Positions 1-64,000 of a stretch of DNA of 64,000 bases are shown piece after piece. The notes under the pieces are model-generated. The model worked only from the letters and a program-made list of their open reading frames with translations, did no database searches and was not told where the DNA came from. The DNA is from a bacterium (GTDB lineage Bacteria; Elusimicrobiota; Elusimicrobia; Elusimicrobiales; UBA9959). The position numbers were made by a program, and so were the translations under genes. The stretch spans positions 1 through 64,000 of the forward strand of contig JAJZPL010000002.1 in assembly GCA_021811185.1 (NCBI GenBank), in the 5' to 3' direction. Within the stretch, counting starts at the first letter, position 1. Each line of letters opens with the position of its first letter.

Positions 1-24
1 TAACCTATGTGGAGCTTATAACCA

Positions 25-2571
25 ATGAAAATAAAATCGTTCAACGTTATTCCTAATCTTCCCGACAGCCTGAAGGCCCTTGAGGAGCTTTCGACCAACA
101 TGTGGTTCACCTGGAACTGGGACGCCATCATGATGTTCGTCAGCATTAACGAGGACCTGTGGCACCGTTCCCACCGCAACCCCAAGTGGGTGCTGGGCAC
201 GCTGGCGCCGGAGCGGCTGGAAGAACTGAGCCGCGACGGCAACTTCCTGGGCAGGCTTTCCGCGATCAAGCAGAAGTTCGAGAATTATATTTCCTATAAG
301 GATACCTGGTTCGCCAAGAACCGCGAGGAGCAGGACAAGGACATGCTGGTGGCCTACTTCTCGATGGAGTACGGCATAGGCGAGGGCCTTCCTATATATT
401 CCGGCGGCCTGGGGATGCTCTCCGGCGACCACCTGAAGTCCTCCTCCGACCTGGGCATGCCCGTGGTGGGCGTGGGCCTTCTTTATAAGAAAGGCTACGT
501 GCAGCAGGTGCTGAACCGCGACAACTGGCAGGTGGAGCGCTACCCCGAGAACGACTGGTACAACATGCCGGTAGAGATAGTTAAGAACGGCGCGGGCAAC
601 CCGCTGCGCGTGCACGTGGACCTGGCGGGCGAGAGCGTGGCGGTGGGCGTGTGGAAGGTTCCGGTGGGCCGCACCTCCCTGTTCCTGCTGGACACCAACC
701 TGCCGGAGAACTCCCCGGCCGCCCGCACGATAACCGAACAGCTTTACGGCGGCGACAGGGAAAACCGCATCCGCCAGGAGATAGTGCTGGGCATAGGCGG
801 CGCCAGGGCGCTGGAAGCCATGGGCCTGAAGCCCACCGTGTTCCACGTGAACGAGGGGCACAGCGCCTTCCTGCTGCTGGAGCGCATCCTCAACCTGATG
901 AAGACCCGCGGCCTGGCTTACGCCGAGGCGCGCGAGCTGGTGTGGGCCTCGTCGGCCTTTACCACGCACACGCCGGTGATGGCCGGCAACGAATATTTCG
1001 ACTTCGAGCTGATGCGCAAGTACATGGAGAAGTATGTGCGCGAACTCGGGCTGACCTTCCCCGAATTCCTGGAGATCGGCAAGGAAGAGCATTCCTCGAT
1101 GGGCTTCTGCATGACCGTGCTGGCCATGCGGCTCTGCGCTTTCCTTAACGGCGTCAGCCTGCTGCACCGCGACGTGTCCCGCGACATGTGGTGCAAACTC
1201 TGGCCGGGGCTGCCCCGCTACGAGATCCCCATCGAGGGGGTGACCAACGGCGTGCATACCTCCTCGTGGATCAGCCACGAGCACCACCAGCTTTACAGCA
1301 AGGCGCTGTGCGGAGGGAGCAACGGCGTGCCCGACTCCTGCGACTTCGCCAAGGTGGCGGAGATCGACGACAAGGAACTCTGGGACACGCACATGGTGCG
1401 CAAGAACAAGCTGGTGGGCCTGGTGCGCGACCGCCTGCGCCGCCAGCATCAGCGCCTGGGCTCCGACCGCACCGTCCTCGAAGAGGCCGGCAAGGTGCTC
1501 AACCCCGAATATCTGACGATAGGTTTCGCGCGGCGCTTCGCCACCTACAAGCGCGCCACGCTGTTCATGCGCGACCTTGAGCGCCTGCTAGAACTGGTGA
1601 CCGACGAGAAGATGCCGGTGCAGTTCGTGTTCGCCGGCAAGGCCCACCAGGCCGACGCCCACGGCAAGGAGTTCATAAAGCAGGTGGCCAGGCTGTCCAT
1701 GGACAAGCGCTTCAAGAACCGCATCATCTTCGTGGAAGACTACAACATGAACGTGGCGCGCTACCTGGTGCAGGGCGTGGACGTGTGGCTGAACAACCCG
1801 ATCCGGCCCCTGGAGGCTTCGGGCACCAGCGGCATGAAGGCCGCGGCCAACGGCGTGATGAACCTTTCCGTGCTGGACGGGTGGTGGGTGGAGGGCTACT
1901 CCCCCGAAGTGGGCTGGGCCATCGGCGGCGTGGAGCCCTACAACACCGAAGAGGAACGCGATTACGTGGAAGCGGAATCCATCTATAACCTTATCAAGAA
2001 GGTTATTGCCCCGCTCTATTACGACCGCGACGCCTCCGGGCTGCCGCGCGGCTGGATCAAGATGATGAAGGCCTGCGTGCAGAAGCTGATCCCGCATTTC
2101 AACACCAACCGCATGCTGCGCGAATACTACGAGAAGTTCTACATCCGCGCCCACCGCTCCTCCAGGAAGTTCGCGGACAACTCCCGCGTGGCCGAGCTGG
2201 CGCGCTGGCGCAAAAAGCTGGACGAGAACTGGTCCCGCGTGAAAGTGGTGACCGACCAGTTCAAGCCGGAGATGGAAGTGCACGCGGGCTCGAAACTGCC
2301 GTTCAGCGCCGTGGTCTGGCTGGGCGACCTGAAGCCCGAGGACGTGGACGTGCAGCTTTACCTGGGCGTGGCCGGCGGCGACGAGATCTTCAAGGAAGGC
2401 AGCGCCGTCTCCATGAAGCACGAAGCGCGCATGGGCGACGCCTACGTGTACAAGGGCGAGATCCCCTGCTACAAGAGCGGGCGGCACGACTTCGCCGTGC
2501 GCGTGATAGGCAGGCACCCCGACGCGGTGAACGCGCTGATGCCGCTCTACCTCAAGTGGGGGGAAGAGTAG
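25..2571 (+). CDS. glgP: Alpha-glucan (glycogen/maltodextrin) phosphorylase, GT35
   Basis: This 848-residue enzyme removes glucose units from alpha-1,4-glucans as glucose-1-phosphate, in the cytoplasm. The N-terminus (about residues 10-120, including TNMWFTWNWDA) matches the DUF3417 region of the bacterial alpha-glucan phosphorylase subfamily, and the length fits that subfamily. The pyridoxal-phosphate site reads EASGTSGMKAAANG, placing the Schiff-base lysine at about residue 605. A short beta-rich tail follows the catalytic core. The start ATG lies about 10 bases after GGAG. No upstream gene is visible. GH57 branching enzyme and GH57/DUF3536 genes at 46.6-50.8 kb probably act on the same polymer. 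Family is clear; preference for glycogen over maltodextrin cannot be read from sequence. Confidence 0.95.
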   Translation: MKIKSFNVIPNLPDSLKALEELSTNMWFTWNWDAIMMFVSINEDLWHRSHRNPKWVLGTLAPERLEELSRDGNFLGRLSAIKQKFENYISYKDTWFAKNREEQDKDMLVAYFSMEYGIGEGLPIYSGGLGMLSGDHLKSSSDLGMPVVGVGLLYKKGYVQQVLNRDNWQVERYPENDWYNMPVEIVKNGAGNPLRVHVDLAGESVAVGVWKVPVGRTSLFLLDTNLPENSPAARTITEQLYGGDRENRIRQEIVLGIGGARALEAMGLKPTVFHVNEGHSAFLLLERILNLMKTRGLAYAEARELVWASSAFTTHTPVMAGNEYFDFELMRKYMEKYVRELGLTFPEFLEIGKEEHSSMGFCMTVLAMRLCAFLNGVSLLHRDVSRDMWCKLWPGLPRYEIPIEGVTNGVHTSSWISHEHHQLYSKALCGGSNGVPDSCDFAKVAEIDDKELWDTHMVRKNKLVGLVRDRLRRQHQRLGSDRTVLEEAGKVLNPEYLTIGFARRFATYKRATLFMRDLERLLELVTDEKMPVQFVFAGKAHQADAHGKEFIKQVARLSMDKRFKNRIIFVEDYNMNVARYLVQGVDVWLNNPIRPLEASGTSGMKAAANGVMNLSVLDGWWVEGYSPEVGWAIGGVEPYNTEEERDYVEAESIYNLIKKVIAPLYYDRDASGLPRGWIKMMKACVQKLIPHFNTNRMLREYYEKFYIRAHRSSRKFADNSRVAELARWRKKLDENWSRVKVVTDQFKPEMEVHAGSKLPFSAVVWLGDLKPEDVDVQLYLGVAGGDEIFKEGSAVSMKHEARMGDAYVYKGEIPCYKSGRHDFAVRVIGRHPDAVNALMPLYLKWGEE

Positions 2572-2581
2572 AGGCGGCGTG

Positions 2582-2609
2582 TTGTGCGGCGCTTTAAAAT
2601 ATATATAAT
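2582..2609 (+). promoter_or_regulatory. Sigma-70-type promoter of the cold shock gene
   Basis: TTGTGC (2582-2587), a 16-base spacer and a perfect TATAAT (2604-2609) precede the cold shock gene. The start codon is at 2673, so the leader would be about 55-60 bases. It contains a small GGCC/GGCC hairpin. A longish structured leader is usual for cold shock genes. Confidence 0.6.
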
Positions 2610-2672
2610 GTTTTTAACGGCCGGAAACGGCCCTGTAGTGATCAGTAAAAAACTAGAGAGGTAAATAAGCAA

Positions 2673-2888
2673 ATGTCTAAAGGTAAAGTAAAGTGGTTCA
2701 ACGATAAGAAAGGTTTCGGCTTCATTATCCCGGAAGACGGTTCCAAGGACCTTTTCGTGCATCATTCTTCAGTGCTTGGTGAAGGTTTCAAGACCCTGGC
2801 GGAGAACCAGGAAGTCGAATTCGAAACCGAGAACACCGACAAGGGCCCCAAGGCGATCAACGTCAAGAAGATACAGCCCGCTAAATAA
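2673..2888 (+). CDS. csp: Cold shock protein, CspA family
   Basis: A 71-residue single cold-shock domain protein, the normal length for the family. It binds single-stranded RNA/DNA and melts secondary structure. RNP1 reads KGFGFI and RNP2 reads DLFVHHS; the N-terminus GKVKWFN is classic. An SD-like GAGAGG lies upstream and an own promoter and terminator make it monocistronic. Whether it is cold-induced or constitutive cannot be told. Confidence 0.97.
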
Positions 2889-2915
2889 AGATACCATCTT
2901 TACTTTAGTAAAAGT

Positions 2916-2947
2916 CCGGCCCCGCTAGATGCGGGGCCGGTTTTTTT
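2916..2947 (+). terminator. Rho-independent terminator of csp
   Basis: A perfect 10-bp GC stem (2916-2925 with 2931-2940), a 5-base loop and a run of seven T follow the cold shock gene. Confidence 0.92.
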
Positions 2948-2970
2948 ACGGAACGGGGCGCGGGCGGGGC

Positions 2971-3969
2971 TCAGTAGTACTGGAGCTCCCGCTTGGTTAT
3001 TTCCGGGGCGGACTGGGCGTCGGCCAGGCGGTTGCCGTTGTAAACGATCACGCGGGTCCTGCGCTGTTCGGTCCAGTTGCCCTTGGGGTCGTACTTGTAG
3101 GCGTAGGTGTATTCGTACTTGGCTTCCGCCGCGTCGGCGTCGTAGACCAGCTCCTTTTCGTGGCGGCCCTTGGCGTCGCAGTAGATCTCCGAGCGGGTGA
3201 CGGGCTGTTCGCCGGAATCGTAAGTGGTGAGCACTTCGCGGCGGAGCGTGCCGTCCTCGCGCAGCTCGTACACGGTCCTGCGGCGCAGTTCGTTGTTCTC
3301 GCCGTATTCGGCGCGGGCGCGGGAACTGGTGGCTTTGTCCCAGGTGAAGGCCTCGCGCTTAAGCTGGCGGCCGTCGGGATCTTCGTAGATGGTCCCGGTG
3401 AGGTTGTTGGCCTTGTCGTAGGCGTAAAGGGTGATGGACTCCAGGTTCAGGTCGGGGTCGAACGCCCGCTCTTCCGTGACGAAGCCGCGCGGGTTGTAGA
3501 GGCGGAAGATCTGCCGGACGGGCTTGCGCGCCGTCTCCCGGCCCTGGGAGGGGGAGGCGTCGTAGACCAGCGCGGCGCCGAAGTCCTTTTTGAGGTTCTT
3601 GCGGCAGAAATCGTCCAGGGAGGAACGGGCTTCCTCGCTGAACGTGGACGTGAGCTTTTGTTCGGACTTCAGGCTTTCGCACAGGGCGCGGGCCTCTTCT
3701 TTTTCCTTGTAGACGAAGGAATTTTTGAGGACCAGGGTCTTGCCGTCGTATTCGGCTTCCTCGGTCTTCATGCCGTACAGGTCGCAGGCGACGGAGGCGA
3801 CGCTTGTGGGTTTGCCGTCGAGCCACGCCTTGCCGCGGCGGAGGGGCTCCATGCGGGAGGTCTTCACCGCGCGGACCCTTGGTTTGAATTCGGGGCAGCG
3901 CAGGTCGGTCTGGGCGGACGCGGCGGCCGCAAGGCAGAAGAAGAAGAAGGCGAACAGGCTTGGTCTCAT
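2971..3969 (-). CDS. Secreted YD-repeat-like protein of unknown function
   Basis: A 332-residue protein with a clear signal peptide (MRPSLFAFFFFCLAAAASA, cut before QTDLRC). The mature part is charged and from about residue 180 shows loose repeated strands such as TGTIYEDPDGRQ and YAYKYDPKGNWTEQ, which resemble single YD/RHS-type repeats rather than a full Rhs shell. SD GAGGGGAGA precedes the ATG, and a TATAAT lies on the minus strand at 4002-3997. It stands alone between csp and the DUF3467 gene. Probably periplasmic or surface exposed; no enzymatic motif is visible. The Rhs genes at 18.8-25.1 kb are far larger and not obviously derived from it. Confidence 0.75.
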   Translation of the reverse strand: MRPSLFAFFFFCLAAAASAQTDLRCPEFKPRVRAVKTSRMEPLRRGKAWLDGKPTSVASVACDLYGMKTEEAEYDGKTLVLKNSFVYKEKEEARALCESLKSEQKLTSTFSEEARSSLDDFCRKNLKKDFGAALVYDASPSQGRETARKPVRQIFRLYNPRGFVTEERAFDPDLNLESITLYAYDKANNLTGTIYEDPDGRQLKREAFTWDKATSSRARAEYGENNELRRRTVYELREDGTLRREVLTTYDSGEQPVTRSEIYCDAKGRHEKELVYDADAAEAKYEYTYAYKYDPKGNWTEQRRTRVIVYNGNRLADAQSAPEITKRELQYY

Positions 3970-4055
3970 TTTGTCTCCCCTCGTTAAATCAAATATATTA
4001 TACTTAAGTACAGGTTGCCCGGCAGTACAGGTCCGGGAAAATTTAAGGAGGCCTT

Positions 4056-4358
4056 ATGGCTGAAAACAAGCAGGATCCCAGCAAACCGATGCAGCTCGAA
4101 GTGCAGATGGACGAGGCTACGTCGCAGGGCGTTTACGCCAACCTGGCCGGAGTTACGCACAGCGAGACGGAATTCATCTTCGACTTCCTGTTCCTGCAGC
4201 CCAACCAGCCCAAGGCCAAGCTGCGCACGCGCGTTATTTCCAGCCCGGTGCACACCAAGCGCTTCCTGGCCGCGCTGCTCGAGAACATCAAGCGCTACGA
4301 GGAACGCTTCGGCGCTATCCCCGAACGCGCGGTGAACCTGACGCAGGGCCACAGCTGA
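4056..4358 (+). CDS. DUF3467 family protein
   Basis: A 100-residue protein whose core (VYANLAGVTHSETEFIFDF, then PKAKLRTRVISSPVHTKRFL) matches the DUF3467 family. Members are small cytoplasmic proteins of unknown function found in anaerobes, archaea and Bacteroidetes. A strong AAGGAGG SD supports this ATG. It is monocistronic, with a terminator directly after. Function is not known and nothing here adds to it. Confidence 0.85.
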   Translation: MAENKQDPSKPMQLEVQMDEATSQGVYANLAGVTHSETEFIFDFLFLQPNQPKAKLRTRVISSPVHTKRFLAALLENIKRYEERFGAIPERAVNLTQGHS

Positions 4359-4380
4359 GAAAGCAGCCCCTGAGCTAAAA

Positions 4381-4413
4381 GAAGACCCCGCCGGAGCGGG
4401 GTCTTCTTTTTTT
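4381..4413 (+). terminator. Rho-independent terminator after the DUF3467 gene
   Basis: A 10-bp stem GAAGACCCCG / CGGGGTCTTC (4381-4390 with 4397-4406) with a 6-base loop and an uninterrupted T-run. It may also slow minus-strand transcripts arriving from the convergent gene. Confidence 0.9.
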
Positions 4414-4434
4414 GCTTTCCAGCGGGGGCCGGGC

Positions 4435-5760
4435 TTATTTATGCCCCGGGATCAGGAAGGTCTGCCTTTCTGAGGGGAGGTAGCAGTTGAGCGAGAAGCC
4501 TCTCTGCTGCACCCTGGCTTTGGCGGCCGCCAGCATGGCGTCCAGCTGTTCGTCGGAGTATTCGGGCTGGGCGTGCAGCAGCACCAGTTCCCGGGCCTGG
4601 GCCTTTTCCGCGGCGAAATCCACCACGATGGAAAGGCCGGAATGCCCCTCGTGCTTGCGGGTCTCGTAATCCGCGTCGGTGAAAGCCGCGTCGTGCATAA
4701 AAAGCTCCGAGCCCTTCACGAAGCCGCCCAGCTTCTCGTCGTAATCCTGGAAAGCGGTGGCGTCGCCCCAGATCTCGCTGTCGGGGGAGTAGGCGATCCT
4801 TTTGCCCAGCAGGTCCAGCACGTAGACCAGGGTGCTGGTGGGGTGGTTGGCGTACATGGAGGAAAGCTTCACGCCGGGCATAAGTTCGTAGTTGTCCTCT
4901 AGGATCTCGTAGATGTCTATTTTCGCCTTGGGCGGGTGCTTGGTGAGCGAGTAGGAACTGTAGAAGGTGGCCTGCGCCACTTCCTTAAGGCTCTTCTCCG
5001 GGTCGTTGGCGCCGATGAGGTGGATGGAGAAATTAGGGTCGTAGATGGGGGCGAAACTGCCCAGGCCCAGGATGTGGTCCAGGTGGAAATGCGTGAGGCA
5101 GACCCAGATATCCTTGTAGTGGCGCTTTTTGGAAACGATCTCTTTGCCAAGGTCCACTATGCCGGTGCCGGCGTCGAACACGAAGAGGTGGTCCCGGGTC
5201 TCCACCGAGACGCAGGAGGTCTGGCGGCCGTAGCGGGAGGCGCTGTTGGGCAGCGTGGTAGGAAGGCCGCGGGCGCCCCATACGGTCACGCGGATCTGCC
5301 CGGCGTCGAGGTCGCTGGACTGCGGGGCTTCTTCCTGGATGATGGCCGGGGCCACCGGCGCGGCCGGCGGGGGGGCGGGGTTGGCCGGGCTGTCGTTAAG
5401 GATGCTCTTTACGGTGTTGGAGAAGGTCTCGACGTTATAGGGTTTCTGCAGGAAAAAGTCGGCGCCGAACTGGAAAGCGCGCTGCTTTTCCACTTCATAA
5501 GACTTGCCGGAAACTACGATGATCTTGATGTGCTTGAGGGCCGGGTCGGATTTTACGGCCTTGCAGATGTCCATGCCGGTGATGCCGGGCATCATGATAT
5601 CGGTCACGATAAGGCGCGGCATCTGGGCCTTGATGGTGGGGATGGCTTCCAGCGAATCCTGGACCAGCGTTACCGTGTAGCCGGCGTCCACGAGGAGGTC
5701 GCGGGACAGCTCGCCCACCATGGGGTCGTCGTCGATGATTATGATATCCGGGTTCGCCAT
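4435..5760 (-). CDS. Receiver domain fused to metallo-beta-lactamase-fold hydrolase
   Basis: A 441-residue two-domain protein. Residues 4-120 form a CheY-like receiver with acidic pocket D11/D12, phosphoacceptor D54 (IVTDIMMPG) and K106 (FLQKPY). A Pro/Ala-rich linker (about 124-142) leads to a metallo-beta-lactamase domain (155-441) with HFHLDH at 224-229, further metal-ligand candidates in ANHPT, MHDAAF and LLHAQPE. The output is therefore a phosphorylation-controlled hydrolase rather than a DNA-binding protein. The domain resembles the MBL phosphodiesterase group (RNase Z / class II cAMP phosphodiesterase-like), so a nucleotide or cyclic nucleotide substrate is possible. SD GGAGAAA and an AT-rich promoter precede it. 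No adjacent kinase; the partner may be any of the orphan kinases nearby. Confidence 0.88.
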   Translation of the reverse strand: MANPDIIIIDDDPMVGELSRDLLVDAGYTVTLVQDSLEAIPTIKAQMPRLIVTDIMMPGITGMDICKAVKSDPALKHIKIIVVSGKSYEVEKQRAFQFGADFFLQKPYNVETFSNTVKSILNDSPANPAPPPAAPVAPAIIQEEAPQSSDLDAGQIRVTVWGARGLPTTLPNSASRYGRQTSCVSVETRDHLFVFDAGTGIVDLGKEIVSKKRHYKDIWVCLTHFHLDHILGLGSFAPIYDPNFSIHLIGANDPEKSLKEVAQATFYSSYSLTKHPPKAKIDIYEILEDNYELMPGVKLSSMYANHPTSTLVYVLDLLGKRIAYSPDSEIWGDATAFQDYDEKLGGFVKGSELFMHDAAFTDADYETRKHEGHSGLSIVVDFAAEKAQARELVLLHAQPEYSDEQLDAMLAAAKARVQQRGFSLNCYLPSERQTFLIPGHK

Positions 5761-5876
5761 TGTTTTTCTCCGCCGTCAGAATGCGGTATTTACTATAATA
5801 TACTATATAATTTTTACCGTTACATAATTGTTGCGGCTTAGTTAAAGAGTTTTACCGGCGGGCCGGCGGACAACTT

Positions 5877-6464
5877 ATGATGAGAATAATTTCGGGTACG
5901 CACGGCGGCAGGAAGATCTTCTCCGTGCCGAAGGACAAGACCTTCGTGAAGCCCATCTCCGGCCGCATCCGCCAGTCCCTGTTCGACATTATCCGCCCTT
6001 ACGTGCCGGGCTCCACCTTCCTGGACCTTTACGCCGGCGTGGGCACGGTGGGCCTGGAGGCGCTTTCCCGCGGCGCTTCCAAGGTGGTGTTCGTGGAGAA
6101 AGAGGGGCTCTGCGTAAAGACCATAGAGAAGAACATAGCGGCGCTCGGGTTCGGCGACAAGGCCAAGGTGCTGAAGGCCGACGTGCTGGGCGGCCTGAAA
6201 TGGCTGGAACATTTCGCGGAGTACAAAGGTTTCGACCTCGTGTTCATGGGGCCGCCCTACCGCACCGAGGAGAACCTGCCGCTGTCCTACAGCTTCGAGA
6301 CGCTCAAGCTGCTGGCCGACGCGAACATCGCCAACCCCGGGGCCGTGATAGTGTGCCAGCACCATAAGAAGGAAGACGTCCCCGTGCCCCAGGGCCTGGA
6401 ACACACGCGGCAGGAAAAGTACGGCGACACGCTAGTGGACTTTTACCGCCCGCTCAAGAAATGA
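5877..6464 (+). CDS. rsmD: 16S rRNA (guanine-N2)-methyltransferase RsmD
   Basis: A 195-residue SAM-dependent methyltransferase expected to modify G966 of 16S rRNA in the 30S subunit. The N-terminus MRIISGTHGGRKI and PISGRIRQSLFDI match RsmD, and motif I is FLDLYAGVGTVGLEALSRGA. Motif IV, normally (D/N)PPY, reads GPPY here (FDLVFMGPPYR). A second ATG three bases later (5880) is an equally good start. It overlaps the next gene by 4 bases (ATGA), so the two are translationally coupled. Family call is firm; catalytic competence is uncertain because of the changed motif. Confidence 0.9.
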   Translation: MMRIISGTHGGRKIFSVPKDKTFVKPISGRIRQSLFDIIRPYVPGSTFLDLYAGVGTVGLEALSRGASKVVFVEKEGLCVKTIEKNIAALGFGDKAKVLKADVLGGLKWLEHFAEYKGFDLVFMGPPYRTEENLPLSYSFETLKLLADANIANPGAVIVCQHHKKEDVPVPQGLEHTRQEKYGDTLVDFYRPLKK

Positions 6465-7180
6465 TCTTCGATCCCTTCGAGCTGAACTACAGCAAGATCC
6501 AGGCGTACCTGAACTGCCCCTACCTTTACAAGTTCATCTACGTCGAGCGCAAGTTCGCCCCGTCGACGCCTTACTCCTCGCTGGGCCTTTCCGTGCACCG
6601 GGCGCTGGGCCGCTACCACGGCAAGCCGGGGGACCTGGGCGACCTGCTCTCCTATTACGAGGATTCCTGGCTGCACCAGGGCTACGCTAAGCCGCAGGAG
6701 AGCATGGAGTTCTATAACCGCGGCGCGCAGGTGCTGGAGAACTGGTGGATGTATTTCCAGGAGCACGGCGCGCAGGTGATCTATTCGGAGAAGAATTTCG
6801 AGTTCCCTTTCGAGAAATGGCGCGTGAAGGGGACGATAGACCGCGTGGACCGCATGCCCGGCGGGATGGTGGAGCTTCTCGACTACAAAATGGGGTTCGA
6901 GGAAAAGAACAGCTGGGACGTGGCGGGCAGCCTGCAGCTTTCCATCTACGCCATCGCCCTTTCCCGCGCCTTCAAGCTCAAGGTGGGTTCCATCGGTTAT
7001 TTCATTCTCACCTCGCTGCAGAAAGTCGCCATTCCCTACGACCCGGCTTCCGAAGAGGCCACGCTGAAGCTGATCCGCGAAACGGCGGAGAAGATGACGG
7101 CGCTGGACCTGTCGCGCAAGGGGACCTGTTCCAAATGCCCCATAAAGAAACTCTGCCCGGATTTCGAGGAAGGCAGGTAG
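6461..7180 (+). CDS. PD-(D/E)XK (RecB/Cas4-like) nuclease with Fe-S cysteine set
   Basis: A 239-residue RecB-family nuclease domain protein. The N-terminal helix NYSKIQAYLNCPYLYKF is the usual RecB/AddB/Cas4 opener and carries a cysteine. The active site is spread over GTIDRVDR and VELLDYKMG, followed by the QLSIYAIAL helix (motif QxxxY-like). The C-terminus CSKCPIKKLCPDF supplies three more cysteines, so a 4Fe-4S cluster of the AddB/Cas4 type is likely. It overlaps rsmD by ATGA and ends before a terminator. No CRISPR array or helicase partner is nearby, so a general DNA repair role is more likely than adaptation. Confidence 0.85.
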   Translation: MIFDPFELNYSKIQAYLNCPYLYKFIYVERKFAPSTPYSSLGLSVHRALGRYHGKPGDLGDLLSYYEDSWLHQGYAKPQESMEFYNRGAQVLENWWMYFQEHGAQVIYSEKNFEFPFEKWRVKGTIDRVDRMPGGMVELLDYKMGFEEKNSWDVAGSLQLSIYAIALSRAFKLKVGSIGYFILTSLQKVAIPYDPASEEATLKLIRETAEKMTALDLSRKGTCSKCPIKKLCPDFEEGR

Positions 7181-7202
7181 TCCGGTAAAGCGCCGGCGGG
7201 GT

Positions 7203-7241
7203 AAAAAAATAGCCACGGACAGGACCGTGGCTATTTTTTTT
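7203..7241. terminator. Bidirectional terminator
   Basis: AAAAAAATAGCCACGG (7203-7218) pairs with CCGTGGCTATTTTTTT (7225-7240). A-run and T-run on opposite sides serve the nuclease gene (plus) and the permease gene (minus). Confidence 0.92.
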
Positions 7242-7250
7242 GCCGGCCGC

Positions 7251-8339
7251 CTATTCTTTGCAGCTGCCGGCGCTGACGTGCGGCTGGTTCTTGGTTTCAC
7301 GGTAGATCTGCAGGAAGACCAGCACGCAGGAGATAAGCAGCGGGCCCATGAAGATCCCCAGCGGCCCGTAGACCTTGAGCCCGCCGAAGATGCCGAGGAA
7401 AAGCAGGAAGATGGGGAGCTTGGCGCCCTTGCCTATAAGGATGGGGCGGATCAGGTTGTCGAGCAGGCCCACGGCCAGGGCGCCCCACAGCAGCACGAAC
7501 AGCCCGGTCTGGAAGCCTTTCCAGAAGAACATGACGGCGGCGAGGGGCAGCCAGACCAGGCTGGTGCCGACGAAAGGGACCAGCGCGGCGAAAGAGGTGA
7601 GCATGCCGAACAGGGCGGGCGCGGGCACGCCGGCCAGCCAGTACCCGAGGGCGCCGGTAAGGCCCTGGAAGGCGGCCGTCAGCAGGATGCCGCGCACCAC
7701 GGCCATGGTGGTGGTGTAAAGCTGGTTCGCGATCCGGTGCTTGTATTCCTGGTCCATCGGGATGATGTCTATCAGCCAGTGCAGGAAGCGCTCCCCGTCG
7801 CGGAAAAGCACGAAGAGCGAGATGAGCACCACCACCAGGTTGACCAGGAAGAAGAAGATGTTCCTGAGGATGACGGAGCCGGAGCTGTTGATGCTCTCCT
7901 GGAGGGATTTCAGGTTGCTGGTGACCACGTCGGCCAGGTCCAGGTCCCAGTAGTTCCTGATGGCTTCCGGCAGCGGGATCTGCAGTTCGCGCTGGGAGAT
8001 GTTGGTGAGCCACTGGTTGGTCTTGGGATAGAATTCGCGGGATTCGCGCAGCAGCAGCCAGCCGAAGATAAGCATGGGGAGAATGACCGTCAGCGCCGCG
8101 GTGAAGGTGGAGAAGGCGGCCGCGGCCGTGCGGTTGCCGAGCAGCCGCTTGCGCACCCAGTTGTGGGCGGGGAAGAAGACCAGCGCCAGCGTGGCCGAGA
8201 CCAGGATGGCGCCCAGGAACGGGGACAGCACGCGCAGCAGCTGGTACAGCAGGAAGAGCAGGATCCCGAAGAAGAAGAACGAGAACAGCTGCGCCTTGTC
8301 GAACTTGAGAAGCTTGGGGGTGGGCTGTGATCCGGGCAT
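7251..8339 (-). CDS. AI-2E/PerM family transporter (UPF0118)
   Basis: A 362-residue inner-membrane protein with about eight hydrophobic segments: two near residues 18-50, one near 70-95, then a soluble stretch (about 100-155), and a C-terminal block from 165. Family landmarks are LVPFVGTSLVWLPLA and LLDNLIRPILIGKGAKL. Members export autoinducer-2-like or other small molecules, or act as sodium/proton antiporters; the substrate cannot be predicted. The -10 hexamer sits 7 bases before ATG with no SD, so the mRNA may be leaderless. Monocistronic. Confidence 0.9.
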   Translation of the reverse strand: MPGSQPTPKLLKFDKAQLFSFFFFGILLFLLYQLLRVLSPFLGAILVSATLALVFFPAHNWVRKRLLGNRTAAAAFSTFTAALTVILPMLIFGWLLLRESREFYPKTNQWLTNISQRELQIPLPEAIRNYWDLDLADVVTSNLKSLQESINSSGSVILRNIFFFLVNLVVVLISLFVLFRDGERFLHWLIDIIPMDQEYKHRIANQLYTTTMAVVRGILLTAAFQGLTGALGYWLAGVPAPALFGMLTSFAALVPFVGTSLVWLPLAAVMFFWKGFQTGLFVLLWGALAVGLLDNLIRPILIGKGAKLPIFLLFLGIFGGLKVYGPLGIFMGPLLISCVLVFLQIYRETKNQPHVSAGSCKE

Positions 8340-8346
8340 AGCGTAA

Positions 8347-8352
8347 ATTATA
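8347..8352 (-). promoter_or_regulatory. -10 hexamer, probable leaderless promoter of the AI-2E family gene
   Basis: Minus-strand TATAAT followed by 7 bases and then the start ATG at 8339. No SD fits between. The -35 region is poor. Confidence 0.5.
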
Positions 8353-8434
8353 CTATAGATGGCCCCGCGCGGCGTCCTTCCGTGCCGGACAGTTGCGTTA
8401 GCCCCCGTTAAGTTGTTTTAATGATGGTACGCTA

Positions 8435-9718
8435 ATGAAAAATTTCTTCAGGGCGATGGACCGCGGGGTGGTCACGACCTTCTCCCGCAACTATTACGAG
8501 GTGATCTTTTCGATCTTCATGATCGCGCTCGCCTATTTTTACCGCAGCAGCCCGCAGATCACCTACCCGCTGATCCTTTATTTCTTCCTGGTGCTGCTGG
8601 GCTCCAACTTCGCCTTTAATTACCTGCTGCGCCGGAGGGATTCCGTGAACCTCTGGCTGATAGACCTGATCCTGCTGGCCAACTTCTGGATCATCACCGG
8701 CGTGATGTACTGCTCCGGCCGCGGGGATTCCTATTTCTGGGTGCTGTACCTGCTGCCCGTCTTCGGGGCTTCGCTGATGGGCAGTTTCAAGGACACCGCG
8801 GGCATCGTGTTCCTTTGTTCCCTAGCCATCGTGGTGATGTCCTGGCCGCTGGGCGGCGGTGAACTGGCGGAACTGCTTTCGCTGGCCGTAAAGATAGGCG
8901 TGCTGGCCTTTTCCGCCGGGGTGGTCTATACCACGGCGCAGTCCCGTAAAAAAGCCGAGGCGGGCCTGGCCTTCAAGCGCGACCAGGTGGCGCTGCTGGA
9001 GCGGGAGATAACCGAAAAGGAGAGCGAGATAGTAAAGACCGCCTCCGCGGGGGAAGTGGGCACGCTGGTGAGCGGCGTGATGCACGACCTGGGCAACGCG
9101 GTGTCCGTGATCATGCTCAGCGCGCAGATAGCTTCCGAGGATGAGAAGCCGGACCAGAAGGACATAGCGCGCATCGTTAAGGCTTCCAGGTTCGCCAAGG
9201 GCCTGATCTCCAACGCGATGAGCATAGTGCGCGGCCAGGAATACGTTTTCGAACTCGCCTCGCTTAAAGAGCCCGTCGAGAACGCCGAGGCGCTTACCGA
9301 ATACTCCGCCCGCAAAAAGAACGCGGTGGTGGAGCTGGACGTGCCCGAGGACCTGCCGCAGCTGCGCATGAGCAAGGTGCACGTGGAACGGGTCTTCATC
9401 AACTGCATCATCAACGCGCTCTCCTTCATACCGGAGAAAGGCCGCGTGCGCATAAAGGCCCGCGCCGCCGAGGGCGGCGTTGCCGCCGAGGTGACGGACA
9501 ACGGGCCCGGTTTCCCGGCGAAGATGCTTCAGGACGGCGTTAAGGCTTTCAGTACCACCCGCAAGGAGAAGGGCGGCACGGGGCTGGGGCTTTTCGTTTG
9601 CGAGCAGATAGTGCTGCGGCACGGCGGCAAGCTGAAGCTGGGCAACCTGCCGGAAGGCGGGGCCAGGATCAGTATCTTTTTTCCGGCCCCCGTTCCCGAA
9701 AAACCTGTTACTGCCTGA
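8435..9718 (+). CDS. Membrane sensor histidine kinase
   Basis: A 427-residue kinase. Residues 1-165 hold about five to six transmembrane segments without a large periplasmic loop, so it probably senses membrane or intramembrane cues. A coiled region leads to the H-box VSGVMHDLGNAVSVIML (His near residue 217, HDLGN type). The ATPase part shows N-box FINCIINAL, DNGPGFP and GGTGLGLFVCEQI. No response regulator is adjacent. It overlaps the convergent uppP stop by 11 bases. Architecture resembles the two kinases at 36.1 and 39.2 kb. Confidence 0.92.
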   Translation: MKNFFRAMDRGVVTTFSRNYYEVIFSIFMIALAYFYRSSPQITYPLILYFFLVLLGSNFAFNYLLRRRDSVNLWLIDLILLANFWIITGVMYCSGRGDSYFWVLYLLPVFGASLMGSFKDTAGIVFLCSLAIVVMSWPLGGGELAELLSLAVKIGVLAFSAGVVYTTAQSRKKAEAGLAFKRDQVALLEREITEKESEIVKTASAGEVGTLVSGVMHDLGNAVSVIMLSAQIASEDEKPDQKDIARIVKASRFAKGLISNAMSIVRGQEYVFELASLKEPVENAEALTEYSARKKNAVVELDVPEDLPQLRMSKVHVERVFINCIINALSFIPEKGRVRIKARAAEGGVAAEVTDNGPGFPAKMLQDGVKAFSTTRKEKGGTGLGLFVCEQIVLRHGGKLKLGNLPEGGARISIFFPAPVPEKPVTA

Positions 9719-10487
9719 ACATCCACATGATCGCCGCGCCGAGCAGCACGCGGTAAACTATGAAAGGCGTCATCCCGCGCTTTTTCATCCAAGCCATGAA
9801 CAGCCAGATCACCGCCAGGCCCGTAAGGAACGAGGCCGCGAGCCCGGAGAGGAAAGCCGCGTCCACGCTGCCCGGCGTGAACTTGCGCATCTCCATCAGG
9901 CCCGCGCCCAGGATGATGGGCGTGCCCAGCAGGAAGGAGAGGCGCGCCGCCGAGGAGCGCGTGTAGCCCAAAAACAGCGCGGCCATCATGGTCATGCCGG
10001 CGCGCGAGGCCCCGGGCATGAGGGCCAGGCTCTGCGCCGCGCCTATGATAAGTGCGTCCTTGAGCGAAAAAGCGGCCTCGTCCAGTTTTTGCGCCGGCTT
10101 ACGGTCGGCCAGCCAGATGAAGACCGAAAAGAAGAGCAGGTTGAAGGCTATCCAGCGCGGGTCCCTGAACGCCGTTTCCGCCGCGTGGTTGAGCGCCAGG
10201 CCCGCCACGCCGGCCGGCACGGAGCCGGCCGCGAGCAGCCAGAGCAGGCGGCCGTCGTGTTCGCCGGGGCGCCGCACGGCGTCGGAAAAGATCTTGAACC
10301 AGTCTTTGGCGAAATACACCGCCACCGCCAGCAGCGTGCCGAGGTGCAGCATTACGTCGTAGGCCAGCCCCGGGTCCTGCCAGCCGAAGACCTTGGGGGC
10401 CAGCGCGAGGTGCGCCGAGCTCGAGACGGGGAGGAATTCTCCCGCGCCCTGAAGTATGCCTAACGCGATAGCCTGAAGTTCAGTCAT
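9708..10487 (-). CDS. uppP: Undecaprenyl-diphosphatase UppP (BacA)
   Basis: A 259-residue integral membrane phosphatase that recycles undecaprenyl pyrophosphate for cell wall and O-antigen synthesis. The (E/Q)xxxE signature is QGAGE (Q13, E17) followed by FLPVSSSAHL, and the second catalytic loop is MPGASRAGMTM. About seven to eight membrane helices. It is the last gene of a sixA-spoIID-uppP operon, overlapping the spoIID-like gene by 8 bases. Length is normal. Confidence 0.95.
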   Translation of the reverse strand: MTELQAIALGILQGAGEFLPVSSSAHLALAPKVFGWQDPGLAYDVMLHLGTLLAVAVYFAKDWFKIFSDAVRRPGEHDGRLLWLLAAGSVPAGVAGLALNHAAETAFRDPRWIAFNLLFFSVFIWLADRKPAQKLDEAAFSLKDALIIGAAQSLALMPGASRAGMTMMAALFLGYTRSSAARLSFLLGTPIILGAGLMEMRKFTPGSVDAAFLSGLAASFLTGLAVIWLFMAWMKKRGMTPFIVYRVLLGAAIMWMFRQ

Positions 10488-11625
10488 AGCCGGTCTCCGT
10501 TCCTGGGTAGTAGTGTTTTAGGATGTCTCTGTACTTAAAGCCTTTCCTCGCCATGCCCTCGGCGCCCCACTGGCACATGCCCACCCCGTGCCCGCTGCCC
10601 AGCCCGTCGAGCATGACATAATCTTTTCCCGAAAGGATCTTGAACATGGTGCTCCGCACGGCCGTCCAGCCGGCGCGGCGGCCTATGCCGTGGTAGAAAT
10701 CCGTGGCGGTTACCTTTACCGTGCGCCGCTGCGTCTGGATCTCCAGCTCCGCCGCCCTGCCGGACGGGCCCCAGGAGCTGACGCGCATGCCGCGCGTGGT
10801 CTCGTCGGGGAGGATCCAGCCGGCCTGGCGGGCCAGGCGGGTGAGCCCGGTGTAGTAGATCTTGGTCTTCCAGCGGAAGCCCGGCGCGATGGAGCAGTAG
10901 GGCTTGCCGGGGGGGCCGTCGCGCACGGACACCAGGTAGGGCTTGTCCTCGAACGGCCAGACGAAGGTCATGGTTTCGGTGCGGCCGCCGCAGATGGAAT
11001 GGTAGAACGTGGCGGCCGGCTCGCCCTTGTAGAACAGGAGTTCGCCGCGGGTGGCGTCGGAGGCTTCCCGGGCCTTGGGGCTGATGGAGCCGAGCCCCGA
11101 GTAGAGCTGGCAGTGGGTGGAGTCGCAGAGGTTGTAGCCTTCGCCGATGTGGTTGCGGAGGTGTTTAAGGATATAAGTGCGGGACGCCACCGCCTGCGCC
11201 TTGTAGGCCTCCAGCTGGGAAAGGTCCCCGGCCTCGCCGGTGACCACGCCCGCCACATAGGTTTCCAGCGGCACGGAATTGATGATCTTGAGCTGGTTCC
11301 TTTCCACGGAAAAGGTGAGTTCCCCGGTGTAGAGCCGGCGCGGCAGAGCGGGGCCGGAAAGCCAGACGCCTTTTAGCGGCGCGTGAATTTTAACGGTTCT
11401 GGCGGGGCCGGCCTTTACGCCTCCGTCGAAGACTACCAGTTGGCCCCGGGCCGTGGCTTTGGCCGGGCCTTTCAGCTGGCGCTCTCCCACGGTTACGCCC
11501 TCGCCTTCCGGCTCCAGGTTTATGCTGTGCAGTTTGTGAAGGGAATACAGCCGGATGTCCACCAGTCTGTTGGAGGCCTGGGCGGGGGCTGCGGCCAGCA
11601 GCATGAGCAGGAGGATCCCGTTCAA
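10480..11625 (-). CDS. SpoIID/LytB-domain secreted protein
   Basis: A 381-residue protein with a signal peptide (MNGILLLMLLAAAPAQA). The SpoIID domain begins around residue 115 with INSVPLETYVAGVVTGEAG and AYKAQAVASRTY and ends with HGVGMCQWGAEGMA. SpoIID family proteins are lytic transglycosylases or amidase activators acting on peptidoglycan stripped of stem peptides. It overlaps sixA by 4 bases and uppP by 8, linking it to envelope biogenesis. No sporulation genes are in view, so a LytB-like wall role is more plausible than sporulation. Confidence 0.9.
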   Translation of the reverse strand: MNGILLLMLLAAAPAQASNRLVDIRLYSLHKLHSINLEPEGEGVTVGERQLKGPAKATARGQLVVFDGGVKAGPARTVKIHAPLKGVWLSGPALPRRLYTGELTFSVERNQLKIINSVPLETYVAGVVTGEAGDLSQLEAYKAQAVASRTYILKHLRNHIGEGYNLCDSTHCQLYSGLGSISPKAREASDATRGELLFYKGEPAATFYHSICGGRTETMTFVWPFEDKPYLVSVRDGPPGKPYCSIAPGFRWKTKIYYTGLTRLARQAGWILPDETTRGMRVSSWGPSGRAAELEIQTQRRTVKVTATDFYHGIGRRAGWTAVRSTMFKILSGKDYVMLDGLGSGHGVGMCQWGAEGMARKGFKYRDILKHYYPGTETGYD

Positions 11626-12110
11626 CTGGCTTCCCTGGCTTCGTGCGGGTCGTAATACTCCGCCAGGGCGCCCCGGTCCGCGCCCGCGCCCGGTTTTATG
11701 CGGGCGAAGCCGGCGGGGGACAGGTCGAGCGGGGGGCAGCCTGAAAGGACTCCGGCGATGGCGCCCAGCATGGGCTGGTGCCCTACCGCCAGCACCGCGG
11801 CGCCGGGCTGGCTGGCGGCGTCTATAAGGATATCCAGGGCGGCCGTGGACGGGCCGTCGCTCAGTTCCGCGGCGGCGCGGAGCCTGGCGCCGGGGAAGAC
11901 GGTGGCCGCCAGTTCGGCGGTGCGCGCGGCGCGCAGGTACGGGCTGTGGATTATAACGGCGGGGGAAAAACCCGTCCGCCTGAGGTGGCCGGCGGCTTCA
12001 AGTACTTCTTTCTCGCCCAGGGGGGAAAGCGGGCGTTCGGCGTCGGTGCGGACGCCGGCTTCCCGGGTGCTGAGGGCGCGGCCATGGCGCAGCAGTACTA
12101 TTTCGTTCAT
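11622..12110 (-). CDS. sixA: SixA-type histidine phosphatase
   Basis: A 162-residue histidine phosphatase superfamily member. The RHG motif is LLRHGRA (R8-H9-G10) and the second catalytic histidine lies in AVGHQPMLG. PLSPLGEKEV and SPYLRAARTAE complete the SixA pattern. SixA removes phosphate from phosphohistidine proteins. Leading gene of the sixA-spoIID-uppP operon; its -10 hexamer lies 6 bases before ATG, so it may be leaderless. Confidence 0.88.
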   Translation of the reverse strand: MNEIVLLRHGRALSTREAGVRTDAERPLSPLGEKEVLEAAGHLRRTGFSPAVIIHSPYLRAARTAELAATVFPGARLRAAAELSDGPSTAALDILIDAASQPGAAVLAVGHQPMLGAIAGVLSGCPPLDLSPAGFARIKPGAGADRGALAEYYDPHEAREAS

Positions 12111-12116
12111 GCGGAT

Positions 12117-12122
12117 ATTCTA
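12117..12122 (-). promoter_or_regulatory. -10 hexamer, probable leaderless promoter of sixA
   Basis: Minus-strand TAGAAT, 6 bases, then ATG at 12110. No SD is present. Confidence 0.45.
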
Positions 12123-12353
12123 CTAATTTGGCCGCGCCGGTTTCCCTTCCAGGGGTAATTCGGCGCGGCGCCGCCCGGCCGCCGCTTATTAATTCTTCTA
12201 ATTCCCGCGCGGGGCGCGCCGGGCCGCGCGGATAAGCCCCGCCGAGGGAATTCCGGCGGCGGCCTGTGTTTCCGTATAAGATTAACTAATGCCGGCGCAG
12301 GCTTTGCGGGCCCGGAAGCGGCCGGGCGGGGAAAAGTCCTTGTGGAATTTACA

Positions 12354-12359
12354 TATAAT
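12354..12359 (+). promoter_or_regulatory. -10 element of the hydrogenase operon
   Basis: A perfect TATAAT 41 bases before the hydB start codon; -35 is not recognisable. It lies in the roughly 290-base gap 12111-12400, which is otherwise GC-rich and shows no gene or RNA. Confidence 0.45.
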
Positions 12360-12400
12360 ATAAAGGCGGTAAACGTTAACTAGAAAACGGAGGCATCAGG

Positions 12401-13435
12401 GTGAACTACCACATACTGCAGAAAGACAACCTGGATTGCTTTATAAAAAGCCTGGCGAAGCTGATGAAGGTCTACGCGCCCGTGGCGAAAGGCTATAACA
12501 ACTTCGCGTTCGAGGAAGTAACCACGGCGGGGGAAATAACTCTCCCTTACATCCCCACCATACTTCCTCCCAAGAAATTCTTCATGCCGCAGCGCGAGAA
12601 GATGCTCGATTTCGACATCTCCAAGGGCAAGCCCGAAGATACCGCGCCGCTGGACGCCCCGGAGCTGGCCCTGTTCGGCGTGCATACGTGCGACCTGGCC
12701 GGCATTCAATCCCTTAACATGGTGTTCTCGGAACGCCCCAGGGATTACAATTACCTGCGCCGCAAAGAGAAGATAGTGATCATCGGCCTGGAGTGCAACG
12801 ATTACTGCGACGGCCACGCCAGCTGCGCGCTGGTGGGCAACCACAATCCCAACGGCGGGTACGATCTTTTCTTTACCGACCTGGGCGACAAGTTCATAAT
12901 CCACGTGGGCACCCAGAAGGGCGAGGAGCTGGTGGAAAATATGGGCCTGGCCAAGGCCGCCGTGGCCGATTACAGCGCCCTGGAGAAGGTGCGCGAGGCC
13001 AAGAAAGCCGCCTTCAAGAACGAGATAGGCACGGACCAGAAGAAACTGGCGGAGATCTTCGCCAAGGGCGAGAAGAGCAAGGTGTGGCAGGACGTGGGCA
13101 GCCGCTGCGTTTCCTGCGGCAACTGCACCAACGTGTGCCCCACCTGCTACTGCTTCGACATGGCCGACACCATCAACCTGGACATGAAGACCGGGTCGCG
13201 CAACCGCACCTGGGATTCCTGCCAGTTCCAGACTTTCGCCGCGGTCGCCGGGGGCGAGAACTTCCGCGAAGAACGGGCCGAGCGCCAGCGCCACCGCTAC
13301 TTCCGCAAGTTCAAGTACCCGCTGGACAAGTTCTACCGCGCTTTCTGCACCGGCTGCGGCCGCTGCACCCGCACCTGCATGGCCAAGATAAGCCTGAAGG
13401 AAACCCTTAAGGCGCTTGTGGCCGAAAGCAAATAA
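12401..13435 (+). CDS. hydB: Group 3b [NiFe] hydrogenase (sulfhydrogenase) beta subunit, Fe-S
   Basis: A 344-residue electron-transfer subunit of a cytoplasmic NADP-linked bidirectional hydrogenase. Two 4Fe-4S ferredoxin motifs are visible: C236-C239-C242-C246 (CVSCGNCTNVC) and C316-C319-C322-C326 (CTGCGRCTRTC). The N-terminal part (for example ALFGVHTCDLAGI and GLECNDYCD) is typical of the HydB/AsrA-type family. Translation starts at GTG with SD CGGAGG. It leads the hydB-G-D-A-protease operon, the same order as archaeal sulfhydrogenase I. It passes electrons between the delta/alpha module and HydG. Confidence 0.93.
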   Translation: MNYHILQKDNLDCFIKSLAKLMKVYAPVAKGYNNFAFEEVTTAGEITLPYIPTILPPKKFFMPQREKMLDFDISKGKPEDTAPLDAPELALFGVHTCDLAGIQSLNMVFSERPRDYNYLRRKEKIVIIGLECNDYCDGHASCALVGNHNPNGGYDLFFTDLGDKFIIHVGTQKGEELVENMGLAKAAVADYSALEKVREAKKAAFKNEIGTDQKKLAEIFAKGEKSKVWQDVGSRCVSCGNCTNVCPTCYCFDMADTINLDMKTGSRNRTWDSCQFQTFAAVAGGENFREERAERQRHRYFRKFKYPLDKFYRAFCTGCGRCTRTCMAKISLKETLKALVAESK

Positions 13436-13447
13436 TTAAGGAGATTT

Positions 13448-14284
13448 ATGACCGAGGAAATCAAGAATTCCAACTGGAGGCTCCGCAAGGGGCAGATCAT
13501 AGCCGCCAAGCAGATGACGCCCGCCGAAAAGTGGTTCGACATCAAGCTGGAGGACGGCGACCTGGACCACGAGCCAGGGCAGTTCGTGCAGGTGGAGCTG
13601 TACGGCATAGGCGAAGCGCCTATTTCCGTGTGTTCCAGCCCGACGAAGCGCGGCTCCTTCGAGCTGACCGTGCGCTCCGCCGGCCGGCTGACTAAGCACA
13701 TGCACTCGCTGGGCACGGGCGACTGGGTGGGCATCCGCGGACCCTTCGGCAAGCCCTTCCCCGTGAAGCTGATGACCGGCAACGACCTGCTGTTCGTGGC
13801 CGGCGGCCTGGGGATAGCGCCGCTCCGGTCCCTCATTAATTACGTGATGGACAACCGCCGCGAGTTCGGCAAAGTGGACATCCTGCTAGGCTGCAAGACC
13901 CCCGCGGACATGCTGTTCGGCGAGGAGATCAAGCTTTGGCAGAAGCGCCTGGACGTGAACTTCTCCTGCACCGTGGACCGCACGGCCCCGGACTGGAAGG
14001 GCAACGTGGGCCTGATCACCAGCCTGATCCCCGGCGTGAACATAAACCCGGAGAAGACCTTCGGCGTGGTGGTGGGCCCGCCCATCATGTACAAGTTCGT
14101 CATAGCCGAACTCCTTAAGAAGAACCTGCCCGAGCGCCAGATCATCCTCTCGCTCGAGCGGCACATGAAATGCGGCATGGGGAAATGCGGCCATTGCCAG
14201 ATAGACCACCCCAAGAACTACTACTGCTGCAAGGACGGCCCCACCTTTACCTACGAAGAGGTGAAGGAAGCGAAGAAACTTTAA
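13448..14284 (+). CDS. hydG: Sulfhydrogenase gamma subunit, FAD/NAD(P)H oxidoreductase
   Basis: A 278-residue ferredoxin-NADP reductase-like subunit. FAD-binding beta-barrel with EAPISVCSSP (residues about 57-66), then the NAD(P) domain with FVAGGLGIAPLRS. The C-terminal 2Fe-2S site uses C242, C247, C250 and C260 or C261 (KCGMGKCGHCQ). This is the subunit where NADP(H) binds. It begins 12 bases after hydB behind TAAGGAG SD. Confidence 0.94.
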   Translation: MTEEIKNSNWRLRKGQIIAAKQMTPAEKWFDIKLEDGDLDHEPGQFVQVELYGIGEAPISVCSSPTKRGSFELTVRSAGRLTKHMHSLGTGDWVGIRGPFGKPFPVKLMTGNDLLFVAGGLGIAPLRSLINYVMDNRREFGKVDILLGCKTPADMLFGEEIKLWQKRLDVNFSCTVDRTAPDWKGNVGLITSLIPGVNINPEKTFGVVVGPPIMYKFVIAELLKKNLPERQIILSLERHMKCGMGKCGHCQIDHPKNYYCCKDGPTFTYEEVKEAKKL

Positions 14285-14298
14285 GACGGAGAACAACG

Positions 14299-15072
14299 AT
14301 GACAATGGAAAATAAACCCGTACCCACAGCCGCCAAGCCCAAGGTGGCGTTCTTTGACTTCGCCTGCTGCGAAGGCTGCCAGCTGCAGGTGGCCAACCTG
14401 GGCGAGGCCCTGCTGGACATCCTCGGCGCCATCGACGTGGTGGAGTTCCGCGAGGTGATGAGCGAGAAATACGACAAGGATTACGACGTGGTCATAGTCG
14501 AGGGTTCGATCACCGACCATCACGCCGAGGAGCGCATCAAGAAGATCCGCGCGCGCGCCAAGGTGCTGATAGCCTACGGTTCCTGCGCCACCATCGGCGG
14601 CGTGAACGGCATGAAGAATTCCTTCGAACTGGACGAGATCCGGGCCAGCGTGTACGGCAAGGATTACAAGCTGTTCGACAGCACGCCTACCCGCCCCATC
14701 CACCAGGTGGTGAAGGTGGACTACTTCGTGAACGGCTGCCCCATCTACCCGCCCGAGCTGATAGAGGTGCTCAAGAACGCGCTGCGCGGCGTTCCCTACA
14801 CCGTGCCCGACAACCCGGTCTGCTCCGAGTGCAAGCTCAACGAGAACGTCTGCATGTACGAGCGGGGGATCTCCTGCCTGGGCCCGTGGACCAAGGCCGG
14901 CTGCAATTCGTGGTGCGTCAACAACGGCAACATCTGCTACGGCTGCCGCGGCGAGGTGAAGAACCCCGCCAGGAACGCCAACGACGTTATCGGCAAATAT
15001 AACCTGAAGCCCGAACTTATCAAAGCCAAGTTCGACATGTACAACAAGTGCAAGGAGGCCGACGCTAAATGA
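14299..15072 (+). CDS. hydD: Sulfhydrogenase delta subunit, [NiFe] small subunit
   Basis: A 257-residue small hydrogenase subunit carrying three Fe-S clusters. The proximal-cluster start is DFACCEGCQLQ, followed by YGSCATIGG and NGCPIYPPE, and a C-terminal cysteine set (VCSECKLNENVC, ISCLG, AGCNSWC, ICYGC). No Tat signal is present, as expected for the cytoplasmic group 3. The ATG at 14299 follows GACGGAGAAC; in-frame codons upstream overlap hydG and do not belong. Overlaps hydA by 4 bases. Confidence 0.95.
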   Translation: MTMENKPVPTAAKPKVAFFDFACCEGCQLQVANLGEALLDILGAIDVVEFREVMSEKYDKDYDVVIVEGSITDHHAEERIKKIRARAKVLIAYGSCATIGGVNGMKNSFELDEIRASVYGKDYKLFDSTPTRPIHQVVKVDYFVNGCPIYPPELIEVLKNALRGVPYTVPDNPVCSECKLNENVCMYERGISCLGPWTKAGCNSWCVNNGNICYGCRGEVKNPARNANDVIGKYNLKPELIKAKFDMYNKCKEADAK

Positions 15073-16400
15073 CCACCGACAACAAGAACCTGGATATCAA
15101 GGTAGAATATCTCACCCGCGTGGAAGGCCACGGCAACATAGTGGTGAACGTGAACAACGGCAAGGTGGAAAAGTGCGAGTTCCACGTGGTGGAATCGCCC
15201 CGGCTGTTCGAAGGGATGCTGCGCGGCCGCTCCATCTTCGAGGCGCAGCACATCACCAGCCGCATCTGCGGCATCTGCTCCTGCGGCCACACGCTGGCCT
15301 CCATCCAGGCGGCCGAGGACGCGCTGGGCGTAAAGCCCACGCCCCAGACCACCAAGCTCAGGAAGCTGCTGCTGGACTACGAGTTCCTCGACAGCCACAT
15401 CCTGCACGTCTACCTGCTGGCCGCGCCCGACATCCTGGGCGTGCCCTCGTTCGTGCCGCTGATCGCCACGCATAACGCCGTGGTGCGCCGCGCGCTGCGC
15501 ATGAAGAAAGCAGCCAACGACGTGTGCGACATCCTGGTGGGGCGCCACGTGCACCCGATCAGCGCCATCGTGGGCGGGTTCACCAAACTGCCCAGCCCCA
15601 AGGAGATCGACGCGCAGATCAAGATCCTGGAAGACATGGCCCCGGACATGGCCGAGACGCTCGCGCTCGCCAAGGCGCTGAAGTTCCCGGACTTCCACCG
15701 CGAGACCGAATACGTGGCGCTGGTCTCCGACGACGGCGAATACCCGCTGCTGGAGGGGGATATCGGTTCCACCGACGGCAAGCGCTTCAAGAAGGCCGAC
15801 TACAAGAAAGCCACCAACGAGTTCATAGACCCGCGCAGCTCCGCCAAGTTCACCAAGCTCTCCCGCGACAGCTTCTTCGTGGGCGCGCTCGCCCGGTTCA
15901 ACCTGAACGCGAACAAGCTGCACCCCAAGGCCAAGGCCGTGGCCGCCGAGCTGGGCCTGAAGCCCGTCTGCCACAACCCCTACCTTAACACCGTGGCGCA
16001 GATCGTGGAGATAGTGCACTGCTACTACCACGCGCTGGAGATCCTTCAGGACCTCAAAAAGAACGGCTTGGACTACAAGCAGGCCGTCACCGTGGGGGCC
16101 AACGAGAAGGGCGTAGTGCCCGTGCGCGCCGGCTCCGGCGTGGGCTCGGTGGAGGTGCCCCGCGGCATCCTGCACCACCACTACGAAACGGATAAGGACG
16201 GCAGGATCAAACTGGCCGACTGCATAATCCCTACCAACCAGAATATCAACAACATCGAGTACGACTTCGCGAAGCTCCTGCCCGAGATCATCACCCTGCC
16301 CAAGGACGACATCCGCCTGCGGCTGGAAATGCTGGTGCGGGCTTACGACCCGTGCATCTCTTGCTCGGCGCATTACCTCGATGTCAAATTCGTGGACTAA
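15069..16400 (+). CDS. hydA: Sulfhydrogenase alpha subunit, [NiFe] catalytic large subunit
   Basis: A 443-residue [NiFe] active-site subunit. L1 is RICGICSCGH (C67, C70 as Ni ligands, H74) and L2 is DPCISCSAH (C429, C432, H435). The eight residues after H435 form the cleavable C-terminal extension. RVEGHGNI near residue 17 is also diagnostic. Subunit order and L1/L2 forms fit group 3b, which couples H2 with NADP(H) and can reduce polysulfide. The downstream protease gene starts inside its last 20 bases. Confidence 0.96.
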   Translation: MTTDNKNLDIKVEYLTRVEGHGNIVVNVNNGKVEKCEFHVVESPRLFEGMLRGRSIFEAQHITSRICGICSCGHTLASIQAAEDALGVKPTPQTTKLRKLLLDYEFLDSHILHVYLLAAPDILGVPSFVPLIATHNAVVRRALRMKKAANDVCDILVGRHVHPISAIVGGFTKLPSPKEIDAQIKILEDMAPDMAETLALAKALKFPDFHRETEYVALVSDDGEYPLLEGDIGSTDGKRFKKADYKKATNEFIDPRSSAKFTKLSRDSFFVGALARFNLNANKLHPKAKAVAAELGLKPVCHNPYLNTVAQIVEIVHCYYHALEILQDLKKNGLDYKQAVTVGANEKGVVPVRAGSGVGSVEVPRGILHHHYETDKDGRIKLADCIIPTNQNINNIEYDFAKLLPEIITLPKDDIRLRLEMLVRAYDPCISCSAHYLDVKFVD

Positions 16401-16857
16401 AGAGGTAAGCGGCGCGCTGGCCCCCAGGGGCCGCACGCTCGTGATAACGCTGGGCAGCACGTTGAGGGCCGACGATGGCGTCGGCCCTTACGTTTGCACC
16501 CATGTGAAGTTCAGCCGCCCGGACCTGCGGCTGCTGGACGCCGGCACCACACCCGAAAGCATAGCCCAGACCGCCATAGACTGGAAGCCCGACAAGATCA
16601 TCCTCGTGGACGCGGCGCACTTTCAGGGCGCGGCGGGGGAACTGCGCGTGATCCCGCTGGAGGCTATTAACCAGCAGACCATCCTCTCCACGCACAGCTT
16701 CCCGCTGTCCGTCACGTTTTCCATCGTCAAGGAAGACACCGGAGCCGAGCTGGTGGTAGTAGGCGTGCAGGCCAAGTCCCTGGACTACAAAGAAGGCCTC
16801 TCCCCCGAAGTGGAAGAAACCGCTTCAAAACTTGCCGACTATTTTAACAGTCTTTAA
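16381..16857 (+). CDS. Hydrogenase maturation endopeptidase (HycI/HyaD family)
   Basis: A 158-residue protease that trims the large-subunit C-terminus after Ni insertion. Landmarks: TLGSTLRADDGVGPYV (nickel-sensing acidic residues), LLDAGTTPE and ILVDAAHFQGAAGE. It overlaps hydA by 20 bases, tying its production to the substrate. The presumed cut is after H435 of HydA. Confidence 0.92.
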   Translation: MSNSWTKEVSGALAPRGRTLVITLGSTLRADDGVGPYVCTHVKFSRPDLRLLDAGTTPESIAQTAIDWKPDKIILVDAAHFQGAAGELRVIPLEAINQQTILSTHSFPLSVTFSIVKEDTGAELVVVGVQAKSLDYKEGLSPEVEETASKLADYFNSL

Positions 16858-16940
16858 CACGAGCATTGAAAGTTACCGCAGATATTTAATAGCATAGTAG
16901 TGTCGAATTGCCATCAATGGGTTAGCTTCAGGGGATCATT

Positions 16941-18059
16941 TTGCGTTCTTTTGTTTTACTTCTCGCCGTGCTTTCTTTAAGCATTCCAGCCTGCTTTGCC
17001 GGGGCGGACAAAACGCTGCTTTCCGCCCGGGAATCCATCCTTTTATCTTCAGCCGCCCCGCAAACCGCGCTGATAAAATACACCGAAGCCTCCAAAAGAT
17101 CCATAGCCGCGCCTGTCACCGCCGAATACGCCTACGCGCTGGCGTGGGGCGGGGTGCCGGAGGCGGCGCTGTTTAACATGGACCGCGCGCTCATAGAGGC
17201 GCCGCTTGACGCCGGCGTGCGGTTCTATCTGTCGGAAATCTTCAACGCCTTCGGCCTGGAGGACGCCTCTTCCGAGCTGGCCGCGCCGGTGCCCGGGTGG
17301 CTTAAAGCGCCGCTTAAACTGCCCGTCCTGGACGTGCCGGCGCCGACCGGCGATCTGGAACATGCGCTGGCCGTCATAAACCTGCTGATGGTGCAGAAAC
17401 GTTATGTCGAAAGCGCCGTGCTGTTCGACCGGCTATGCAAAGCCAATGCCTCCGCCGGCCAGTGTTACGCCGGCTACGCCATAGCGCTCGAGAAACTCGG
17501 CGCTTACAAGTCCGCCGCGGCGGAAGCTGAAAAAGACCTTGCGTTAAGCGATGTGCCCGGCCATAGGACCGTGGCGCAGGCGTATATAACCGGGCTTGAA
17601 AAGCGCGCGCCGCTGAAATACGGCGTCAGCCCGGAGCAGGGGCTTAAGGGGCGGTACCTGGCTTTTTTGGGCGGCAACGTTTCGAACGCCCCGGGGTATT
17701 CGGCCTACAGCGTAAACGGGCGCGTGGGAAAATTTATCAGCGACAGGTTCGACCTCTCGGTCAACGGCGGGCTTAACGGGGGGAACAGCGATAGCGACTA
17801 TAACGGGCTGACGCTGGGCTGTTCGGGGCGTTATAACGCGCCTTTAAGTTTTCTGCCGGTCAACGGCACGCTGGGGGCGAAAGCCGAGCGTATTCCCGCC
17901 CCCGAGAAAGGCCTTACGTTTTTGCTGTCGCCCGGGTTGAGCTATTTCATGCGGAATAGTTCGGTGGATGTTTACCTGGATATAGCGCTGGCGGGCGCCT
18001 ATAGCGGCAGCAGAACGCTGTCCGTGGGTTATACGTTCTATTTTGGCGGCGGGAAATGA
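16941..18059 (+). CDS. Secreted TPR-like / beta-barrel protein, first gene of the Rhs operon
   Basis: A 372-residue envelope protein of unknown function. The only start giving a signal peptide is TTG at 16941 (RSFVLLLAVLSLSIPACFA), preceded by AGGGGA. Residues about 40-220 look helical and TPR-like (ALAVINLLMVQKRYVESAV, AGYAIALEKLGAYKSAAAE). From about 230 it becomes beta-rich, beginning YLAFLGGNVSNAPGYSAY and ending LSVGYTFYFGGGK, as in small outer-membrane barrels. That C-terminal barrel is paralogous to the one in the next gene. ATGA overlap with the next gene. I infer an outer-membrane role linked to the Rhs protein. Confidence 0.7.
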   Translation: MRSFVLLLAVLSLSIPACFAGADKTLLSARESILLSSAAPQTALIKYTEASKRSIAAPVTAEYAYALAWGGVPEAALFNMDRALIEAPLDAGVRFYLSEIFNAFGLEDASSELAAPVPGWLKAPLKLPVLDVPAPTGDLEHALAVINLLMVQKRYVESAVLFDRLCKANASAGQCYAGYAIALEKLGAYKSAAAEAEKDLALSDVPGHRTVAQAYITGLEKRAPLKYGVSPEQGLKGRYLAFLGGNVSNAPGYSAYSVNGRVGKFISDRFDLSVNGGLNGGNSDSDYNGLTLGCSGRYNAPLSFLPVNGTLGAKAERIPAPEKGLTFLLSPGLSYFMRNSSVDVYLDIALAGAYSGSRTLSVGYTFYFGGGK

Positions 18060-18793
18060 AGAAAACTATGCTGCTGGCGCTGGTAATGTTCATGACCGCG
18101 GGCGCGGCCCATGCGGGTGATTGCCCGGCGGTATTAAGCGGCGCTTTTAGCGGCTGTAAAGTATCGGGCGGAATAATGCGCCTGGGGGCCACCCGGGTAT
18201 ATTTGAATGATAAGGCCGGGGAGCGGGCGGCTGCGGTAGCCGGCGCCGCCGGCGGGGCAGGCGGGCTGGCCGTGGTGGCCTGGCCCGGCGGTGGCGAACT
18301 TTGGTCGGTCGGCAAAGGCGCGCCTGAGCGGCTGAACGGGTGGAACGACCTTGTGCTGGACGCCCTGGCGACGAGCAGCCGGCGCGGTAATTGGTTCGCA
18401 TATTTCGGCGGGCAGGTAATGAGCGGCGGGGATTATCCCTACAGCGGCTTCAACGCGAGGCTCGGCACCATGCTGTTAAAGAACCGTTACGACGCCTCGG
18501 TAGGCTATTCAACCTCCAAGGCCAGCGAGGACGGCGCCTCGGCCACGCGCTCGCTGGACCTGACCGGGCGGGCGCTGTTCAATTTTACGCGGCATTCCGG
18601 GCTTAACGCCGGCGCCAGGCTGGGGTACGCCAGATCCGGCGACGCGGACGGCATGTGGACGCCGTCGGTGCTGGGTGGGCTGAATATTTATCTGCCGCAG
18701 GGCAGCCTGGACCTGACCTTTACCTTCGGCGAGGCGGGCAGCCGCAGTGTGGAGCTTGGATACACGGTTTACTTCAACAGGGGCGGGCGATGA
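18056..18793 (+). CDS. Secreted beta-barrel protein, second gene of the Rhs operon
   Basis: A 245-residue protein with signal peptide MKKTMLLALVMFMTAGAAHA. A short first domain (about 22-105) precedes a barrel-like domain starting WFAYFGGQVMSGGDYPYSG and ending VELGYTVYFNRGGR. Its order of features (aromatic-GG start, YSGFNARLG, RYDASVGYS, terminal YxVYF) parallels the C-terminal domain of the gene before. It overlaps both neighbours by ATGA, so the barrel pair and the Rhs gene are made together. No homologous family recognised by name. Confidence 0.7.
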   Translation: MKKTMLLALVMFMTAGAAHAGDCPAVLSGAFSGCKVSGGIMRLGATRVYLNDKAGERAAAVAGAAGGAGGLAVVAWPGGGELWSVGKGAPERLNGWNDLVLDALATSSRRGNWFAYFGGQVMSGGDYPYSGFNARLGTMLLKNRYDASVGYSTSKASEDGASATRSLDLTGRALFNFTRHSGLNAGARLGYARSGDADGMWTPSVLGGLNIYLPQGSLDLTFTFGEAGSRSVELGYTVYFNRGGR

Positions 18794-21700
18794 AACGGCT
18801 GCTTCCCCTGGTCCTTATCTTTGCCGTTCCTGTCGGGCGGGCGCGGGCGAGCTGGACGTATTCCGGCACGTATTCCTGGCATGTTACCGCTACCTGCTGC
18901 AGCGGCGGTACCTGTTCCACCGGCGGGGTGTCCGGCGGGGATAATTTACTGCAGGGCGGCCTTTCGGCCGCCGATTGCGCGTACCTTAAGACTTCCTTAG
19001 GCGGAGCGCTGACCACTATACGGGCGGTATACCAGAGCCAGCTGGCCTTATGCCAGGCCAGCGCCTGCACCTGCAGCGGCGATTTTCAGATCGGCAATTC
19101 CAGGTGCAGCGGGTTCGACGATTTCGGCGCCGGTTCTTTCAACGGCCAGGGCGCGTTCAGCCAGACGGGCGAGGGGGTGGCGCAGTTCTCGCCGCATTAC
19201 ACTTCCGATTTCGAGGAATGGTCCACCGACGCCATGGCGCGGTGGCGCGCGTTCCGCGCGCGCAACGCGCTGGTGCAGAGCGAGGGCGTGAATATCTGGC
19301 CCAACGGCAGGTTCGGCGGCTTGGTGGAAGGCATCTACAACAAAATTGCCGCCAGGCAAAAAGCCCGGCCGGCGCCGCTGTACCCTTCGCTCGACGGCAG
19401 TTCCGCGCCGGAGAGCTCGGATGAATATGCCGGGCACTACGTGGACTATAAAATGCTGAAAGCGGACGAGCCTTCGTACGCGCAGCTGGCCGGCGAATCC
19501 CTTTTGAACGGCGAGCTGGAGAAACAGCCAGGGTGCGGCTGCCAGCCAAGCGCTTCCGTAGCGCCTGGTTACAGCATCCAGTACAATTCCCTGCGCGGCG
19601 GCCAGTACGAAGCCGCGGAGCAGAAAGTGGAGCGTTTCCCCGACGGGCGCTCCGTGTTCACGGATGACGGCAATACCCGCTGGATCTTTCGCCCTTACGG
19701 CAGCGCGGACCGGGAAAAAGGCGACAACTATTACAAACCGCCGCCGGGCTGCGCGTACAGGCTTGTTTACGGCGACATTACCGGGCACGCGCGCGGCTAC
19801 CGGGTTGAAAGCCCCGACGGCGGCGTTATGGAATTCTCCACGGCCCCCGGGCGGGACCTCTGGCGCCCGAGCCGCTATAACGCGGCGGACGGGAGCTGGC
19901 TCACCTACGATTACGGGACTAACGGGTTGGCGCGGATAACGGATATGCACGGGCGTTATTTCGCCTGCGAGCGCGACGCGCGCGGTTTGCCGCTGACGGT
20001 TACGGACAATGACGGCAAAAAGACGACTTATTCCTACGACGCCGCCGGGCGCGTGACCGCGGCCTTGCTGCCCGACGGCTTTAAAAAGCAGTTCACCTAT
20101 GATCCCGCGGGCCTGATGACCTCCGCCAGGAACGGCGCGCTGGCGGCCGAGCATTACACCTACGACCCTTCGGGCCGCCTGCTAACGTCCGAATCCGAGG
20201 GGGGCGTGAACCGCCTGGAGCATTACTACTACGACGCTTCCTCCAAAACCGCTATTGCCGACGCTTTCGGCGCGAAGACCGTATTCACTTACAAGAACGA
20301 AGGCGGGCACAAGCTGACTACGGCGGTAACCGACGCGCTGGGCGGTAAAACCGCGCTTACCTACGACGCGAATTATAATATAGCCTCGGCCACGGACCAG
20401 CTTGGCCGCGCCGCCAGGTATGCGCGCAACAACAACGGCGACCCCGAAGCCATTACCGACGCGCTGGGCAATACCGCTACCATACAGTACCAGGTGAAGC
20501 TTAATTACAAAGACGTTCTCGGCGAACATACCGACTACTATTCAAGACCCGTAAAGATAACCGACGCCCTTGGCCGCAAGACCAAACTGGATTATGATAG
20601 CTACGGCAACCTGGCCAGGACCGAGGACGCGCTGGGCAACAAAACCGGCATGGCTTACGACAAAGCCGGCCACATGCTGGAGCTGCGTGACGCCATGGGG
20701 GCCACCTACAAGTACGAATACACCATGGGTTTAACCCGAAGCGTAGACCCGCTTGGCCGCGTAACAAAATACAAGCGTGACGCGGACCTGCACGTTACCC
20801 AACTTGTGGATCCGCTCGGGCGCAGCACCACTTTTACCTACGACCTCAGCGGCAACGTGACCGAGGTGCGTAATCCGGCCAATTTCGTCACTAAATTCGC
20901 ATATGGCAACGGCGCGTGCCCTTCCTGCGGCGGCAGCCAGCTTTCGGCCCTTACCGACCCTAAGGGTAATACTTGGACCTTTGGTTATGATCAGTATGGC
21001 CGGCTGACCGATACTGCCAACCCGCTTGGTCAGCGCAAGGCTTACGCTTACGACAAAATGTCGCGTGTGACGGAAGTTAAAGACCCGGCGGGCAATGTCA
21101 CGGCTTACACTTATGACGCGCTGAACCGGCTGACCAGGAAAGATATACAGACGCCTTCCGGCGTTCATGCCGTAACAACCTACACTTACGACGCCGTGGG
21201 CAATATGCTGTCGGCCTCCAACGGGGAAAGTTCTGTGGCTTTTGTCTACGACGCGCTGAACCGCGCCGTGGAAACCCGGCAAAGCTTCGCCGGCAAGACC
21301 TACACCATCAGCTACGCTTACGATGCAGTTGGCAACCGCACCATGATGGCCACGCCGTGGGGGAAATACAGTTACACTTACGACGTGCTGAACCGCGTGA
21401 ACGCCATCACCAATCCGCAGGGCATACAAATTAACTTTAAATACGACGCCGCCGGCCGCCGCACGGGTAAGACCGTATTCGCCGCGGCCCGCAACACCGC
21501 GCCTCTCGCCGAGACCGCTTATTCCTACGACGCCGCCGGGCAGCTTTTGAGCATCACCAATAAAGCCGGCGGCAAGGTAGTGGCTTTCGATAATTACACC
21601 TACGACGCCCTGGGCAACCGCGTCAGGATAGAAGACCAGGACGGCGTAAAAGACTACACCTACGACAAGTCCAGCCGGCTGATAGTGGTTAAGCCGGTGC

Positions 21701-22923
21701 CTTTCAATATGGCCAATGCCGAGGCCTTTGTCTACGACCGTAACGGCAACCGCCGCTACGATCGCGGCGCCAAAGACTACAAATACGACGCCGCCAACCG
21801 CCTGCTGGAGAACACAGTCTATACTTACACCCACGACCAGCTAGGCAACCTGACCAGCCGCACCGAAATCGCCAGCAGCGCCACCATCATCTACGCCTAC
21901 AATCCCGAGCAGCAACTGTTCGAAGTTGTAACGCCGAAAGATAAGCTGGAATACAAATACGACCCACTGGGCCGTCGTACCGGTCGTACAGTAAACGGCG
22001 CTACGGTCCACTATGTCTACGACGGACAGGACATAATCACGGAACTAGACGAAGCCGGAACCCCTATCAACACCTACACCAACGGCCCCGGCATAGACGA
22101 GCCTCTGGTAATGTCCAAGCCCGAAGGCAAGGCTTACTACTATCATGCCGACGCCCTGGGAAGCATAACTGCAATAACGGACGACGCTAGAAAGTTAGTG
22201 GAAACCTACACTTATAAATCCTATGGCCAAGCGACGGTAAAGGATGCTGGTGGCCAAATAAGTGCTGACTCTCAGGTTGGGAATCTGCGCATGTTCGCCG
22301 CCCGAGAATTTGAGCCAGAGCTAGGCCTCTACAATAATCGCCATCGCTATCTGGACCCGATGCGCGGTGCATTTACGCAAGAAGATCCGATCGGGTTTGA
22401 AGGTAAGGATTTAAATCTTTTTGAGTATGTGTTTTCTTCTCCGCAGAGATCCGGAGACTCGCTGGGTTTAATTACTGATGAGCAATTAGGGAATAAGGAG
22501 AACCATCTTCCGCAAAATGATAGCCCACTTTTGACCAAACAGGATATCGTTAATTGGCTTAGATCGTATGGGAAAGTGCAAATCAATTTTAATGCGGGTA
22601 CTGGCGTAGTCGGAGGATCAGGCCAGCTCCAAATTACAGAGACAGGTCTTTATGGGCGTGTCGGCGGAGGATGGGGCATAGGGTGGGGAATGTCCGGTGG
22701 TCCATCTGTTTCGATAGGAAAGAATTCGGGTTGGGGTTTTTGGGTGTCGGGATCAGGGGGAAATGGTCGTGTCGGATCTTCAATATCCGGGGGGTATTCT
22801 CAAGGGGGACTCAATGGAAGCTATAGCTATGGGTGGGGAGTGGGTAATGGGGAATCAGCTGTTTTCGGCTATAAAGGCTTAATACTTGCCTTTCCACAGT
22901 CTTCCAATGTCTGCACTAAGTAA
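18790..22923 (+). CDS. Sec-exported Rhs/YD-repeat protein with glycine-rich tip
   Basis: A 1377-residue Rhs protein. The start at 18790 overlaps the previous stop (ATGA) and opens a signal peptide (MKRLLPLVLIFAVPVGRARA). Residues 22-120 are Cys-rich; YD repeats (for example TYDALNRLT, YDAVGNR) run from about 330 to 1150. The core-closing signature is LDPMRGAFTQEDPIGFEG at about 1188-1205, ending with DSLG instead of the usual DPLG. After it base composition drops sharply and a variable tip of about 150 residues follows, rich in Gly, Ser and Trp (GGGWGIGWGMSGG). The tip matches no toxin family I recognise. No VgrG, PAAR or Tc components lie nearby. Confidence 0.9.
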   Translation: MKRLLPLVLIFAVPVGRARASWTYSGTYSWHVTATCCSGGTCSTGGVSGGDNLLQGGLSAADCAYLKTSLGGALTTIRAVYQSQLALCQASACTCSGDFQIGNSRCSGFDDFGAGSFNGQGAFSQTGEGVAQFSPHYTSDFEEWSTDAMARWRAFRARNALVQSEGVNIWPNGRFGGLVEGIYNKIAARQKARPAPLYPSLDGSSAPESSDEYAGHYVDYKMLKADEPSYAQLAGESLLNGELEKQPGCGCQPSASVAPGYSIQYNSLRGGQYEAAEQKVERFPDGRSVFTDDGNTRWIFRPYGSADREKGDNYYKPPPGCAYRLVYGDITGHARGYRVESPDGGVMEFSTAPGRDLWRPSRYNAADGSWLTYDYGTNGLARITDMHGRYFACERDARGLPLTVTDNDGKKTTYSYDAAGRVTAALLPDGFKKQFTYDPAGLMTSARNGALAAEHYTYDPSGRLLTSESEGGVNRLEHYYYDASSKTAIADAFGAKTVFTYKNEGGHKLTTAVTDALGGKTALTYDANYNIASATDQLGRAARYARNNNGDPEAITDALGNTATIQYQVKLNYKDVLGEHTDYYSRPVKITDALGRKTKLDYDSYGNLARTEDALGNKTGMAYDKAGHMLELRDAMGATYKYEYTMGLTRSVDPLGRVTKYKRDADLHVTQLVDPLGRSTTFTYDLSGNVTEVRNPANFVTKFAYGNGACPSCGGSQLSALTDPKGNTWTFGYDQYGRLTDTANPLGQRKAYAYDKMSRVTEVKDPAGNVTAYTYDALNRLTRKDIQTPSGVHAVTTYTYDAVGNMLSASNGESSVAFVYDALNRAVETRQSFAGKTYTISYAYDAVGNRTMMATPWGKYSYTYDVLNRVNAITNPQGIQINFKYDAAGRRTGKTVFAAARNTAPLAETAYSYDAAGQLLSITNKAGGKVVAFDNYTYDALGNRVRIEDQDGVKDYTYDKSSRLIVVKPVPFNMANAEAFVYDRNGNRRYDRGAKDYKYDAANRLLENTVYTYTHDQLGNLTSRTEIASSATIIYAYNPEQQLFEVVTPKDKLEYKYDPLGRRTGRTVNGATVHYVYDGQDIITELDEAGTPINTYTNGPGIDEPLVMSKPEGKAYYYHADALGSITAITDDARKLVETYTYKSYGQATVKDAGGQISADSQVGNLRMFAAREFEPELGLYNNRHRYLDPMRGAFTQEDPIGFEGKDLNLFEYVFSSPQRSGDSLGLITDEQLGNKENHLPQNDSPLLTKQDIVNWLRSYGKVQINFNAGTGVVGGSGQLQITETGLYGRVGGGWGIGWGMSGGPSVSIGKNSGWGFWVSGSGGNGRVGSSISGGYSQGGLNGSYSYGWGVGNGESAVFGYKGLILAFPQSSNVCTK
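21014..22215 (+). repeat. Rhs core repeat, copy 1
   Basis: Encodes the stretch from TANPLGQRKAYAYDKMSRVT to ETYTYKSYG in the full-length Rhs gene. It is clearly homologous over about 1.2 kb to 23307-24525, with long identical amino acid runs such as NGESSV, TPWGKYSYTYD and GNLTSRTEIASSATI. Confidence 0.88.
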
Positions 22924-22924
22924 T

Positions 22925-23272
22925 ATGAATATTATGACAACTGACAGGTTCCTTTGGTCATGTTTTGCCTGCTTGGGGTTATTGATGTGTGTGGTGATAC
23001 GATATCGGTATCTTTTTGATTCGTATCTAAAAAATAATCATGCGGATATATGGTGTTCGCTTTCCAGCGGGTCACGTTTCCCGATGACGGATCCTAAGAC
23101 CGCCAAGGCCATTATGCATTTCTTGATCAAAAAAGAATATTTACGAGTTGATGACGCACGCCTAACGGCTATCTCAAGAAAATTAATGCTCTCGCAATTA
23201 GTATATATAACGTTTATGAGCGTGTTTTTTATTCTTGGGATTATGAAAATACGTTCTGGCAGAATTGGATAG
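22925..23272 (+). CDS. Small membrane protein, candidate immunity for the first Rhs tip
   Basis: A 115-residue protein starting at ATG 22925, directly after the Rhs stop. Two hydrophobic segments (about residues 8-24, LWSCFACLGLLMCVVI, and 86-106, LVYITFMSVFFILGI) flank a charged middle. AT-rich like the Rhs tip before it, unlike the GC-rich backbone. Position immediately after a variable Rhs tip is the normal place for a cognate immunity gene; two membrane spans would suit a membrane-acting toxin. No named family recognised, so immunity is inference. Confidence 0.6.
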   Translation: MNIMTTDRFLWSCFACLGLLMCVVIRYRYLFDSYLKNNHADIWCSLSSGSRFPMTDPKTAKAIMHFLIKKEYLRVDDARLTAISRKLMLSQLVYITFMSVFFILGIMKIRSGRIG

Positions 23273-25146
23273 TGGGAGTCTATGTGTCGCCACGAAGAAT
23301 AGTCAATACAGCCAACCCGCTGGGTCAGGCCAAGGCCTACAATTACGACAAGATGTCCCGTGTCACCGAGATTAAGGATCCCGCCGGCAATATAACCTCT
23401 TATACCTATGATGCCCTGAACAGACTGACGAAGAAAGACATTCAGACCACGGCCGGGATACATTCAATAACGGACTATACTTATGATGCCGTTGGGAACC
23501 TTCTGAATATCGCCAATGGGGAGAGCTCGGTCAGCTATACCTACGACCAGTTGAACCGCCCTATTACGACCAGCCAGGCCTTCGCCGGCAAAACTTATCC
23601 CATAACCTATTCCTACGACGCGGTAGGGAACCGCGTCAGTATGACCACGCCGTGGGGGAAATACAGTTACACCTACGACGCGCTGAACCGCTTAACGTCC
23701 ATCCTGAACCCGCAGGGCATAACCGCGGCCTTCACTTACGACGCCGTCGGCCGCCGCACCAGTAAAAAAATCTTCAAAGCCACCCCGGAGCTGCTGGCCG
23801 AGGCTGATTACACTTACGACGCCGCAGGCGAACTGTTAAGCATAACCAACAAAGCAGACAACAAGGTCGTGGCCTTTGCCAACTACGAGTACGACGCCGC
23901 CGGCAACCGGATTAAGAAAGAGGACCAGAACGGCGTAGAGAAATACCGTTACGACGCCGCCAACCGCCTTATAACCGCCGAGCCCGTCCCGTTCGACATG
24001 GCCAAGGCGGAGGGTTTTGTCTATGACAGGAACGGCAACAGAAGATTCGACCGTGGCGCGAAAGACTATAAATACGACGCCGCCAACCGTGTGCTATCTA
24101 ACAGCGTCTACACCTACACGCACGACGCCAACGGCAACCTGACCAGCCGCACCGAAATAGCCAGCAGCGCCACGATAACCTACGCCTATAACCCGGAGCA
24201 ACAGCTTTCCGAAGTGACCACGCCCAAGGATAACTTGGCGTACAAATACGACCCCTTAGGCCGCCGCACTGAAAAGACCGTGAACGGCATTAGCGATAGA
24301 TATGTCTACGATAACGAAGATATAATCGCCATACTGGATAGCAATAGTAACCTGGCCGAAACATTCACCCACGGCCCGGGAATTGATGAGCCGCTGCTTA
24401 TGACAAAAGCGGATGGGAACAATTATTATTACCATGCCGACGGGCTGGGCTCCATAGTGACTTTGACCGACGAAAAAGGCCAGGTACTCGAAACATATGC
24501 GTACAAATCTTATGGCTACGCCACTATAAAGGACCAGAAAGGTGCAATTTTTGATAAATCTAACATAAGCAACCCGTACTTTTTTACGGCTAGGGAACTC
24601 GAAGACGCGTCGGGGTTGTATTATTTGCGCCATAGATATTACGACTGGAATAGGGGGGCTTTTACACAAGAAGATCCGATTGGGTTTGTAGGGATAGATT
24701 TAAATCTATACTCATATGTGCTGGATAATCCCATATTGCTGCTTGATCCGTTTGGCTTACATGCGTTAATATTTGATGGAAAGATTTTGCAGTATTTTAA
24801 TGATGAGATGCGTTTGGTTGGAACATATAACGCGACTTCTGGGGCAATAAATGTTACAGATAGAACGCTAAAAGGAAAGGGCCCCATTCCATTTGGCCTC
24901 TATCTGCTGTATCCGAGTGAGATTTCTAAGACTAATTTTATCCGGAAGTTTCTGGGGGATTGGGGGGAATATCGTGTTCCTTTGCATCCGACATCAGGAA
25001 CAGATACATTTGGCCGAGGTGGTTTCTTTTTGCATGGAGGCAAACGCCCAGGATCAGCTGGATGTGTGGATGTTGGGGCGCAGGACATCGAACTATTTCC
25101 GAAGCTAATTACCCATGAATCCCCAATACTCCTTATTTCTAAATAA
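23272..25146 (+). CDS. Truncated Rhs module with L,D-transpeptidase-like (Tlde1/DUF2778-type) tip
   Basis: A 624-codon frame beginning at GTG 23272, which overlaps the preceding stop. It lacks a signal peptide, the Cys-rich head and the first half of the YD shell, joining Rhs homology abruptly at TANPLGQAKAYNYDKMS. The core ends RGAFTQEDPIGFVG then LLLDPFGLH. The AT-rich tip (about residues 496-624) includes GPIPFGLYLL, LHPTSGTDTFGRGGFFLHGG and the catalytic HGGKRPGSAGC (H588, C598). That histidine-glycine-cysteine pattern is the L,D-transpeptidase active site, closest to DUF2778/Tlde1, toxins that damage peptidoglycan. It may be a silent donor cassette or a coupled product. Confidence 0.8.
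   Translation: MGVYVSPRRIVNTANPLGQAKAYNYDKMSRVTEIKDPAGNITSYTYDALNRLTKKDIQTTAGIHSITDYTYDAVGNLLNIANGESSVSYTYDQLNRPITTSQAFAGKTYPITYSYDAVGNRVSMTTPWGKYSYTYDALNRLTSILNPQGITAAFTYDAVGRRTSKKIFKATPELLAEADYTYDAAGELLSITNKADNKVVAFANYEYDAAGNRIKKEDQNGVEKYRYDAANRLITAEPVPFDMAKAEGFVYDRNGNRRFDRGAKDYKYDAANRVLSNSVYTYTHDANGNLTSRTEIASSATITYAYNPEQQLSEVTTPKDNLAYKYDPLGRRTEKTVNGISDRYVYDNEDIIAILDSNSNLAETFTHGPGIDEPLLMTKADGNNYYYHADGLGSIVTLTDEKGQVLETYAYKSYGYATIKDQKGAIFDKSNISNPYFFTARELEDASGLYYLRHRYYDWNRGAFTQEDPIGFVGIDLNLYSYVLDNPILLLDPFGLHALIFDGKILQYFNDEMRLVGTYNATSGAINVTDRTLKGKGPIPFGLYLLYPSEISKTNFIRKFLGDWGEYRVPLHPTSGTDTFGRGGFFLHGGKRPGSAGCVDVGAQDIELFPKLITHESPILLISK
23307..24525 (+). repeat. Rhs core repeat, copy 2
   Basis: Second copy of the Rhs core segment, homologous to 21014-22215 and in the same orientation. 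It offers a recombination substrate that would exchange one tip plus downstream gene for the other. Confidence 0.88.
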
Positions 25147-25147
25147 T

Positions 25148-25564
25148 ATGAAAACATTGCAATATGTTTTGGGTGGACTAGTAACTGAAATTGTTGGCAT
25201 CGTTGCATTTGTACGATTTGCTAACACCTTCAAAAGCCTGACGCCTAAATATGCCATTATCACGCTTGTATTATGTGTTTTTGTAGGCTTAATGTTTAAA
25301 ACATTACTTTTCCTTAATCGCAAAAAAATCTTAACGGCATTTGTATCCTTTTCTACTTTAAGTGTAATCGTATTGCAAGTGCTCGGCAGGTTCTTTTATT
25401 CTGGAATTCTGAAAGATATTGGGTTATTCTCTTGGGACAATTTCAACATTGTCATGTTCACGACAGCTGGAATTATACTTTCCCAGGTTATTTTCTATCT
25501 ATTTGCATACTTGTTTGCAAAACTTATGAAGTGTAGTGTAAACCGCTCTAGTCGTGAGTCTTAA
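25148..25564 (+). CDS. Four-span membrane protein, candidate immunity for the transpeptidase-like tip
   Basis: A 138-residue AT-rich gene starting 1 base after the Rhs module stop. About four hydrophobic segments: VLGGLVTEIVGIVAFV, AIITLVLCVFVGLM, VSFSTLSVIVLQVLG and IVMFTTAGIILSQVIFYLF. Position makes it the natural immunity candidate. Known Tlde1 immunity proteins are periplasmic or membrane anchored, but I see no specific family match. Inference only. Confidence 0.6.
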   Translation: MKTLQYVLGGLVTEIVGIVAFVRFANTFKSLTPKYAIITLVLCVFVGLMFKTLLFLNRKKILTAFVSFSTLSVIVLQVLGRFFYSGILKDIGLFSWDNFNIVMFTTAGIILSQVIFYLFAYLFAKLMKCSVNRSSRES

Positions 25565-25759
25565 ATACTGGCCGGTGAAAGCGGCGAACTGACCACTATA
25601 GTGAACGGGATGAAATACAGGTTGACGGTGAGGAACGAAAAAACGCTGAGTTATAAGCCCGAAGGCCAGCCGCTGGGGGCCAATGAACAACTTTATAAAG
25701 CCGATTTCGGCGGCACGGCCGCCGCGGTGGCGCTTACCTACTCTTTCGCAAATTGGTAG
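25565..25759 (+). pseudogene. 3' remnant of a beta-barrel protein gene
   Basis: An open frame of 64 codons and a stop, with no start, bounded upstream by an in-frame TAA (25562-25564). It translates to a barrel-like C-terminus: TTIVNGMKYRLTVRNEKTL, then ADFGGTAAAVALTYSFANW and stop. Alternating hydrophobic strands and a final aromatic residue fit an outer-membrane protein. GC content jumps back to backbone level here, so this looks like the surviving end of a gene interrupted when the Rhs cassette arrived. Confidence 0.6.
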
Positions 25760-25789
25760 GATATAACTTTTGGAGCTATAGGAGAGTAA

Positions 25790-27259
25790 ATGTCGATCTT
25801 CCAGGTTAAATCCGTTGACGAGATAATGGCCGAGTCGCACGAGCGGGGGCACAAGCTGCCGCGGGTGCTGGGGTCTTTCGACGTTACGATGATAGGCATA
25901 GGCGCCATCATCGGCGCCGGCATCTTCGCCATGCTGGGCGAGGCCGCGGTGAAGGGCGGGGCCGGGCCTTCCCTGATAATTTCGATCATCCTTACCGCTA
26001 TCGCCTGCGGCTTCGCCGCGCTGTGCTACGCCGAGCTGGCCGCCATGGTGCCTATTTCCGGCAGCGCCTACACCTACGCCTACGCCACGCTGGGCGAGCT
26101 GGCGGCCTGGATCATAGGCTGGGACCTTATTCTTGAGTACGCCATAGGCAACGTGGCCGTGGCCATAAGCTGGTCCGGCTATTTCAACGATTTCCTCAAG
26201 AGCGTTTTCGGCTTCTCCGTGCCGCTGTGGCTGAGGATGGACTACCACACTTTCCTGAAGGCGGGCGGGGATATAGCCTCCGTGCCGCATATCTTCGGCT
26301 TCCCCGTGATCTGCAACCTGCTGGCTGTTTCCGTGGTGGGCCTGCTGACCTGGCTGCTGGTGTACGGCATTAAGGAAAGCACCAGGTTCAATTCCCTGAT
26401 GGTGGGGATAAAGCTGCTGGTCCTGGCCGTCTTCGTGGCGGTGGGCATATATTATTTTAATCCGCATAACTGGGTGCCTTTCGCCCCGGGCGGCTGGAAG
26501 GGCATCCAGGTGGGCGCGGCGTACATCTTCTTCGCCTATATCGGCTTCGACGCGGTTTCGACGGTGGCCGAGGAAACGCGCGACCCGCAGAAGAACATGC
26601 CTATCGGCATCATCGGCTCGCTGATCATCTGCACCATCATCTACGTGCTGGTGACGGTGGCGCTTACGGGCATGATGCCTTTCACCGAGCTTAAGGACAA
26701 GATCGCCGAGCCGCTGGTGGCCGGGCTGCAGTACAACCACGCCGCCCATTGGCTGGTGGGCCTGGTGTCCCTGGGCGCGGTGGTGGCCACCACCGCCGTG
26801 CTGCTGGTGTTCCAGATGGGCCAGCCGCGCATTTTCTTCTCGATGAGCCGCGACGGGCTGCTGCCGGCTTATTTCGCCAGGGTGCACCCGGTGCACAAGA
26901 CGCCCCACGTTACCACCATCTGGACCGGCATCTTTGTGGCGAGTTTCGCGTCTTTCTTCAGCCTGGATACCATGGCCGAACTGTGCAATATAGGCACGCT
27001 GTTCGCTTTCGTGGTGGTGTGCGCGGGCGTGATCATCCTGCGCGTTAAAGACCCGAAGCGCCTGCGGCCCTTCCGGGCGCCCGGCGGTTACGCCACGCCG
27101 GTGCTGGGCATAGCGTTCTGCCTGTTCTTGATGCTCGGCCTCGGCTTCATGACGTGGATGCGGTTCCTCGTCTGGCTGGCCGTCGGGCTGGTGATCTATT
27201 TCTTCTACGGGTACGAGAATTCCCGCCTGCGCACCGGCGACCTGGCTTTGAAAAAATAA
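25790..27259 (+). CDS. APC-family amino acid permease (cationic amino acid transporter type)
   Basis: A 489-residue inner-membrane permease with about 12-13 spans. GIGAIIGAGIFAMLGEAA is the substrate-binding TM1 signature of the APC superfamily, and GFDAVSTVAEETRDPQKNMP is typical of the CAT/YfnA branch. GSAYTYAYATLGELAAWIIGWDLILEY is split across TM3-4. The precise amino acid is not predictable. SD GGAGAG precedes ATG. It is followed 34 bases later by ybaB. Confidence 0.92.
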   Translation: MSIFQVKSVDEIMAESHERGHKLPRVLGSFDVTMIGIGAIIGAGIFAMLGEAAVKGGAGPSLIISIILTAIACGFAALCYAELAAMVPISGSAYTYAYATLGELAAWIIGWDLILEYAIGNVAVAISWSGYFNDFLKSVFGFSVPLWLRMDYHTFLKAGGDIASVPHIFGFPVICNLLAVSVVGLLTWLLVYGIKESTRFNSLMVGIKLLVLAVFVAVGIYYFNPHNWVPFAPGGWKGIQVGAAYIFFAYIGFDAVSTVAEETRDPQKNMPIGIIGSLIICTIIYVLVTVALTGMMPFTELKDKIAEPLVAGLQYNHAAHWLVGLVSLGAVVATTAVLLVFQMGQPRIFFSMSRDGLLPAYFARVHPVHKTPHVTTIWTGIFVASFASFFSLDTMAELCNIGTLFAFVVVCAGVIILRVKDPKRLRPFRAPGGYATPVLGIAFCLFLMLGLGFMTWMRFLVWLAVGLVIYFFYGYENSRLRTGDLALKK

Positions 27260-27293
27260 CTGCAGCGGCGCGGTAAAACTTCAAGGAGAACTT

Positions 27294-27581
27294 ATGCTGG
27301 ATAAAATGAAGCAGCTTTGGGAAATGAAGAGCAAGATGGACGCGATCAAGAAGGAACTGGACGCCATGATGCTGGCCAGCGAGGACAGCATGGTGAAGGT
27401 GAATATCACCGGCTCCCAGGAGATAAAGAGCGTGGAGCTTAAATGCGACCTGGCCACGGTCAGCAAGAACAAGCTGGAAGCCGCGCTGGCGGAGACCGTT
27501 AACCGCGCCGTGCGCGAGAGCCAGAAGGCGGCGGCGCAGAAGATGAGCGCACTCGGCGGCCTGCCCGGCCTGGGGATGTGA
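27294..27581 (+). CDS. ybaB: YbaB/EbfC nucleoid-associated protein
   Basis: A 95-residue helical protein (MLDKMKQLWEMKSKMDAIKK start, VKVNITGSQEIKSVEL strand, C-terminal EAALAETVNRAVRESQKAA). The family binds DNA as a dimer and often sits beside dnaX-recR; neither is here. SD AAGGAGAA. A terminator follows. Confidence 0.92.
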   Translation: MLDKMKQLWEMKSKMDAIKKELDAMMLASEDSMVKVNITGSQEIKSVELKCDLATVSKNKLEAALAETVNRAVRESQKAAAQKMSALGGLPGLGM

Positions 27582-27600
27582 GCCGAGCCTCCCGGCGTAA

Positions 27601-27626
27601 AAACCCGGCTCCGGCCGGGTTTTTTA
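27601..27626 (+). terminator. Rho-independent terminator after ybaB
   Basis: AAACCCGGC (27601-27609) pairs with GCCGGGTTT (27614-27622) around a 4-base loop, followed by T. Confidence 0.9.
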
Positions 27627-27654
27627 TTGGCTGTATAGCCATTACCGGCTTTTG

Positions 27655-27660
27655 TATAAT
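27655..27660 (+). promoter_or_regulatory. -10 hexamer, probable leaderless promoter of hypA
   Basis: A perfect TATAAT ending 6 bases before the hypA ATG (27667). The only purine-rich stretch (GAGG) touches the start codon and is too close to act as SD. Confidence 0.55.
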
Positions 27661-27666
27661 TGAGGT

Positions 27667-28071
27667 ATGCATGAATGGGCACTGGCTGAATCCGTGATCA
27701 AGACCGTGGTGGAGCACTCCAAGGCGCAGAAGCTTAAGAAGCTGAAGGAAGCCGGGGTGCTTTTCGGCGAGCTGCAGGCCATAGACAAGGAAATTTTTAC
27801 TTTCGCGCTGGACGAGCTGCGCCGCCAGTTCCCCGCGGCGAAGGACTGCAAGTTCAAGATCCTCACGGAGCCGGCGGCTTTCCGCTGCAAGGCCTGCGCG
27901 CACGAATTCCCGCTGAAAGGGCTGAAGAAGACCAAGGACGAGGCGGAGTTCATACATTTCGTGCCGGAGATGGCGCACAGCTTCCTTAAATGTCCCAAGT
28001 GCAAGAGCCCGGATTTCGAAATAGCGAAAGGCCGCGGCGTGACCATAAGTTATATAAAAGGCGACCGATGA
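27667..28071 (+). CDS. hypA: Hydrogenase nickel incorporation protein HypA
   Basis: A 134-residue nickel chaperone. The N-terminus MHEWALAES carries the Ni-binding MHE motif. The zinc site uses CKAC and CPKC. The insertion between the cysteine pairs (about 35 residues, LKGLKKTKDEAEFIHFVPEM) is longer than in E. coli HypA and resembles archaeal forms. It overlaps the HypB-like gene by ATGA, so the two act together, delivering Ni to the hydrogenase encoded at 12-16 kb. Confidence 0.94.
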   Translation: MHEWALAESVIKTVVEHSKAQKLKKLKEAGVLFGELQAIDKEIFTFALDELRRQFPAAKDCKFKILTEPAAFRCKACAHEFPLKGLKKTKDEAEFIHFVPEMAHSFLKCPKCKSPDFEIAKGRGVTISYIKGDR

Positions 28072-28778
28072 CCGCTCTAGATCCGCGCCCTTCCGTAATA
28101 GACGAACGCCTGAAAAGGGTGAAGCGCATCGTCGCCGTTACCGGGTGGAAGGGCGGCATAGGCAAGAGCGTTACCGCCTGCACCTTGGCGCTGCTGCTCG
28201 CCAAAAAAGGCTATAAGACCGGGCTGTTCGACCTGGACCTCTCCGGGGCCTCGGACCACATAATTCTCGGCGCCAAAGGGCTTTTTCCCAGGGAGGAAAA
28301 AGGCCTGGAGCCGCCCGTGTACGAGGGCGTGAAGTTCATGTCGCTGGTCTTTTTCTCGGAGAACAAGGCCGTGCCGCTGCGCGGCGCCAACGTTTCCGAC
28401 GCGATAATTGAATTGCTGGCCATAACGCAGTGGGGGGAGCTGGATTTCCTGGTGCTGGACATGCCGCCCGGCATCAACGACGCCGCGCTGGACGTGATGC
28501 GCTTCGCGCGCCGGGCCGAGGTGCTGGCCGTGACCACCCCCTCGGTGATAGCCCACGACGTGCTGGAGCGCTCGCTGGCGCTTTACCGCTCGCTGAAAGC
28601 GCCGGTGCTGGGCGTGGTGGAGAACATGGCGCGCGGGGCGAAGACGAACGGTGCCGCCGCCAGCCTGGGCTTCGACCCGGGCCTGGAAGCGGCGCTGGGC
28701 CGGCCGGCGGCCCTTTTGAAGACCGCCTTCAGCCGCGACCTGGACGGCGCGCTTAAAGGTCTTAAGCTGTTGAACTAG
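28068..28778 (+). CDS. MinD/Mrp-type P-loop ATPase, archaeal-style HypB
   Basis: A 236-residue ATPase starting at ATG 28068, overlapping hypA by 4 bases. The deviant Walker A is GWKGGIGKS, with VLDMPPGIND as Walker B/switch. This is the MinD/Mrp/NBP35 fold, not the GTPase fold of canonical HypB (no GxxGxGK[ST] followed by NKxD). In Thermococcales a protein of this class next to hypA serves as HypB for [NiFe] hydrogenase maturation. By position and fold I infer the same job here. Confidence 0.8.
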   Translation: MTALDPRPSVIDERLKRVKRIVAVTGWKGGIGKSVTACTLALLLAKKGYKTGLFDLDLSGASDHIILGAKGLFPREEKGLEPPVYEGVKFMSLVFFSENKAVPLRGANVSDAIIELLAITQWGELDFLVLDMPPGINDAALDVMRFARRAEVLAVTTPSVIAHDVLERSLALYRSLKAPVLGVVENMARGAKTNGAAASLGFDPGLEAALGRPAALLKTAFSRDLDGALKGLKLLN

Positions 28779-28793
28779 GCCGGGCGGGAACTT

Positions 28794-28830
28794 AAAAGCC
28801 CCGCGCCCTTTTACGGGCGGCGGGGCTTTT
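28794..28830. terminator. Bidirectional terminator
   Basis: AAAAGCCCCGC (28794-28804) pairs with GCGGGGCTTTT (28820-28830), extended by GCCC/GGGC around a TTTTAC loop. Serves the hypA operon (plus) and the kinase operon (minus). Confidence 0.9.
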
Positions 28831-28847
28831 CTTTCGAGGCGGAACCT

Positions 28848-30653
28848 TCAGGCGGCGTCGTGCTGGGCGGGGATGGAGAAAAAGAACGAGGAGCCTTTGC
28901 CCGGTTCGGATTCGAACCAGATCTTCCCGCCATAATAGTCCACGATCTTCTTGCAGGACGCCAGGCCGATGCCCGCGCCGTCCACGCCCCCGCCGTGCAG
29001 CCTGCCGAAGAGCTTGAACAGTTTCGCGCCGTACTTCTCATCTATCCCTATTCCGTTGTCCTTTACGTGGAAGGTCCAGCCGCCCGGGCCCCGCTCGGCG
29101 CCTACGCGCACCAGCGGCGGGGCGTCGCCCCTGAATTTTATCGCGTTGCTGATCAGGTTCTGCAGGAGCCGCTCGAGGTGGCCGCGGTCCGCCCGGAGGC
29201 GCGGGAGTTCGCCGCGCCGGATGACCGCTCCCGACGAAGAAATGCTGTCCTGGAGGATCGCCAGCACGTAGTCCAGGGCCTCTTCGGAGTCCACTTCTTT
29301 CAGATTCAGCGCGGCGTCGATCTTGGAGTATTCCAGCAGGTCGCGGACCAGGCTGCGCATGCGGCCCACGGCGCCGGTTATGAAGTCCGCGTGCCTTTCC
29401 GCCTCGGGGCCGAGGACGGTACGGTACTTGCTTTCCAGCAGCTGGATATAGTTAGAGATGGTGCGCAGCGGCTCCTGCAGGTCGTGCGAAGCCACGAAAG
29501 CGAAACGCTGCAGGTCCTCGTTGGAACGCGCCATTTCCGCCTCGTATTTCTTCCTGAACGTGACGTCCCGGATTATGACCACGATGCCCGAGCTGGCGCC
29601 GGCGTTGTCCTTGATGAACGAGGCGGAGACCTGGGTCTGGATCAGCGCCCCGGGCCCGGCCGCCAGCACCGCCTCGTAGTCGCGCAGTTCGCCTTTCTTG
29701 CGGAGCTGGCCCAGCCAGCCGTCGGGACCGCGGCTCTCCCACGGAAAAAGCTCCAGCACGCCCATGCCCTCCAGGCCGCCGCGGCCGAGCGAGGCCTTGG
29801 CGGCCCTGTTGGCCCTTTTAATGACGCCCTCGAGGTCCGTGACCACGAGCGCGTCCAGCATGTTGTCCACGATGGCGTCCAGGTAGTTCTTGGAGACGAT
29901 GGTGCCGGAAAGGGTCCTGGACATTTCGTTGAAGCTGCGGGCCAGGTCGCCGAATTCGTCGCGCGTGTAGACCGGGATGCTGGCGCCGTAATCGCCCAGG
30001 CTGATGCGCCGGGTGCCGTCCATCAGGCGGCGGATAGGGCGCAGCGCCAGGCCGGTCAGGAAAAACGCGGTAAGCAGGATGAAGGCGTAGACCGCCGCCA
30101 GGATCACCGCGCTCTTCCTGGCGATGTCCTTTTCCGTGGCGATGGAATCTTTGAGGGGAACGTCTACCACCAGGTAGCCGAGGTTCCGGGCGGCGTCGCG
30201 CGTGCCGCGCAGGGCCAGCTCTTCAGGGGTTTCGGGCTTCCGCTCGGCGACCGGGATATAGACCGTCATGAAGCCGCCGGCGTAGTGTTCGGTTATCTCG
30301 TAGCCTTCGGCGCCCGTAAGGAACTTGCGGGAGTACGTCCCGGGCAGGCTGCGGCCCAACTGCGTCACGTCGGTATGCGCCAGGATGTTCCCGTTCGCGT
30401 CCGTAAAGCAGGCCCGCAGCGCGTTCAGGTCGGTGGACAGGGAGAAGAGGAAAGGCAGGAGTTTGTTCTCCTGCGGCCTGGCGAAGTCCGGCGAGGAGGT
30501 CTCTATCAGCCTTTTTGCTCCCGCCTCGATCCGCGCGGCGGTGTCCTTGTGCAGGGTGGTGCAGACCGCGCGGCCGGTAAGGTAGTTGATCATGAGCCCG
30601 CTCAGCAGGAGCGGGGGGAAGAGGAAAAGGAGCAGCTTGATCCGGATCTTCAT
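28848..30653 (-). CDS. HAMP-PAS sensor histidine kinase, phytochrome-kinase-like core
   Basis: A 601-residue transmembrane kinase. The start at 30653 overlaps the previous stop by ATGA and gives MKIRIKLLLFLFPPLLLSG as first membrane span. A periplasmic domain (about 30-180) is followed by a second span near 185-205, HAMP (about 205-260), PAS (about 265-390), H-box FVASHDLQEPLRTISNYIQL, and an ATPase domain with VKDNGIGIDEKY and DGAGIGLASCKKI. This H-box/ATPase type usually pairs with Rcp1-like single-domain receivers; such a receiver begins the same operon. The input may come from the co-encoded binding protein. Confidence 0.92.
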   Translation of the reverse strand: MKIRIKLLLFLFPPLLLSGLMINYLTGRAVCTTLHKDTAARIEAGAKRLIETSSPDFARPQENKLLPFLFSLSTDLNALRACFTDANGNILAHTDVTQLGRSLPGTYSRKFLTGAEGYEITEHYAGGFMTVYIPVAERKPETPEELALRGTRDAARNLGYLVVDVPLKDSIATEKDIARKSAVILAAVYAFILLTAFFLTGLALRPIRRLMDGTRRISLGDYGASIPVYTRDEFGDLARSFNEMSRTLSGTIVSKNYLDAIVDNMLDALVVTDLEGVIKRANRAAKASLGRGGLEGMGVLELFPWESRGPDGWLGQLRKKGELRDYEAVLAAGPGALIQTQVSASFIKDNAGASSGIVVIIRDVTFRKKYEAEMARSNEDLQRFAFVASHDLQEPLRTISNYIQLLESKYRTVLGPEAERHADFITGAVGRMRSLVRDLLEYSKIDAALNLKEVDSEEALDYVLAILQDSISSSGAVIRRGELPRLRADRGHLERLLQNLISNAIKFRGDAPPLVRVGAERGPGGWTFHVKDNGIGIDEKYGAKLFKLFGRLHGGGVDGAGIGLASCKKIVDYYGGKIWFESEPGKGSSFFFSIPAQHDAA

Positions 30654-31540
30654 TTGGCCCCCGCCGGCGCCGCGGGAAGAACTACCGGCAGGCCGCACTT
30701 TTTAATGAAGGGCTCGTTAAGCGTAAGCTCGGAGCGCTGGACGTAGATGACGGCCGGCAGCGCCTGGCCGGCAAGGGCCTTGTCGAGGGCGGCCGCGGCC
30801 GCGACCCCGGCTTCGGTGAAGTTCGGGGCGAAGGAAGCCGCCGCGCCGAGTTCCGTGAGACCTCCGGAGGGAGCGTAGAACGGCAGCCGGGTGGAACAGG
30901 AAAATTCGGCCAGGACCATCAGGGAGGTCTTGTTTATCAGGGTGGGCTCGGGGAGCAGCCAGAAAGCGTCGGCCTTGCCGGCCAGGTCCCGCAACTTGGC
31001 CGGGAATTCCTGCGGGCCCGCCAGTTCCACGGGGAAGATCTCCACGCCGCGCGCCTTGGCCGCCGCGGTCAATTCTGAAAGGTAGGGGGTCCTGGCCGGC
31101 TTGACCGTAAAGATCCCGAGCCGCTTCAGGGCGGGCTGCAGCTTCTTGTAGACCTCTATTACTTGCGTGGGCTCTGGCAGCGTGGAAATGCCGGTGAATT
31201 TCCCGCCGGCGCCGGCGGGCGCGTACCCGGGGGCCAGCAGGTAGATCACCTTTGTGCCGGCAGGGTACTCGTAGGCGGCCGCCCTTGAACCGAAAGCCAC
31301 GGCGGCTTTGAGGCCGCGCGGCAGGCGCGGTTTTTCCGCCGACAGGTCGAAGGTGGAGACCGGCCGGCCCAGGGCTTTCTGGAAAGCGAGAAAAGTCTCG
31401 AAGTACAGCCCGGAGCCTTTGGCGAGCACGGCCGCCGCTTCCTGCGCGGAGCAGCCGGTCGGCGCATAGGCGCAGAGCGCCAGCAGCAGCGGCAGCGCCG
31501 TGGTTTTAAACGTGAAGAGGCGTTTCGTTCTTATGTTCAT
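30650..31540 (-). CDS. ABC-type substrate-binding-like protein (PF04392 type)
   Basis: A 296-residue secreted protein (signal peptide followed by YAPTGCSAQ, a possible but non-ideal lipobox). The body resembles the ABC_sub_bind family: two lobes with TKVIYLLAPGYAP and GIFTVKPARTPYLSEL, and DAFWLLPEPTLIN. No permease or ATPase is adjacent, so a sensory role feeding the kinase it overlaps (ATGA) is more likely than transport. Confidence 0.75.
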   Translation of the reverse strand: MNIRTKRLFTFKTTALPLLLALCAYAPTGCSAQEAAAVLAKGSGLYFETFLAFQKALGRPVSTFDLSAEKPRLPRGLKAAVAFGSRAAAYEYPAGTKVIYLLAPGYAPAGAGGKFTGISTLPEPTQVIEVYKKLQPALKRLGIFTVKPARTPYLSELTAAAKARGVEIFPVELAGPQEFPAKLRDLAGKADAFWLLPEPTLINKTSLMVLAEFSCSTRLPFYAPSGGLTELGAAASFAPNFTEAGVAAAAALDKALAGQALPAVIYVQRSELTLNEPFIKKCGLPVVLPAAPAGAK

Positions 31541-31572
31541 CGCAAGAGCCCGCCCGAGTTCCGGGCGCGGCT

Positions 31573-33525
31573 TTAAAACTTGTAAGCCAGCCTGGTCCTG
31601 ACCTCTCTCGAGGAGCCCGGCAAGGGGGCGTGCCCGCCGTCATAAGGCTGGAGGAAACTGTAGCCGGAGTTGAAGATGTCGAAAACGCCCAGGTCCAGTT
31701 CCAGCCGGCCGTTCAGCAGGTCCTTGAATACGAGGTTGAGGTTGGCCAGCAGCACGTTGTCGAACCGTTTGGTCAGGCCCGCCGCGTAATAGCCGTGCCG
31801 GCCGGCGTAATAGACCGCCGACGGGTTCGCGCTGAAGCCGGGGAACAACTTCAGGCTGGAATTCAGGGCGAACTTGTCGCGGGCGAAAGCCAGCATGGTG
31901 TCGCCGCCGCCGGCGTTGTAAAAAGCCACGCCGTTGTCCGGCGCGGTGTAATAGGAATAGCTGAAGTCGCAGTAGCCCCAGTCTTTCTTGAGGCGCGCGG
32001 TGAGTTCGAACCCGTCGGTCCCGGTCCGGCCGTAATTTCCGTATTTCTGCACCGAGTTCTCTACGTAGAAAACTATAGGGTCCTTTATCCGCATGGAGTA
32101 GAGGTTGCCGGAAAGGAAGAAAGCGTCGGTGAACTTGTAGCCGGTCTCGAATTCCCCTACGGTGGTCCTTTCCGGCTTAAGGTCAGGGTTGGCGACCAGA
32201 TTGTCTATGCCTGGGGCCCTGAAAGCCCGGCTGTAGATGGCTTTCATGTGAAGGCGCCCGAACACCTTGGTCCAGGCCAGCCTGGGGGAGAAGGCGGGGT
32301 CGAAGCCCTCGTTCTTGTCGTAGCGGGCCCCGGCGGAAAGCATGCCTATGGGATATTCGGAGACGCCTTCCGCGAAGACGGCGGTATTGGTGTAGGTAAT
32401 GTGGTCCTTTCCGTTCTTGAAGTAATAATAGCCGGCGGGCGTAGTATTGGCCAGGACGGCCTTGTCCTGCGACATTTCCAGGCCGCCGGAAAACTTCGTC
32501 CGCTCGGAGGCGGAATATTCCGAAGTTACCGTCCCTTTGGAAAAGTAGCTGGACTTGTCCCTGGGGTAGATCACGGCGTCATAGCCGTTATAGGGCTGCT
32601 GGTAGCTGTAATTGAAGGCCGGGGTGACGGTCAGTTTTTCGCCGACGGCGAACTCGCGGTTGACTTCCGCGAAATAGGCGTTGAAATCCCTGTCCATCGG
32701 GCGCGGCAGGATGCCGGTGGCGTAACCGTCCCGCTGCGTGGTCCGGTGCAGGTCGGCTATCAGCCGCACGTTCAGCCCCTGGTTCTTGAGGCCGATGTTA
32801 AGGTTCCTGGAATGGATCTCCGAGGCGTGCTCCATGGAATAGCTGCCGCCATTGAAGTCGGTATAGCGCCGGTCGCTCCGGTTCATGTCGGCCGCGTAGA
32901 GCTGGGAGGAAAGCTCGAAATTCTCGAAAGTCCTGCCGAACGCCAGGTTCGCGCTCTTGTCGCCGTAGGTCCTGGCCATATAACCGTAGGCGAGGGCTGC
33001 TTCCGTACCGCCGATGCTCCTGGCGCTCCTCGTGGTGATCTTGATGACGCCCAGCTCGGCGAAGCCGCCGTAGACCGCGGAGCCGGGGCCGCGTATTATT
33101 TCTATCCTCTCCACCTGCTCGGGCGAGATGCGCTCCAGCTGCGCGGTGCCTAAAAAGGACTCGTTATAGCGCTGGCCGTCCACCAGCACCAGGATCTTGC
33201 CTTCGTGCGCCCAGTTGCCCCTGACCCCGAGCCCGAGGTTGCTCTCCACGTCCACGCCGAAATCCAGCCCGGGGACGAGCCGCAGCACGTCCACCAGGCT
33301 CCTGGCTCCGGAATTAATTATCTCTTCGCGGGTGATCACGGTGACGATGCCGGGGGCTTCGCGGGCGGTGAAATCCAGCCGGGAGGCCACATCGGTCTTG
33401 AGGTTGAGCGTGTCCTCGAGCGAGGCCCGCTCGAAGTCGAAGAAATCGAGGTCGCCGGTAGCTACGGCGAAAGCGGGGCTGACTGGGAGAAGGGCGAGCA
33501 GCGAGGACAGGCAGAGTCTTTTCAT
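31573..33525 (-). CDS. TonB-dependent outer-membrane receptor
   Basis: A 650-residue receptor with signal peptide MKRLCLSSLLALLPVSPAFA. The plug domain (about 45-160) includes EAPGIVTVITREEI, LRLVPGLDFGV and VERIEIIRGPGSAVYGG. A 22-strand barrel fills the rest and ends TRLAYKF. The substrate is unknown; plug sequence is of the vitamin B12/colicin-type general group but no B12 genes are adjacent. It lies 4 bases after the receiver gene and 32 before the binding-protein gene. Confidence 0.92.
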   Translation of the reverse strand: MKRLCLSSLLALLPVSPAFAVATGDLDFFDFERASLEDTLNLKTDVASRLDFTAREAPGIVTVITREEIINSGARSLVDVLRLVPGLDFGVDVESNLGLGVRGNWAHEGKILVLVDGQRYNESFLGTAQLERISPEQVERIEIIRGPGSAVYGGFAELGVIKITTRSARSIGGTEAALAYGYMARTYGDKSANLAFGRTFENFELSSQLYAADMNRSDRRYTDFNGGSYSMEHASEIHSRNLNIGLKNQGLNVRLIADLHRTTQRDGYATGILPRPMDRDFNAYFAEVNREFAVGEKLTVTPAFNYSYQQPYNGYDAVIYPRDKSSYFSKGTVTSEYSASERTKFSGGLEMSQDKAVLANTTPAGYYYFKNGKDHITYTNTAVFAEGVSEYPIGMLSAGARYDKNEGFDPAFSPRLAWTKVFGRLHMKAIYSRAFRAPGIDNLVANPDLKPERTTVGEFETGYKFTDAFFLSGNLYSMRIKDPIVFYVENSVQKYGNYGRTGTDGFELTARLKKDWGYCDFSYSYYTAPDNGVAFYNAGGGDTMLAFARDKFALNSSLKLFPGFSANPSAVYYAGRHGYYAAGLTKRFDNVLLANLNLVFKDLLNGRLELDLGVFDIFNSGYSFLQPYDGGHAPLPGSSREVRTRLAYKF

Positions 33526-33529
33526 GCGG

Positions 33530-34000
33530 TTATTTGTCCCTGCCGGCGGGCCTGGCGTTCTGGCTGCCTTTCCGGTCGCGGCCGAGTTTCACTACCGAGA
33601 ACCAGAACGTCTCTATCAGGCCGACCACGTTCATGAAGGAGTTGAAATCCACCGGTTTGACGATGTAACAGTTGGCGCCCTCGTCGTAGCACCTGGAGAT
33701 CTCCGTCTCTTCCTCGGAAGAGGTCAGGACGATCACGGGCAGGCTTTTCAGGTTCTTGTCGGACTTTATAGCGCGCAGCACTTCGCTGCCGGATAACTTG
33801 GGGAGGTTCAGGTCCAGCAGGAGCAGGTCGGGCCTTTCGGCTTTTCTGTAGGGGGGGGCTTTCCGCAGGTATTCAAGGGCCTTCTCGCCGTCGTCCAGGA
33901 CGGTCAGCTCAATGGCGAGTTTGGAAGCTGCCAGGGACTGCCTTGTCAGTTCAGCGTCCCCGGGATTGTCCTCTATCAGAAGTACCTGCAGCGGTTTCAT
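33530..34000 (-). CDS. Single-domain response regulator, Rcp1-like
   Basis: A 156-residue receiver (VLLIEDNPGDAELTRQSL; phosphoacceptor in LLLDLNLPKLSG; TSSEEE; KPVDFNSF). There is no output domain. The start at 34000 is preceded by AAGGATA; an upstream in-frame ATG at 34018 is possible. First gene of the receiver-TonB receptor-binding protein-kinase operon, probably the phosphorylation partner of the kinase at its end. Confidence 0.9.
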   Translation of the reverse strand: MKPLQVLLIEDNPGDAELTRQSLAASKLAIELTVLDDGEKALEYLRKAPPYRKAERPDLLLLDLNLPKLSGSEVLRAIKSDKNLKSLPVIVLTSSEEETEISRCYDEGANCYIVKPVDFNSFMNVVGLIETFWFSVVKLGRDRKGSQNARPAGRDK

Positions 34001-34047
34001 GGGAGTATCCTTGTTCATCGGTGTAGCGCCACGGGAGATTAAAACTA

Positions 34048-35262
34048 ATGTCACGATTATACAATAAATTTTCCGCGGGGTTCGCGCTCCCTGGCGGGGC
34101 GCCGGACGGGGCGCCTATTGTTTTGCCGCGGGCCCTTATGCCAGAATATCGGTGGATGAAAAAACACCGCGTCAGGCCCCGGCTTAAGGAAAGAGCGCGC
34201 GCTGCGGCGGCGCAAACCGCGCACTCCGACGGCGGGCTGTACCGCGTGTTCTTCGAGCAGGCCCGCGATTCGCTGCTGGTGCTGGAACTGCCGCGCGGCG
34301 GCGCGCCGCTGATCAAGGACGCCAATCCCGCGGCGCTGCTGCTCCACGGTTATTCCCGGGAAGAGCTTATCGGCAAGCCGGTTTCGGTGCTGGGCGCGTC
34401 CCTGAGCCGCGGCCGGCTGGTCCTCGAGAACAGCGGCGACAGCGCGGTTTTCGAAGTGCGCCAGAAACGCAGGGACGGGACGCCGCTTATCACGGAAGTC
34501 ACGGCCCGCAACGTTAATTTCGGTTCCATGCTTTACGGCATCCTGATCGAGCGCGACGTCACGCAGCGCCGGCGCCTCGAAGAGGAAGGGCGCCAGGTGG
34601 CGGGGCGCATCATGCTGGCGCGCGAGGCGGAAAAAAAGAGGCTGGCGGCCTCCCTGCACGACGCGGTCGGCGCCATGCAGGTAGGGCTGTCCTCGGCGCT
34701 GCTGGTAGTGGCCGAAGAGGTCCGCCTGGGCGAAAGCAGGCGGGCGCTAGCCAGCCTGGAGCGGGCGGGGAGACTTCTGAAAACAATGACCGCTGGCGTT
34801 AAAGGGGCCTGCGTGGAGAGCTGGCCGCCGGCGCTGGCGGTTTCGGGCCTGGACGCGGTGCTCCGCGACCTGCTGGACGGCTTCTCCGGCCGTTCGAAGA
34901 TCCGCGTGCAGGCCGATATCCGTCTTCCCGAAGACGAACGCCAGCGCGAGAACCCTCTTTCCATCGTGCTTTACCGCCTGGCCCAGGAAGCCCTGATGAA
35001 CGCGGAGAAGCATTCCGGGGCGGAAAAACTCGAGTTTTCCGTAGGCAGCGAGAACGGCTGGATGAAACTCACGGTGAGCGACGACGGGCGCGGCTTCAAC
35101 ATGGCTAAGGCGAAGAACAAAAAGTCCAGCCTGGGGCTTAAGATCATGGCCGAGGCCGCGGCGGCCGCCGGCGGTTATTTCTCCGTATATTCAAAGCCCG
35201 GGGGCGGCACGCTGGTAAAGGCCGAATTGCCGCTGGGCCGCGGCGCGGGGGCCGCGCCATGA
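34048..35262 (+). CDS. PAS-domain NarX/DegS-type (HisKA_3) histidine kinase
   Basis: A kinase of up to 404 residues, cytoplasmic as far as visible (no clear membrane span). A PAS domain occupies about 65-180 (VFFEQARDSLLVLE to LIERDVTQRRR). The dimerisation domain has EKKRLAASLHDAVGAMQVGL, the HisKA_3 type, then LYRLAQEALMNAEKHSGA and VSDDGRGFN. The N-terminus is uncertain: no SD fits 34048, and ATGs at 34138 and 34156 are alternatives, which would fit a plus-strand -10 near 34060. It overlaps its NarL-type regulator by ATGA. Confidence 0.88.
   Translation: MSRLYNKFSAGFALPGGAPDGAPIVLPRALMPEYRWMKKHRVRPRLKERARAAAAQTAHSDGGLYRVFFEQARDSLLVLELPRGGAPLIKDANPAALLLHGYSREELIGKPVSVLGASLSRGRLVLENSGDSAVFEVRQKRRDGTPLITEVTARNVNFGSMLYGILIERDVTQRRRLEEEGRQVAGRIMLAREAEKKRLAASLHDAVGAMQVGLSSALLVVAEEVRLGESRRALASLERAGRLLKTMTAGVKGACVESWPPALAVSGLDAVLRDLLDGFSGRSKIRVQADIRLPEDERQRENPLSIVLYRLAQEALMNAEKHSGAEKLEFSVGSENGWMKLTVSDDGRGFNMAKAKNKKSSLGLKIMAEAAAAAGGYFSVYSKPGGGTLVKAELPLGRGAGAAP
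34056..34061 (-). promoter_or_regulatory. -10 element for the receiver-TonB receptor operon
   Basis: Minus-strand TATAAT, 55 bases before the chosen start at 34000, in the AT-rich gap between divergent sensory operons. Confidence 0.45.
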
Positions 35263-35924
35263 TCATGCCCGCCCCGATCCGCGTTCTGTTGGCCGACGAC
35301 CACACGGTGGTGATCGAGGGCCTTAAAGCCGTCCTTAAGAAGACGGCTCCCGATATCGTGGTCTGCGGCGAGGCCAGGGACGGCCGCCGGGCGCTGGCCC
35401 TGGCGCGCAGGTCCCAGGTGGACGTGTACGTGTTCGACATCTCCATGCCGGGGCTGAACGGGCTGGAGGCCATGGCCAGGCTGCTGCTGGAAGACGCCGA
35501 CGCCAGGGTGATCATGCTGAGCATGCACGACGACCGGCCCACCGTGGAAAAAGCCCTCCGCGCCGGCGCGAAAGGCTACCTGGTGAAGGAGAGCGCGGCC
35601 GAGGAGATCGTGCGCGCGCTGCGCGTGGTCCACCGCGGGCAATACTATTTCAGCCCTTCCGTTTCCGAACTGCTGGCGGGGTCGGGGCGCCGCTCCACGC
35701 TTGCCGCGGTAAAGAAAATACGGAGTTCCGGCCTGACCGCCAAGGAGACGGACGTGGTGCGGCTCCTTGCCGAAGGGCTGGGCAACAAGCAGGTAGCCGC
35801 CAAACTGGCCATTTCCGAAAGCACCATCCACGTCCACAGGCGCAATATCGCCCGCAAGTTGGACATCCATAAACAGACCGACCTGGTCCGTTACGCCTTC
35901 CGCGAAGGCCTCGCCAAGCCGTAA
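35259..35924 (+). CDS. NarL/FixJ-family response regulator
   Basis: A 221-residue transcription factor: receiver (VLLADDHTVVIEGL; phosphoacceptor in YVFDISMPGLNG; K in YLVKESA) and a LuxR-type HTH (LTAKETDVVRLLAEGLGN, then VAAKLAISESTIHVHRR). Coupled by ATGA to the HisKA_3 kinase, its evident partner. Targets are unknown; the divergent TonB-receptor operon 1.2 kb away is a candidate. Confidence 0.94.
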   Translation: MIMPAPIRVLLADDHTVVIEGLKAVLKKTAPDIVVCGEARDGRRALALARRSQVDVYVFDISMPGLNGLEAMARLLLEDADARVIMLSMHDDRPTVEKALRAGAKGYLVKESAAEEIVRALRVVHRGQYYFSPSVSELLAGSGRRSTLAAVKKIRSSGLTAKETDVVRLLAEGLGNKQVAAKLAISESTIHVHRRNIARKLDIHKQTDLVRYAFREGLAKP

Positions 35925-36003
35925 TAGCCATATACCATAAAAAGGGTATATAAACCCGAACCTGAAATCATGTAATCTAAACAGGGTGCGGGGTTAGCGA
36001 TCT

Positions 36004-36059
36004 CATGGGTGGGGGCGGCCGTAATCATATACGGCTGCTCCCGCTGTATTACTCCTATG
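36004..36059 (+). ncRNA. Putative structured RNA leader upstream of kinase gene
   Basis: Within the 214-base gap 35925-36138, GGGGGCGGCCGTA (36011-36023) pairs along all 13 positions (two G-U) with TACGGCTGCTCCC (36030-36042) around a 6-base loop. An outer helix CATGGG/CCTATG (36004-36009 with 36054-36059) encloses it. There is no T-run, so it is not a simple terminator. It ends 79 bases before the kinase ATG. It matches no riboswitch class I recognise. Confidence 0.4.
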
Positions 36060-36138
36060 CGACCGCCAGCCAGTACGGGCGCGTTTAAATCAATTTAAAC
36101 CGCGCCGGAATATACGGGCGGAAGGCGATATACGGCGG

Positions 36139-37410
36139 ATGACACTGAACGCACTGGAACAGAGAGGAAAGCAACTGTTGAGGCAGCAGGCCCTGTGGTC
36201 GGGCCTGATGTCCCTTTTCGCCTCGCTGATCTACTTCGCGGCGGATTTCCCTTTCCCCAGGGTCATAGCCTCCATAGCCCTGGTGGCCGCGGCCGCGTAT
36301 TTCGCCTATTATCTTTTCTTCGACCTGCTCTGCCGCACCTGCTACGGCCAGGCGGGGGCCGCGCTGAGCGTGCTGGGCGTAACCACGCTTACGCTGGTGG
36401 TGAACTTCACCGGCGGCATAGTTTCCCCGTTCATCTTCCTCTATTTCTGCATCCTTATCTCCGAGGCGCTGTACGGCCTGGAGAACCGGGCGACCCTGCC
36501 TGTAGCCCTTGCCGGGTACCTGCTGGTGGTGGCGGGACAGTTCACGGGGCTTATCCCTTATTTCAACCCCTGGGCGCACGATATTTACAGGAGCCCGCTC
36601 GCCGTGTTCCTTATCGCGGCGGTTACGGCGGTCTACCTGACGCTGACCAACCGCATCACCAGGCTGATCGTGACCAACCTGCGCGCCAAGCTGGAACTCG
36701 GCGCGGCGGAAAAGGAGGCCCTGCTGCGCAAGTTCTCCGAGCTGAACGCCACGGCGCAGATAGGCGTGCTGGCGCACCGCATCGCGCACGACCTGCGCGG
36801 ACCGATCTCCTCGGTCTCCGGCTATATCCAGATCGAACTGCTTAAGAAGAAGACCCCCGAGGAACTCGAGACGCTCGGGGACCTGAACTCCGTGGTCAGG
36901 AACATGGAAGAATCCCTGCGGGGGATCACCCGCTTCGGCAGGACGGCGGCGGGGAACCAGGAAAAGATCCTGCTCGCGGATTTTATGGAGTCGCTGCTGG
37001 CCATAGTAGCCTACTCTCCCCAGGCGAGCGGCGTGCAGTTTAAAAAACTTTTCCCCGCAAAACTCCAGGCCGGGGCCGAAGGCTCCCGCGCCGACCTGCA
37101 GCAGGCTTATTTCAACATCATCAAGAACGCGGTGGAGGCGGTACGGGATAACCCCGGCGACAAGATCATCGAAATAGATATAAAGACGGACGGCGGCGAG
37201 GCGCGGATCTCCGTGGCCGACAACGGCCCGGGCATTCCGCCCGAGATCTTCGGCAGCCTGTTCAATAAATCCGTTACCACCAAAAAGGAAGGCACCGGGG
37301 TGGGCCTGATCATTACGAAAGCCCTGCTGGAACAGAACGCGGGCGGGATAGAGCTGAGGAACCGCGCGGAGGGCGGGCTGAGCGTGCTGACGCGGCTGCC
37401 GCTGGCCTGA
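36139..37410 (+). CDS. Membrane histidine kinase A of the lycopene-cyclase-like cluster
   Basis: A 423-residue kinase with about six membrane spans in residues 18-180, including VVNFTGGIVSPFIFLYFCI, and almost no periplasmic loop. H-box VLAHRIAHDLRGPISSVSG (His near residue 221), N-box YFNIIKNAVEAV, then VADNGPGIPPE and GTGVGLIITKALLEQ. It is a close paralogue of the kinase at 39215, sharing the GGIVSP motif and the whole catalytic part. First gene of the cluster, with no adjacent receiver. Confidence 0.93.
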   Translation: MTLNALEQRGKQLLRQQALWSGLMSLFASLIYFAADFPFPRVIASIALVAAAAYFAYYLFFDLLCRTCYGQAGAALSVLGVTTLTLVVNFTGGIVSPFIFLYFCILISEALYGLENRATLPVALAGYLLVVAGQFTGLIPYFNPWAHDIYRSPLAVFLIAAVTAVYLTLTNRITRLIVTNLRAKLELGAAEKEALLRKFSELNATAQIGVLAHRIAHDLRGPISSVSGYIQIELLKKKTPEELETLGDLNSVVRNMEESLRGITRFGRTAAGNQEKILLADFMESLLAIVAYSPQASGVQFKKLFPAKLQAGAEGSRADLQQAYFNIIKNAVEAVRDNPGDKIIEIDIKTDGGEARISVADNGPGIPPEIFGSLFNKSVTTKKEGTGVGLIITKALLEQNAGGIELRNRAEGGLSVLTRLPLA

Positions 37411-37456
37411 GTTCGCGGGGGCGCTGCCTGGTTCACGAAGGAGATACGACTTTAAT

Positions 37457-37777
37457 ATGCCGGTTTACCTGATAACCTATACGCTCCTCTTCTGGGTCCC
37501 GGCCCTGCTTTTCATCGTTTTTTTCCTGCCGCGCCTCGACGGCGGGCTGCGCAGGTCTTTCTGGGCCGCTTCCGCCGCCATGGCCGCGGTGTCGGTGGTG
37601 ATGGAGTACCTGTTCCTGAAGTTCGACGTGTGGTTCTTTTCGGAGAAGATAGACCGGCTGCTGGGAGTGTGGATAGGGGCCGCGCCGGTGGAGGAATTCG
37701 TGTTCTGGTTCGGCGCCACGCCTTTCTGCCTGGCCCTTTATCTGACGTACAGCCGCATCCTGAGGAAAAATGCCTGA
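37457..37777 (+). CDS. Lycopene cyclase domain protein, CrtYc-like half
   Basis: A 106-residue membrane protein with three spans. YTLLFWVPALLFIVFF opens it, and APVEEFVFWFG carries the PxEE motif of the heterodimeric/CarR lycopene beta-cyclase superfamily. SD AAGGAGA. It overlaps the next gene, the matching second half, by 8 bases. Carotenoid chemistry is the family precedent; no phytoene synthase or desaturase is in the window, so another isoprenoid substrate or a sensory role is possible. Confidence 0.75.
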   Translation: MPVYLITYTLLFWVPALLFIVFFLPRLDGGLRRSFWAASAAMAAVSVVMEYLFLKFDVWFFSEKIDRLLGVWIGAAPVEEFVFWFGATPFCLALYLTYSRILRKNA

Positions 37778-38153
37778 AGCGGACGAACTGCTGAGCGAAG
37801 AAGACCGGAAGAAGAAGGACGCGACCGCCCAAAAAAAATGGCCGGCCAGCGTGATCCTGGCCGCGCCTTTCGCGCTGCTCCTGATCCCGCTGTACCGGGC
37901 CGCCAGGGAAAGGGTCAACTGGAAGGCCGCGCTGGCGATGATCGCCACCTTCGAGGCCGTCATGATCTGCGCCGAGCTGTTCTCGGTTTCGCGCGGCCAC
38001 TGGATCTGGAACCCCAACCGCGTACTGGGGCCGATGTTCTTCGGCGTGCCGATCGAGGAGCCGCTGCTGTATTACTGGTTCCCGCCGCTTTTTGTGGTGA
38101 TCCTCATGCACGCGTTCGAGGGCTATTTCGCCAAGGGGAACAAAGCTGAATGA
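37770..38153 (+). CDS. Lycopene cyclase domain protein, CrtYd-like half
   Basis: A 127-residue protein: a charged cytoplasmic N-terminus (about 1-25, EADELLSEEDRKKKD) then three spans, with GVPIEEPLLYYWFPPL as the second PxEE motif of the family. The N-terminal charged extension is unusual. Overlaps both neighbours (8 and 4 bases), so the halves are made in fixed ratio. Confidence 0.72.
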   Translation: MPEADELLSEEDRKKKDATAQKKWPASVILAAPFALLLIPLYRAARERVNWKAALAMIATFEAVMICAELFSVSRGHWIWNPNRVLGPMFFGVPIEEPLLYYWFPPLFVVILMHAFEGYFAKGNKAE

Positions 38154-38695
38154 AACTGATCATCTTCGAGGCCGCGATCTACGCCCTGGTCCCGCTCGTC
38201 TGGTTCCTGTTCAAGCGCTTCGCCGGGCGCAACGTGGCCGGCGAAATGATAGCCGGCGCCATCATCGGCTTCTTTAACGAATTCGCCACCGAGCCTCTCT
38301 GGGACTACCACTTCCGGCTCACTTACTACAAGGATATCCCCGTCGCCATCATTCTCAGCTGGGGCGTGCTGTTCGCGGTGGTGGTCTACGTTTCGGAAAA
38401 GATGTACTGTTTCGCGCGCAAGCGTAAAACCATAAAGCCGGGGGACGTGAGCATTTTTATCTTCGACCTGCTGGCGGCCGCGCTTATAGCCTTCCCGGTG
38501 GAAACGCTCGGCGTAAAATCCGGCATTTGGACTTACCGCTACGACAGGCTCAACTGGGATTGGGGGACGGTCCCGCTCTTCAACATGCCGTGGGAGGCCC
38601 TTTTCGGCTACTGCCTGCTGATGCTGATAGGCCCGAGTTTCGTGCGGGCCTGGGAAAAGACTTTCGACGAGGTGCTGCCAGGGGAGGGGGAATGA
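38150..38695 (+). CDS. Unknown five-span membrane protein, paralogue 1
   Basis: A 181-residue membrane protein. Conserved blocks shared with the next gene: GEMIAGAIIGFFNEFATEPL, WDYHF-LTYYKD, GIWTYRYD, NWDWGTVPLFNMPWE and FGYCLLMLIGPSFVRAW. The spacing of G-W-TYR and P-x-E resembles the lycopene cyclase halves at low similarity. Coupled by ATGA on both sides. No function assigned. Confidence 0.7.
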   Translation: MKLIIFEAAIYALVPLVWFLFKRFAGRNVAGEMIAGAIIGFFNEFATEPLWDYHFRLTYYKDIPVAIILSWGVLFAVVVYVSEKMYCFARKRKTIKPGDVSIFIFDLLAAALIAFPVETLGVKSGIWTYRYDRLNWDWGTVPLFNMPWEALFGYCLLMLIGPSFVRAWEKTFDEVLPGEGE

Positions 38696-39213
38696 CCCTC
38701 AAGGTGCTGGAGCTTATAGGGCTGCTGCAGGCCCCGCTGATGTGGTGGGTGTTCCGCAAGTACTTCAAACGGGACATGACCGGCGAGATGATAGCCAGCG
38801 CCATAGTGGGCGTGGTGTGGGAGATAGCCACCGAGCCGCTGTGGGATTATCATTTCACCCTGACTTATTACAAAGACGCCCCGGTGGCCGAACTTACGGG
38901 CTGGATGGTGATGTTCCCGCTGGTGATCCTGCTCTCCGAGAAACTGTACCGCGTCGTGCTGAAGAAGGACAAGCTGCTGCCGCACGACAAGCGGATCTTC
39001 CTGTTCGACGTGATAAGCGCCCAGGTGATCTGCCTGCCGCTGGAAGCCATAGGCGCGCGGCTCGGCGTGTGGACCTACCGGCTGGATGTCCTGGGCTGGC
39101 ACTGGGGCACGATCCCTTTCTTCAACCTGCCGCTGGAGGTCCCTTTCGGCTACTCGCTTTTAATGCTGATAGCTCCCACGTTCATAAGGTACTGGCAGAA
39201 GGATTTCGAATAA
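38692..39213 (+). CDS. Unknown five-span membrane protein, paralogue 2
   Basis: A 173-residue paralogue of the preceding gene, starting at ATG 38692 within ATGA. Same blocks in the same order: GEMIASAIVGVVWEIATEPL, WDYHFTLTYYKD, GVWTYRLD, WHWGTIPFFNLPLE and FGYSLLMLIAPTFIRYW. The kinase gene begins 1 base after its stop. Arisen by tandem duplication; retention of both suggests a heterodimer. Confidence 0.7.
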   Translation: MTLKVLELIGLLQAPLMWWVFRKYFKRDMTGEMIASAIVGVVWEIATEPLWDYHFTLTYYKDAPVAELTGWMVMFPLVILLSEKLYRVVLKKDKLLPHDKRIFLFDVISAQVICLPLEAIGARLGVWTYRLDVLGWHWGTIPFFNLPLEVPFGYSLLMLIAPTFIRYWQKDFE

Positions 39214-39214
39214 T

Positions 39215-40492
39215 ATGCTGGAAAGCGGCTATCCCCTGGAAACGCGGTACGCGCGGATATACAGCAAAAAGCAGGCGCTGTACTCCGCCGTCCTGTGCCT
39301 GGCGGTTTCCTGCGGGGTCTTTTTGCTGCCGGACTTCCCTTTCGACCGCCGCATGGCCTACTTTACGCTGCTGGCCTCGTTCGTCTACGCCGGGGTGTAC
39401 CTGCTCCACGACAGGCTGGCCGGGCATTACCACCAGGTGGTGACCGGGGTGAGCCTGCTGGGGCTGGTGGCGATCTCGTTCATAGTCCACCTGACGGGCG
39501 GGATAGTCTCGCCGATGATCTGCTTTTATTTCGGCATCCTGATCTCCGAGGCCGCCTACGGGGTGGCCCATTCGGTGAGCATCGTGGCCGCGGTAGTGTG
39601 CTTTCTCGGCGTGATAGCGGCGGAGGTGACGGGGCTGCTTCCGGTTTCCCCGATGGCCGCCGCGGTCTACTCCAGCCCGGTCACCGCCGCCATGATCGTT
39701 CTGGCGGTAGCCTCGCTGATGGCTATAACCGGGCATATCGGCAGGATCATCATCCGCCAGCTAAGGCAGGACCTGGAGGACGAGAACCGGGAAAAACACC
39801 TTATTATGCACAAGTTCAGCGAGCTCGAGGCGCATTCGCAGATAGGCCTGCTGGCGCACCGGATAGTGCACGACCTGCGCGGGCCGATAGCCTCGATCTC
39901 CGGCTATATCCAGATCGAGGCCCTTAAGGACAAGCCGCAGGAAGAAAAAGAAATGCTCAACGACCTTAACGACACGGTGATGGGGATGTCCGAGTCGCTT
40001 TCCAATATAACCCGGTTCGGCAAGATGTCCTCCGGTAGCGCCGAGAAGATCCCGCTGGCGGATTTCATCAGGAACCTGGTAGCCATCGCCTCTTTTTCTC
40101 CCCAGGCGAAGGGGGTCAGGTTCGTGAAACTTTACCCCGACACGCTGCCTGTCAGCGTAAACGCCTCCAGGCAGGACCTGCAGCAGGTCTATTTCAACCT
40201 TATCAAGAACGCGGTGGAAGCGCTGCGGGACAATTCCGACGGCAAGGTGGTGGAGATAGGGATAGCCAAAGAGGGAAAGGACGTGGTGGTGACCGTGTCC
40301 GACAACGGCCCGGGCATGCCGGAGGAAATACTGAAGACTATCTTCAGGAAATCCATTACCACCAAGAAGGACGGCACGGGCGTGGGGCTGTTCATCGCCA
40401 AGGACCTGCTGGCCAGGAACAACGGCGACATAGAACTGCACAACCGCGCGGAAGGCGGGCTGAAGGTAATTACCCGCCTTTCGGCCGCCTGA
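39215..40492 (+). CDS. Membrane histidine kinase B of the lycopene-cyclase-like cluster
   Basis: A 425-residue paralogue of the kinase at 36139. N-terminal spans in residues about 20-185 with IVHLTGGIVSPMICFYFGI. H-box LLAHRIVHDLRGPIASISG, N-box YFNLIKNAVEAL, VSDNGPGMPEE and GTGVGLFIAKDLLAR. It starts 1 base after the preceding stop, so all six genes of the cluster are probably one transcript. Confidence 0.93.
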   Translation: MLESGYPLETRYARIYSKKQALYSAVLCLAVSCGVFLLPDFPFDRRMAYFTLLASFVYAGVYLLHDRLAGHYHQVVTGVSLLGLVAISFIVHLTGGIVSPMICFYFGILISEAAYGVAHSVSIVAAVVCFLGVIAAEVTGLLPVSPMAAAVYSSPVTAAMIVLAVASLMAITGHIGRIIIRQLRQDLEDENREKHLIMHKFSELEAHSQIGLLAHRIVHDLRGPIASISGYIQIEALKDKPQEEKEMLNDLNDTVMGMSESLSNITRFGKMSSGSAEKIPLADFIRNLVAIASFSPQAKGVRFVKLYPDTLPVSVNASRQDLQQVYFNLIKNAVEALRDNSDGKVVEIGIAKEGKDVVVTVSDNGPGMPEEILKTIFRKSITTKKDGTGVGLFIAKDLLARNNGDIELHNRAEGGLKVITRLSAA

Positions 40493-40553
40493 ATTTGAGT
40501 ATCGGCAGTTCCGGGGCAGTTTTCCGGAATATCTTGCATCAAGTGGAGGAACT

Positions 40554-41825
40554 GTGAAAATAGCATCATGTCGGCGCGGCCTGTGCATAGCAGCGGCGGG
40601 ATTGCTCCTGGGCGGTGTCTTAGGCGTTCGGGCTTTCGCTTCGGGTTACGAGTTCGACGGCGTGGGCGCCCGGTCGGTGGCCCGCGGCGGCGCGGTTATA
40701 GCCGACGTGAACGACTGGACGGCCATATACTGGAACCCGGCCGGCCTGGTGAACGCGGCGTCCAAAGAAGCGGGCCTGGAACTGCGGGCAGGCAAGATGT
40801 ACACCAAGGACGGGAATTCCTTCAACGTGCTGGGGATGAACCCTTTCGACAAGACCCGCGTGACTTCCGGTTTCGTGCTCGGTTCGCTGGGCGTGGTGAT
40901 CCCGCTCGACGCCGATAACGCCATAGCCGCGGGCGCTTACTCGCCGCTGCTGCAGGGAGCGGATTTCAAGGATACCGCCCCGGCCGACCTGTTCGTGAAC
41001 GCCCTCGATTATAAGAGCAACGTGCTTACCGGGGTGTTCAACGTGTCTTACTCCAGGCGCCTGGACGAGAAGTTCACCGCCGGGCTGGGCGTTAACGCCA
41101 TCTACGGCTCCCTTACTTCGGATTCTACGATCAACTGGGGGCCGGGCCTGGTTCTTATCCCCGGCATGGCCGCCATGGCTAACACGACCCAGAAGAATAA
41201 ATCCGACGCCAACGGTTACGGCTTCGAGGGCGTGGGCGGCCTGGACTACAAGATCAACGACGCCTGGAAGGCAGGTTTTGTAGTGCGCACCGGCGCCCGG
41301 ATAGTTCTGAAGGGCGACGAAAAGGTTTATGTGAACGGAGCTTTCGCGCAAAAGAGCGACTTCGAATACCCGGTGCACCACCCCGCCACTTCGGGCTTGG
41401 GTGTGGCCTGGCAGGCCAGCCAGGACCTGAAAGTTACCTGCGATATCGCCCAGGCCTGGTGGAAAGGCTTCTCCAGCGCCCGGACCTACGATACCCCGGG
41501 CGGCCTGCTGAACAGCAACGGGAATACCTACCACTGGCTCAATTCCACCAAGTTCAGGCTCGGCGCTCTCAAAAAGCTGAGCGATAAATACGAAGTGATG
41601 GGCGGCTACGCCTTCGACACCTGGGCCATCGACCGGCACAGCATCGACTTCTCCACAGCCATCGACGTGCCGATGCACCGCTTCTCCGCCGCCGTCACCC
41701 GCAAGTGGGCGGCCGTGGACGCCACGCTGGGGGCGCTGGCCGGCTCCGGCAGGCGCACCGCCGCCGGGGTGGACTATTCCCTCAAAGGCTGGTATGTGAT
41801 GGGCGAGGTGAAGTACAGGTTTTAA
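40554..41825 (+). CDS. FadL/OmpP1/TodX-type outer-membrane channel
   Basis: A 423-residue hydrophobic-compound channel. GTG start behind GTGGAGGA; signal peptide ends VRAFA. The family opener GVGARSVARGGAVIADVNDW and YWNPAGLVNA follow, and the barrel ends GEVKYRF. The family moves long-chain fatty acids or aromatic hydrocarbons across the outer membrane. It lies 61 bases after kinase B and may be co-transcribed, which would link the cyclase-like cluster to uptake of a lipid. Confidence 0.88.
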   Translation: MKIASCRRGLCIAAAGLLLGGVLGVRAFASGYEFDGVGARSVARGGAVIADVNDWTAIYWNPAGLVNAASKEAGLELRAGKMYTKDGNSFNVLGMNPFDKTRVTSGFVLGSLGVVIPLDADNAIAAGAYSPLLQGADFKDTAPADLFVNALDYKSNVLTGVFNVSYSRRLDEKFTAGLGVNAIYGSLTSDSTINWGPGLVLIPGMAAMANTTQKNKSDANGYGFEGVGGLDYKINDAWKAGFVVRTGARIVLKGDEKVYVNGAFAQKSDFEYPVHHPATSGLGVAWQASQDLKVTCDIAQAWWKGFSSARTYDTPGGLLNSNGNTYHWLNSTKFRLGALKKLSDKYEVMGGYAFDTWAIDRHSIDFSTAIDVPMHRFSAAVTRKWAAVDATLGALAGSGRRTAAGVDYSLKGWYVMGEVKYRF

Positions 41826-41839
41826 AAATAGTAAGATAG

Positions 41840-41963
41840 TAAAGTAGCGCAGAAGGAACGGGGTGCGAATCCCCGGCTGCCCCGCAACGGTGATGCCCAA
41901 CGGCTAAGCCCGGTCTACTGCGAACCCCGGAGCCTGGCTCCGGGGCGTCCGAGGGGAAAGCGT
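41840..41963 (+). ncRNA. Cobalamin riboswitch
   Basis: The conserved series GGTGCGAATCC, CTGCCCCGCAACGGTGA and AAGCCCGGTCTACTGC matches the B12 aptamer, followed by an 8-bp hairpin CCCCGGAG/CTCCGGGG (41925-41932 with 41938-41945). The genes downstream encode a B12-type ABC importer, as expected. Outer boundaries are approximate. Confidence 0.9.
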
Positions 41964-41999
41964 AAAAAAGCTCGACCTTTCGGCCGGGCTTTTTTATTT
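41964..41999 (+). terminator. Riboswitch-controlled terminator (expression platform)
   Basis: AAAAAAGCTCGACC (41964-41977) pairs with GGCCGGGCTTTTTT (41982-41995) around TTTC, then more T. It touches the btuF start codon at 42001, so ligand binding would stop transcription just before the coding region. Confidence 0.85.
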
Positions 42000-42000
42000 T

Positions 42001-42816
42001 ATGAAAAAAAACAACAACTGCTTCTTTGTGCTCTGCGCGGCGGCCCTGTGCTTTTGCGCTTTTAGCGGTTCCGCGCGGGCAGAGCGGGTGGTTTCCCTGA
42101 TGCCTTCCTATACCGAAATAATCTACGAACTTGGCGCCGGCGGGGACCTGGTCGGCGTCACTAACTTTTGCAACTGGCCGCCAGCAGCCCTGAAGGTGGA
42201 GAAGACCGGCGACTACCTGCGCCCCAACGTGGAAAAGATCTACTCGCTGAAGCCCGACGTAGTGTTCGCCGGGGCCTGGGCGGCGGAGAACTCCTCGAAG
42301 CAGCTTTCCGGCATGGGTATCAAGGTGGTGCAGCTGCCGGAGGAAAAGAAGATAGCGGATATCTTTACGACCATACGCCTGATAGCCGCCGAGCTGGGGC
42401 GCAAGGCCCGGGGCGGGAAGCTGATAAAGGAACTTTCCGCGTCCGCCGGGGCCGCGCTGCCCGCCGGCCGTAAAAAAGTCTATCTCGAAGTGGACAGCGG
42501 CGGCTGGACTACGGGCGGGGATTCCTTCCTTTCGGACGCGCTCGCGCTGGCCGGCGGCAAAAATATCTTCGGCGGCGAAAAGAAAGGTTATTTCCAGGCT
42601 TCCTGGGAAGAGGTGCTGCTGCTGGACCCGGAAGCCGTGATCCTGCTCTCCGGCACGAAAGAAGAGTTCCTGGCCAGGCCCATGGCGAAAGGCCTTGCCG
42701 CCGTTAAGAACGGGCTGATCATAACCTCCCTTGACCGGGATGCTTTTTCAAGGCCCGGACCGCGCATTTTCGGCGAGATAAAAAAACTCCGCGGCCTGTT
42801 GTATGGAAAAAAGTAA
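42001..42816 (+). CDS. btuF: Cobalamin-binding periplasmic protein BtuF
   Basis: A 271-residue binding protein with signal peptide (MKKNNNCFFVLCAAALCFC to SARA). ERVVSLMPSYTEIIYELGAG and YLRPNVEKIYSLKPDVVFAG are typical BtuF. No SD is visible: the terminator arm and T-run directly precede ATG. It delivers cobalamin to BtuCD, whose permease gene starts within its last 14 bases. Confidence 0.92.
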   Translation: MKKNNNCFFVLCAAALCFCAFSGSARAERVVSLMPSYTEIIYELGAGGDLVGVTNFCNWPPAALKVEKTGDYLRPNVEKIYSLKPDVVFAGAWAAENSSKQLSGMGIKVVQLPEEKKIADIFTTIRLIAAELGRKARGGKLIKELSASAGAALPAGRKKVYLEVDSGGWTTGGDSFLSDALALAGGKNIFGGEKKGYFQASWEEVLLLDPEAVILLSGTKEEFLARPMAKGLAAVKNGLIITSLDRDAFSRPGPRIFGEIKKLRGLLYGKK

Positions 42817-43741
42817 AGCCCTGCTGCTGCTGGCCGCGCTCGCCGCCGCCTGCCTGTTCTCGCTGGCGGCAGGGCCCGCCGGCTGGTCCAATTACGACGT
42901 GATCGTGAACCTGCGCCTGCCGCGCACGCTGGCGGCGCTGGCCCTGGGCGCGGGGCTCGGGCTTTCGGGCGCGCTGTTCCAGGGCGTGCTTAAGAACCCG
43001 CTCAGCGATCCTTATATCCTCGGCACCTCCTCCGGGGCCACGGCCGCCGCGGTGTTCTGTCTGCTGGCAGGTATAGGCAGGGATTCGGCGTTCTTCTACC
43101 TTTCTATTTTTGCCGGCGCTTTCGGCGCCACCTTCCTTTCCTACTGGCTGGCTAGGCTGGCCGGGCGGCTGTCCGACACCGCGCTGGTGCTGGCCGGGGT
43201 GGCCGTAAGCGCTTTTCTTTCCGCGTTGGTAATGCTGACGCTCAGCGTGGCGCGGGAACGCTCCTTCTCCCTTTTCTACTTCGTGCTGGGCGGCCTTTAC
43301 TCCACGCAGCCAGCCCCGCTGCTTATCTCTTCCTTAATAATAGCGTGCGCCGGCGGCTTTGCCATGGCGCGCTGGCGGGCGCTGGACGCCATGGCCCTGG
43401 GGGAGGAGAAGGCCTATCACCTGGGGGTCAGCCCCGGGCGCGAAAGGGCGATCTTCTTCGTGCTGGCCTGCGCCGCTGCTTCCGCGGCTGTGGCCATAGG
43501 GGGGACGATCGGGTTTGTAGGCCTGATGACGCCGCATATCGTGCGCCTGCTCACCAGGCCGTCGGCCAGGACGCTGGTGCCGGCTTCGGCTATAGGCGGG
43601 GCGGCGCTGCTGGCCTCGGCCGACGCGCTGGGGCGCTCGGTCTTCTCGCCGGCGGAGATCCCCGCCGGGGTTATCATGGCCCTGGCCGGGGCGCCGTTCT
43701 TCATGTGGCTGCTCTGGCGCCGGGCGGGGGGGAAGGCATGA
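42803..43741 (+). CDS. btuC: Cobalamin ABC transporter permease BtuC (FecCD family)
   Basis: A 312-residue permease with about nine to ten spans. LRLPRTLAALALGAGLGLSGALFQG and NPLSDPYILGTSSGA are split signature regions of the FecCD family; GTIGFVGLMTPHIVR is the coupling-helix region. Overlaps btuF by 14 and btuD by 4 bases. Confidence 0.94.
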   Translation: MEKSKALLLLAALAAACLFSLAAGPAGWSNYDVIVNLRLPRTLAALALGAGLGLSGALFQGVLKNPLSDPYILGTSSGATAAAVFCLLAGIGRDSAFFYLSIFAGAFGATFLSYWLARLAGRLSDTALVLAGVAVSAFLSALVMLTLSVARERSFSLFYFVLGGLYSTQPAPLLISSLIIACAGGFAMARWRALDAMALGEEKAYHLGVSPGRERAIFFVLACAAASAAVAIGGTIGFVGLMTPHIVRLLTRPSARTLVPASAIGGAALLASADALGRSVFSPAEIPAGVIMALAGAPFFMWLLWRRAGGKA

Positions 43742-44484
43742 CGCCGCTCCTCAAGGTTTCCGGGCTGACTTTCTCTTACGGCGCGGCGCCGCTGATAAAG
43801 GACCTCTCGTTCGAGCTCCGGCGCGGGGATTTTATGTGCGTGCTGGGGCCCAACGGCTCGGGCAAGTCCACGCTGCTTAAACTGCTTACGGGTTTTATAA
43901 AACCCGGGGCCGGGACGGCGAGCATGGGCGGAGAGGAGGCGGGCCGCCTGCCCGCGGGGAAACTGGCGCGGCTGGCGGCGTATGTGCCCAGCGAAACTTC
44001 CACGCCTTACGATTTTACCGTGCGGGAAACCGTGCTGCTGGGCCGCACAGCCCTTGCGGGGCTCTGGCGCGGCTATACCGGCGAAGATGTCTCCTCGGCT
44101 GAACTGGCCATGCGGGAAGCCGGCATAGCCGGGCTCGCCGGGCGCTCGGTGAACGAACTTTCCACCGGCGAGAGGCAGCTGGTCTTTATAGCCCAGGCGC
44201 TGGCGCAGGAGGCCAAAATACTGCTGCTGGACGAGCCTACTTCCCACCTGGACTTAAGGTATAAGGCGGATATCATGGCGCTGCTGGCCGGCCTGGCGCG
44301 GCGCGGGCTGGCCGTGCTGGCGGTGCTGCACGAGCCGGCGCTGGCCCGCCTGGGCTGCGGCAAGGCGCTTCTGCTCGGGCGCGGCGGTACATACACCTGC
44401 GGCCCGGCCGGTGAAATGCTTTCCGCACGCAGCCTGGCGGCTGTTTACAACCTCCCCGAAGATTCCCCGCTGCTCCCCAAATAA
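43738..44484 (+). CDS. btuD: Cobalamin ABC transporter ATPase BtuD
   Basis: A 248-residue ABC ATPase starting at ATG 43738 (ATGA overlap). Walker A GPNGSGKST (about residue 37), signature LSTGERQLV, Walker B ILLLDEPTSHLD, and H-loop VLHEP. Completes the riboswitch-controlled btuFCD operon. Confidence 0.94.
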   Translation: MTPLLKVSGLTFSYGAAPLIKDLSFELRRGDFMCVLGPNGSGKSTLLKLLTGFIKPGAGTASMGGEEAGRLPAGKLARLAAYVPSETSTPYDFTVRETVLLGRTALAGLWRGYTGEDVSSAELAMREAGIAGLAGRSVNELSTGERQLVFIAQALAQEAKILLLDEPTSHLDLRYKADIMALLAGLARRGLAVLAVLHEPALARLGCGKALLLGRGGTYTCGPAGEMLSARSLAAVYNLPEDSPLLPK

Positions 44485-44524
44485 AAGGGGACAGGCTACT
44501 TTATTAAAGTAGCCTGTCCCCTTT
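44484..44524. repeat. Perfect 20-bp palindromic hairpin (REP-like), also a terminator
   Basis: AAAGGGGACAGGCTACTTTA (44484-44503) and its exact reverse complement (44505-44524) separated by one T. It sits between two convergent genes and could stop both transcripts. A perfect stem this long and with a mixed sequence looks like a mobile repetitive palindrome rather than an ordinary terminator. Confidence 0.75.
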
Positions 44525-44535
44525 GTTTGTAACTT

Positions 44536-45495
44536 TTATCTGGCTTCGGCGGTTTCCTTAAGCTGGCCGAGGGCGGCCAGGTCGGCGCTTTCGAAGGCGC
44601 GTTCTTCCATATTGAATTTGGGAACCGCTGTCGAGATAACGTCCCCGAACTGGGGCTGGCCGTCCAGCAGCAGTTCCATGCCTTTGGCCGGGGCCGGGAT
44701 GGTGAGGGTCTGCGTGCCGCCGAGCGTGGTGAAGACCTGCGCGCCGGCGGCGCGGAGGCGGTCGAGCGCTTCTTTGTGGGGGTGGCCGTATACGTTGTCT
44801 TTGCCTGCCGAGATTATGGCCACTTTGGGCTGCACGCGGGCCAGGAACCGGGCGGAAGTGGAAGTGCGGGCTCCGTGGTGGCCTACTTTTATATATGTGG
44901 AATTAAGCCCGGACCTGTAGATGCGCATCATCGCGGTCTCTATGGTGGCTTCGGCGTCGCCCATCAGCAGGATGCCGTGGCCGTTGTAGTAGACCCTGAG
45001 GACCAGCGAGCAGTTGTTGGTCTCGTCGTTGTCGTGCATCTGCACGGCTTCGGTGCAGGAACTCAGCACTTTCACCGTTACGTTGCTGTCCCATTTGAGC
45101 TCGCTGCCGGGCTCGGGGTAAAGGGTTCTGCAGCCGGGTTCGGCCTTGGCCAGGTCGCGCAGGTTGTTGTCGCCCTGGGCGTCCACGTTCTCGGCGCGGG
45201 TGTCGTAGTAGTTCTTTACGTCGAAAGAGTTGAAGACTTTCTTCAGGCCGCGGTAATGGTCGCTGTGGGGGTGGGTGAGCACCACGCGGTCCAGCTTGGT
45301 GACGCCTTTTTCCTTTAGAAACTGGTAGACCGGCTCCCCTGAAGGGCCGCCGTCGATCAGCGCGTTGGTGCCGTTTGGGAATTCCAGATAAATGGCGTCG
45401 CCCTGCCCTACGTTTATGAAGTAGGCGTTGAGCTGAGCCCCGGCGTTGGAAGCCGCGAAGAGGAGGAAGGCCGTGCAGGCAACCGCTATTTTCAT
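44536..45495 (-). CDS. Secreted ComEC-like metallo-beta-lactamase-fold hydrolase
   Basis: A 319-residue protein with signal peptide MKIAVACTAFLLFAASNAGA. The MBL domain reads YFINVGQGDAIYLEFP, ALIDGG, VLTHPHSDHYRGL (HxHxDH), NNCSLVLRVYYNGHGILLMGDAE and VGHHGARTSTS. This is the C-terminal domain of ComEC without its membrane channel. Presumably a periplasmic or surface phosphodiesterase/nuclease. Monocistronic. Confidence 0.88.
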   Translation of the reverse strand: MKIAVACTAFLLFAASNAGAQLNAYFINVGQGDAIYLEFPNGTNALIDGGPSGEPVYQFLKEKGVTKLDRVVLTHPHSDHYRGLKKVFNSFDVKNYYDTRAENVDAQGDNNLRDLAKAEPGCRTLYPEPGSELKWDSNVTVKVLSSCTEAVQMHDNDETNNCSLVLRVYYNGHGILLMGDAEATIETAMMRIYRSGLNSTYIKVGHHGARTSTSARFLARVQPKVAIISAGKDNVYGHPHKEALDRLRAAGAQVFTTLGGTQTLTIPAPAKGMELLLDGQPQFGDVISTAVPKFNMEERAFESADLAALGQLKETAEAR

Positions 45496-45551
45496 GATGT
45501 CTCCGTAACCGCTGTCTTTCCCGCAGAATATTGTACGGCGCGCGCCGTCGC

Positions 45552-45565
45552 TTGACCAGCGTCAA
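45552..45565. promoter_or_regulatory. FNR/CRP-like palindrome
   Basis: TTGAC-CAGC-GTCAA, the half-site spacing of FNR-family sites, lying in the 275-base gap between the divergent hydrolase and DUF4912-GH57 operon. No regulator gene of that family is in the window. Confidence 0.3.
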
Positions 45566-45770
45566 AGGGCCCCCGCGGGCCTGGGCCTTTAGGCCGGGGC
45601 CGGGCTGGGAAAAGAGCCGGGAAAAGGCGCCTTTTATTTTTCCCGGACCTTGCAAATTTGATATGATGTTTTCGTAGGGTAATGGGGGATGAATACCGTT
45701 ATTATTGTTGCGAACCGGCCTCGCCCCCGGTCTTCCCAGGGAAATAATTCTTGTAGCGGAAGGAGAAAGT

Positions 45771-46628
45771 ATGACTTCGTCAGGGCAGATAAAAAATGGT
45801 AATACCGCGCCCGGAGATGAGAGCAGGGCGCTGCCGGAAAGCTACGGCACTACCGAGGCGGCGCTGCTGCCCCGCGATCCCAACTGGATGTTCATCTACT
45901 GGGAAATAACCGACAATTCCAAAAAGAACCTCGCCAAACAGCACGGCGCCGATATCTTCCAGAAAGGCCGCCAGGTCATAAGGGTGTACGACGTTACCGG
46001 GGGGGAAGCCTCCAAGTACTTCGACATCCCCGTGATGATGGACGCCAAGAGCTGGTACGTGAACGTGCAGGACAGCGGCCGCGCCTACTGCTGCGAGGTC
46101 GGCCTGGTGCTGCCCGACGGCACTTTCATAGGCATAGTAAAGACCAACACCGTAACCCTCCCCGGCGGGCGCGTCTCGGACGTGACCGACGAGAAGTGGA
46201 TGGCCGTCACCGCCGATTTCGACAAGCTGCTGCAGCTTTCCGGCGTGGAATACATCGGCAAGGGCTCGGGCGAGGTCGCCAAGTCCCTGGCCCAGCGCTG
46301 GGAGATGCTGCGCGCCGTGTTCAGCCGCGCCTCGTCGTGGGGCGTCTCCTCCATGTCCTCGCAGAACCTGCAGAAGCCCGAGCTGGCCAAAAAGTTCTGG
46401 CTGGTGGCGGACTGCGAACTTATCCTTTACGGCGCCACCGAACCCGACGCCTTCGTGACCGTCTCCGGCCGCAAGGTGAACCTTAATCCGGACGGCACTT
46501 TCTCCATGCGCTTCGCGCTGCCGGACGGCGTGATGGATCTGCCCATCAAGGCGCTCTCCAAGGACGAGACCGATTCCAGGGAGATTGATATAAAAGTAAC
46601 CAGGGCTACACACACCGATGGCAAATAA
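45771..46628 (+). CDS. DUF4912 protein linked to glycogen branching
   Basis: A 285-residue protein; start at 45771 behind GGAAGGAGAAAGT. The DUF4912 core is YGTTEAALLPRDPNWMFIYW, then VRVYDVTG-like strands and YCCEVGLVLPDGTF. A second beta-sandwich-like part (about 205-285) includes LILYGATEPDAFVTVSGR. Members often sit beside GH57 branching enzymes and look like carbohydrate-binding scaffolds. It overlaps the GH57 gene by 11 bases, supporting such a role. Confidence 0.85.
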   Translation: MTSSGQIKNGNTAPGDESRALPESYGTTEAALLPRDPNWMFIYWEITDNSKKNLAKQHGADIFQKGRQVIRVYDVTGGEASKYFDIPVMMDAKSWYVNVQDSGRAYCCEVGLVLPDGTFIGIVKTNTVTLPGGRVSDVTDEKWMAVTADFDKLLQLSGVEYIGKGSGEVAKSLAQRWEMLRAVFSRASSWGVSSMSSQNLQKPELAKKFWLVADCELILYGATEPDAFVTVSGRKVNLNPDGTFSMRFALPDGVMDLPIKALSKDETDSREIDIKVTRATHTDGK

Positions 46629-48237
46629 AGAAAAAGGCTACCTCGCTTTAGTACTGCACGCCCACCTTCCGTTCATAAGGCACCCGGAGTACGAGGACTT
46701 CCTGGAGGAAGACTGGTTCTTCGAAGCCATGTGCGAGACCTACATTCCGCTGCTGGACGTTTACGAACGGCTGACGGCGGAAGGCACGGATTTCCGCGTG
46801 ACCATGTCCATTACCCCGCCGCTGTGCAATATGATGGCGGACGAGCTGCTGCGCGAGCGCTTCCGCCGCTACTACAGCCTCAGGCTGGAGCTGGCCGAGA
46901 AGGAAGTTATCCGCAACCGCAACACCGGCTTCTACGAAGTGGCCAAGATGTACGAGACCAAGTTCCGCCGCATCCGGGAGCTTTACGAGGATTATTACCA
47001 CGGCAGGATCCTCGACGGCTTCAAGAAGTTCCAGGACATGGGCAAGCTCGAGATCATCACCTGCGGCGCCACCCACGGCTTCCTGCCGCTGGAGCTCCGC
47101 AAGGAGGCCGTGCACGCCCAGATCAAGCTGGCCGCCGACGACTACCGCAAGCATTTCGGGCGCGGGCCCCGCGGCATCTGGCTGGCCGAGTGCGCCTACA
47201 ACCCCGGCGACGACGTGTTCCTGAAGGCGCAGGGCATCCGCTTCTTCTTCCTGGAGACGCACGGCATCATTTACGGCAGCCCGCGGCCCCGCTACGGCGT
47301 GTACGCCCCGGTGTACTGCCCTTCCGGCGTGGCCGCCTTCGGCCGCGACATGGAGAGCGCCCAGCAGGTGTGGAGCGCCGAGACCGGCTACCCGGGCGAC
47401 CACCGCTACCGCGAGTTCTACCGCGACCTGGGCTACGACCTGGAATACGATTACGTGAAGCCGTACCTGCACCAGGACGGCGTGCGCCGCAACATAGGCA
47501 TGAAGTACTGCAAGATCACCGGCAAGGTGCAGCTGAACGAGAAGGCGCCGTATAACCCCGCGGAAGCGCGCGAGATGGCCGCCAGCCACGCCGGCAACTT
47601 CATGTTCAACCGCGAGCGCCAGATCGAGCACCTGAACCACTTCCTGGGCAAGAAACCTATAGTGGTTTCGATGTACGACGCCGAGCTGTACGGCCACTGG
47701 TGGTACGAGGGCGTGGACTTCCTGGAATTCCTCTTCAAGAAGATGCACTACGACCAGAAGACCATAAAGATGGTGACCCCGAGCGAATACCTTTCCTTCC
47801 ACCCGGACAACCAGGTGGTGCAGCCCTCCATGTCGACGTGGGGCGACAAGGGCTACAACGAGGTCTGGCTGAACGGCACCAACGACTGGATGTACCGCCA
47901 CCTGCACAAGCAGGTGGACCGCATGGTGGAACTGGCCAATAAATTCCCGCACGCCGACGGCACGCTCAGGAGCGCGCTGAACCAGTGCGCGCGCGAGGTG
48001 GTGCTGGGGATGTCCTCGGACTGGGCCTTCCTGATGACGGTGGGCACGGCCAAGAGTTATTCTACCAAGCGCTTCGTGGCGCATACGCACCGCTTCAACG
48101 GCCTGTACGAGCAGATCATGGGCAACCGGCTGGAAGAGGCGTGGCTGAAGGACCTCGAGTGGAGGGACAATATCTTCCCCGAGATGAATTACCGGGTTTT
48201 CTCCACCGAAGAGATGGAGAAGGCCGCCAGGAGTTAG
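46618..48237 (+). CDS. GH57 1,4-alpha-glucan branching enzyme
   Basis: A 539-residue GH57 enzyme that makes alpha-1,6 branches in glycogen. LVLHAHLPFIRHP opens the barrel. Catalytic nucleophile E191 in WLAECAYNPG and acid/base D354 in SMYDAELYGHWW are both present. Length matches the archaeal/Thermotoga AmyC-type branching enzymes. Coupled to DUF4912. Confidence 0.93.
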   Translation: MANKEKGYLALVLHAHLPFIRHPEYEDFLEEDWFFEAMCETYIPLLDVYERLTAEGTDFRVTMSITPPLCNMMADELLRERFRRYYSLRLELAEKEVIRNRNTGFYEVAKMYETKFRRIRELYEDYYHGRILDGFKKFQDMGKLEIITCGATHGFLPLELRKEAVHAQIKLAADDYRKHFGRGPRGIWLAECAYNPGDDVFLKAQGIRFFFLETHGIIYGSPRPRYGVYAPVYCPSGVAAFGRDMESAQQVWSAETGYPGDHRYREFYRDLGYDLEYDYVKPYLHQDGVRRNIGMKYCKITGKVQLNEKAPYNPAEAREMAASHAGNFMFNRERQIEHLNHFLGKKPIVVSMYDAELYGHWWYEGVDFLEFLFKKMHYDQKTIKMVTPSEYLSFHPDNQVVQPSMSTWGDKGYNEVWLNGTNDWMYRHLHKQVDRMVELANKFPHADGTLRSALNQCAREVVLGMSSDWAFLMTVGTAKSYSTKRFVAHTHRFNGLYEQIMGNRLEEAWLKDLEWRDNIFPEMNYRVFSTEEMEKAARS

Positions 48238-48258
48238 TTCGGCCGCATGCAGTAAAGG

Positions 48259-48288
48259 AAAAAGCCCGGAAACTTTCCGGGCTTTTTC
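48259..48288. terminator. Bidirectional terminator
   Basis: AAAGCCCGGAA (48261-48271) pairs with TTCCGGGCTTT (48275-48285), with A-run before and T-run after, between two convergent GH57 genes. Confidence 0.88.
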
Positions 48289-48304
48289 TTTGGCCGTTTT
48301 AAGG

Positions 48305-50764
48305 CTATTTGCTCAGCGCCATTTCCTCCAGGCGGCTGTTGAACCTTTCTATAATGATGCCCGACGCCGCGTAAAGGTCCTTGAGCCTGGCGGCGGCTTC
48401 GCCGTGAAGGCCCGCCGTGCCGGAGCGCTCGAACAGGTCCATCAGGCAGTTCTGCAGGTGGAACACCAGGTCCTGGGCGCCCAGGTCCCTGGCGGCCTCG
48501 AGCAGGTGCAGCAGGCTGGCGAGGTGCGCTTCGGTAGGGGCCCCGAGCGCGGCCGTGCCCGTTTTCATGGCCAGGGCCGCCGCCGCTTCGGGGGAGGGGT
48601 CGAACCCCGTTTCCAGCCCGGCGGCTTTAAGCCTGGCGGCCAGCGCGGCGAGCTTGGCGATATCCGCGCCGGCGGCGGTATGCGCGGCGGTGGAAAAAAC
48701 TATTTCCGCCGCCTGCCGGGCGTAGCCCGCGGCCTGCGCGCGCAGCGGCGCCCAGGAGGCCAGGGCCCGGCCGGGCAGGCGGGCCAGCAGGTAAAGATAA
48801 TCCTCCAAGATCTTGAAAATGGCCGGGGCATGGTTGTGCCGGGCTGAATCGGCCAGCATCCAGGCGTAAAGGGTCCGCTCTTCCCAGGAGAAATCCTCGA
48901 AGACGACGCGGGCCATGCCGGGTTCGCTCTCGAGGGCGGCCTGTATTCCGGCCGGGCTTCCCAACTCGAACAGTTCCTTCAGCCTCGCCGCCCCTCCGTT
49001 CCCGGAGAAGAACATCGCCGGGAATTCCTCGTCGCGGCGCAGATAGCAGAAAGCCAGCGGGGCCGCGCCGTCCGGCCCGGGGGCGGAGACTTTCCCGCGC
49101 AGGCAGAGCACGCCGTCGCGGTTCATCCGTTCTTCTATGGTTACGTGGCCGCCCACGCCGCAGCATTCCTCGCCGTCGAGCATCGCCTCGGCTATCATCA
49201 GCGCCGCGGCCTTCTGGCGCGCCAGCTGGTTCTCGGCCAGCAGCTTGTCGTAGATGTGCAGCCCGTTGCCCGCGTCCTGGTAATTGGAGTGGGCCATTTC
49301 AAGCAGCGCCAGGAAGGCCTTCTCGGCGTTCTCGAAGCCAAGGTCGCGCAGGGTTTCCGCGGCGCGCGCGGCGTAGCGCAGGTTCTGCACCGCCTCGATG
49401 CGCGAGATGTCGGAGAAGAACCAGCCGCAGCTGGTGAACATGAACATGGCGTGCTTCTGCATCTCAAGCAGTTCCACGGCCCGGGCCCGCTCCTTCGGGC
49501 CCAGCTCATGCGAGGCATGGCGGGCGAAGAAGGCGTCGGCGGCCTCGCGCGAGCGGTCCAGCAGCAGCGAGGCGTAGTCGTTGCGGGCGTCCCAGGGGGC
49601 GCGGAAGAACTTGGCGGCTTCGGCGGAATAAATATCCGCCGCGGCGTCCCTCAGGCTGTTCAGCGCCGCCCTGAACGGCAGGCGCCAGTTCAGGTTGAAG
49701 CTGTCCTCGCGGCCGCAGTCGCAGCCGCCCTTCCAGCGCCGCACGCCGTGCGCGCAGCTCCAGGCGGTGCCTTCCCCGTCGGGGCCCGGCTTTATGGCCA
49801 CCTCGTGGCGGGGGGGATTGGCCGCCAGGTACTGGCCGAAATTCACGGTCTCGATGCCGCGCTTCTTCAGCTCGTGCAGGAAAGCGTGGGCCAGGGTCAT
49901 GTCGCCGAACTTGTGGTGGTGGCCGAAGGTCTCGCCGTCCACCGCCATGCTGACCAGCTGCGGCCCGTGGTTGCCGTGCCGGTAGCAGGCCTCCACGCGG
50001 TCGGCGAAAACGCCGGAATTCCGCGTGAGGTCCTCGAAGGCCGCGGCTTTGGAGAGCGGGCCGTCGTAGAAGAACACGGCGAGGCTCCTGTTCCTGGCGC
50101 GGGTGCCGTCGGGCAGCGTGTCGTGCCAGGCGTAAGGGCGGGTGGTGTCGAAATTGCCGGACGAGGCGTCGTCCCAGGCGGGGGAGTCCTCCCGGCGGAT
50201 CCTGGCGGCCTGGTAAGGGGAAAGGATCACGTACTTCATGCCCAGGTCCACCATCAGGCGCAGGGTGTCGTCGGAGGCTGCGGTCTCCGGCAGCCACATG
50301 GACTCGGGCTTGAAGCCGTAACGGTATTCGAAGTCCTTGATGCCCCAGAGGGCCTGGGTGAGCTGGTCCTGGAACGAGGCCAGCGGCATGATAAGGTGGT
50401 TATAAGCCTGGGCGATGGCGTTGGAGTGGCCCGTCTTCTCGCGCGAGTCGCGACCGGCCTGGATGATCTTCTGATAATAGAAGGGGTAATTCTTTTCCAG
50501 CCAGGAGAACAGCGTGGGCCCGAAGTTGAAATTCAGGTGCTGGTAGTTGTTCGCCAGTTCAAGCACGCGGCCGGAAGAATCGTTGATGCGCGCGCAGGCG
50601 TTGGGCAGGTAGCACTCCCGGGCTATGCGGGAGTTCCAGTCGTGGAAGGGCCAGGCGGAGGGCTGCGGGTCTATCTTGCCGGTCCACGGGTTCTCCCGCG
50701 GGGGCTGGTAAAAATGCGCGTGCAGCGCGAAAAACCTGGGGTAAGAACCATGGTGCTTTTCCAT
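48305..50764 (-). CDS. GH57 glycoside hydrolase with DUF3536 domain
   Basis: An 819-residue enzyme. GH57 barrel in the first 320 residues (FFALHAHFYQPPRENPW; MWLPETAASDDTLRLM with the catalytic Glu; SMAVDGETFGHHHKFGD with the Asp). The rest is helical and matches the DUF3536 extension, with CDCGREDSFNLNWR in the middle. Substrate is likely an alpha-glucan. The -10 ends 7 bases before ATG, so it may be leaderless. Confidence 0.92.
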   Translation of the reverse strand: MEKHHGSYPRFFALHAHFYQPPRENPWTGKIDPQPSAWPFHDWNSRIARECYLPNACARINDSSGRVLELANNYQHLNFNFGPTLFSWLEKNYPFYYQKIIQAGRDSREKTGHSNAIAQAYNHLIMPLASFQDQLTQALWGIKDFEYRYGFKPESMWLPETAASDDTLRLMVDLGMKYVILSPYQAARIRREDSPAWDDASSGNFDTTRPYAWHDTLPDGTRARNRSLAVFFYDGPLSKAAAFEDLTRNSGVFADRVEACYRHGNHGPQLVSMAVDGETFGHHHKFGDMTLAHAFLHELKKRGIETVNFGQYLAANPPRHEVAIKPGPDGEGTAWSCAHGVRRWKGGCDCGREDSFNLNWRLPFRAALNSLRDAAADIYSAEAAKFFRAPWDARNDYASLLLDRSREAADAFFARHASHELGPKERARAVELLEMQKHAMFMFTSCGWFFSDISRIEAVQNLRYAARAAETLRDLGFENAEKAFLALLEMAHSNYQDAGNGLHIYDKLLAENQLARQKAAALMIAEAMLDGEECCGVGGHVTIEERMNRDGVLCLRGKVSAPGPDGAAPLAFCYLRRDEEFPAMFFSGNGGAARLKELFELGSPAGIQAALESEPGMARVVFEDFSWEERTLYAWMLADSARHNHAPAIFKILEDYLYLLARLPGRALASWAPLRAQAAGYARQAAEIVFSTAAHTAAGADIAKLAALAARLKAAGLETGFDPSPEAAAALAMKTGTAALGAPTEAHLASLLHLLEAARDLGAQDLVFHLQNCLMDLFERSGTAGLHGEAAARLKDLYAASGIIIERFNSRLEEMALSK

Positions 50765-50771
50765 ATTTATA

Positions 50772-50777
50772 ATTATA
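50772..50777 (-). promoter_or_regulatory. -10 hexamer, probable leaderless promoter of the GH57/DUF3536 gene
   Basis: Minus-strand TATAAT, 7 AT-only bases, then ATG at 50764. No SD. Confidence 0.5.
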
Positions 50778-50830
50778 GCCCTTTTTTGCCTTTCGAAGAA
50801 TTACCCGAAAAGGTTATCCGCAGTTGCGAT

Positions 50831-50972
50831 GCTTGGCCGTAGGATGCGTATAGCGCTTGGCCGCCTGATACGCATAGCGTCTGTAGCGGCATGGCCATTG
50901 GCCTATTACGGCACAGGCATAGCCTTGGCCGCTTGATGAGCATAGCTCCTGATGCGGCACCGCCATAGGCTT
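50831..50972. repeat. Degenerate 24-bp repeats in a 309-base gap
   Basis: Two exact-length tandem units lie at 50831-50854 and 50855-50878 (consensus GCTTGGCCG then a GATGCGCATAGC-like half). A third similar unit is at 50923-50946. The stretches after units 2 and 3 also resemble each other, giving a higher-order repeat of roughly 67 bases. It occupies the non-coding gap 50765-51073. Confidence 0.7.
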
Positions 50973-51073
50973 GCCAACCGGGGCCGTATTTGATAAAAAA
51001 TATTATAAGGGCAGGCTACAGTTCAAGGCCCTCCGCTTTTTCCGCTTATAAGGCATAAAGGACAGGTGCGCTG

Positions 51074-52090
51074 ATGAAAAGGAAAACAGAGGTCGCGGTA
51101 ATTGGTTCGGGCGTGTGGGGTTCCGCCCTGGCCGACCTGCTCGCCAGGAAGGGCTACCGCGTGCTGGCCTGGGAATACAACAAGGCCACCGCCCGCAGCC
51201 TGAACAAGAAAAGGACCCACCCGGCCCTTCCCGGCTTTACCCTCAACCCGGGAGTAAAGGTTTTTACGGAGCTTGAAAAAGTCGTGAACAAGCCCGACCT
51301 GCTGCTGATGGCCGTGGATTCCAGCCACGTGCGCGGCCTGGCGCGCAGCCTTAACGTCCTGCTGGCCGGCAAGCCCCTGCCGCCGATCATAGCCGTTTCC
51401 AAGGGAATCGAGGCCGGCACGCTCAAGACGGTGTGCGAGATCATGGAAGGTGAGATCCCGCGGGCCCGCAACCGTACGATGATCATGACCGGCCCCAGCT
51501 TCGCGGTGGAAGTGGCCGCCGGCGCGCCTACCAAGGTGGTGCTGGCCGGCAAGGACCCCGCGCTGCTGAAAAAAGCCGCGGCGTTCATGGAGGGCGGCCC
51601 GCTCAAGCTGGAACTTTCCGACGACAGGCTGGGCGCCGAGCTTGGCGGGTCCTTAAAGAACGTTTACGCCATCGGCAGCGGGATCATAGACGGCCTGTCC
51701 AAGGCGGCCAAGAACAGCGAGGCGGCGTTCCTGATAGAGAGCGCTTCCGAACTGCGCCGCATCATCACCGCGCTGGGAGGCCGCAGCCATACCGCCTGGG
51801 GCCTTAGCGGCATGGGCGACCTGCTGCTTACCGCCACGTCGGCCAAGTCGCGCAACTTCAGTTTCGGGCGCGAGATCGGCCACGGCCTTAAGCCGGCCGA
51901 GGCCCACAAGAAGATCCGGACCGTGGTAGAAGGCGTGGAAGCGCTTAAGAATGCCAAGGCGCTCTGCGCGAAGCACGGCATAAAGACCCCGGTGATAAAC
52001 TGCATCTGGAAGATCATCTACCAGGACCACAGCCCGGTCTCCATCCTGGAAGCCGCCGGCTTCAGGAAGAAGACCGGACCCGGCAGGTAA
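51074..52090 (+). CDS. gpsA: NAD(P)-dependent glycerol-3-phosphate dehydrogenase
   Basis: A 338-residue enzyme converting dihydroxyacetone phosphate to sn-glycerol-3-phosphate for phospholipid synthesis. VAVIGSGVWGSALADLLA is the nucleotide-binding loop; AVSKGIEAG, MTGPSFAVEVA and GGSLKNVYAIGSGI (catalytic Lys) are diagnostic. SD AAAGGACAGG. Monocistronic with its own terminator. Confidence 0.95.
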   Translation: MKRKTEVAVIGSGVWGSALADLLARKGYRVLAWEYNKATARSLNKKRTHPALPGFTLNPGVKVFTELEKVVNKPDLLLMAVDSSHVRGLARSLNVLLAGKPLPPIIAVSKGIEAGTLKTVCEIMEGEIPRARNRTMIMTGPSFAVEVAAGAPTKVVLAGKDPALLKKAAAFMEGGPLKLELSDDRLGAELGGSLKNVYAIGSGIIDGLSKAAKNSEAAFLIESASELRRIITALGGRSHTAWGLSGMGDLLLTATSAKSRNFSFGREIGHGLKPAEAHKKIRTVVEGVEALKNAKALCAKHGIKTPVINCIWKIIYQDHSPVSILEAAGFRKKTGPGR

Positions 52091-52103
52091 GCCGCGGCCG
52101 CGT

Positions 52104-52142
52104 AAAAAAAGGGACCGCCGGTTCGGGGCGGTCCCTTTTTTT
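52104..52142. terminator. Bidirectional terminator
   Basis: GGGACCGCC (52111-52119) pairs with GGCGGTCCC (52127-52135), flanked by A-run and T-run. Ends gpsA and the opposing iron-linked operon. Confidence 0.92.
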
Positions 52143-52154
52143 GCGTCCCGGTCC

Positions 52155-52922
52155 TTATTTCCGCGGGGAAACCAGGAGCAGGCGGGAGAGTTCCACTTCG
52201 CAGGCCTGGGCGTTAGCCAGCTTCAGCTGGGCGAGCGGCCTGTTCTCGAGCAAAGCCGGGAGGAAAGCGTTGACGACGGCCTTCGGGCACGCCGCCGAGA
52301 GGCGCTTGAGCAGTTGGCGGAAATTCACCAGGCTGGAATGCGAGCGGCCTGGGCCCAGCGGGGAGAAATCCAGGTTTTCCGGGGCCAGCGACAGGCGCAG
52401 GATCCCGTCCGCGGTAAGAAGGTCCGCCCTGAAATAGGTTTCCCTGGACCCGGTTTCGGTGACCGGGGCGAAAGGGGGGTCCCCGGCAAGGGTCATGATC
52501 TTTTCGAAAATAGCGTCTTTTTTTATGGCGTCCAGGCTGAGCGGAGGCACCGGGGCGTCGAAAGCGGCCGCCGTTAAAAAAGCGACCGCGCCGAACTCCG
52601 CGGTGTGGATAGCGCCGCCGGCCTCGAAGGAGAAGCCTGTGCCGCCGAGTTCCAGCCTGGAAACCGTTAACGCGGGCGGGGGCGCCGGGACGTCCGTTTC
52701 CGCGGCGAGGACGGTCTCGAAGCCGGCGGCCAGCGCCGCCGCCTTCAGCTGCTTCGCTTCCTCCAGCCCCAGGCCGCGGCCGAGGAAGCCCGGCTGGGCT
52801 CGCAGGAAGGCCCGGGCTGAATCCTTAGTGTAGCCCTTTGTCCCGGCGAGGAAGGCCGCCGGGGCCAGAGGCTCCGCGGAGATGTCTTTAAGCGCTGCGG
52901 CATACAGGGTCACGGGGGTCAT
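52155..52922 (-). CDS. Unknown protein at the end of the iron-linked operon
   Basis: A 255-residue protein rich in Ala and Leu, without signal peptide, membrane span or recognised motif. The first 80 residues (TKDSARAFLRAQPGFLGRGL, LEEAKQLKAAALAAGFETVL) look like a small helical domain resembling ribosomal-protein-L7/L12-type C-terminal or profile repeats; the rest is mixed. It starts within the stop of the cysteine desulfidase gene (TAATG), so expression is coupled. Function unknown. Confidence 0.65.
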   Translation of the reverse strand: MTPVTLYAAALKDISAEPLAPAAFLAGTKGYTKDSARAFLRAQPGFLGRGLGLEEAKQLKAAALAAGFETVLAAETDVPAPPPALTVSRLELGGTGFSFEAGGAIHTAEFGAVAFLTAAAFDAPVPPLSLDAIKKDAIFEKIMTLAGDPPFAPVTETGSRETYFRADLLTADGILRLSLAPENLDFSPLGPGRSHSSLVNFRQLLKRLSAACPKAVVNAFLPALLENRPLAQLKLANAQACEVELSRLLLVSPRK

Positions 52923-54199
52923 TATTTTTTCAGGGACATTATTTCCAGGATGATCCTGTCCACTTTGTCCATGCCCAGGCTGGAGATGCGGGCGATGTTC
53001 TTTATGGTGGCTTCCGCGGTGGCGCCGACGAAGCCTTCCGATTCTGTTATGCCCTCGCCGTTGGAGGCCATCCAGGCCGCCCGGATGGCGGAGTCCGCGG
53101 AGGAGGCCACTTTAAGCGCGCAGCCGCTCTTGGCCCCGTCGCAAAGCATGCCGCCGATGTCGCTGATCACGGTGTTGACGGCGAGCGTGGCTTTCTTCAC
53201 GTCGGCCCCGTCGCGCTGCCAGACCACCGCCACCGAGGCGCCCACGCCGGCCGCAACCGCGCAGCCGCAGATGGGGGCGAGCTCGCCGGTGAAAACCTTG
53301 ATGTACGAGTTGACCAGGTGCGAGAGCGCGATGCTTTTAAGGATGCGCTGCTCGGGCACGCCGAAGGCCTTGCCCACCAGCCACGGCACCAGCACGGCCA
53401 CTACGCCCTGGTTGCCGGACTCGCCGCTGGACATCACCGGGATGGGCGCGCCGGCCATGCGGGCGTCGGTAGCGGCCGCGGCGGTCAGCTTGGCGCCGGA
53501 AAGTATGTCGCGCTTCAGGTAGCCCTTTTTTATAAGGTCCTCGATGTAGTACCCGACCTTCTTCAGCTTGAGCCCCTCGCGGGCCGCGGCCAGGTTCATG
53601 TCCACGCCTTTCTTTATGTAGGCCAGTTCCTCCGGCGTTACTTTTTCGGCTTCGCGGAACAGGTCGCGGAAGGAAGCTTTCTTCAGCGCCTCTTTGTAGG
53701 GCAGGCGGGTCTTGCCGCCGGCGCCGCCGGAGCGCTTGAGGACCTTGCCGTTGAGCTTGAGCAGCGCCACCTGGTTGTGGCTGCCTATCAGCACGCAGAG
53801 CGCGGTCTCGCGCCCGGCTTTTACCTCCGCCGAAATATAGATGCCGCGCCGCTTGTAATCCACGGCGATCTTCGTCCGGCCCGAGCTGACCAGCGCCGAG
53901 GCTTCTTTTAGTCTGGCGGCGGGCAGCCCTTTAAACAGTTCCGCGCCGAGTTCCGGCTTGCGGGCCACCGAGCCTATGGCGGCAGCCAGCAGGTTTCCTT
54001 TTTTTCCTTTTGTATTCGGGATGGCCACGGCCAGGCCGTTCTTGTAGGTGCCTGGGTCCGTTTTCACCAGCACGGCGGTGGTGCGCCCTTTGAGCAGCCT
54101 GGCGGCGGTAGCCGCGGCAAAAGCCACGGCCACCGGCTCGGTGCAGCCCATGGCGGGGTAAACTTCGTGTTTCAGGACTTCTTTAAGGAGGTTTTTCAT
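52922..54199 (-). CDS. cyuA: L-cysteine desulfidase / UPF0597 family
   Basis: A 425-residue Fe-S enzyme expected to split L-cysteine into pyruvate, ammonia and sulfide, or to act on L-serine. Family motifs: YPAMGCTEPVAVAFA, SSGESGNQGVVA, GELAPICGCAVAAG and MLCDGAKSGCALK. The cysteines of GCTEP, CGC and CDGAKSGC are the cluster/active-site set. It starts 9 bases after the MFS stop. With an MFS gene upstream and an iron regulator at the head, it may supply sulfide for Fe-S assembly. Confidence 0.88.
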   Translation of the reverse strand: MKNLLKEVLKHEVYPAMGCTEPVAVAFAAATAARLLKGRTTAVLVKTDPGTYKNGLAVAIPNTKGKKGNLLAAAIGSVARKPELGAELFKGLPAARLKEASALVSSGRTKIAVDYKRRGIYISAEVKAGRETALCVLIGSHNQVALLKLNGKVLKRSGGAGGKTRLPYKEALKKASFRDLFREAEKVTPEELAYIKKGVDMNLAAAREGLKLKKVGYYIEDLIKKGYLKRDILSGAKLTAAAATDARMAGAPIPVMSSGESGNQGVVAVLVPWLVGKAFGVPEQRILKSIALSHLVNSYIKVFTGELAPICGCAVAAGVGASVAVVWQRDGADVKKATLAVNTVISDIGGMLCDGAKSGCALKVASSADSAIRAAWMASNGEGITESEGFVGATAEATIKNIARISSLGMDKVDRIILEIMSLKK

Positions 54200-54208
54200 T
54201 ATTGTGTT

Positions 54209-55399
54209 TTAGAACGAGAACTTTTTAGCCCGGGCCCAGACGGTGAGCGCGGCGCCGGCGAGCAGCGCGCCGCAGGCGCCCACCAGGAACGGCGCGGCGG
54301 GGGAGACTTTGTCCCACAGGAAGCCGGCCAGCGCGCTGGCGGCGAAGGTCAGGAAGCCCAGCGCGCCCTGGAAGTAGCCCATCGCCGAGGCGCGGTTCTC
54401 CGCCGTGCTCAGGTGCGAGATCACGGCCTTGGAAATGCCCTCGTTGAACGCGCCGTAAAAACCGTACAGGGCGAACAGCGCCCAGACCATCCAGCCTTTG
54501 GTGGCCGTGGCGAAGCCCACATAGACCGCGGCGAAGACGAGGAAGCCGAACACCATGGTGTTGATCTTGCCCAGCTTGTCCGACAGCCAGCCGGCCGGAG
54601 TGGCGAGCGCGGCGTAGACCAGGTTATAGCCGGTATAGGCCAGGATCACGTGGGTGAGCGTGAAGCCCATCGTCTTGGCCTTCATGATAAGGAACACGTC
54701 GCTGGAATTGCCCAGCGCGAAGACGGCGTAGAGGGCCACGAACTTTTTGAAATCGGCGCTCATCGGCGCGGCGGCGGGAGCGCCCGGCGCGGCCGGCGGG
54801 GCCGCCACCTCTTTCACAAAATAGACCAGCACCAGCACGCCCAGCGCCGCGGGGATGAAGGCCGTGATGAAGATCAGCCGGTAATCGGGTTTGGCCGCGC
54901 CCATGTACTCTATCATGGCCAGCGCGGTCAGCGGGCCTATGGCCGCGCCCAGCGTGTCCATGGCGCGGTGGAAGCCGAAGGCCTTGCCCCAGTTCGCCTT
55001 GTCCGTGGACCCGGCGATCAGCGCGTCGCGCGCCGAGGTGCGCATGCCCTTGCCCAGGCGGTCGATGAAGCGGGAGAACAGCACGAAATGCCAGGTGGAA
55101 GCCAGGGCCAGGAGCGGCTTGGCGAAGGCGGAAAGCGAGTAGCCCGCTATCACAAAAGGCTTGCGCGCGCCGGCCCTGTCCGAAAGGCGGCCGCCCAGGA
55201 TCTTCACGAAGCTCGCCGTGGCTTCGGCCAGGCCCTCGATCATGCCCACTATCTGCATGGGCGCGCCCAGTACCGAAGTGAGGAAGATCGGCACGATAGG
55301 GTAGAGCATTTCGCTCGAGATGTCCGTAAGGCCGCTTACGACGCCCAGGAAGGTGACGTTGCGGGTAAGGCCCTGCTTCATGTCCCTGAAGAAACCCAT
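54209..55399 (-). CDS. MFS transporter
   Basis: A 396-residue 12-span major facilitator. The loop 2-3 motif is GGRLSDRAGARKPFVIAGY, and FSRFIDRLGKGMRTSARDAL is typical of a subgroup of drug/unknown-substrate exporters. Ala/Pro-rich central loop (about 195-215). Between feoB and cyuA in the same orientation, so an amino acid, sulfide-related or metal chelate substrate is possible. Confidence 0.85.
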   Translation of the reverse strand: MGFFRDMKQGLTRNVTFLGVVSGLTDISSEMLYPIVPIFLTSVLGAPMQIVGMIEGLAEATASFVKILGGRLSDRAGARKPFVIAGYSLSAFAKPLLALASTWHFVLFSRFIDRLGKGMRTSARDALIAGSTDKANWGKAFGFHRAMDTLGAAIGPLTALAMIEYMGAAKPDYRLIFITAFIPAALGVLVLVYFVKEVAAPPAAPGAPAAAPMSADFKKFVALYAVFALGNSSDVFLIMKAKTMGFTLTHVILAYTGYNLVYAALATPAGWLSDKLGKINTMVFGFLVFAAVYVGFATATKGWMVWALFALYGFYGAFNEGISKAVISHLSTAENRASAMGYFQGALGFLTFAASALAGFLWDKVSPAAPFLVGACGALLAGAALTVWARAKKFSF

Positions 55400-55427
55400 G
55401 GTGTATCCTTTTTTACGCTCCGCTAAA

Positions 55428-57395
55428 TTATAGGAATCTTAAGCCCAGGTTTAAAAGCGCGGAGAAGAGCAGCGCCGCCGAGAAATTCATGGCGAACACC
55501 TTGGCCGCGTCCCTGGCGCCGAGCTCGCGCAGGGTCACCATGAAGCCGCCCAGGCAGGGCAGGTACAGGCTCAGGAAGACGCTGGCCACCACCAGGGAAC
55601 CGGCGGGCAGGTTGAAGGGGACGAGCATGGCGATGGAGATATCCTTCCGGAGGAAGCCCAGCACCATCACCGAAACCGTCGAGCCGGGCAGGCCGAGCAG
55701 GCCGGTTACCGCGGGGCCGAAAATAACGGAGAGTTCGCGGAGCAGCCCGCTCATGTCCATCAGCCCGATCACCAGCACGCCCAGCACTATCATCGGCACG
55801 GCTTCGGTCAGGAAGTCCTTTACGCGGAAATACAGCTTTTTCGCCAGCATCGGGGCGCAGGGCGTCTGGTAGGGGGGGATCTCCAGGAACAGTTCGGGGG
55901 TCTCGCCTTTGAGCATGCGGCCTAGCGCGAGCGAGCTGGCTATGCCGGCCGCGGCGACGGCGGCGAATACGGCCAGCGTGTACTTCAGCGGGTACGGCGA
56001 GAGGATGCTGAAGATCATGGCCGTCTGCGGCATGCACGGGGCCAGCCCGAGCGTGAGCGCGGTGGCTATCACGCGCTCGCGCCTGGTCTCCAGCACGCGC
56101 ACGGCCAGGATGGCCGGCACCTTGCAGCCCAGCCCGAGCATCAAAGGGACGGTGCCGTAGCCGTGCAGGCCAAGGCGGTGCATGTAGTCGTCCAGCAGCA
56201 TGGCCAGGCGCGGCAGGTAGCCCACGTCCTCCAGCAGGCCCAGCGCGGCGTAGAAGGAAACTATATAAGGCAGCACCGTGACGAACGGGACGTAGAGCCC
56301 GGTGGTGAGCAGGCCGAAGGACTGCATCGGTTCGGGCGTGAGGCCCAGCAGCAGGACTTTAAGGAAGCTCCCGTCGGCCAGGCCCGAGAGCGCGCTTTTT
56401 ACCAGCGGCAGCCAGGCATGGACGCGGAGGGGGTCCAGTACGTAATTTATAAGGCCTTCCCCTACGAAGCGTATGGCCCAGAACACCGCCGCCATGGTCA
56501 AGGCCGCGAAAGGCAGGCCGGTGGACGGGCGCGAGGTGATGTCCTCCAGTTTTTCGAGGAGGGACGGGTGCTTATGCTCTATCTTCTGGCACTCGGCGGA
56601 AATGCGGCCGATGAGCTTCCACTTCTCGTCGGGGCCCGCGGGCACCGCGGCCGGGACCGGCAGCCGCCCCGCGTTGAAATCCTCGACGGCGGCCTTCAGC
56701 CCCGCCAGGCCTTCGCCCGTGGTGGCCACGAAGGGGACCACCCGGATGCCCAGCAGTTTCTCCAGGGCGGCCCCGTCTATGGTGACGCCCCTGCGCCGGG
56801 CGATGTCCCACTTGTTCAGCAGGATCACCAGCGGCGAGCCCAGGCCGGCCAGCTCCAGGGTGTAGAAAAGATTGCGCTCCAGGTTGGTGGCGTCCACCAC
56901 GTTGAAGATCAGCGCCCGTTCTTCTTCTTTTAATATTCTAGCTGCCACTTCCTCGGCCTTGTTGGTGGGCTCGTGGCTGTAGGCCCCGGGCACGTCCACC
57001 ACGGAGAACCTTTCCCCGGCCAGCAGCGTCCAGCCCGAAGTGTAGCCCACCGTGGTGCCGGGGTAGTTGGAGGAGATCACCTCCAGGCCGGTCAGGCGGG
57101 AGAAGACCACGCTTTTGCCGACGTTGGGGTTGCCGGCCAGCAGGATGGCGCGCGAGCGCACCTTAACGCTGACGCCGGAGGCCATGCCGCGGCCTATGGC
57201 CACCTTGGTCCCCATAACCTCCACCAGCACCGGGCCCCCGGCCTTTTCGGGCGAGCGCTTTACGATCTGGCGGCCGGGGAAGATGCCCATGGCCTTGAGC
57301 CTGGCCGAGGCCTGCGCGCCGTCCCCGGCGGCCAGCACGTAGCCGCTCTCGTTCTCGCGCATGGAAAGCAGGGTCAGCTGCGGGTTGGTCTTCAT
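55428..57395 (-). CDS. feoB: Ferrous iron transporter, FeoA-FeoB fusion
   Basis: A 655-residue protein. Residues 1-80 are a FeoA-like SH3 domain (SGYVLAAGDGAQASARLKAM, FPGRQIVKRSP). The G domain follows: G1 GNPNVGKS (88-95), G3 DVPG (134-137), G4 NKWD (194-197). The membrane part from about 290 has Gate motifs (TGLYVPFVTVLPYIVSFY, GLGCKVPAILAVRVLETRRER, MVLGFLRKDISIAML). It overlaps the repressor gene by ATGA. Shorter than E. coli FeoB even with FeoA fused. Confidence 0.94.
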   Translation of the reverse strand: MKTNPQLTLLSMRENESGYVLAAGDGAQASARLKAMGIFPGRQIVKRSPEKAGGPVLVEVMGTKVAIGRGMASGVSVKVRSRAILLAGNPNVGKSVVFSRLTGLEVISSNYPGTTVGYTSGWTLLAGERFSVVDVPGAYSHEPTNKAEEVAARILKEEERALIFNVVDATNLERNLFYTLELAGLGSPLVILLNKWDIARRRGVTIDGAALEKLLGIRVVPFVATTGEGLAGLKAAVEDFNAGRLPVPAAVPAGPDEKWKLIGRISAECQKIEHKHPSLLEKLEDITSRPSTGLPFAALTMAAVFWAIRFVGEGLINYVLDPLRVHAWLPLVKSALSGLADGSFLKVLLLGLTPEPMQSFGLLTTGLYVPFVTVLPYIVSFYAALGLLEDVGYLPRLAMLLDDYMHRLGLHGYGTVPLMLGLGCKVPAILAVRVLETRRERVIATALTLGLAPCMPQTAMIFSILSPYPLKYTLAVFAAVAAAGIASSLALGRMLKGETPELFLEIPPYQTPCAPMLAKKLYFRVKDFLTEAVPMIVLGVLVIGLMDMSGLLRELSVIFGPAVTGLLGLPGSTVSVMVLGFLRKDISIAMLVPFNLPAGSLVVASVFLSLYLPCLGGFMVTLRELGARDAAKVFAMNFSAALLFSALLNLGLRFL

Positions 57396-57829
57396 AGCCG
57401 GGCTCCTTCGCGCATGGCCGCGCGGGCCGCGGCCAGAGAGCGGGCGCGCGCGGGAGCTTTAAGGAAGGCCGCCAGCGCCGCCATGCGCCCGATGGCGCCG
57501 GGACTGAGCGCGTGCTCCGCCAGGCAGGCGTCGTGTTCCGCCCGGGGCGCGTCCATTCCGAGGATGGAGATAAAGAAATCTTTCAGCGCGGAATGCCTGC
57601 CCGCGATCAGGGCCCCGGCCTTGAGCCCGGCGGGGGAAAGGCGGATGTAGCCGTAGGGTTCCTGCTCCAGGAGGCCGCGGGCCGCCAGCGCCTTGACCGC
57701 CGAGCTGACCGAGGGCTTGGAAACCCTGAGCAGCGCGCTTACGCGGCTGGCGCGGGCGAAGCCGTCGCGGCGGCTAAGCGTGTAGACCGCCTCCAGGTAG
57801 TCCTCGAGGCTGCGGGAAAGCGGTTTCAT
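57392..57829 (-). CDS. DtxR/MntR-family metal-dependent repressor
   Basis: A 145-residue winged-helix regulator (LEDYLEAVYTLSRRDGFARA, VSALLRVSKPSVSSAVKALA, GYIRLSPAGLKAGALIAGRH). Metal-site candidates are H78-type His in the GRHSALKDFF helix and AEHDACLAEHALSPG. It lacks the C-terminal SH3 domain, as in the MntR branch. It leads the feoAB operon and a perfect palindrome lies in its promoter, pointing to autoregulation by iron. Confidence 0.92.
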   Translation of the reverse strand: MKPLSRSLEDYLEAVYTLSRRDGFARASRVSALLRVSKPSVSSAVKALAARGLLEQEPYGYIRLSPAGLKAGALIAGRHSALKDFFISILGMDAPRAEHDACLAEHALSPGAIGRMAALAAFLKAPARARSLAAARAAMREGARL

Positions 57830-57850
57830 AAAGGTAGCCTTTTATAACAA

Positions 57851-57868
57851 AGTTAGTCTTGACTAACT
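57851..57868. promoter_or_regulatory. Probable operator of the DtxR-type repressor
   Basis: AGTTAGTC-TT-GACTAACT is a perfect 8-2-8 inverted repeat 22 bases upstream of the repressor ATG, overlapping the promoter (minus-strand TATAAA at about 57846-57841). TTAG/CTAA half sites are typical of DtxR/IdeR/MntR operators. Confidence 0.75.
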
Positions 57869-57875
57869 ATATCAT

Positions 57876-57905
57876 AAAAAAAGGCCGGGCGCAAGGGCCC
57901 GGCTT
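57876..57905 (-). terminator. Rho-independent terminator (minus strand)
   Basis: GCCGGGC (57884-57890) pairs with GCCCGGC (57897-57903); the T-run on the minus strand is complementary to A 57876-57882. Ends the small membrane protein transcript. Confidence 0.85.
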
Positions 57906-57919
57906 CCCGCGCGGGCCCC

Positions 57920-58108
57920 TTACCCGGGGCAGCCGCCCCTGAAGCAGGGCAGCCGGAGCAGGGACGGGAATTGCTGCCAGATCAGGTAGATGCCGCCGGC
58001 GCAGGCGGCCGCCAGGACGAGCGAAAGGACCATGCTGATGAGCGGGTGCTTCTGGATAAAGTCCCAGTAGGCTTTCAGCGCCGCCGCCAGGGCCTTGCGG
58101 GGGGTCAC
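57920..58108 (-). CDS. Small (62-residue) membrane protein
   Basis: Starts at GTG 58108, overlapping the previous stop as GTGA. Sequence: a basic N-terminus (TPRKALAAALKAYWDFIQK), one membrane span (LISMVLSLVLAAACAGGIYL) and a short tail with two cysteines (LPCFRGGCPG). The overlap, single span and terminator directly after support a real gene. Function unknown; possibly a regulator or anchor. Confidence 0.6.
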   Translation of the reverse strand: MTPRKALAAALKAYWDFIQKHPLISMVLSLVLAAACAGGIYLIWQQFPSLLRLPCFRGGCPG

Positions 58109-58995
58109 TTGGCCTCCAGCGGTTCCGTCAGGTTCCTGAGCATCACGCTCAGGTCCAGCTCCCCGTAGCCGCAATCGTTGGATCTCGCCATAAGTTTTTC
58201 CGCCGCGGCGGTCACCGGCAGTTCCAGGTTCTTTTTGGCGGCCTCGGCCAGCATGAAGCGGGCGTCCTTCAGCATATGCCTTAGCGGGAAGGCCGGTGCG
58301 TATTCTTTTTTCAGGACGTTGTTCTTTTTTAGGGCGAAGTAGCCGCAGTTGAGCGCGGGGTTCTCGGCCAGGGTGTCGAAGATGAGGGACGGGGCTATGC
58401 CCTGCGCCTCGGCCAGGGCGGCCGCTTCGGTAATGGCGGTGGTCAACTGCGCCACCACCAAGTTGACGCAGAGCTTGAGCGCGGTCCCGGCGGGCGCGGG
58501 CCCGGCGTAGATCACCGAGCGGCCCATGGCCTTGAAGACGGGGGACAGTTTTTCCAGCGCCGCCTTGTCGCCGCCGGCGAGGATCACCAGCTGCGCCTGT
58601 TCCGCCGCGCCTTTGGACCCGGAGACGGGGCAGTCGAGGAAGTTGACGCCGGCGATGAAGCATTTCTTGGCCAGCGCCGCGGTATAGTCGGGGGAAATGG
58701 TGCTCATGTTTATGAGGGTGTTGCCGCCCATGAAGGCCGACAGCACGCCTTCCGGTCCTTCCAGCACGGAGTCCATGGCGGCGGGGTCGGCCACCATGGT
58801 GATAATCGTGTCGCTCAGCTTGGCCAGCGCCCGGGGCGTGGAGGCCACCTGGCAGCCTTTGTCCGCGAACTCCATGGTGCGTTCGCGCGTGCGGTTGTAG
58901 ACAGATACCTGGAAGCCGGCCTTCAGCAGGTTGGCCGCCATGGCGCGGCCCATGATGCCGAGGCCGATGAAACCGATGCGTGGGGGGATGCTCAT
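58105..58995 (-). CDS. 3-hydroxyisobutyrate dehydrogenase-like NAD(P) reductase
   Basis: A 296-residue beta-hydroxyacid dehydrogenase. IGFIGLGIMGRAMAANLLKAG is the dinucleotide loop, DCPVSGSKGAAEQ the substrate site, and GTALKLCVNL holds the catalytic Lys. Start at 58995 is supported by GAAGGAGA; codons further upstream lack signal. Could be glyoxylate/succinic semialdehyde reductase (GLYR type) or 2-hydroxy-3-oxopropionate reductase; sequence alone does not decide. Confidence 0.9.
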   Translation of the reverse strand: MSIPPRIGFIGLGIMGRAMAANLLKAGFQVSVYNRTRERTMEFADKGCQVASTPRALAKLSDTIITMVADPAAMDSVLEGPEGVLSAFMGGNTLINMSTISPDYTAALAKKCFIAGVNFLDCPVSGSKGAAEQAQLVILAGGDKAALEKLSPVFKAMGRSVIYAGPAPAGTALKLCVNLVVAQLTTAITEAAALAEAQGIAPSLIFDTLAENPALNCGYFALKKNNVLKKEYAPAFPLRHMLKDARFMLAEAAKKNLELPVTAAAEKLMARSNDCGYGELDLSVMLRNLTEPLEAK

Positions 58996-59045
58996 AAAAG
59001 TCTCCTTCAAAAAAGGCGTCAGGAACAAAATAGCAAATCTGCCGG

Positions 59046-59606
59046 TTAAAATCTCAGGCTGGCCGTTTCTTTCTCTGTCAGTACGCGCCACCGCCCGGGC
59101 TCGAGCCCTTCGGTAGTGAGCGGGCCTATGGCCCGGCGCAGCAGCCGCAGCACCGGGAAGCCTACGCCGGCGAGCATCCGGCGCACCTGCCGGTTGCGCC
59201 CTTCCCTGAGCACCAGCTCGGCCCAGGAGGTGGGCACGGTCTTCCTGAAGCGGATGGGCGGGTCCCGGGGGGGCAGGCCCGGGTCCGGCAGGGCGCGGGC
59301 GCCGCAGGGCAGCGCGGGCCCGTCGTTGAGCGTTACGCCGCGGCGCAGTTTCTTAAGCGCTTCCTCGTCTATTTCCTTTTCCACCTGTGCCCAGTAGGTC
59401 TTGGGCGTTTTATGGCGCGGGTCGGAGATATAAGCCTGCAGCGCGCCGTCCGAGGTCAAGAGCAGCAGGCCTTCGCTGTCCTGGTCCAGGCGGCCGGCCG
59501 GGTAGACGCCGGCGGGGAAACCGAATTCCGCCAGGCTCCGGTGGCCGTGCTCGGGGGTGAACTGCGAAAGGACGCCGTAAGGCTTGTTGAAAATTATCGT
59601 GGGCAT
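59046..59606 (-). CDS. RluE-type 23S rRNA pseudouridine synthase
   Basis: A 186-residue synthase of the RsuA/RluB/RluE group without an S4 domain, like RluE. Catalytic motif AGRLDQDSEGLLLLT; NKPYGVLSQF and REGRNRQVRRMLAGVG are further family blocks. Probably modifies 23S rRNA near position 2457. Located 50 bases before the dehydrogenase gene. Confidence 0.92.
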   Translation of the reverse strand: MPTIIFNKPYGVLSQFTPEHGHRSLAEFGFPAGVYPAGRLDQDSEGLLLLTSDGALQAYISDPRHKTPKTYWAQVEKEIDEEALKKLRRGVTLNDGPALPCGARALPDPGLPPRDPPIRFRKTVPTSWAELVLREGRNRQVRRMLAGVGFPVLRLLRRAIGPLTTEGLEPGRWRVLTEKETASLRF

Positions 59607-59644
59607 ATACCGGCGGGCTACTAAAGACCGCTCCTAAATGTTAT

Positions 59645-59650
59645 TATATT
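59645..59650 (+). promoter_or_regulatory. -10 hexamer, probable leaderless promoter of rnd
   Basis: TATATT ends 5 bases before ATG 59656. No SD is present before either possible start. Confidence 0.45.
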
Positions 59651-59655
59651 TTATC

Positions 59656-60798
59656 ATGAGTTACACCTTCATCGATAAACAGGCGGAATTTAACGAGCTG
59701 GCCGCCAAGCTGGCCAAGCATAAATATATTTCCATCGACACCGAGTCCAACAGCCTCTACGTTTACAAAGAGAAGTTCTGCCTGATGCAGCTTTCGAGCG
59801 AGCATATCAACGCCGTGGTGGATACCCTGGCGGTGGACATAAAGCCGCTGCTACCCGTGTTCGCCGACCCGGCGGTGGAGAAGATCTTCCACTCCGCGGA
59901 TTCGGACATCCGGGTGTTCAAGGCCGCGATGCCCTGCACCTTCGTCAACATCTTCGACGTGATGGTGGCCGCCAAGTACCTGGGGATCATCAAGTGCGGG
60001 CTCGACAACATGGTGAAGGAATTCTTCAAGGTGGAACTGAACAAGAAGTTCCAGAAGGCCGACTGGGGCCGGCGCCCGCTCTCCAAAGAGATGCTGGACT
60101 ACGCCAGCTGCGATACCATCTACCTGAAAAAGCTGCGCGACCTGCTGTCCGTGGAACTGGAGAAGAAAGGCAGGCTCGAAGAGGTCACCGGGCAGTTCGC
60201 CCAGATCTGCAAGATCGAGCCCACGCCGATGCGCTTCGACGAGAGCGGCTTCCTTACGCTGAAAGGCGCCCGGCAGCTGAACGGCCGCGGGCTGGCCGTG
60301 CTGCGCGAACTGTACCTGGCCCGCGAGGTGGCCGCCATAAAGCGGGACGCCCCGTCGTTCAAGATCATCAGCGCGGACCTGATGCTGCGCCTGTCGGTGG
60401 CGCCCAGGGAAGGCCTGCATAACCTGTCTATTTTCAAAGGCGTCAGCGGCTACGTGCTGGCCAACCACGGCGGCTGGATCCGGGAAGCCCTGCAGAAAGG
60501 CCTGAAGGCCCCCGAATATACCGTGCCGCGGCGCGAGATCTCGCGCGAGAAGCGCGCTTATTTCGAAACGGTGAAGAACCGTTTTCACGACCTTAAAATG
60601 TGGCGCAAGGAAATGGCCGTAAGGCGCAACATGCTGCCCGAGGCCATCCTTGGCAACGACGTGCTGGAGCGCCTGGCGCTTTCCCAGCCGCGCACGCTAG
60701 ACGACCTTAAGGATATCAAGGGGCTGGGCGCGGAGAAAGCCTCGCTGTACGGCCCGGAGATCCTGGATTTCATCAAGAAGCACCACCTCAAGGGGTAG
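59656..60798 (+). CDS. rnd: Ribonuclease D (DEDDy exonuclease with HRDC)
   Basis: A 380-residue 3'-5' exoribonuclease for tRNA and small RNA maturation. Exo motifs: ISIDTESNSLY (DxE), HSADSDIRVF and DYASCDTIYL (Y/D). The C-terminal part has helical HRDC-like domains ending DIKGLGAEKASLYG. ATG at 59656 is preferred over the in-frame 59638 because the -10 hexamer lies between them. Confidence 0.9.
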   Translation: MSYTFIDKQAEFNELAAKLAKHKYISIDTESNSLYVYKEKFCLMQLSSEHINAVVDTLAVDIKPLLPVFADPAVEKIFHSADSDIRVFKAAMPCTFVNIFDVMVAAKYLGIIKCGLDNMVKEFFKVELNKKFQKADWGRRPLSKEMLDYASCDTIYLKKLRDLLSVELEKKGRLEEVTGQFAQICKIEPTPMRFDESGFLTLKGARQLNGRGLAVLRELYLAREVAAIKRDAPSFKIISADLMLRLSVAPREGLHNLSIFKGVSGYVLANHGGWIREALQKGLKAPEYTVPRREISREKRAYFETVKNRFHDLKMWRKEMAVRRNMLPEAILGNDVLERLALSQPRTLDDLKDIKGLGAEKASLYGPEILDFIKKHHLKG

Positions 60799-60804
60799 GC
60801 GCTT

Positions 60805-62571
60805 TTACAGAAGTTTCTTGATGAGGTCCTGGCGGTTTATCTCGCGCAGGGCCTTGATGATGAGGGGTTTGTTCTCGGGTTTATAGTACTGGAGGAGCGC
60901 CCGCTGCATGCGGCGCTCCGTTTCTTTTTTGGGGACGTAGACCGGCGCCAGCGTGAACGGGTCCAGGCCGGTGAAATAGATGGACGTGGCCAGCTCCATG
61001 GGCGCGGGGAGGAAGTCGTTTATCTGCTGCGGGCGGATGTGCCGCTCCTTCAGGAACACGCCGAGCTCCGCCATGTCCTCGATGGTCGAGCCGGGGTGCG
61101 CCGAGATGAAGTAGAGCACCAGGTACTGCTCCTTGCCCGCCTTCTTCGATTCCGCTAAAAATTTGTCCGCGAATTCCTTGAACACTTCCACCGGCGGTTT
61201 CTTCATCACCGCGAGCACCTTGGGTGAAATATGTTCCGGCGCCACTTTGAGCAGCCCGCCGGTGTGGAAGCGCGCTATCTCGGAGATATACTCGCCGCAT
61301 TTCAGCGCGAGGTCCATCCTTATCCCGCTGGCCACGAAGGCCTTCTTCAGCCCCTTGATGGCGCGCACGCCGCGCATCAGCGCCAGCAGCGGCTTATAGT
61401 CGGTGTTCAGGTTGGGGCAGATGACCGGGTGCAGGCAGGAGAGCTTGCGGCAGGCGCGGCAGACGTTCATGTCCTTGCCGCCCATCGCGTACATGTTGGC
61501 CGACGGCGCGCCCAGGTCCGAGATGTTGCCCGGGTGGCGGGGGGTCTTCAGCAGCTCTTCGGCTTCCTTCTCCACGGAGGCGGCGGAGCGGGTCTGGATG
61601 AAGCGGCCCTGGTGCAGCGTGAGCGAGCAGAAGGCGCAGCCGCCGAAGCAGCCGCGGTGGATCACGATGGAATCTTTGATGGTCTCCAGCGCGGGGATGG
61701 GTTCTTTGTACGACGGGTGCGCCAGTTTCCTGAAAGGGAGCCCGTAGATAAAGTCCATCTCTTCGGTGGAGAGCGGCAGGGCGGGGGGATTCTGCACCAC
61801 GGCTTTGCCCTCGCTCTTCTGCACCAGCGGGCGGGCGTTGAAAGGGTTGGACTCCTCGTAAATTATGCGGGTGGCGGCGGAGAACTTCACGCGGTCGCCG
61901 GCCACTTCGCCTGCGGTGGGGAGCTCTATGGCGCCGGGGACCTTCAGCTCGGCCGCTTCTTTGGCGCCCAGCGGGTAGGCCGTGCCGCGGATGTCGCGCA
62001 TGTCCTTTATCATTTCCCCGGCCTTGAGGCGCGCGGTGATCTCGCGCAGCTGCCGCTCGCCCATGCCGTAGACCAGCAGGTCGGCCTTGGAGTCCAGCAG
62101 CACGCTCTTGCGGACCTTGTCGGACCAGTAATCGTAATGGGCGAAGCGCCGCATGGTGGCCTCGATGCCGCCTATTATTATCGGTACTTCGGGGTAGGCT
62201 TCGCGCGCGCGCTGGGAATAGATGATGGTGGCGCGGTCGGGGCGCAGGCCGGGGCGGGCGCCTGGGGAGAAATCGTCGGTGGACCGGATCTTCCTGTTGT
62301 GGGTGTACTTGTTGATCATCGAGTCCATGTTGCCGGCGGAAACGCCGAAGAACAGGCGTGGCTTGCCGAACATTCTGAAATCGGCGCAGTTGTCCCACCG
62401 GGGCTGCGCCAGGATGGCCACGCGCAGGCCTTCGGACTCGAGCAGGCGGCCCACCAGCGCCATGGCGAAGGAGGGGTGGTCTACGTAGGCGTCGCCGGTC
62501 ACAAAGACCACGTCCACCGCGTCCCAGCCGCGCTTTTTAACCTCTTCGGGGGTAATGGGCAGAAAATCCAT
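60805..62571 (-). CDS. YgiQ-family radical SAM protein
   Basis: A 588-residue radical SAM enzyme of UPF0313. The SAM cluster motif is HRGCFGGCAFCSL (CxxxCxxC). The N-terminal cobalamin-like Rossmann part has DVVFVTGDAYVDHPSF, and VCRACRKLSCLHP provides additional cysteines. Reaction unknown for the family. Its -10 ends 6 bases before ATG with no SD. Convergent with rnd, 6 bases apart. Confidence 0.93.
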   Translation of the reverse strand: MDFLPITPEEVKKRGWDAVDVVFVTGDAYVDHPSFAMALVGRLLESEGLRVAILAQPRWDNCADFRMFGKPRLFFGVSAGNMDSMINKYTHNRKIRSTDDFSPGARPGLRPDRATIIYSQRAREAYPEVPIIIGGIEATMRRFAHYDYWSDKVRKSVLLDSKADLLVYGMGERQLREITARLKAGEMIKDMRDIRGTAYPLGAKEAAELKVPGAIELPTAGEVAGDRVKFSAATRIIYEESNPFNARPLVQKSEGKAVVQNPPALPLSTEEMDFIYGLPFRKLAHPSYKEPIPALETIKDSIVIHRGCFGGCAFCSLTLHQGRFIQTRSAASVEKEAEELLKTPRHPGNISDLGAPSANMYAMGGKDMNVCRACRKLSCLHPVICPNLNTDYKPLLALMRGVRAIKGLKKAFVASGIRMDLALKCGEYISEIARFHTGGLLKVAPEHISPKVLAVMKKPPVEVFKEFADKFLAESKKAGKEQYLVLYFISAHPGSTIEDMAELGVFLKERHIRPQQINDFLPAPMELATSIYFTGLDPFTLAPVYVPKKETERRMQRALLQYYKPENKPLIIKALREINRQDLIKKLL

Positions 62572-62577
62572 GCATAA

Positions 62578-62583
62578 ATGATA
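62578..62583 (-). promoter_or_regulatory. -10 hexamer, probable leaderless promoter of the ygiQ-type gene
   Basis: Minus-strand TATCAT, 6 bases, then ATG at 62571. No SD. Confidence 0.45.
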
Positions 62584-62707
62584 GCAAATAGCCGGAAAAG
62601 CGTGGACTGTAGCCTGGGTTACAGGCTCCGCTTGGGCGGTTTATCCATATTATTATTTAGTAAAATATTTACATAGGGGCTTATATGCCATTTTCAAGGA
62701 GACCACG

Positions 62708-63445
62708 ATGAAGAAACTCATGCTTTCCGTATGTTTGCTGCCGCTGCTGGCCGCCGGCGCCAAGGCCGACCCGTTTTCCGATTTCAAGAAGATAACCACG
62801 GACGCCTATATTAAGCCTTTCGCCGCCGACCTGGGCGGCCTTATCGGCGCCAACGACTTCAACTCCGGGCGTTCCATAGGCTTCCCCGGTTTCGAGGCCG
62901 GCATCGACGCCGCGATCCAGGCCAAGCCCTCTAGCGACAACCGCATTCTGCGCGACGCCAAGGTCAACGCTTTCGGCCTGCCCATGGCGCACGCCGGCGC
63001 GGCGCTGCCGCTGGTGGGGGCCGACGTCATGGTCCGCGGGGTAGGCTATTCCGGTTTCTCGATCATCGGCGGCGGCCTGCGCGTGCCGGTGCTTAAGAGC
63101 GGGACCCTTACCAAGTTCATCCCCGACGTTTCCGTTTCCGCCTATTACGACGTGATAAATTACGATTATTTCAAAGGCACCCACCTGTCGCTTGACGCCG
63201 CGGCCTCTTTCGACATCCCGGTCATAAAGCCCTATGTCGGCGTAGGCCTGGACAGGACCAGGCTGGAAGTTAAGGGCCTCTCCGGCGCCTCGGCCGCGCT
63301 TAACGGCACTGCCGGTACCATCTCCAAGCCCCGCTACACCATAGGCGTGCGCCTTTCGCCCATGCCGCTGCTTTACGTGTACGGCGCGTACAATATCCTG
63401 CACGGCCAGACCGGCTACTCCGTAGGCGCCGGGCTCAAGTTTTAG
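62708..63445 (+). CDS. Small outer-membrane beta-barrel protein
   Basis: A 245-residue protein with signal peptide MKKLMLSVCLLPLLAAGAKA. The mature part has Gly-rich alternating strands (GVGYSGFSIIGGGLRVPVL, DVSVSAYYDVINYDYFKGT) and ends YSVGAGLKF, a barrel-type C-terminus. SD AAGGAGA. No named family; monocistronic. Confidence 0.75.
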   Translation: MKKLMLSVCLLPLLAAGAKADPFSDFKKITTDAYIKPFAADLGGLIGANDFNSGRSIGFPGFEAGIDAAIQAKPSSDNRILRDAKVNAFGLPMAHAGAALPLVGADVMVRGVGYSGFSIIGGGLRVPVLKSGTLTKFIPDVSVSAYYDVINYDYFKGTHLSLDAAASFDIPVIKPYVGVGLDRTRLEVKGLSGASAALNGTAGTISKPRYTIGVRLSPMPLLYVYGAYNILHGQTGYSVGAGLKF

Positions 63446-63467
63446 CACACCGCGGAGATCGGAAAAT

Positions 63468-63503
63468 AAAAGTCAAAAAGCGATCGGGAAGGCCTGACTT
63501 TTT
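63468..63503 (+). terminator. Possible terminator after the barrel gene
   Basis: AAAAGTCA (63468-63475) pairs with TGACTTTT (63495-63502) around a 19-base loop, with T after. The long loop makes it weaker than the others here. Confidence 0.45.
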
Positions 63504-63546
63504 AACGTTTATTTTTTAATATCCGCCATATTACCATGGAGGAATA

Positions 63547-64000
63547 ATGGACACCAATACCCAGAACACCGAAAGTCACAGGCTTGCTGAGATGGCCGAG
63601 CATTACGGCGCCAACAATTACCACCCGCTCCCGATAGTCATCAACACCGCCAAAGGCGTGTGGGTGAAGGACCCCGAAGGCAACAAGTACATGGACATGC
63701 TCAGCGCTTACTCGGCGCTGAACCACGGGCACCGGCATCCCCGCATCATCAAGGCCCTCGTCGGGCAGGCGAAGAAGGTTACGCTGACCTCGCGCGCTTT
63801 CAACAACGACCAGATAGGGCCGTTCTTCAAAGAGCTGTGCGAATTTACCGGCTACGAGATGGTGCTGCCCATGAACACCGGCGCCGAAGCGGTGGAGACC
63901 GCCCTTAAGGCCGTGCGCAAGTGGGGCTACAAGGTGAAGGGCGTGCAGGCCGACAAGGCCGAGATCATCTGCGTCACCAACAACTTCCACGGCCGCACCA
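63547..64000 (+). CDS. rocD: Ornithine aminotransferase, 5' part (cut by window end)
   Basis: The first 151 residues of a class III PLP aminotransferase: ENYHPL-like [53 protein letters not shown] and NNFHGRT match ornithine-oxo-acid transaminase closely. SD GGAGG. The enzyme links ornithine to proline/glutamate metabolism. The PLP lysine lies beyond the window. Confidence 0.9.

What the first reader, a model, noticed from the sequence alone, without database searches (positions are those of the whole stretch)
16941..22923. Barrel-barrel-Rhs operon: a possible dedicated outer-membrane route for an Rhs effector
Seen: two signal-peptide proteins whose C-terminal barrel domains are paralogous are coupled by ATGA overlaps to each other and to a Sec-exported 1377-residue Rhs protein. 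Known: Rhs effectors normally leave by T6SS, Tc complexes or Gram-positive Sec (WapA). No VgrG, PAAR, TcA or other secretion gene lies in the window. Inference: the paired barrels may export, anchor or display the Rhs shell, a delivery system I do not recognise as described.
Basis: partly seen in the sequence, partly recalled or inferred. Interest (0 to 1): 0.82.

Follow-up and report, generated by a model that had tools for sequence, protein, structure and literature searches.

The report
Outer-membrane partners of Elusimicrobiota head-tagged toxins
In an uncultured phylum of bacteria, a family of toxin genes is always found beside two small outer-membrane barrel genes that track the toxin's head rather than its shell, which points to an undescribed way of mounting such toxins on the cell envelope.

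Summary
The window is from an Elusimicrobiota genome. A (16941-18059), B (18056-18793) and a Sec-type Rhs toxin (18790-22923) are coupled by ATGA overlaps. AlphaFold models show TPR plus an 8-stranded barrel (A) and an alpha/beta domain plus an 8-stranded barrel (B). The barrels resemble OmpA/OmpX and are paralogous (hhalign E 7e-14).

The pair is conserved. In 341 genomes of the phylum, B occurs in 16, and the toxin's Cys-rich head in the same 16 plus 3 marginal hits. The head, not the Rhs shell, is the constant partner: at five loci beside A-B it sits on proteins without Rhs repeats (two are weak profile hits), and 40 genomes have Rhs proteins but no B. Head divergence follows B (r=0.70), not the fused shell (r=0.09). 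Toxin tips vary, and a third predicted barrel gene (D) closes the module; only its 3' remnant remains in the window. T6SS VipB is absent from all 16 genomes.

Best reading: A-B is a dedicated outer-membrane docking pair for head-bearing polymorphic toxins. Single 8-stranded barrels argue against export through either barrel; anchoring or assembly is likelier, a composite pore possible. Function is untested.

The parts
16866..16895 (+). promoter-like block (TTGAAA-18-TAGCAT) shared upstream of the A copies
   Evidence: consensus scan only; same block upstream of three other A copies in the genome
16941..18059 (+). gene A: signal peptide, TPR domain, C-terminal 8-stranded outer-membrane barrel
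   Evidence: TPR in 11 of 16 family members; AF2; Foldseek: BcsC, OmpA
17646..18056 (+). barrel domain of A (residues 236-372)
18056..18793 (+). gene B: signal peptide, small alpha/beta domain, C-terminal 8-stranded outer-membrane barrel
   Evidence: no Pfam or NCBIfam family
18392..18775 (+). barrel domain of B (residues 113-240)
18790..22923 (+). head-Rhs polymorphic toxin, 1377 aa
   Evidence: matches solved Rhs shells such as 7q97, 8h8a
18850..19581 (+). Cys-rich head (H), residues about 21-264, with F..HY...F..W motif
   Evidence: no Pfam family for the window's head, no consistent one in 11 heads
19582..22470 (+). Rhs shell and Rhs core (residues about 265-1227)
22471..22920 (+). variable C-terminal tip of the toxin, no family assigned
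   Evidence: differs from the C69 paralogue (27% over 86 aligned residues)
22886..23272 (+). putative membrane immunity protein (128 aa ORF)
   Evidence: position and hydrophobic stretches only
23272..25146 (+). orphan Rhs tip (no signal peptide) with YkuD-like L,D-transpeptidase C-terminus
   Evidence: YkuD E 7e-4, below Pfam cut-off
25115..25564 (+). putative membrane immunity protein for the YkuD tip (149 aa ORF)
   Evidence: a similar ORF follows the same tip in a relative (L193, read by eye)
25565..25759 (+). 3' remnant (64 aa, 81% identical) of gene D, a predicted barrel protein that closes the module elsewhere

Best explanation
A and B are a dedicated outer-membrane pair for polymorphic toxins that carry an N-terminal Cys-rich head. 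All products enter the periplasm by Sec (inferred from signal peptides). A and B are inserted as OmpA-like 8-stranded barrels, leaving A's TPR domain and B's small domain in the periplasm (model plus known barrel topology). The head docks on this pair, with B as the specificity partner (inferred from co-variation), so the toxin is held at, or passed to, the outer membrane for presentation. The Rhs shell or another body carries a variable tip matched by a downstream immunity gene (inferred). How the large shell crosses the outer membrane is not shown; the pair more likely anchors or assembles than forms the pore.
For: Both C-terminal domains model as 8-stranded barrels, match OmpA/OmpX/Ail, carry a GYTVYF-type terminal strand and show amphipathic alternation (z 3.7 and 3.4). 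Gene order and ATGA coupling are conserved. B and head co-occur: 16 of 16 B genomes have the head; within the genus 11 have both and 21 neither. A head profile trained only on Rhs heads finds non-Rhs proteins beside A-B (E 4e-21, 1.5e-6, 1.7e-5; two more weak). Head distance tracks the B barrel (r 0.70, partial 0.53-0.61 given A) and not the fused shell (r 0.09, p 0.42). In the two complete modules of this genome A and shell are 65-67% identical but B 40% and head 26%. VipB absent from all 16 genomes.
Against: No localisation, binding or secretion data exist. B and head are neighbours, so linked inheritance could give the correlation without contact. Only 12 loci enter that test, and they share ancestry. 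An 8-stranded barrel has no protein-sized pore. AF2 pTM is 0.58-0.59, so domain arrangement is not reliable, and the A-B-head complex was not folded. A T2SS was tested by one component only.
Confidence: 0.58

Rival explanations
1. A and B together form a composite translocation pore (for example a joined 16-strand barrel or a multimer) through which the head leads the toxin out, as CdiB exports CdiA.
For: Two paralogous 8-strand barrels in translational coupling with the cargo; TPR plus barrel is the layout of Slam/T11SS and BcsC (PMC8406197).
Against: Each barrel models as an 8-strand OmpA-like domain; hetero-oligomeric split barrels of this kind are not known to me; no Slam or POTRA domain was found in A or B by Pfam.
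Confidence: 0.15
2. The toxins stay attached to the inner face of the outer membrane through A-B and are delivered by vesicles or outer-membrane exchange, not by surface display.
For: Periplasmic domains of A and B are where the head would meet them; delivery of polymorphic toxins by outer-membrane exchange is known in myxobacteria (PMC5562445, abstract). It avoids the need for a pore.
Against: No direct evidence for vesicles or exchange in these bacteria; TraA/TraB were not searched.
Confidence: 0.15
3. A and B are chance or functionally unrelated neighbours (ordinary outer-membrane proteins) of a Sec/T2SS-exported Rhs toxin.
For: Elusimicrobiota carry many Rhs proteins without A-B, so Rhs export can occur otherwise.
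Against: Order, overlaps and co-occurrence with the head across genera and one further family; no T2SS GspL domain over cut-off in the 16 genomes, with controls ringing.
Confidence: 0.05
4. A, B and D protect the producer or act as receptors for kin toxins (outer-membrane immunity), with separate export.
For: Barrel proteins at the cell surface can serve as receptors or shields; D lies next to the immunity genes.
Against: A is constant while the toxin tips vary; the separate small membrane proteins behind each tip fit the immunity role better; B follows the head.
Confidence: 0.07

Closest known systems
MafB/MafA polymorphic toxins of Neisseria
   Same: Lineage-restricted N-terminal domain on a Sec-exported polymorphic toxin with an adjacent, non-polymorphic surface protein proposed as its anchor (PMC3482391).
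   Different: MafA is a lipoprotein (own knowledge); here two barrel proteins, one with TPRs, and a different, Cys-rich head.
CdiB/CdiA two-partner secretion (T5SSb)
   Same: Outer-membrane partner gene beside a large toxin with an N-terminal targeting domain, variable C-terminal tip, immunity gene and orphan tips.
   Different: CdiB is a 16-strand Omp85-type pore with POTRA domains (own knowledge); A and B are 8-strand barrels without POTRA; the cargo is an Rhs shell.
Slam / type XI secretion (DUF560) and BcsC/PgaA
   Same: A has the TPR-then-barrel layout; BcsC is A's top Foldseek hit.
   Different: Their barrels have 14 or 16 strands (PMC8406197) against 8 here; no DUF560 match; two barrels instead of one.
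T6SS Rhs effectors, WapA, bacterial teneurin-like proteins
   Same: Rhs cocoon with core motif and polymorphic tip.
   Different: No VipB in the genomes; Sec-type signal peptide; dedicated barrel partners. Delivery of teneurin-like proteins is itself described as unresolved (PMC13018210).

Membership tests
Rhs/YD polymorphic toxin | YD repeats and Rhs-associated core domain over curated cut-off | tested here: met
   PF05593 2e-78, TIGR03696 3e-12; PDB Rhs shells to 3e-41
Rhs/YD polymorphic toxin | variable tip after the core with downstream partner gene and orphan tips | tested here: met
   tips differ between modules; small downstream genes present, immunity function not tested
T6SS Rhs effector | T6SS in the genome | tested here: not met
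   VipB 0 of 16 genomes, control E. coli positive
OmpA-like 8-stranded outer-membrane protein (fold level) | 8-strand up-and-down membrane barrel | tested here: met
   AF2; Foldseek TMt 0.66 (A) and 0.71 (B) to OmpA 1qjp. Predicted, not measured
CdiB / two-partner secretion | POTRA plus 16-strand barrel (ShlB family) | tested here: not met
   8 strands; no POTRA in Pfam scans. A genome-wide ShlB search was silent but so were its controls, so it is not used
Slam / T11SS | 14-strand DUF560 barrel | tested here: not met
   8 strands; no DUF560 match in 16 A proteins
Slam / T11SS | periplasmic TPR domain before the barrel | tested here: met
   TPR before barrel; its periplasmic side is inferred from barrel topology
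Slam / T11SS | moves its cargo to the cell surface | not testable with these tools
   needs localisation
MafB/MafA-type anchored toxin | homologous MafB-N or MafA domain | tested here: not met
   no such Pfam match in heads, A or B

The most novel reading that the evidence does not exclude
A and B are a new outer-membrane translocon built from two coupled 8-stranded barrels, which recognises a Cys-rich head and moves whole toxin-filled Rhs cocoons, and other head-tagged proteins, to the cell surface.
Probability: 0.17. Interest if true: 0.92.

Novelty: new variant of a known kind. Interest (0 to 1): 0.72.

Why it matters
How Rhs-type toxins of diderm bacteria without T6SS leave the cell is open; a 2026 paper says so for teneurin-like proteins (PMC13018210). 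Here a lineage has a compact module in which the targeting head, its candidate outer-membrane partners and swappable bodies and tips can be separated by gene order and co-variation. If the head is a portable address tag, it makes the question directly testable with reporter cargo in a laboratory strain.

Tried and rejected
T6SS delivery: VipB absent in 16 genomes. Classical T2SS: GspL domain not over cut-off (one sub-cut-off hit) in 16 genomes. ShlB search uninformative because controls were silent. Phage or plasmid origin: no A relatives in viral contigs or plasmids. Known families for A barrel, B or head: none convincing in Pfam or NCBIfam, none for A and B in PADLOC; A's NCBIfam hits are scattered, mostly TPR-type, and none is shared by more than 4 of 16 members. 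Weak extra A hits over the phylum (E about 1e-4) cover almost only the TPR region and were discarded. Of the three head hits outside A-B genomes, one (L135) reads like an S1-repeat protein and is taken as chance, one (L136) was not read in the right frame, and one (L134, G205) has only the first Cys block. Pfam gave no domain over cut-off for the non-Rhs cargo proteins, so I do not name their activity. Upstream DNA of the C27 copy was aligned on the wrong strand and is not used.

Full report
WHAT IS THERE. The window belongs to a 3.1 Mb, 79-contig draft genome. Relatives of gene A in named genomes are Elusimicrobia MAGs, apart from three titled only 'bacterium', for example Elusimicrobia bacterium GWB2_63_22 and CG1_02_56_21. 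Upstream is an [NiFe] hydrogenase operon with its maturation protease, downstream an amino-acid permease.

THE BARRELS. A's N-terminal half is TPR-like (Pfam TPR families in 11 of 16 family members; PDB TPR proteins to 1e-7). The C-terminal about 135 residues of A and B are homologous to each other (hhalign 98.1%, E 7e-14), with no convincing Pfam or NCBIfam family. They show alternating hydrophobicity (z 3.7 and 3.4 against column shuffles, 0.1 for A's TPR part) and a conserved GYTVYF-type last strand like the signal read by the barrel assembly machinery (the signal itself is from general knowledge). AlphaFold2 on alignments of 16 and 14 sequences gives exactly eight strands in each (pLDDT 85 and 83; pTM 0.59 and 0.58, so the angle between domains is not reliable). 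Foldseek finds BcsC, OmpA, OprF, NspA for A and Ail, OmpA, NspA, OmpX for B. By usual barrel topology the N-terminal domains lie in the periplasm.

THE MODULE. The genome has five A copies: two complete modules (window and C69), one cut by a contig end in B, one cut by a contig end within A, one decayed. The order is A, B, head-Rhs, then one or more pairs of tip and small membrane or secreted protein, then gene D, another predicted outer-membrane protein (inferred from sequence; not folded). D occurs four times in full in this genome and as a 64-residue 3' remnant at 25565-25759 of the window. D follows Rhs tips in relatives too (L061, L074, L193-L197). A promoter-like block precedes A in four copies. 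The window's second Rhs gene (23272-25146) is an orphan tip without signal peptide ending in a YkuD-like domain (E 7e-4, below Pfam's cut-off).

CONSERVATION. In 341 genomes of the phylum, A (beyond TPR-only hits) is in about 21, of which five have only fragments or copies near contig ends. B is in 16. The head profile hits the same 16 plus three marginal ones (Fisher p 9e-25, uncorrected for ancestry). In the window's genus 11 genomes have both and 21 neither. A/B overlap is seen in 17 of 18 loci (one with GTGA) and B/head overlap in 12 of 12 readable A-B-Rhs loci.

THE HEAD IS THE PARTNER. Fifty of the 341 genomes have an Rhs core; 40 of them have no B. Conversely, at loci L070, L073, L071, L069 and L072, A-B (in L073, A up to the contig end) lies beside a protein with the head motif but no Rhs repeats. 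A profile trained only on Rhs-borne heads scores these at 4e-21 and 1e-12 (L070, split by a stop codon), 1.5e-6, 1.7e-5, 0.09 and 0.37, directly below the true Rhs heads in the list. The last two are weak alone and rest on gene order plus the shared motif read by eye. In L069, L071 and L072 one more gene (beta-propeller-like by eye; no Pfam hit for the two scanned) lies between the head protein and A.

CO-VARIATION. Over 12 A-B-Rhs loci, head distance correlates with the B barrel (r 0.70) and B N-domain (0.63), less with A (0.46-0.55), and not with the shell it is fused to (0.09, p 0.42). For the B barrel the correlation stays at 0.53-0.61 when A distance is held constant. Leave-one-out ranges are 0.59 to 0.81 for the B barrel and -0.10 to 0.41 for the shell. 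In this genome's two complete modules A (65-66%) and shell (67%) are similar while B (40%) and head (26%) have diverged. This fits B and head being inherited as a specificity unit; since they are adjacent, linkage alone is not excluded.

MECHANISM. Shown: genes, order, family-level conservation, head modularity. Predicted: barrels, periplasmic TPR. Inferred: head docks on A-B, B gives specificity, the pair anchors or assembles the toxin at the outer membrane. T6SS VipB is absent from all 16 genomes and the T2SS GspL domain is not over cut-off; ShlB could not be judged. An 8-stranded barrel cannot itself pass a protein (general knowledge), so export by one barrel is unlikely; a joined pore is possible but unprecedented to my knowledge.

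KNOWN SYSTEMS. The plan resembles CdiB/CdiA and MafA/MafB (toxin plus envelope partner; PMC3482391), and A's layout resembles Slam and BcsC (PMC8406197), but none of their defining barrel or anchor domains was found. The polymorphic-toxin survey lists Elusimicrobia in two table rows (toxin domain Ntox36 and the barstar immunity family), without such a partner in the passages I read; two literature searches on Elusimicrobia gave nothing closer. Most subscription papers are not covered.

Noticed in passing
window 25565-25759; L011:9637-10818; L061:14233-15321; L074:8047-9189: Gene D, a further predicted outer-membrane protein mostly ending in ...FANW, closes the toxin modules; the window keeps only its last 64 codons.
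   Followed up: partly
L069, L071, L072 (upstream of A): A beta-propeller-like secreted protein without Pfam match sits between a head protein and A-B, suggesting a second module type.
   Followed up: partly
L134 (G205:C139:16995-17225): A secreted 371-aa ORF has the first Cys block of the head (DCPGT..W...NCSC) in a genome without B; no barrel neighbours were checked.
   Followed up: no
window 23272-25146: Orphan Rhs tip with YkuD-like (L,D-transpeptidase) C-terminus; a 76% identical tip lies in G022 (L193:1617-2000).
   Followed up: partly
window 12401-16857: [NiFe] hydrogenase operon of four subunits plus HycI maturation protease directly upstream of the module.
   Followed up: partly
G016:C23, G030:C59, G034:C46, G192:C84: Very long Rhs-core ORFs (3900-4600 aa) in Elusimicrobiota outside A-B loci; probably a different Rhs class.
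   Followed up: no
L070:1494-2792: Non-Rhs head protein beside A-B is split by an in-frame stop codon; natural or assembly error not resolved.
   Followed up: no

Follow-up and report, generated by a model that had tools for sequence, protein, structure and literature searches.

Does a headless Rhs module that follows a complete Rhs gene in an Elusimicrobiota genome serve as a spare tip, to be loaded behind the signal peptide of the resident gene by recombination, or does it do something else? The first-pass annotation had described the module as a cassette arranged for switching. The anatomy of the locus, its two core copies, its tips and the Rhs loci of related genomes were compared.

Organization of the Rhs locus

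The window is the whole stretch of 64,000 nucleotides that was analysed (G000:C3:1-64000), taken from a draft genome of 3.09 Mb in 79 contigs with an estimated contamination of 5.2%. It carries two Rhs modules in direct orientation, in the order full Rhs gene, membrane gene, headless module and second membrane gene, all on the + strand. The resident gene (18790-22923; 1377 aa) encodes a signal-peptide-like N-terminus, YD/RHS repeats, an Rhs_assc_core domain (46.9 bits against a cut-off of 32.5) and a variable tip, and was classed as an Rhs polymorphic toxin on its repeats, its above-cut-off core and its tip. Tip 1 (22471-22923) is a Gly-rich C-terminal domain of 150 aa, placed after DSLGL, to which no family was assigned. 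Behind it lies a gene for a small membrane protein with about two TM segments (22925-23272), presumed from its position to be immunity 1.

The headless module (module 2; 23272-25146, 624 aa) has a GTG start and carries RHS repeats and an Rhs_assc_core domain (62.3 bits). Its core half (23305-24759) is homologous to residues of about 740-1227 of the resident protein, encoded at 21010-22467, and continues into a different tip (tip 2; 24760-25146). A gene for a small multi-TM membrane protein (25148-25564), presumed immunity 2, follows, and a homologue of it adjoins tip 2 in another genome (G004). A headless core fragment that lies downstream in direct orientation and bears a tip unlike the resident's is an orphan Rhs module. 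The first-pass annotation had read the sequence in this way, as a headless second module with a direct core repeat, a different tip and a different adjoining membrane gene, and the open reading frames and the alignment bear it out. Its length of about 1.2 kb for the repeat corresponds to the BLASTN alignment (71% over 1242 bp, E 4e-165); homology extends slightly further, over about 1.45 kb. The GC content is about 57-58% in the core, 35-50% in the tips, small genes and junctions, and about 60% in the flanks; low-GC tips beside GC-rich cores fit the horizontal origin that had been proposed for them.

Rhs loci of the genus are framed by two genes before the head, here called up2 and up1, and by a gene of 360-390 aa after the last module. 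In the window up2 (16941-18059, +; 372 aa) gave a weak TPR match, and up1 (18056-18793, +; 245 aa), which is conserved directly upstream of the Rhs heads, matched no family. Complete copies of the downstream gene are present at eight sister loci, which belong to seven genomes, and the window's own genome has four more elsewhere. Of the window copy only the last 64 codons are left (25565-25759, +), directly behind the stop of the second membrane gene. As judged from these gene layouts, the window's copy would have been destroyed when module 2 arrived or by a later deletion. The remnant starts at codon 330, and a copy on another contig (G005:C13, from G005:C13:3) starts at codon 332; the coincidence perhaps marks a shared break point, or else an assembly limit. 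By eye up1 resembles a small beta-barrel. The framing genes look by eye like genes for outer-membrane proteins, and might form a putative export aid for Rhs proteins of the signal-peptide type.

Reading frame, start and core of module 2

Module 2 starts at a GTG that overlaps the TAG with which the first membrane gene ends. A promoter scan at 23272 gave no site clearly above chance, and no terminator-like site was seen on the + strand between the two modules. The N-terminus of module 2 (MGVYVSPRRIVNTANPLGQ) was judged by eye to be without an export signal. Lacking a signal peptide, and starting only at a GTG within that overlap, module 2 would probably yield little toxin and export none of it. 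The reading frame is open across all 624 codons, and in a tree of core halves the branch of module 2 (0.26) is not longer than that of the resident (0.33), so the module has not decayed and may be used; from these data it would either be in use or have been decaying for a short time.

The two core copies share 71% of their DNA and 67% of their protein sequence, with a dS of about 1.7 (saturated silent sites) and a dN/dS of 0.16. Identity per 100 bp is flat (0.56-0.81), with no homogenised tract. In the tree the two copies do not join, and module 2 is thus not a recent local duplicate.

Tips and small membrane proteins

Family searches in Pfam, NCBIfam, PHROGs and PADLOC gave nothing usable for tip 1 or either membrane gene. 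Tip 1 had a single weak relative (29% identity) among the 294 phylum genomes searched, and presumed immunity 1 had none in the other 58 genomes of the family that were searched. Fold searches were dropped for both tips, the AlphaFold model of tip 1 being uninformative (pLDDT 35) and the predicted structure of tip 2 too poor (pLDDT 42). Among the tips of sister loci is a domain bearing HExxH, whose match to Peptidase_M91 lies near the cut-off.

Tip 2 resembles L,D-transpeptidase domains of the Tlde1/YkuD kind and contains the motif H-x6-S-x-G-C. It scored 23.8 bits with YkuD (cut-off 23.4) and 29.5 bits with Tlde1_dom (cut-off 30.1), while its homologue in G004 reached 32.3 bits with Tlde1_dom, above the cut-off. 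Residues H92, S99, G101 and C102 are spaced as H121, S128, G130 and C131 are in Tlde1a. Like the Tlde1 effectors (PMC9638812), tip 2 has an H and a C ten residues apart and an S three residues before the C; its scores lie close to the cut-offs of the two profiles, above for YkuD and below for Tlde1_dom. Unlike those effectors, it is attached to an Rhs core, shows no sign of being a T6SS effector and has a multi-TM presumed immunity protein; the second His of the (S/T)HGC motif, H129 in Tlde1a, is Ala in both tips of this family (Ala100 in tip 2, and likewise in the G004 homologue). Tip 2 would most naturally be read as a toxin that attacks peptidoglycan, its antidote sitting in the membrane.

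Among the 294 phylum genomes, clear relatives of tip 2 are confined to the window genome and G004 (76% aa identity); the remaining matches are short and local and fall in one genus of another family. The G004 tip is also headless, has its own membrane gene behind it (43% aa identity to the product of 25148-25564), and sits with that gene amid other core and tip debris. Between the window and G004 dN/dS is 0.10 for tip 2 and 0.20 for the membrane gene; the tip value points to an old, constrained, travelling protein. Recent tip movement between species of the genus is directly evidenced by 183 bp of the G003 tip, which a remnant in G010 matches at 98.9% identity.

Comparison with displacement loci

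In the C-terminal displacement described for Rhs genes of Enterobacteriaceae, the core fragments match the resident core either exactly or at about 92% identity (PMC2935791, Jackson et al. 2009). Those loci and the window have in common a full Rhs gene followed by fragments of the 3' part of the core with unlike tips, a low-GC trough, direct core repeats and silent-looking fragments. The window differs in its core (67% aa identity), its phylum, its signal-peptide type of Rhs protein, its half-core fragment and its truncated downstream gene. Orphan tips in enterobacteria had been named as the parallel in the first-pass annotation, correctly so by PMC2935791 and PMC3967940. No paper was found that reports an orphan Rhs module of the C-terminal-displacement kind for Elusimicrobiota.

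On this comparison, the window probably holds an ordinary orphan tip/immunity module of the displacement kind, in Elusimicrobiota. Put more fully, the reading that we consider likely is a multi-copy Rhs locus of the signal-peptide type that carries a single orphan tip/immunity module, left by displacement of a C-terminus. The resident gene would deliver tip 1. Module 2 would have entered, or stayed behind, as half a diverged core with a Tlde1-like tip and an antidote, and the same event or a later one would have cut away most of the conserved downstream gene. Its toxin would be made in small amounts and not exported, and the accompanying membrane gene may still shield the cell from neighbours bearing tip 2. 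Module 2 is more likely to record a past event, and perhaps to supply an immunity gene, than to be a spare tip that can be loaded. The anatomy, the core divergence, the mosaics of the sister genomes, the second occurrence of the tip-2 pair and the truncated gene are direct observations; the toxin and immunity activities (by family and position), the silence of module 2 and the order of events we infer. Two findings speak against this reading: the orphan frame is intact on a branch not longer than the resident's, and the window cores lack the near-identity of the enterobacterial orphan cores (PMC2935791). If the reading holds, a pattern of tip displacement worked out in enterobacteria extends to an uncultured phylum and to Rhs proteins of the signal-peptide type.

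Assembly in trans with a split shell of the TcC kind was also considered. Like TcC-type subunits, module 2 would be a separate protein in which a tip is joined to the C-terminal portion of an Rhs shell, and there is a weak sequence match over the last 110 residues of the core, in which residues 383-496 of module 2 align with the final residues (555-664) of TccC2, a chain of 664 aa. The orphan core (about 488 aa), in contrast, begins at residue 9 of module 2, which by length places its start well within the TcC core (about 660 aa), some 170 residues in; no tipless partner half was seen in the window. The idea was rejected because by length the break point does not lie at the TcB/TcC boundary.

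Rhs loci in sister genomes

The genus set comprised 32 genomes, 12 of which gave matches to the Rhs head. In four of them (G003, G013, G015 and G022) a resident gene is followed by one or two modules that repeat the corresponding core half. In the 5' third of the repeat, resident and own orphan are 94% identical at the protein level in G003, 89 and 92% in G013, 89% in G022 and 85% in G015. Their longest exact DNA runs are 113 bp in G003, 104 and 139 bp in G013, 60 bp in G015 and 58 bp in G022, and the pairs hold stretches of 100 bp at 95-100% DNA identity, set against about 50-70% in the tip-proximal part of most. The last third of the repeat is 50-80% identical in all resident/orphan pairs. 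Between genomes of the window resident's clade, identity in the 5' third is mostly 60-77% (a difference of 23-40% for most), so slow evolution of this third was ruled out as the cause of the identity within the sister pairs. A segment that is diverged between genomes and near-identical within them indicates copies homogenised within genomes. The sister comparison gave a signature of resident/orphan recombination in these four genomes, and core exchange does appear, from the alignments, to go on where repeats are near-identical.

The window pair has 72% protein identity in the same third, no more than is seen between genomes, and the window resident is nearer to another Rhs protein of its genome, on contig C69 (77%), than to its own orphan. 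Tip turnover driven by recombination is thereby supported, at the level of sequence comparison, for the genus and not for the window pair. Comparing core identity within and between genomes provides a test for claims of switching, which several sister genomes pass and the window locus fails.

Orphan half-core modules with signal peptides of their own occur in G003, in G022 and at locus L050, which suggests that some orphans of the genus may have become genes in their own right. The G022 orphan has an SD-like GAGG just before its ATG, which lies directly behind the immunity stop. The signal peptides of the orphans at L031:9506, L030:5776 and L050:4376 end alike (YASLPIS, HASFAVP and YASLPVS). 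These orphans raise an alternative in which those of the genus are partly exported short half-core toxins whose 5' core is kept near-identical by gene conversion, and module 2 of the window is a decapitated or not yet re-headed form. We hold this to be unlikely, at roughly one chance in a handful. 

A related alternative makes module 2 itself a second working gene, coupled to the stop of immunity 1 and exported or held by another route, with both toxins fixed and used together. The GTG/TAG overlap, the intact frame, the lack of a + strand terminator-like site between the modules and the signal-peptide-bearing orphans of G003, G022 and L050 (that of G022 with its GAGG) would agree with it. It is made improbable by the missing signal peptide and by the extent of the core, since the half that corresponds to resident residues 740-1227 is about the second half of solved Rhs cores and, judged by those structures, would scarcely suffice to enclose a shell by itself.

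Three orphan modules, in G013 and G015, have an 84-bp element placed exactly at their 5' junction, with copies that are 81-87% identical (L042:6631-6714 and 10404-10486 on the - strand, L085:8918-8996 on the + strand). It occurs nowhere else in the 32 genus genomes and is absent from the window genome.

Recombination between the core copies of the window

In Salmonella LT2 the order main gene, immunity gene, orphan, immunity gene is the same as in the window, and the orphan likewise is without export signals; in this one proven case main gene and orphan share a repeat with 95% identity over 522 bp, and recombinant forms were found (PMC3967940, Koskiniemi et al. 2014). An active switch of this kind in the window, in which recombination between the cores would delete tip 1 and immunity 1 and install tip 2 behind the signal peptide, perhaps after duplication of the locus as in LT2, is improbable. 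The direct repeat of 1.45 kb, the suitable order of tip and membrane gene, the intact orphan frame and the exchange visible in sister pairs would suit it. So would the two longest exact runs, of 28 bp (21350-21377, + strand, shared with 23645-23672) and 26 bp (21844-21869, + strand, shared with 24133-24158), since the identical block required to initiate recombination in bacteria is no longer than about 30 bp (PMC8918686). On the other side, mismatch repair stops an exchange once it reaches diverged DNA (PMC8918686). With 71% identity in place of 95% over 522 bp, flat along the repeat, and no exact run beyond 28 bp, the near-identical repeat of an LT2-type switch is lacking, and exchange between the two copies should be possible but very rare. 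No full Rhs head joined to tip 2 was found among the 294 phylum genomes. The cassette arranged for switching, and the installation of tip 2 by core recombination, are accordingly not borne out for this locus; identity blocks long enough for recombination, the lack of which had been named as the refuting outcome, are largely missing. Site-specific switching was discarded too, with no recombinase among the nine flanking genes scanned and no inverted repeat at the locus.

Assembly and other Rhs loci

That tip variants of a population were joined into one contig of the draft genome is very improbable: several Rhs loci of this genome have contig ends near or inside them, the end of contig C3 shares 106 bp at 99% with the end of C78 in an unexpected orientation, and some contamination is estimated, but the window locus lies inside a contig of 160 kb, other copies have no long word in common with its junctions (23272-23305 and 25565), and the same layout recurs in independent genomes. 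The 106-bp match between the contig ends (L105:4312-4417 and L109:4460-4565) is itself probably an assembly artefact at Rhs loci.

The window's Rhs locus is flanked on one side by a NiFe hydrogenase operon with its maturation protease HycI (13448-16857) and on the other by hypA (27667-28068). In a scan of named genomes, only Elusimicrobia MAGs gave relatives, GWB2_63_16 and CG1_02_56_21 among them. A degenerate Rhs locus of the same genome (L106; G000:C27:94500-103500) has kept the flanking genes, up2 with a stop; its head and core are gone, and small tip- or immunity-like genes remain.

Follow-up and report, generated by a model that had tools for sequence, protein, structure and literature searches.

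A kinase-flanked cluster of lycopene-cyclase-like and Insig-like membrane proteins in Elusimicrobiota, a possible membrane sensory module

The cluster is located at positions 36139-40492 of the window (the whole stretch of DNA analysed, 64,000 nucleotides from a member of the Elusimicrobiota), and it consists of six densely packed open frames, in which two histidine kinases (HK1 and HK2) bracket YcL, YdL, P1 and P2. The cluster, its motifs and the adjacent genes are as follows:

34048-35262, + strand, neighbouring PAS kinase (profile matches)
35259-35924, + strand, neighbouring NarL-type response regulator (profile matches)
36139-37410, + strand, HK1, histidine kinase of 423 aa with HisKA, HATPase_c and a loop-free sensor of 6 spans
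36412-36432, + strand, GGIVSPF motif of HK1, resembling the RegB motif GGXXNPF in place and form
37457-37777, + strand, YcL, CrtYc-like half with one CarR domain, 106 aa
37685-37696, + strand, PVEE motif of YcL (P77, E79 and E80 invariant in 15/15)
37770-38153, + strand, YdL, CrtYd-like half with one CarR domain, 127 aa
38049-38060, + strand, PIEE motif of YdL (P94, E96 and E97 invariant in 15/15)
38150-38695, + strand, P1, 5-helix membrane protein with a putative Insig-like fold, 181 aa
38692-39213, + strand, P2, paralogue of P1, 173 aa
39215-40492, + strand, HK2, second 6-span kinase, 425 aa
39497-39517, + strand, GGIVSPM motif of HK2, of the GGxxSP type
40554-41825, + strand, outer-membrane protein of the FadL/OmpP1/TodX family, with which the unit usually ends

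The genes overlap by 8 nt (YcL/YdL), 4 nt (YdL/P1) and 4 nt (P1/P2), P2 and HK2 are spaced by 1 nt, and HK1 and HK2, like P1 and P2, share 50% identity. The six coupled genes with paralogous kinases at both ends, as described in the initial annotation, were thereby borne out. A promoter scan was uninformative (3 found versus 1.7 expected). The FadL gene had been overlooked as the usual continuation of the unit; its product matched PF03349 with 62.1 bits (cut-off 29.7). Of 27 loci, 18 have it immediately 3' of the kinase, and in several others (L051, L065, L066, L067 and L115) it was not adjacent. The protein is like the FadL/TodX channels in its PF03349 membership, and differs from them in its linkage to a kinase and cyclase-fold proteins.

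The catalytic motifs of both kinases are in place. PF02518 was matched with 67.2 bits by HK1 and 72.2 bits by HK2, HisKA with 20.6 bits (sub-threshold) and 27.4 bits, respectively, and the phospho-acceptor His217 of HK1 was invariant (kinase alignment A9). By hydropathy, HK1 and HK2 both have 6 spans, joined by loops of 2-19 residues, in agreement with the absence of loops claimed earlier. GGxxSP(F/M/L/Y) was invariant in 15/15 aligned kinases, and the sensor residues PF, G137 and Y150 were invariant as well; one kinase motif list had been picked by the motif itself, and the invariance was taken from separate alignments. The quinone site motif of RegB is given as GGXXNPF in PMC8191878. HK1 and HK2 resemble RegB/PrrB/ActS in their six loop-free spans, in a GGxx(S/N)P motif within the membrane, and in a sensor domain that, taken alone, gives a weak profile match in 3/14 members. 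They differ in the Ser that stands where RegB has Asn, in their operon partners, in the absence of the cytoplasmic redox-box cysteine from both sequences (the 3 Cys of HK1 and 4 Cys of HK2 all lie within the membrane part), and in full-length scores against NF033792 (RegB/PrrB/ActS) of 72.6 and 77.4 bits, far below the cut-off of 350. The earlier proposal that the signal is sensed in the membrane is partly supported, given that the loop-free 6-span sensor with GGxxSP, together with the Insig-like fold described below, fits it. In relatives, the gene-order table places the HK2-type copy after the CarR/P genes and before FadL.

When YcL and YdL were compared with the families of the CarR domain, TIGR03462 gave 36.3 and 33.3 bits (cut-off 39.4), and PF18916 gave 21.5 bits for YcL and 32.2 bits for YdL (cut-off 27). 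Double-CarR relatives exceeded the TIGR03462 cut-off, with 49.3 and 53.1 bits. The acid motif of the CrtYc/CrtYd lycopene cyclases is PxE(E/D/Q) in each half, and PxEE was kept in every aligned YcL (15/15) and YdL (15/15). YcL and YdL share with CrtYc/CrtYd the two small overlapping genes of one domain each and the PxEE per half, and differ in that three of the four family scores lie below cut-off. YcL and YdL further differ from CrtYc/CrtYd in that 23/24 carrier genomes are without crtI above cut-off, all carrier genomes hold the kinase sensor, and 21/24 hold the P family. A plasmid search for CarR proteins elsewhere, with the L068 double-CarR protein as query, yielded one irrelevant match.

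If YcL and YdL formed a genuine lycopene cyclase for a host carotenoid, the kinases would be unrelated neighbours. The CarR-family matches are consistent with such an enzyme, as are two squalene/phytoene-synthase-family (SQS_PSY) genes, which lie away from the cluster in the genome of the window (G000, 93.6% complete). The better SQS_PSY protein is nearest HpnD (256.7 bits, cut-off 278.6), and neither crtI above cut-off nor a further CarR pair was found in that genome. The statement of the initial annotation that no other carotenoid gene is present was thus borne out for crtI and CarR pairs, with the two SQS_PSY-family genes lying elsewhere in the genome. Among 340 genomes, crtI above cut-off occurred in 1/24 CarR-pair genomes (G120) versus 12/316 others (p 1.0), so no carotenoid pathway is associated with the pair. 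Ordinary crt genes in need of this cyclase had been named as evidence that would overturn the sensing proposal, and the outcome favours the proposal. No squalene/phytoene synthase match was obtained in 3/24 CarR-pair genomes (G141, G326 and G327), hence no C30/C40 substrate pathway is evident there. A carotenoid pathway was rejected on the absence of crtI above cut-off and the lack of association over the 340 genomes. The genuine lycopene cyclase, against which the conservation of the kinases alongside also counts, is strongly disfavoured and can be given hardly any probability. The suggestion of a chromophore as the input of the kinases found no support.

P1, P2 and their family gave no Pfam or NCBIfam match above cut-off, and a GTDB scan found the family in Elusimicrobiota only. 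Residues W127, Y129, P142, P147 and E149 of P1 were invariant in 20 family members; of the WTYR and P-x-E blocks noted previously, WxY and PxE were therefore retained, with variation at the T and the R in WTYR. The P1 model contains five long helices (pLDDT 87.9). In a structural comparison of Foldseek-ranked entries only, the P1 model matched MvINS, the mycobacterial homologue of Insig, with Z 7.8 (rmsd 3.4, 136 aligned; best unrelated row Z 5.2), and the model of a fused double-CarR relative independently matched Insig best as well, with Z 9.9 (161 aligned at rmsd 3.8, the next unrelated entry having Z 4.7), both values lying below the Z of ∼13 that the tool regards as safe for helical proteins. 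Animal Insig is a membrane lipid sensor (oxysterol) and a partner of Scap. The likeness to Insig/MvINS is that of the top structural match for both P1 and the double-CarR relative; the differences are the five long helices of P1, its lack of a sequence match, and the bacterial kinases as partners in the cluster. No Insig entry appeared in Pfam scans of P1, P2, YcL, YdL and the 20 P members, and no Insig chain in the PDB was found by profile searches with P and YdL. The P profile matched YcL and YdL weakly (16.7 and 6.2% probability). A single P protein of the 20 scanned matched Caroten_synth PF04240, the CruF/DUF422 family, over residues 14-167 (E 8e-4, 19.8 bits, cut-off 25), and this sub-threshold likeness is set against the other 19 members, which gave no match. 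Among the papers listed in a literature search that covered few subscription papers, none concerned a structural link between Insig and lycopene cyclases.

The order Yc-Yd-P-HK(-FadL) was repeated in five families of Elusimicrobiota. Locus counts were taken from tblastn because the gene caller had misframed some GC-rich genes. The CarR/P block has a kinase immediately 3' of it in 25/27 loci, the two without an adjacent kinase being L066 and L115. The kinase sensor was present in 24/24 CarR-pair genomes versus 11/316 without the pair (Fisher p 1e-28, computed on related genomes, so not independent), and within the genus of the window in 13/13 CarR-pair genomes versus 9/19 others (p 0.0016). This survey confirmed that the kinases are kept beside the cyclase-like genes. 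A kinase simply common throughout the phylum was ruled out, as it occurs in 35/340 genomes. P was absent from 3/24 CarR-pair genomes, and ten genomes hold the kinase without CarR or P, which indicates that neither is needed for the kinases to function. Within the genus, the flanking order is the same whether CarR/P is present or not, as would be expected if the shared locus came merely from genus-wide gene order. Against such chance synteny, the Yc-Yd-P-HK order also holds in four further families and, in G128, in an additional copy of the block (L051) at another site where the genus flanking genes were not found. Conservation in these unrelated contexts makes chance synteny very unlikely.

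Kinases beside cyclase- and Insig-shaped proteins without a pigment pathway look like an undescribed form of intramembrane sensing of greasy molecules. The most likely reading, to which we give slightly less than an even chance, is that the cluster is a membrane sensory module, in which a hydrophobic molecule is handled and reported to the kinases. FadL would let the molecule, or a related lipid, through the outer membrane; YcL + YdL and P1/P2, which would share one Insig/lycopene-cyclase-like fold, would be its binding proteins in the inner membrane and might modify it as well; the 6-span kinases would read the ligand or a ligand-loaded partner by the membrane domain around GGxxSP, and would then phosphorylate a response regulator. 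Kinase adjacency, co-occurrence, the lack of association with crtI, the three CarR-pair genomes with no synthase match, the GGxxSP sensor, the Insig matches, the FadL linkage and the upstream receivers (see below) were counted in favour of the module. Counted against it were the kinase-only genomes, the loci L066 and L115, the P or FadL genes that are sometimes missing, the Insig Z values below ∼13, the differences from RegB, the weak profile match of P with YcL/YdL, and the intact PxEE, which also fits an enzyme.

The main rival to the sensory module is an isoprenoid-modifying enzyme under kinase control. YcL, YdL and P would form an ordinary lipid-modifying set, though an uncharacterised one (an isoprenoid/quinone cyclase or hydratase), and the kinases would regulate its expression and sense something else, e.g., the quinone pool. 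According to PMC9304148, the CarR-domain proteins whose function is established are lycopene cyclases, and together with the invariant PxEE of both halves, the PF04240 match over most of one P protein, and the GGxxSP-intact kinases that remain where CarR and P are gone, this argues for an enzyme. The near absence of crtI from the CarR-pair genomes and the three genomes without a synthase match argue against it, and no other biosynthetic gene was seen to recur in the unit across families. On balance, the enzyme set is a serious contender, although somewhat improbable.

A bolder form of the sensory module, a counterpart of Insig-Scap, is unlikely in our estimate: the CarR pair and P would be intramembrane lipid receptors gating RegB-like kinases, with FadL as ligand entry. 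In this form, the CarR fold and Insig would also be evolutionarily related, so that carotenoid cyclases and a sterol sensor would go back to a common ancestor. If true, the sensory module would supply two-component signalling with membrane input proteins of a new kind, account for CarR-domain proteins in bacteria without a carotenoid pathway, add an undescribed protein family (P), suggest that lycopene cyclases are structurally linked to the animal sterol sensor Insig, which can be put to the test, and give a first handle on possible lipid or quinone sensing in free-living Elusimicrobiota. The free-living Elusimicrobiota considered here are known from metagenome-assembled genomes only.

The neighbouring PAS kinase and NarL-type regulator are possible partners of the cluster. 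The order HKx-RRx-HK was also found in L121, L127, L128, L129 and L131, and the link was seen within the genus only. Directly upstream of YcL, a receiver-domain protein is encoded in L057, L062, L064 and L068; Pfam identifies it as HTH_17-receiver in L057 and L064, an alignment does so for L068, and that of L062 is cut at the contig end. A receiver-domain search of G000 itself gave 105 matches, including one full-length HTH_17-receiver candidate (C65:3983-4537, 155.8 bits, next 77.3), for which no other tie to the cluster was observed. A 280-residue membrane protein (c7), located between FadL and BtuF in the genus, was rejected as CruF-like: the resemblance was by eye only, and Pfam, NCBIfam and profile comparisons returned nothing. 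The flanking genes in the genus include hydrogenase genes, a MinD-like ATPase and BtuFCD.

Six packed genes lie in the window of genome G000 (3.09 Mb, 93.6% complete; window on contig C3), followed by a gene for an outer-membrane protein, FadL.

36139-40492, HK1, YcL, YdL, P1, P2 and HK2: two six-span histidine kinases (HK), the CrtYc- and CrtYd-like halves with one CarR domain each (YcL, YdL), and two paralogous five-span membrane proteins (P1, P2)
40554-41825, FadL

From YcL to P2, successive genes overlapped by 8, 4 and 4 nt, and P2 was separated from HK2 by 1 nt, so these genes are tied together as one transcript would predict. HK1 and HK2 were 50% identical, as were P1 and P2. By Pfam, the ATPase domain was strong in both kinases; HisKA passed its cut-off in HK2 but stayed below it in HK1. 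YdL was a Lycopene_cyc member (PF18916 above cut-off), and YcL scored slightly under the CarR cut-off (Pfam/NCBIfam). No family above cut-off was found for P1 or P2 in the Pfam and NCBIfam scans; one of the 20 P family members gave a nearly full-length, sub-threshold Caroten_synth match.

A lycopene cyclase operon was rejected, as the crtI test failed. Among the 340 genomes of the phylum, crtI was above cut-off in 13, namely 1 of the 24 with a CarR pair (G120) versus 12 of the 316 others; at an E of 1e-30 the counts were 3/24 and 28/316. Squalene/phytoene synthases were detected in 221 genomes, and none was found in the CarR-pair genomes G141, G326 and G327 (completeness 95, 100 and 91%). The better such synthase of G000 was closest to HpnD, below the cut-off (256.7 vs 278.6 bits). 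Based on the crtI and synthase distribution and this HpnD-like protein, lycopene is an unlikely substrate; draft gaps may explain missing genes in single genomes, but hardly the pattern.

Gene order was scored by tblastn at 27 loci (the window, L047-L069 and L114-L116). Yc and Yd were adjacent at 25 loci, P was found at 23 (doubled at 10), a kinase directly followed the Yc-Yd-P block at 25 (exceptions L066 and L115), and a FadL gene came after the kinase at 18. L114 and L116 had the order Yc-Yd-HK, with a second HK and FadL 4 kb further. Because an HK1-like upstream kinase occurred at only four loci (window, L048, L050, L052), HK2 is the usual partner. Four loci, from families f6, f7 and f9, had a fused double-CarR gene before the kinase, so split pair and fused form stood side by side within one cluster:

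L057:1383-2129, fused double-CarR protein
L062:1990-2754, fused double-CarR protein
L064:9294-10070, fused double-CarR protein
L068:7295-8047, fused double-CarR protein

The two scored, from L057 and L068, exceeded the TIGR03462 cut-off (NCBIfam). Just upstream of YcL at the same four loci was a receiver-domain protein (cut at the contig end in L062), which Pfam identified as HTH_17-receiver in L057 and L064 and which alignment placed in the same class in L068. The membrane protein c7 (280 residues) was encoded just after FadL (e.g., L058:11947-12789) in six genus members by clustering (L058, L047, L048, L050, L053, L054) and in L060 by tblastn; it had no Pfam or NCBIfam match, was not present in the window, and could belong to the unit as an additional component.

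The P1/P2 profile matched 22 of the 340 genomes (families f1, f6, f7, f9 and f25), and a GTDB 220 scan with one genome per species gave 21 loci (L071 and L090 among them), all within Elusimicrobiota. The CarR profile matched 26 genomes: the 24 with a pair, and G130 and G142, whose single weak matches were excluded from the CarR counts because loci L117 and L118 had no Yc, Yd or P match by tblastn. The kinase sensor profile matched 35 genomes, comprising 24/24 with a CarR pair versus 11/316 others (13/13 versus 9/19 within the genus), although the genomes are related and co-occurrence p-values overstate their independence. Among the 11, G105 carried a degraded unit (L069), in which YcL ran up to stop-containing P remnants before a kinase; here the CarR/P part may have decayed while the kinase persisted. 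The other ten, without CarR and P, retained the kinase alone. This shows that it can act independently of them, the chief observation against a strict interdependence. In nine of these ten genomes the kinase lay beside a MinD-like ATPase or BtuF, the same flanks as in the genus; the exception, L129, is a short contig.

Structure models were obtained for P1 (20 sequences, pLDDT 87.9, pTM 0.82) and the L057 double-CarR protein (4 sequences, pLDDT 76.8, pTM 0.77), between which no profile similarity was detectable (0.5% probability). The best structures for both were Insig proteins. P1 matched the mycobacterial homologue MvINS with Z 7.8 (136 aligned) and the Insig chain of 7etw with 5.3 (best unrelated 5.2), and double-CarR matched MvINS with 9.9 and 9.7 and Scap/Insig entries with 6.9, 6.6 and 6.3 (best unrelated 4.7); the Foldseek ranking agreed. 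Since helical proteins can attain such Z from arrangement alone, as the tool cautions, the Insig-like fold of the two models is suggestive. It fits with a shared plan seen by eye in the sequences: a span, a short W-x-Y/F loop, and P-x-E at the next span. Membership of P in Insig by sequence was rejected.

Hydropathy gave six membrane spans for the kinase sensor, joined by loops of 2-19 residues, and P38-F39, GG92-93, S96-P97, G137 and Y150 were invariant (15 full-length kinases; 14 sensor domains). The RegB quinone site is given as GGXXNPF in PMC8191878, and 3 of the 14 sensor domains weakly matched ActS/PrrB/RegB. Unlike RegB, HK1 and HK2 lack the redox cysteine; RegB membership was rejected on the cysteine and score tests. 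The conserved sensor residues may form a binding site for a hydrophobic ligand, quinone-like or otherwise.

These facts are best joined by a membrane module in which FadL would take up a hydrophobic molecule, the CarR pair and P would bind or edit it, and the kinase would report it. A lipid-modifying enzyme with regulator kinases is nearly as good an explanation, because the acid motif PxEE is intact in YcL and YdL and kinases persist alone. The unit was classed as two-component signalling with new membrane partners; no published description of the arrangement was found in a literature search covering few subscription journals. G000 has a rich two-component repertoire (∼105 receiver-domain matches in 3.1 Mb).

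Elsewhere in the window, a tandem pair of RHS/YD-repeat genes was followed by a small gene; the second of the pair had a distinct C-terminal tail and lay in a region of low GC (0.46-0.49):

18655-25146, two RHS/YD-repeat genes
25115-25564, small membrane-protein gene

Together they resemble a polymorphic RHS locus that carries a tail and perhaps an immunity gene.
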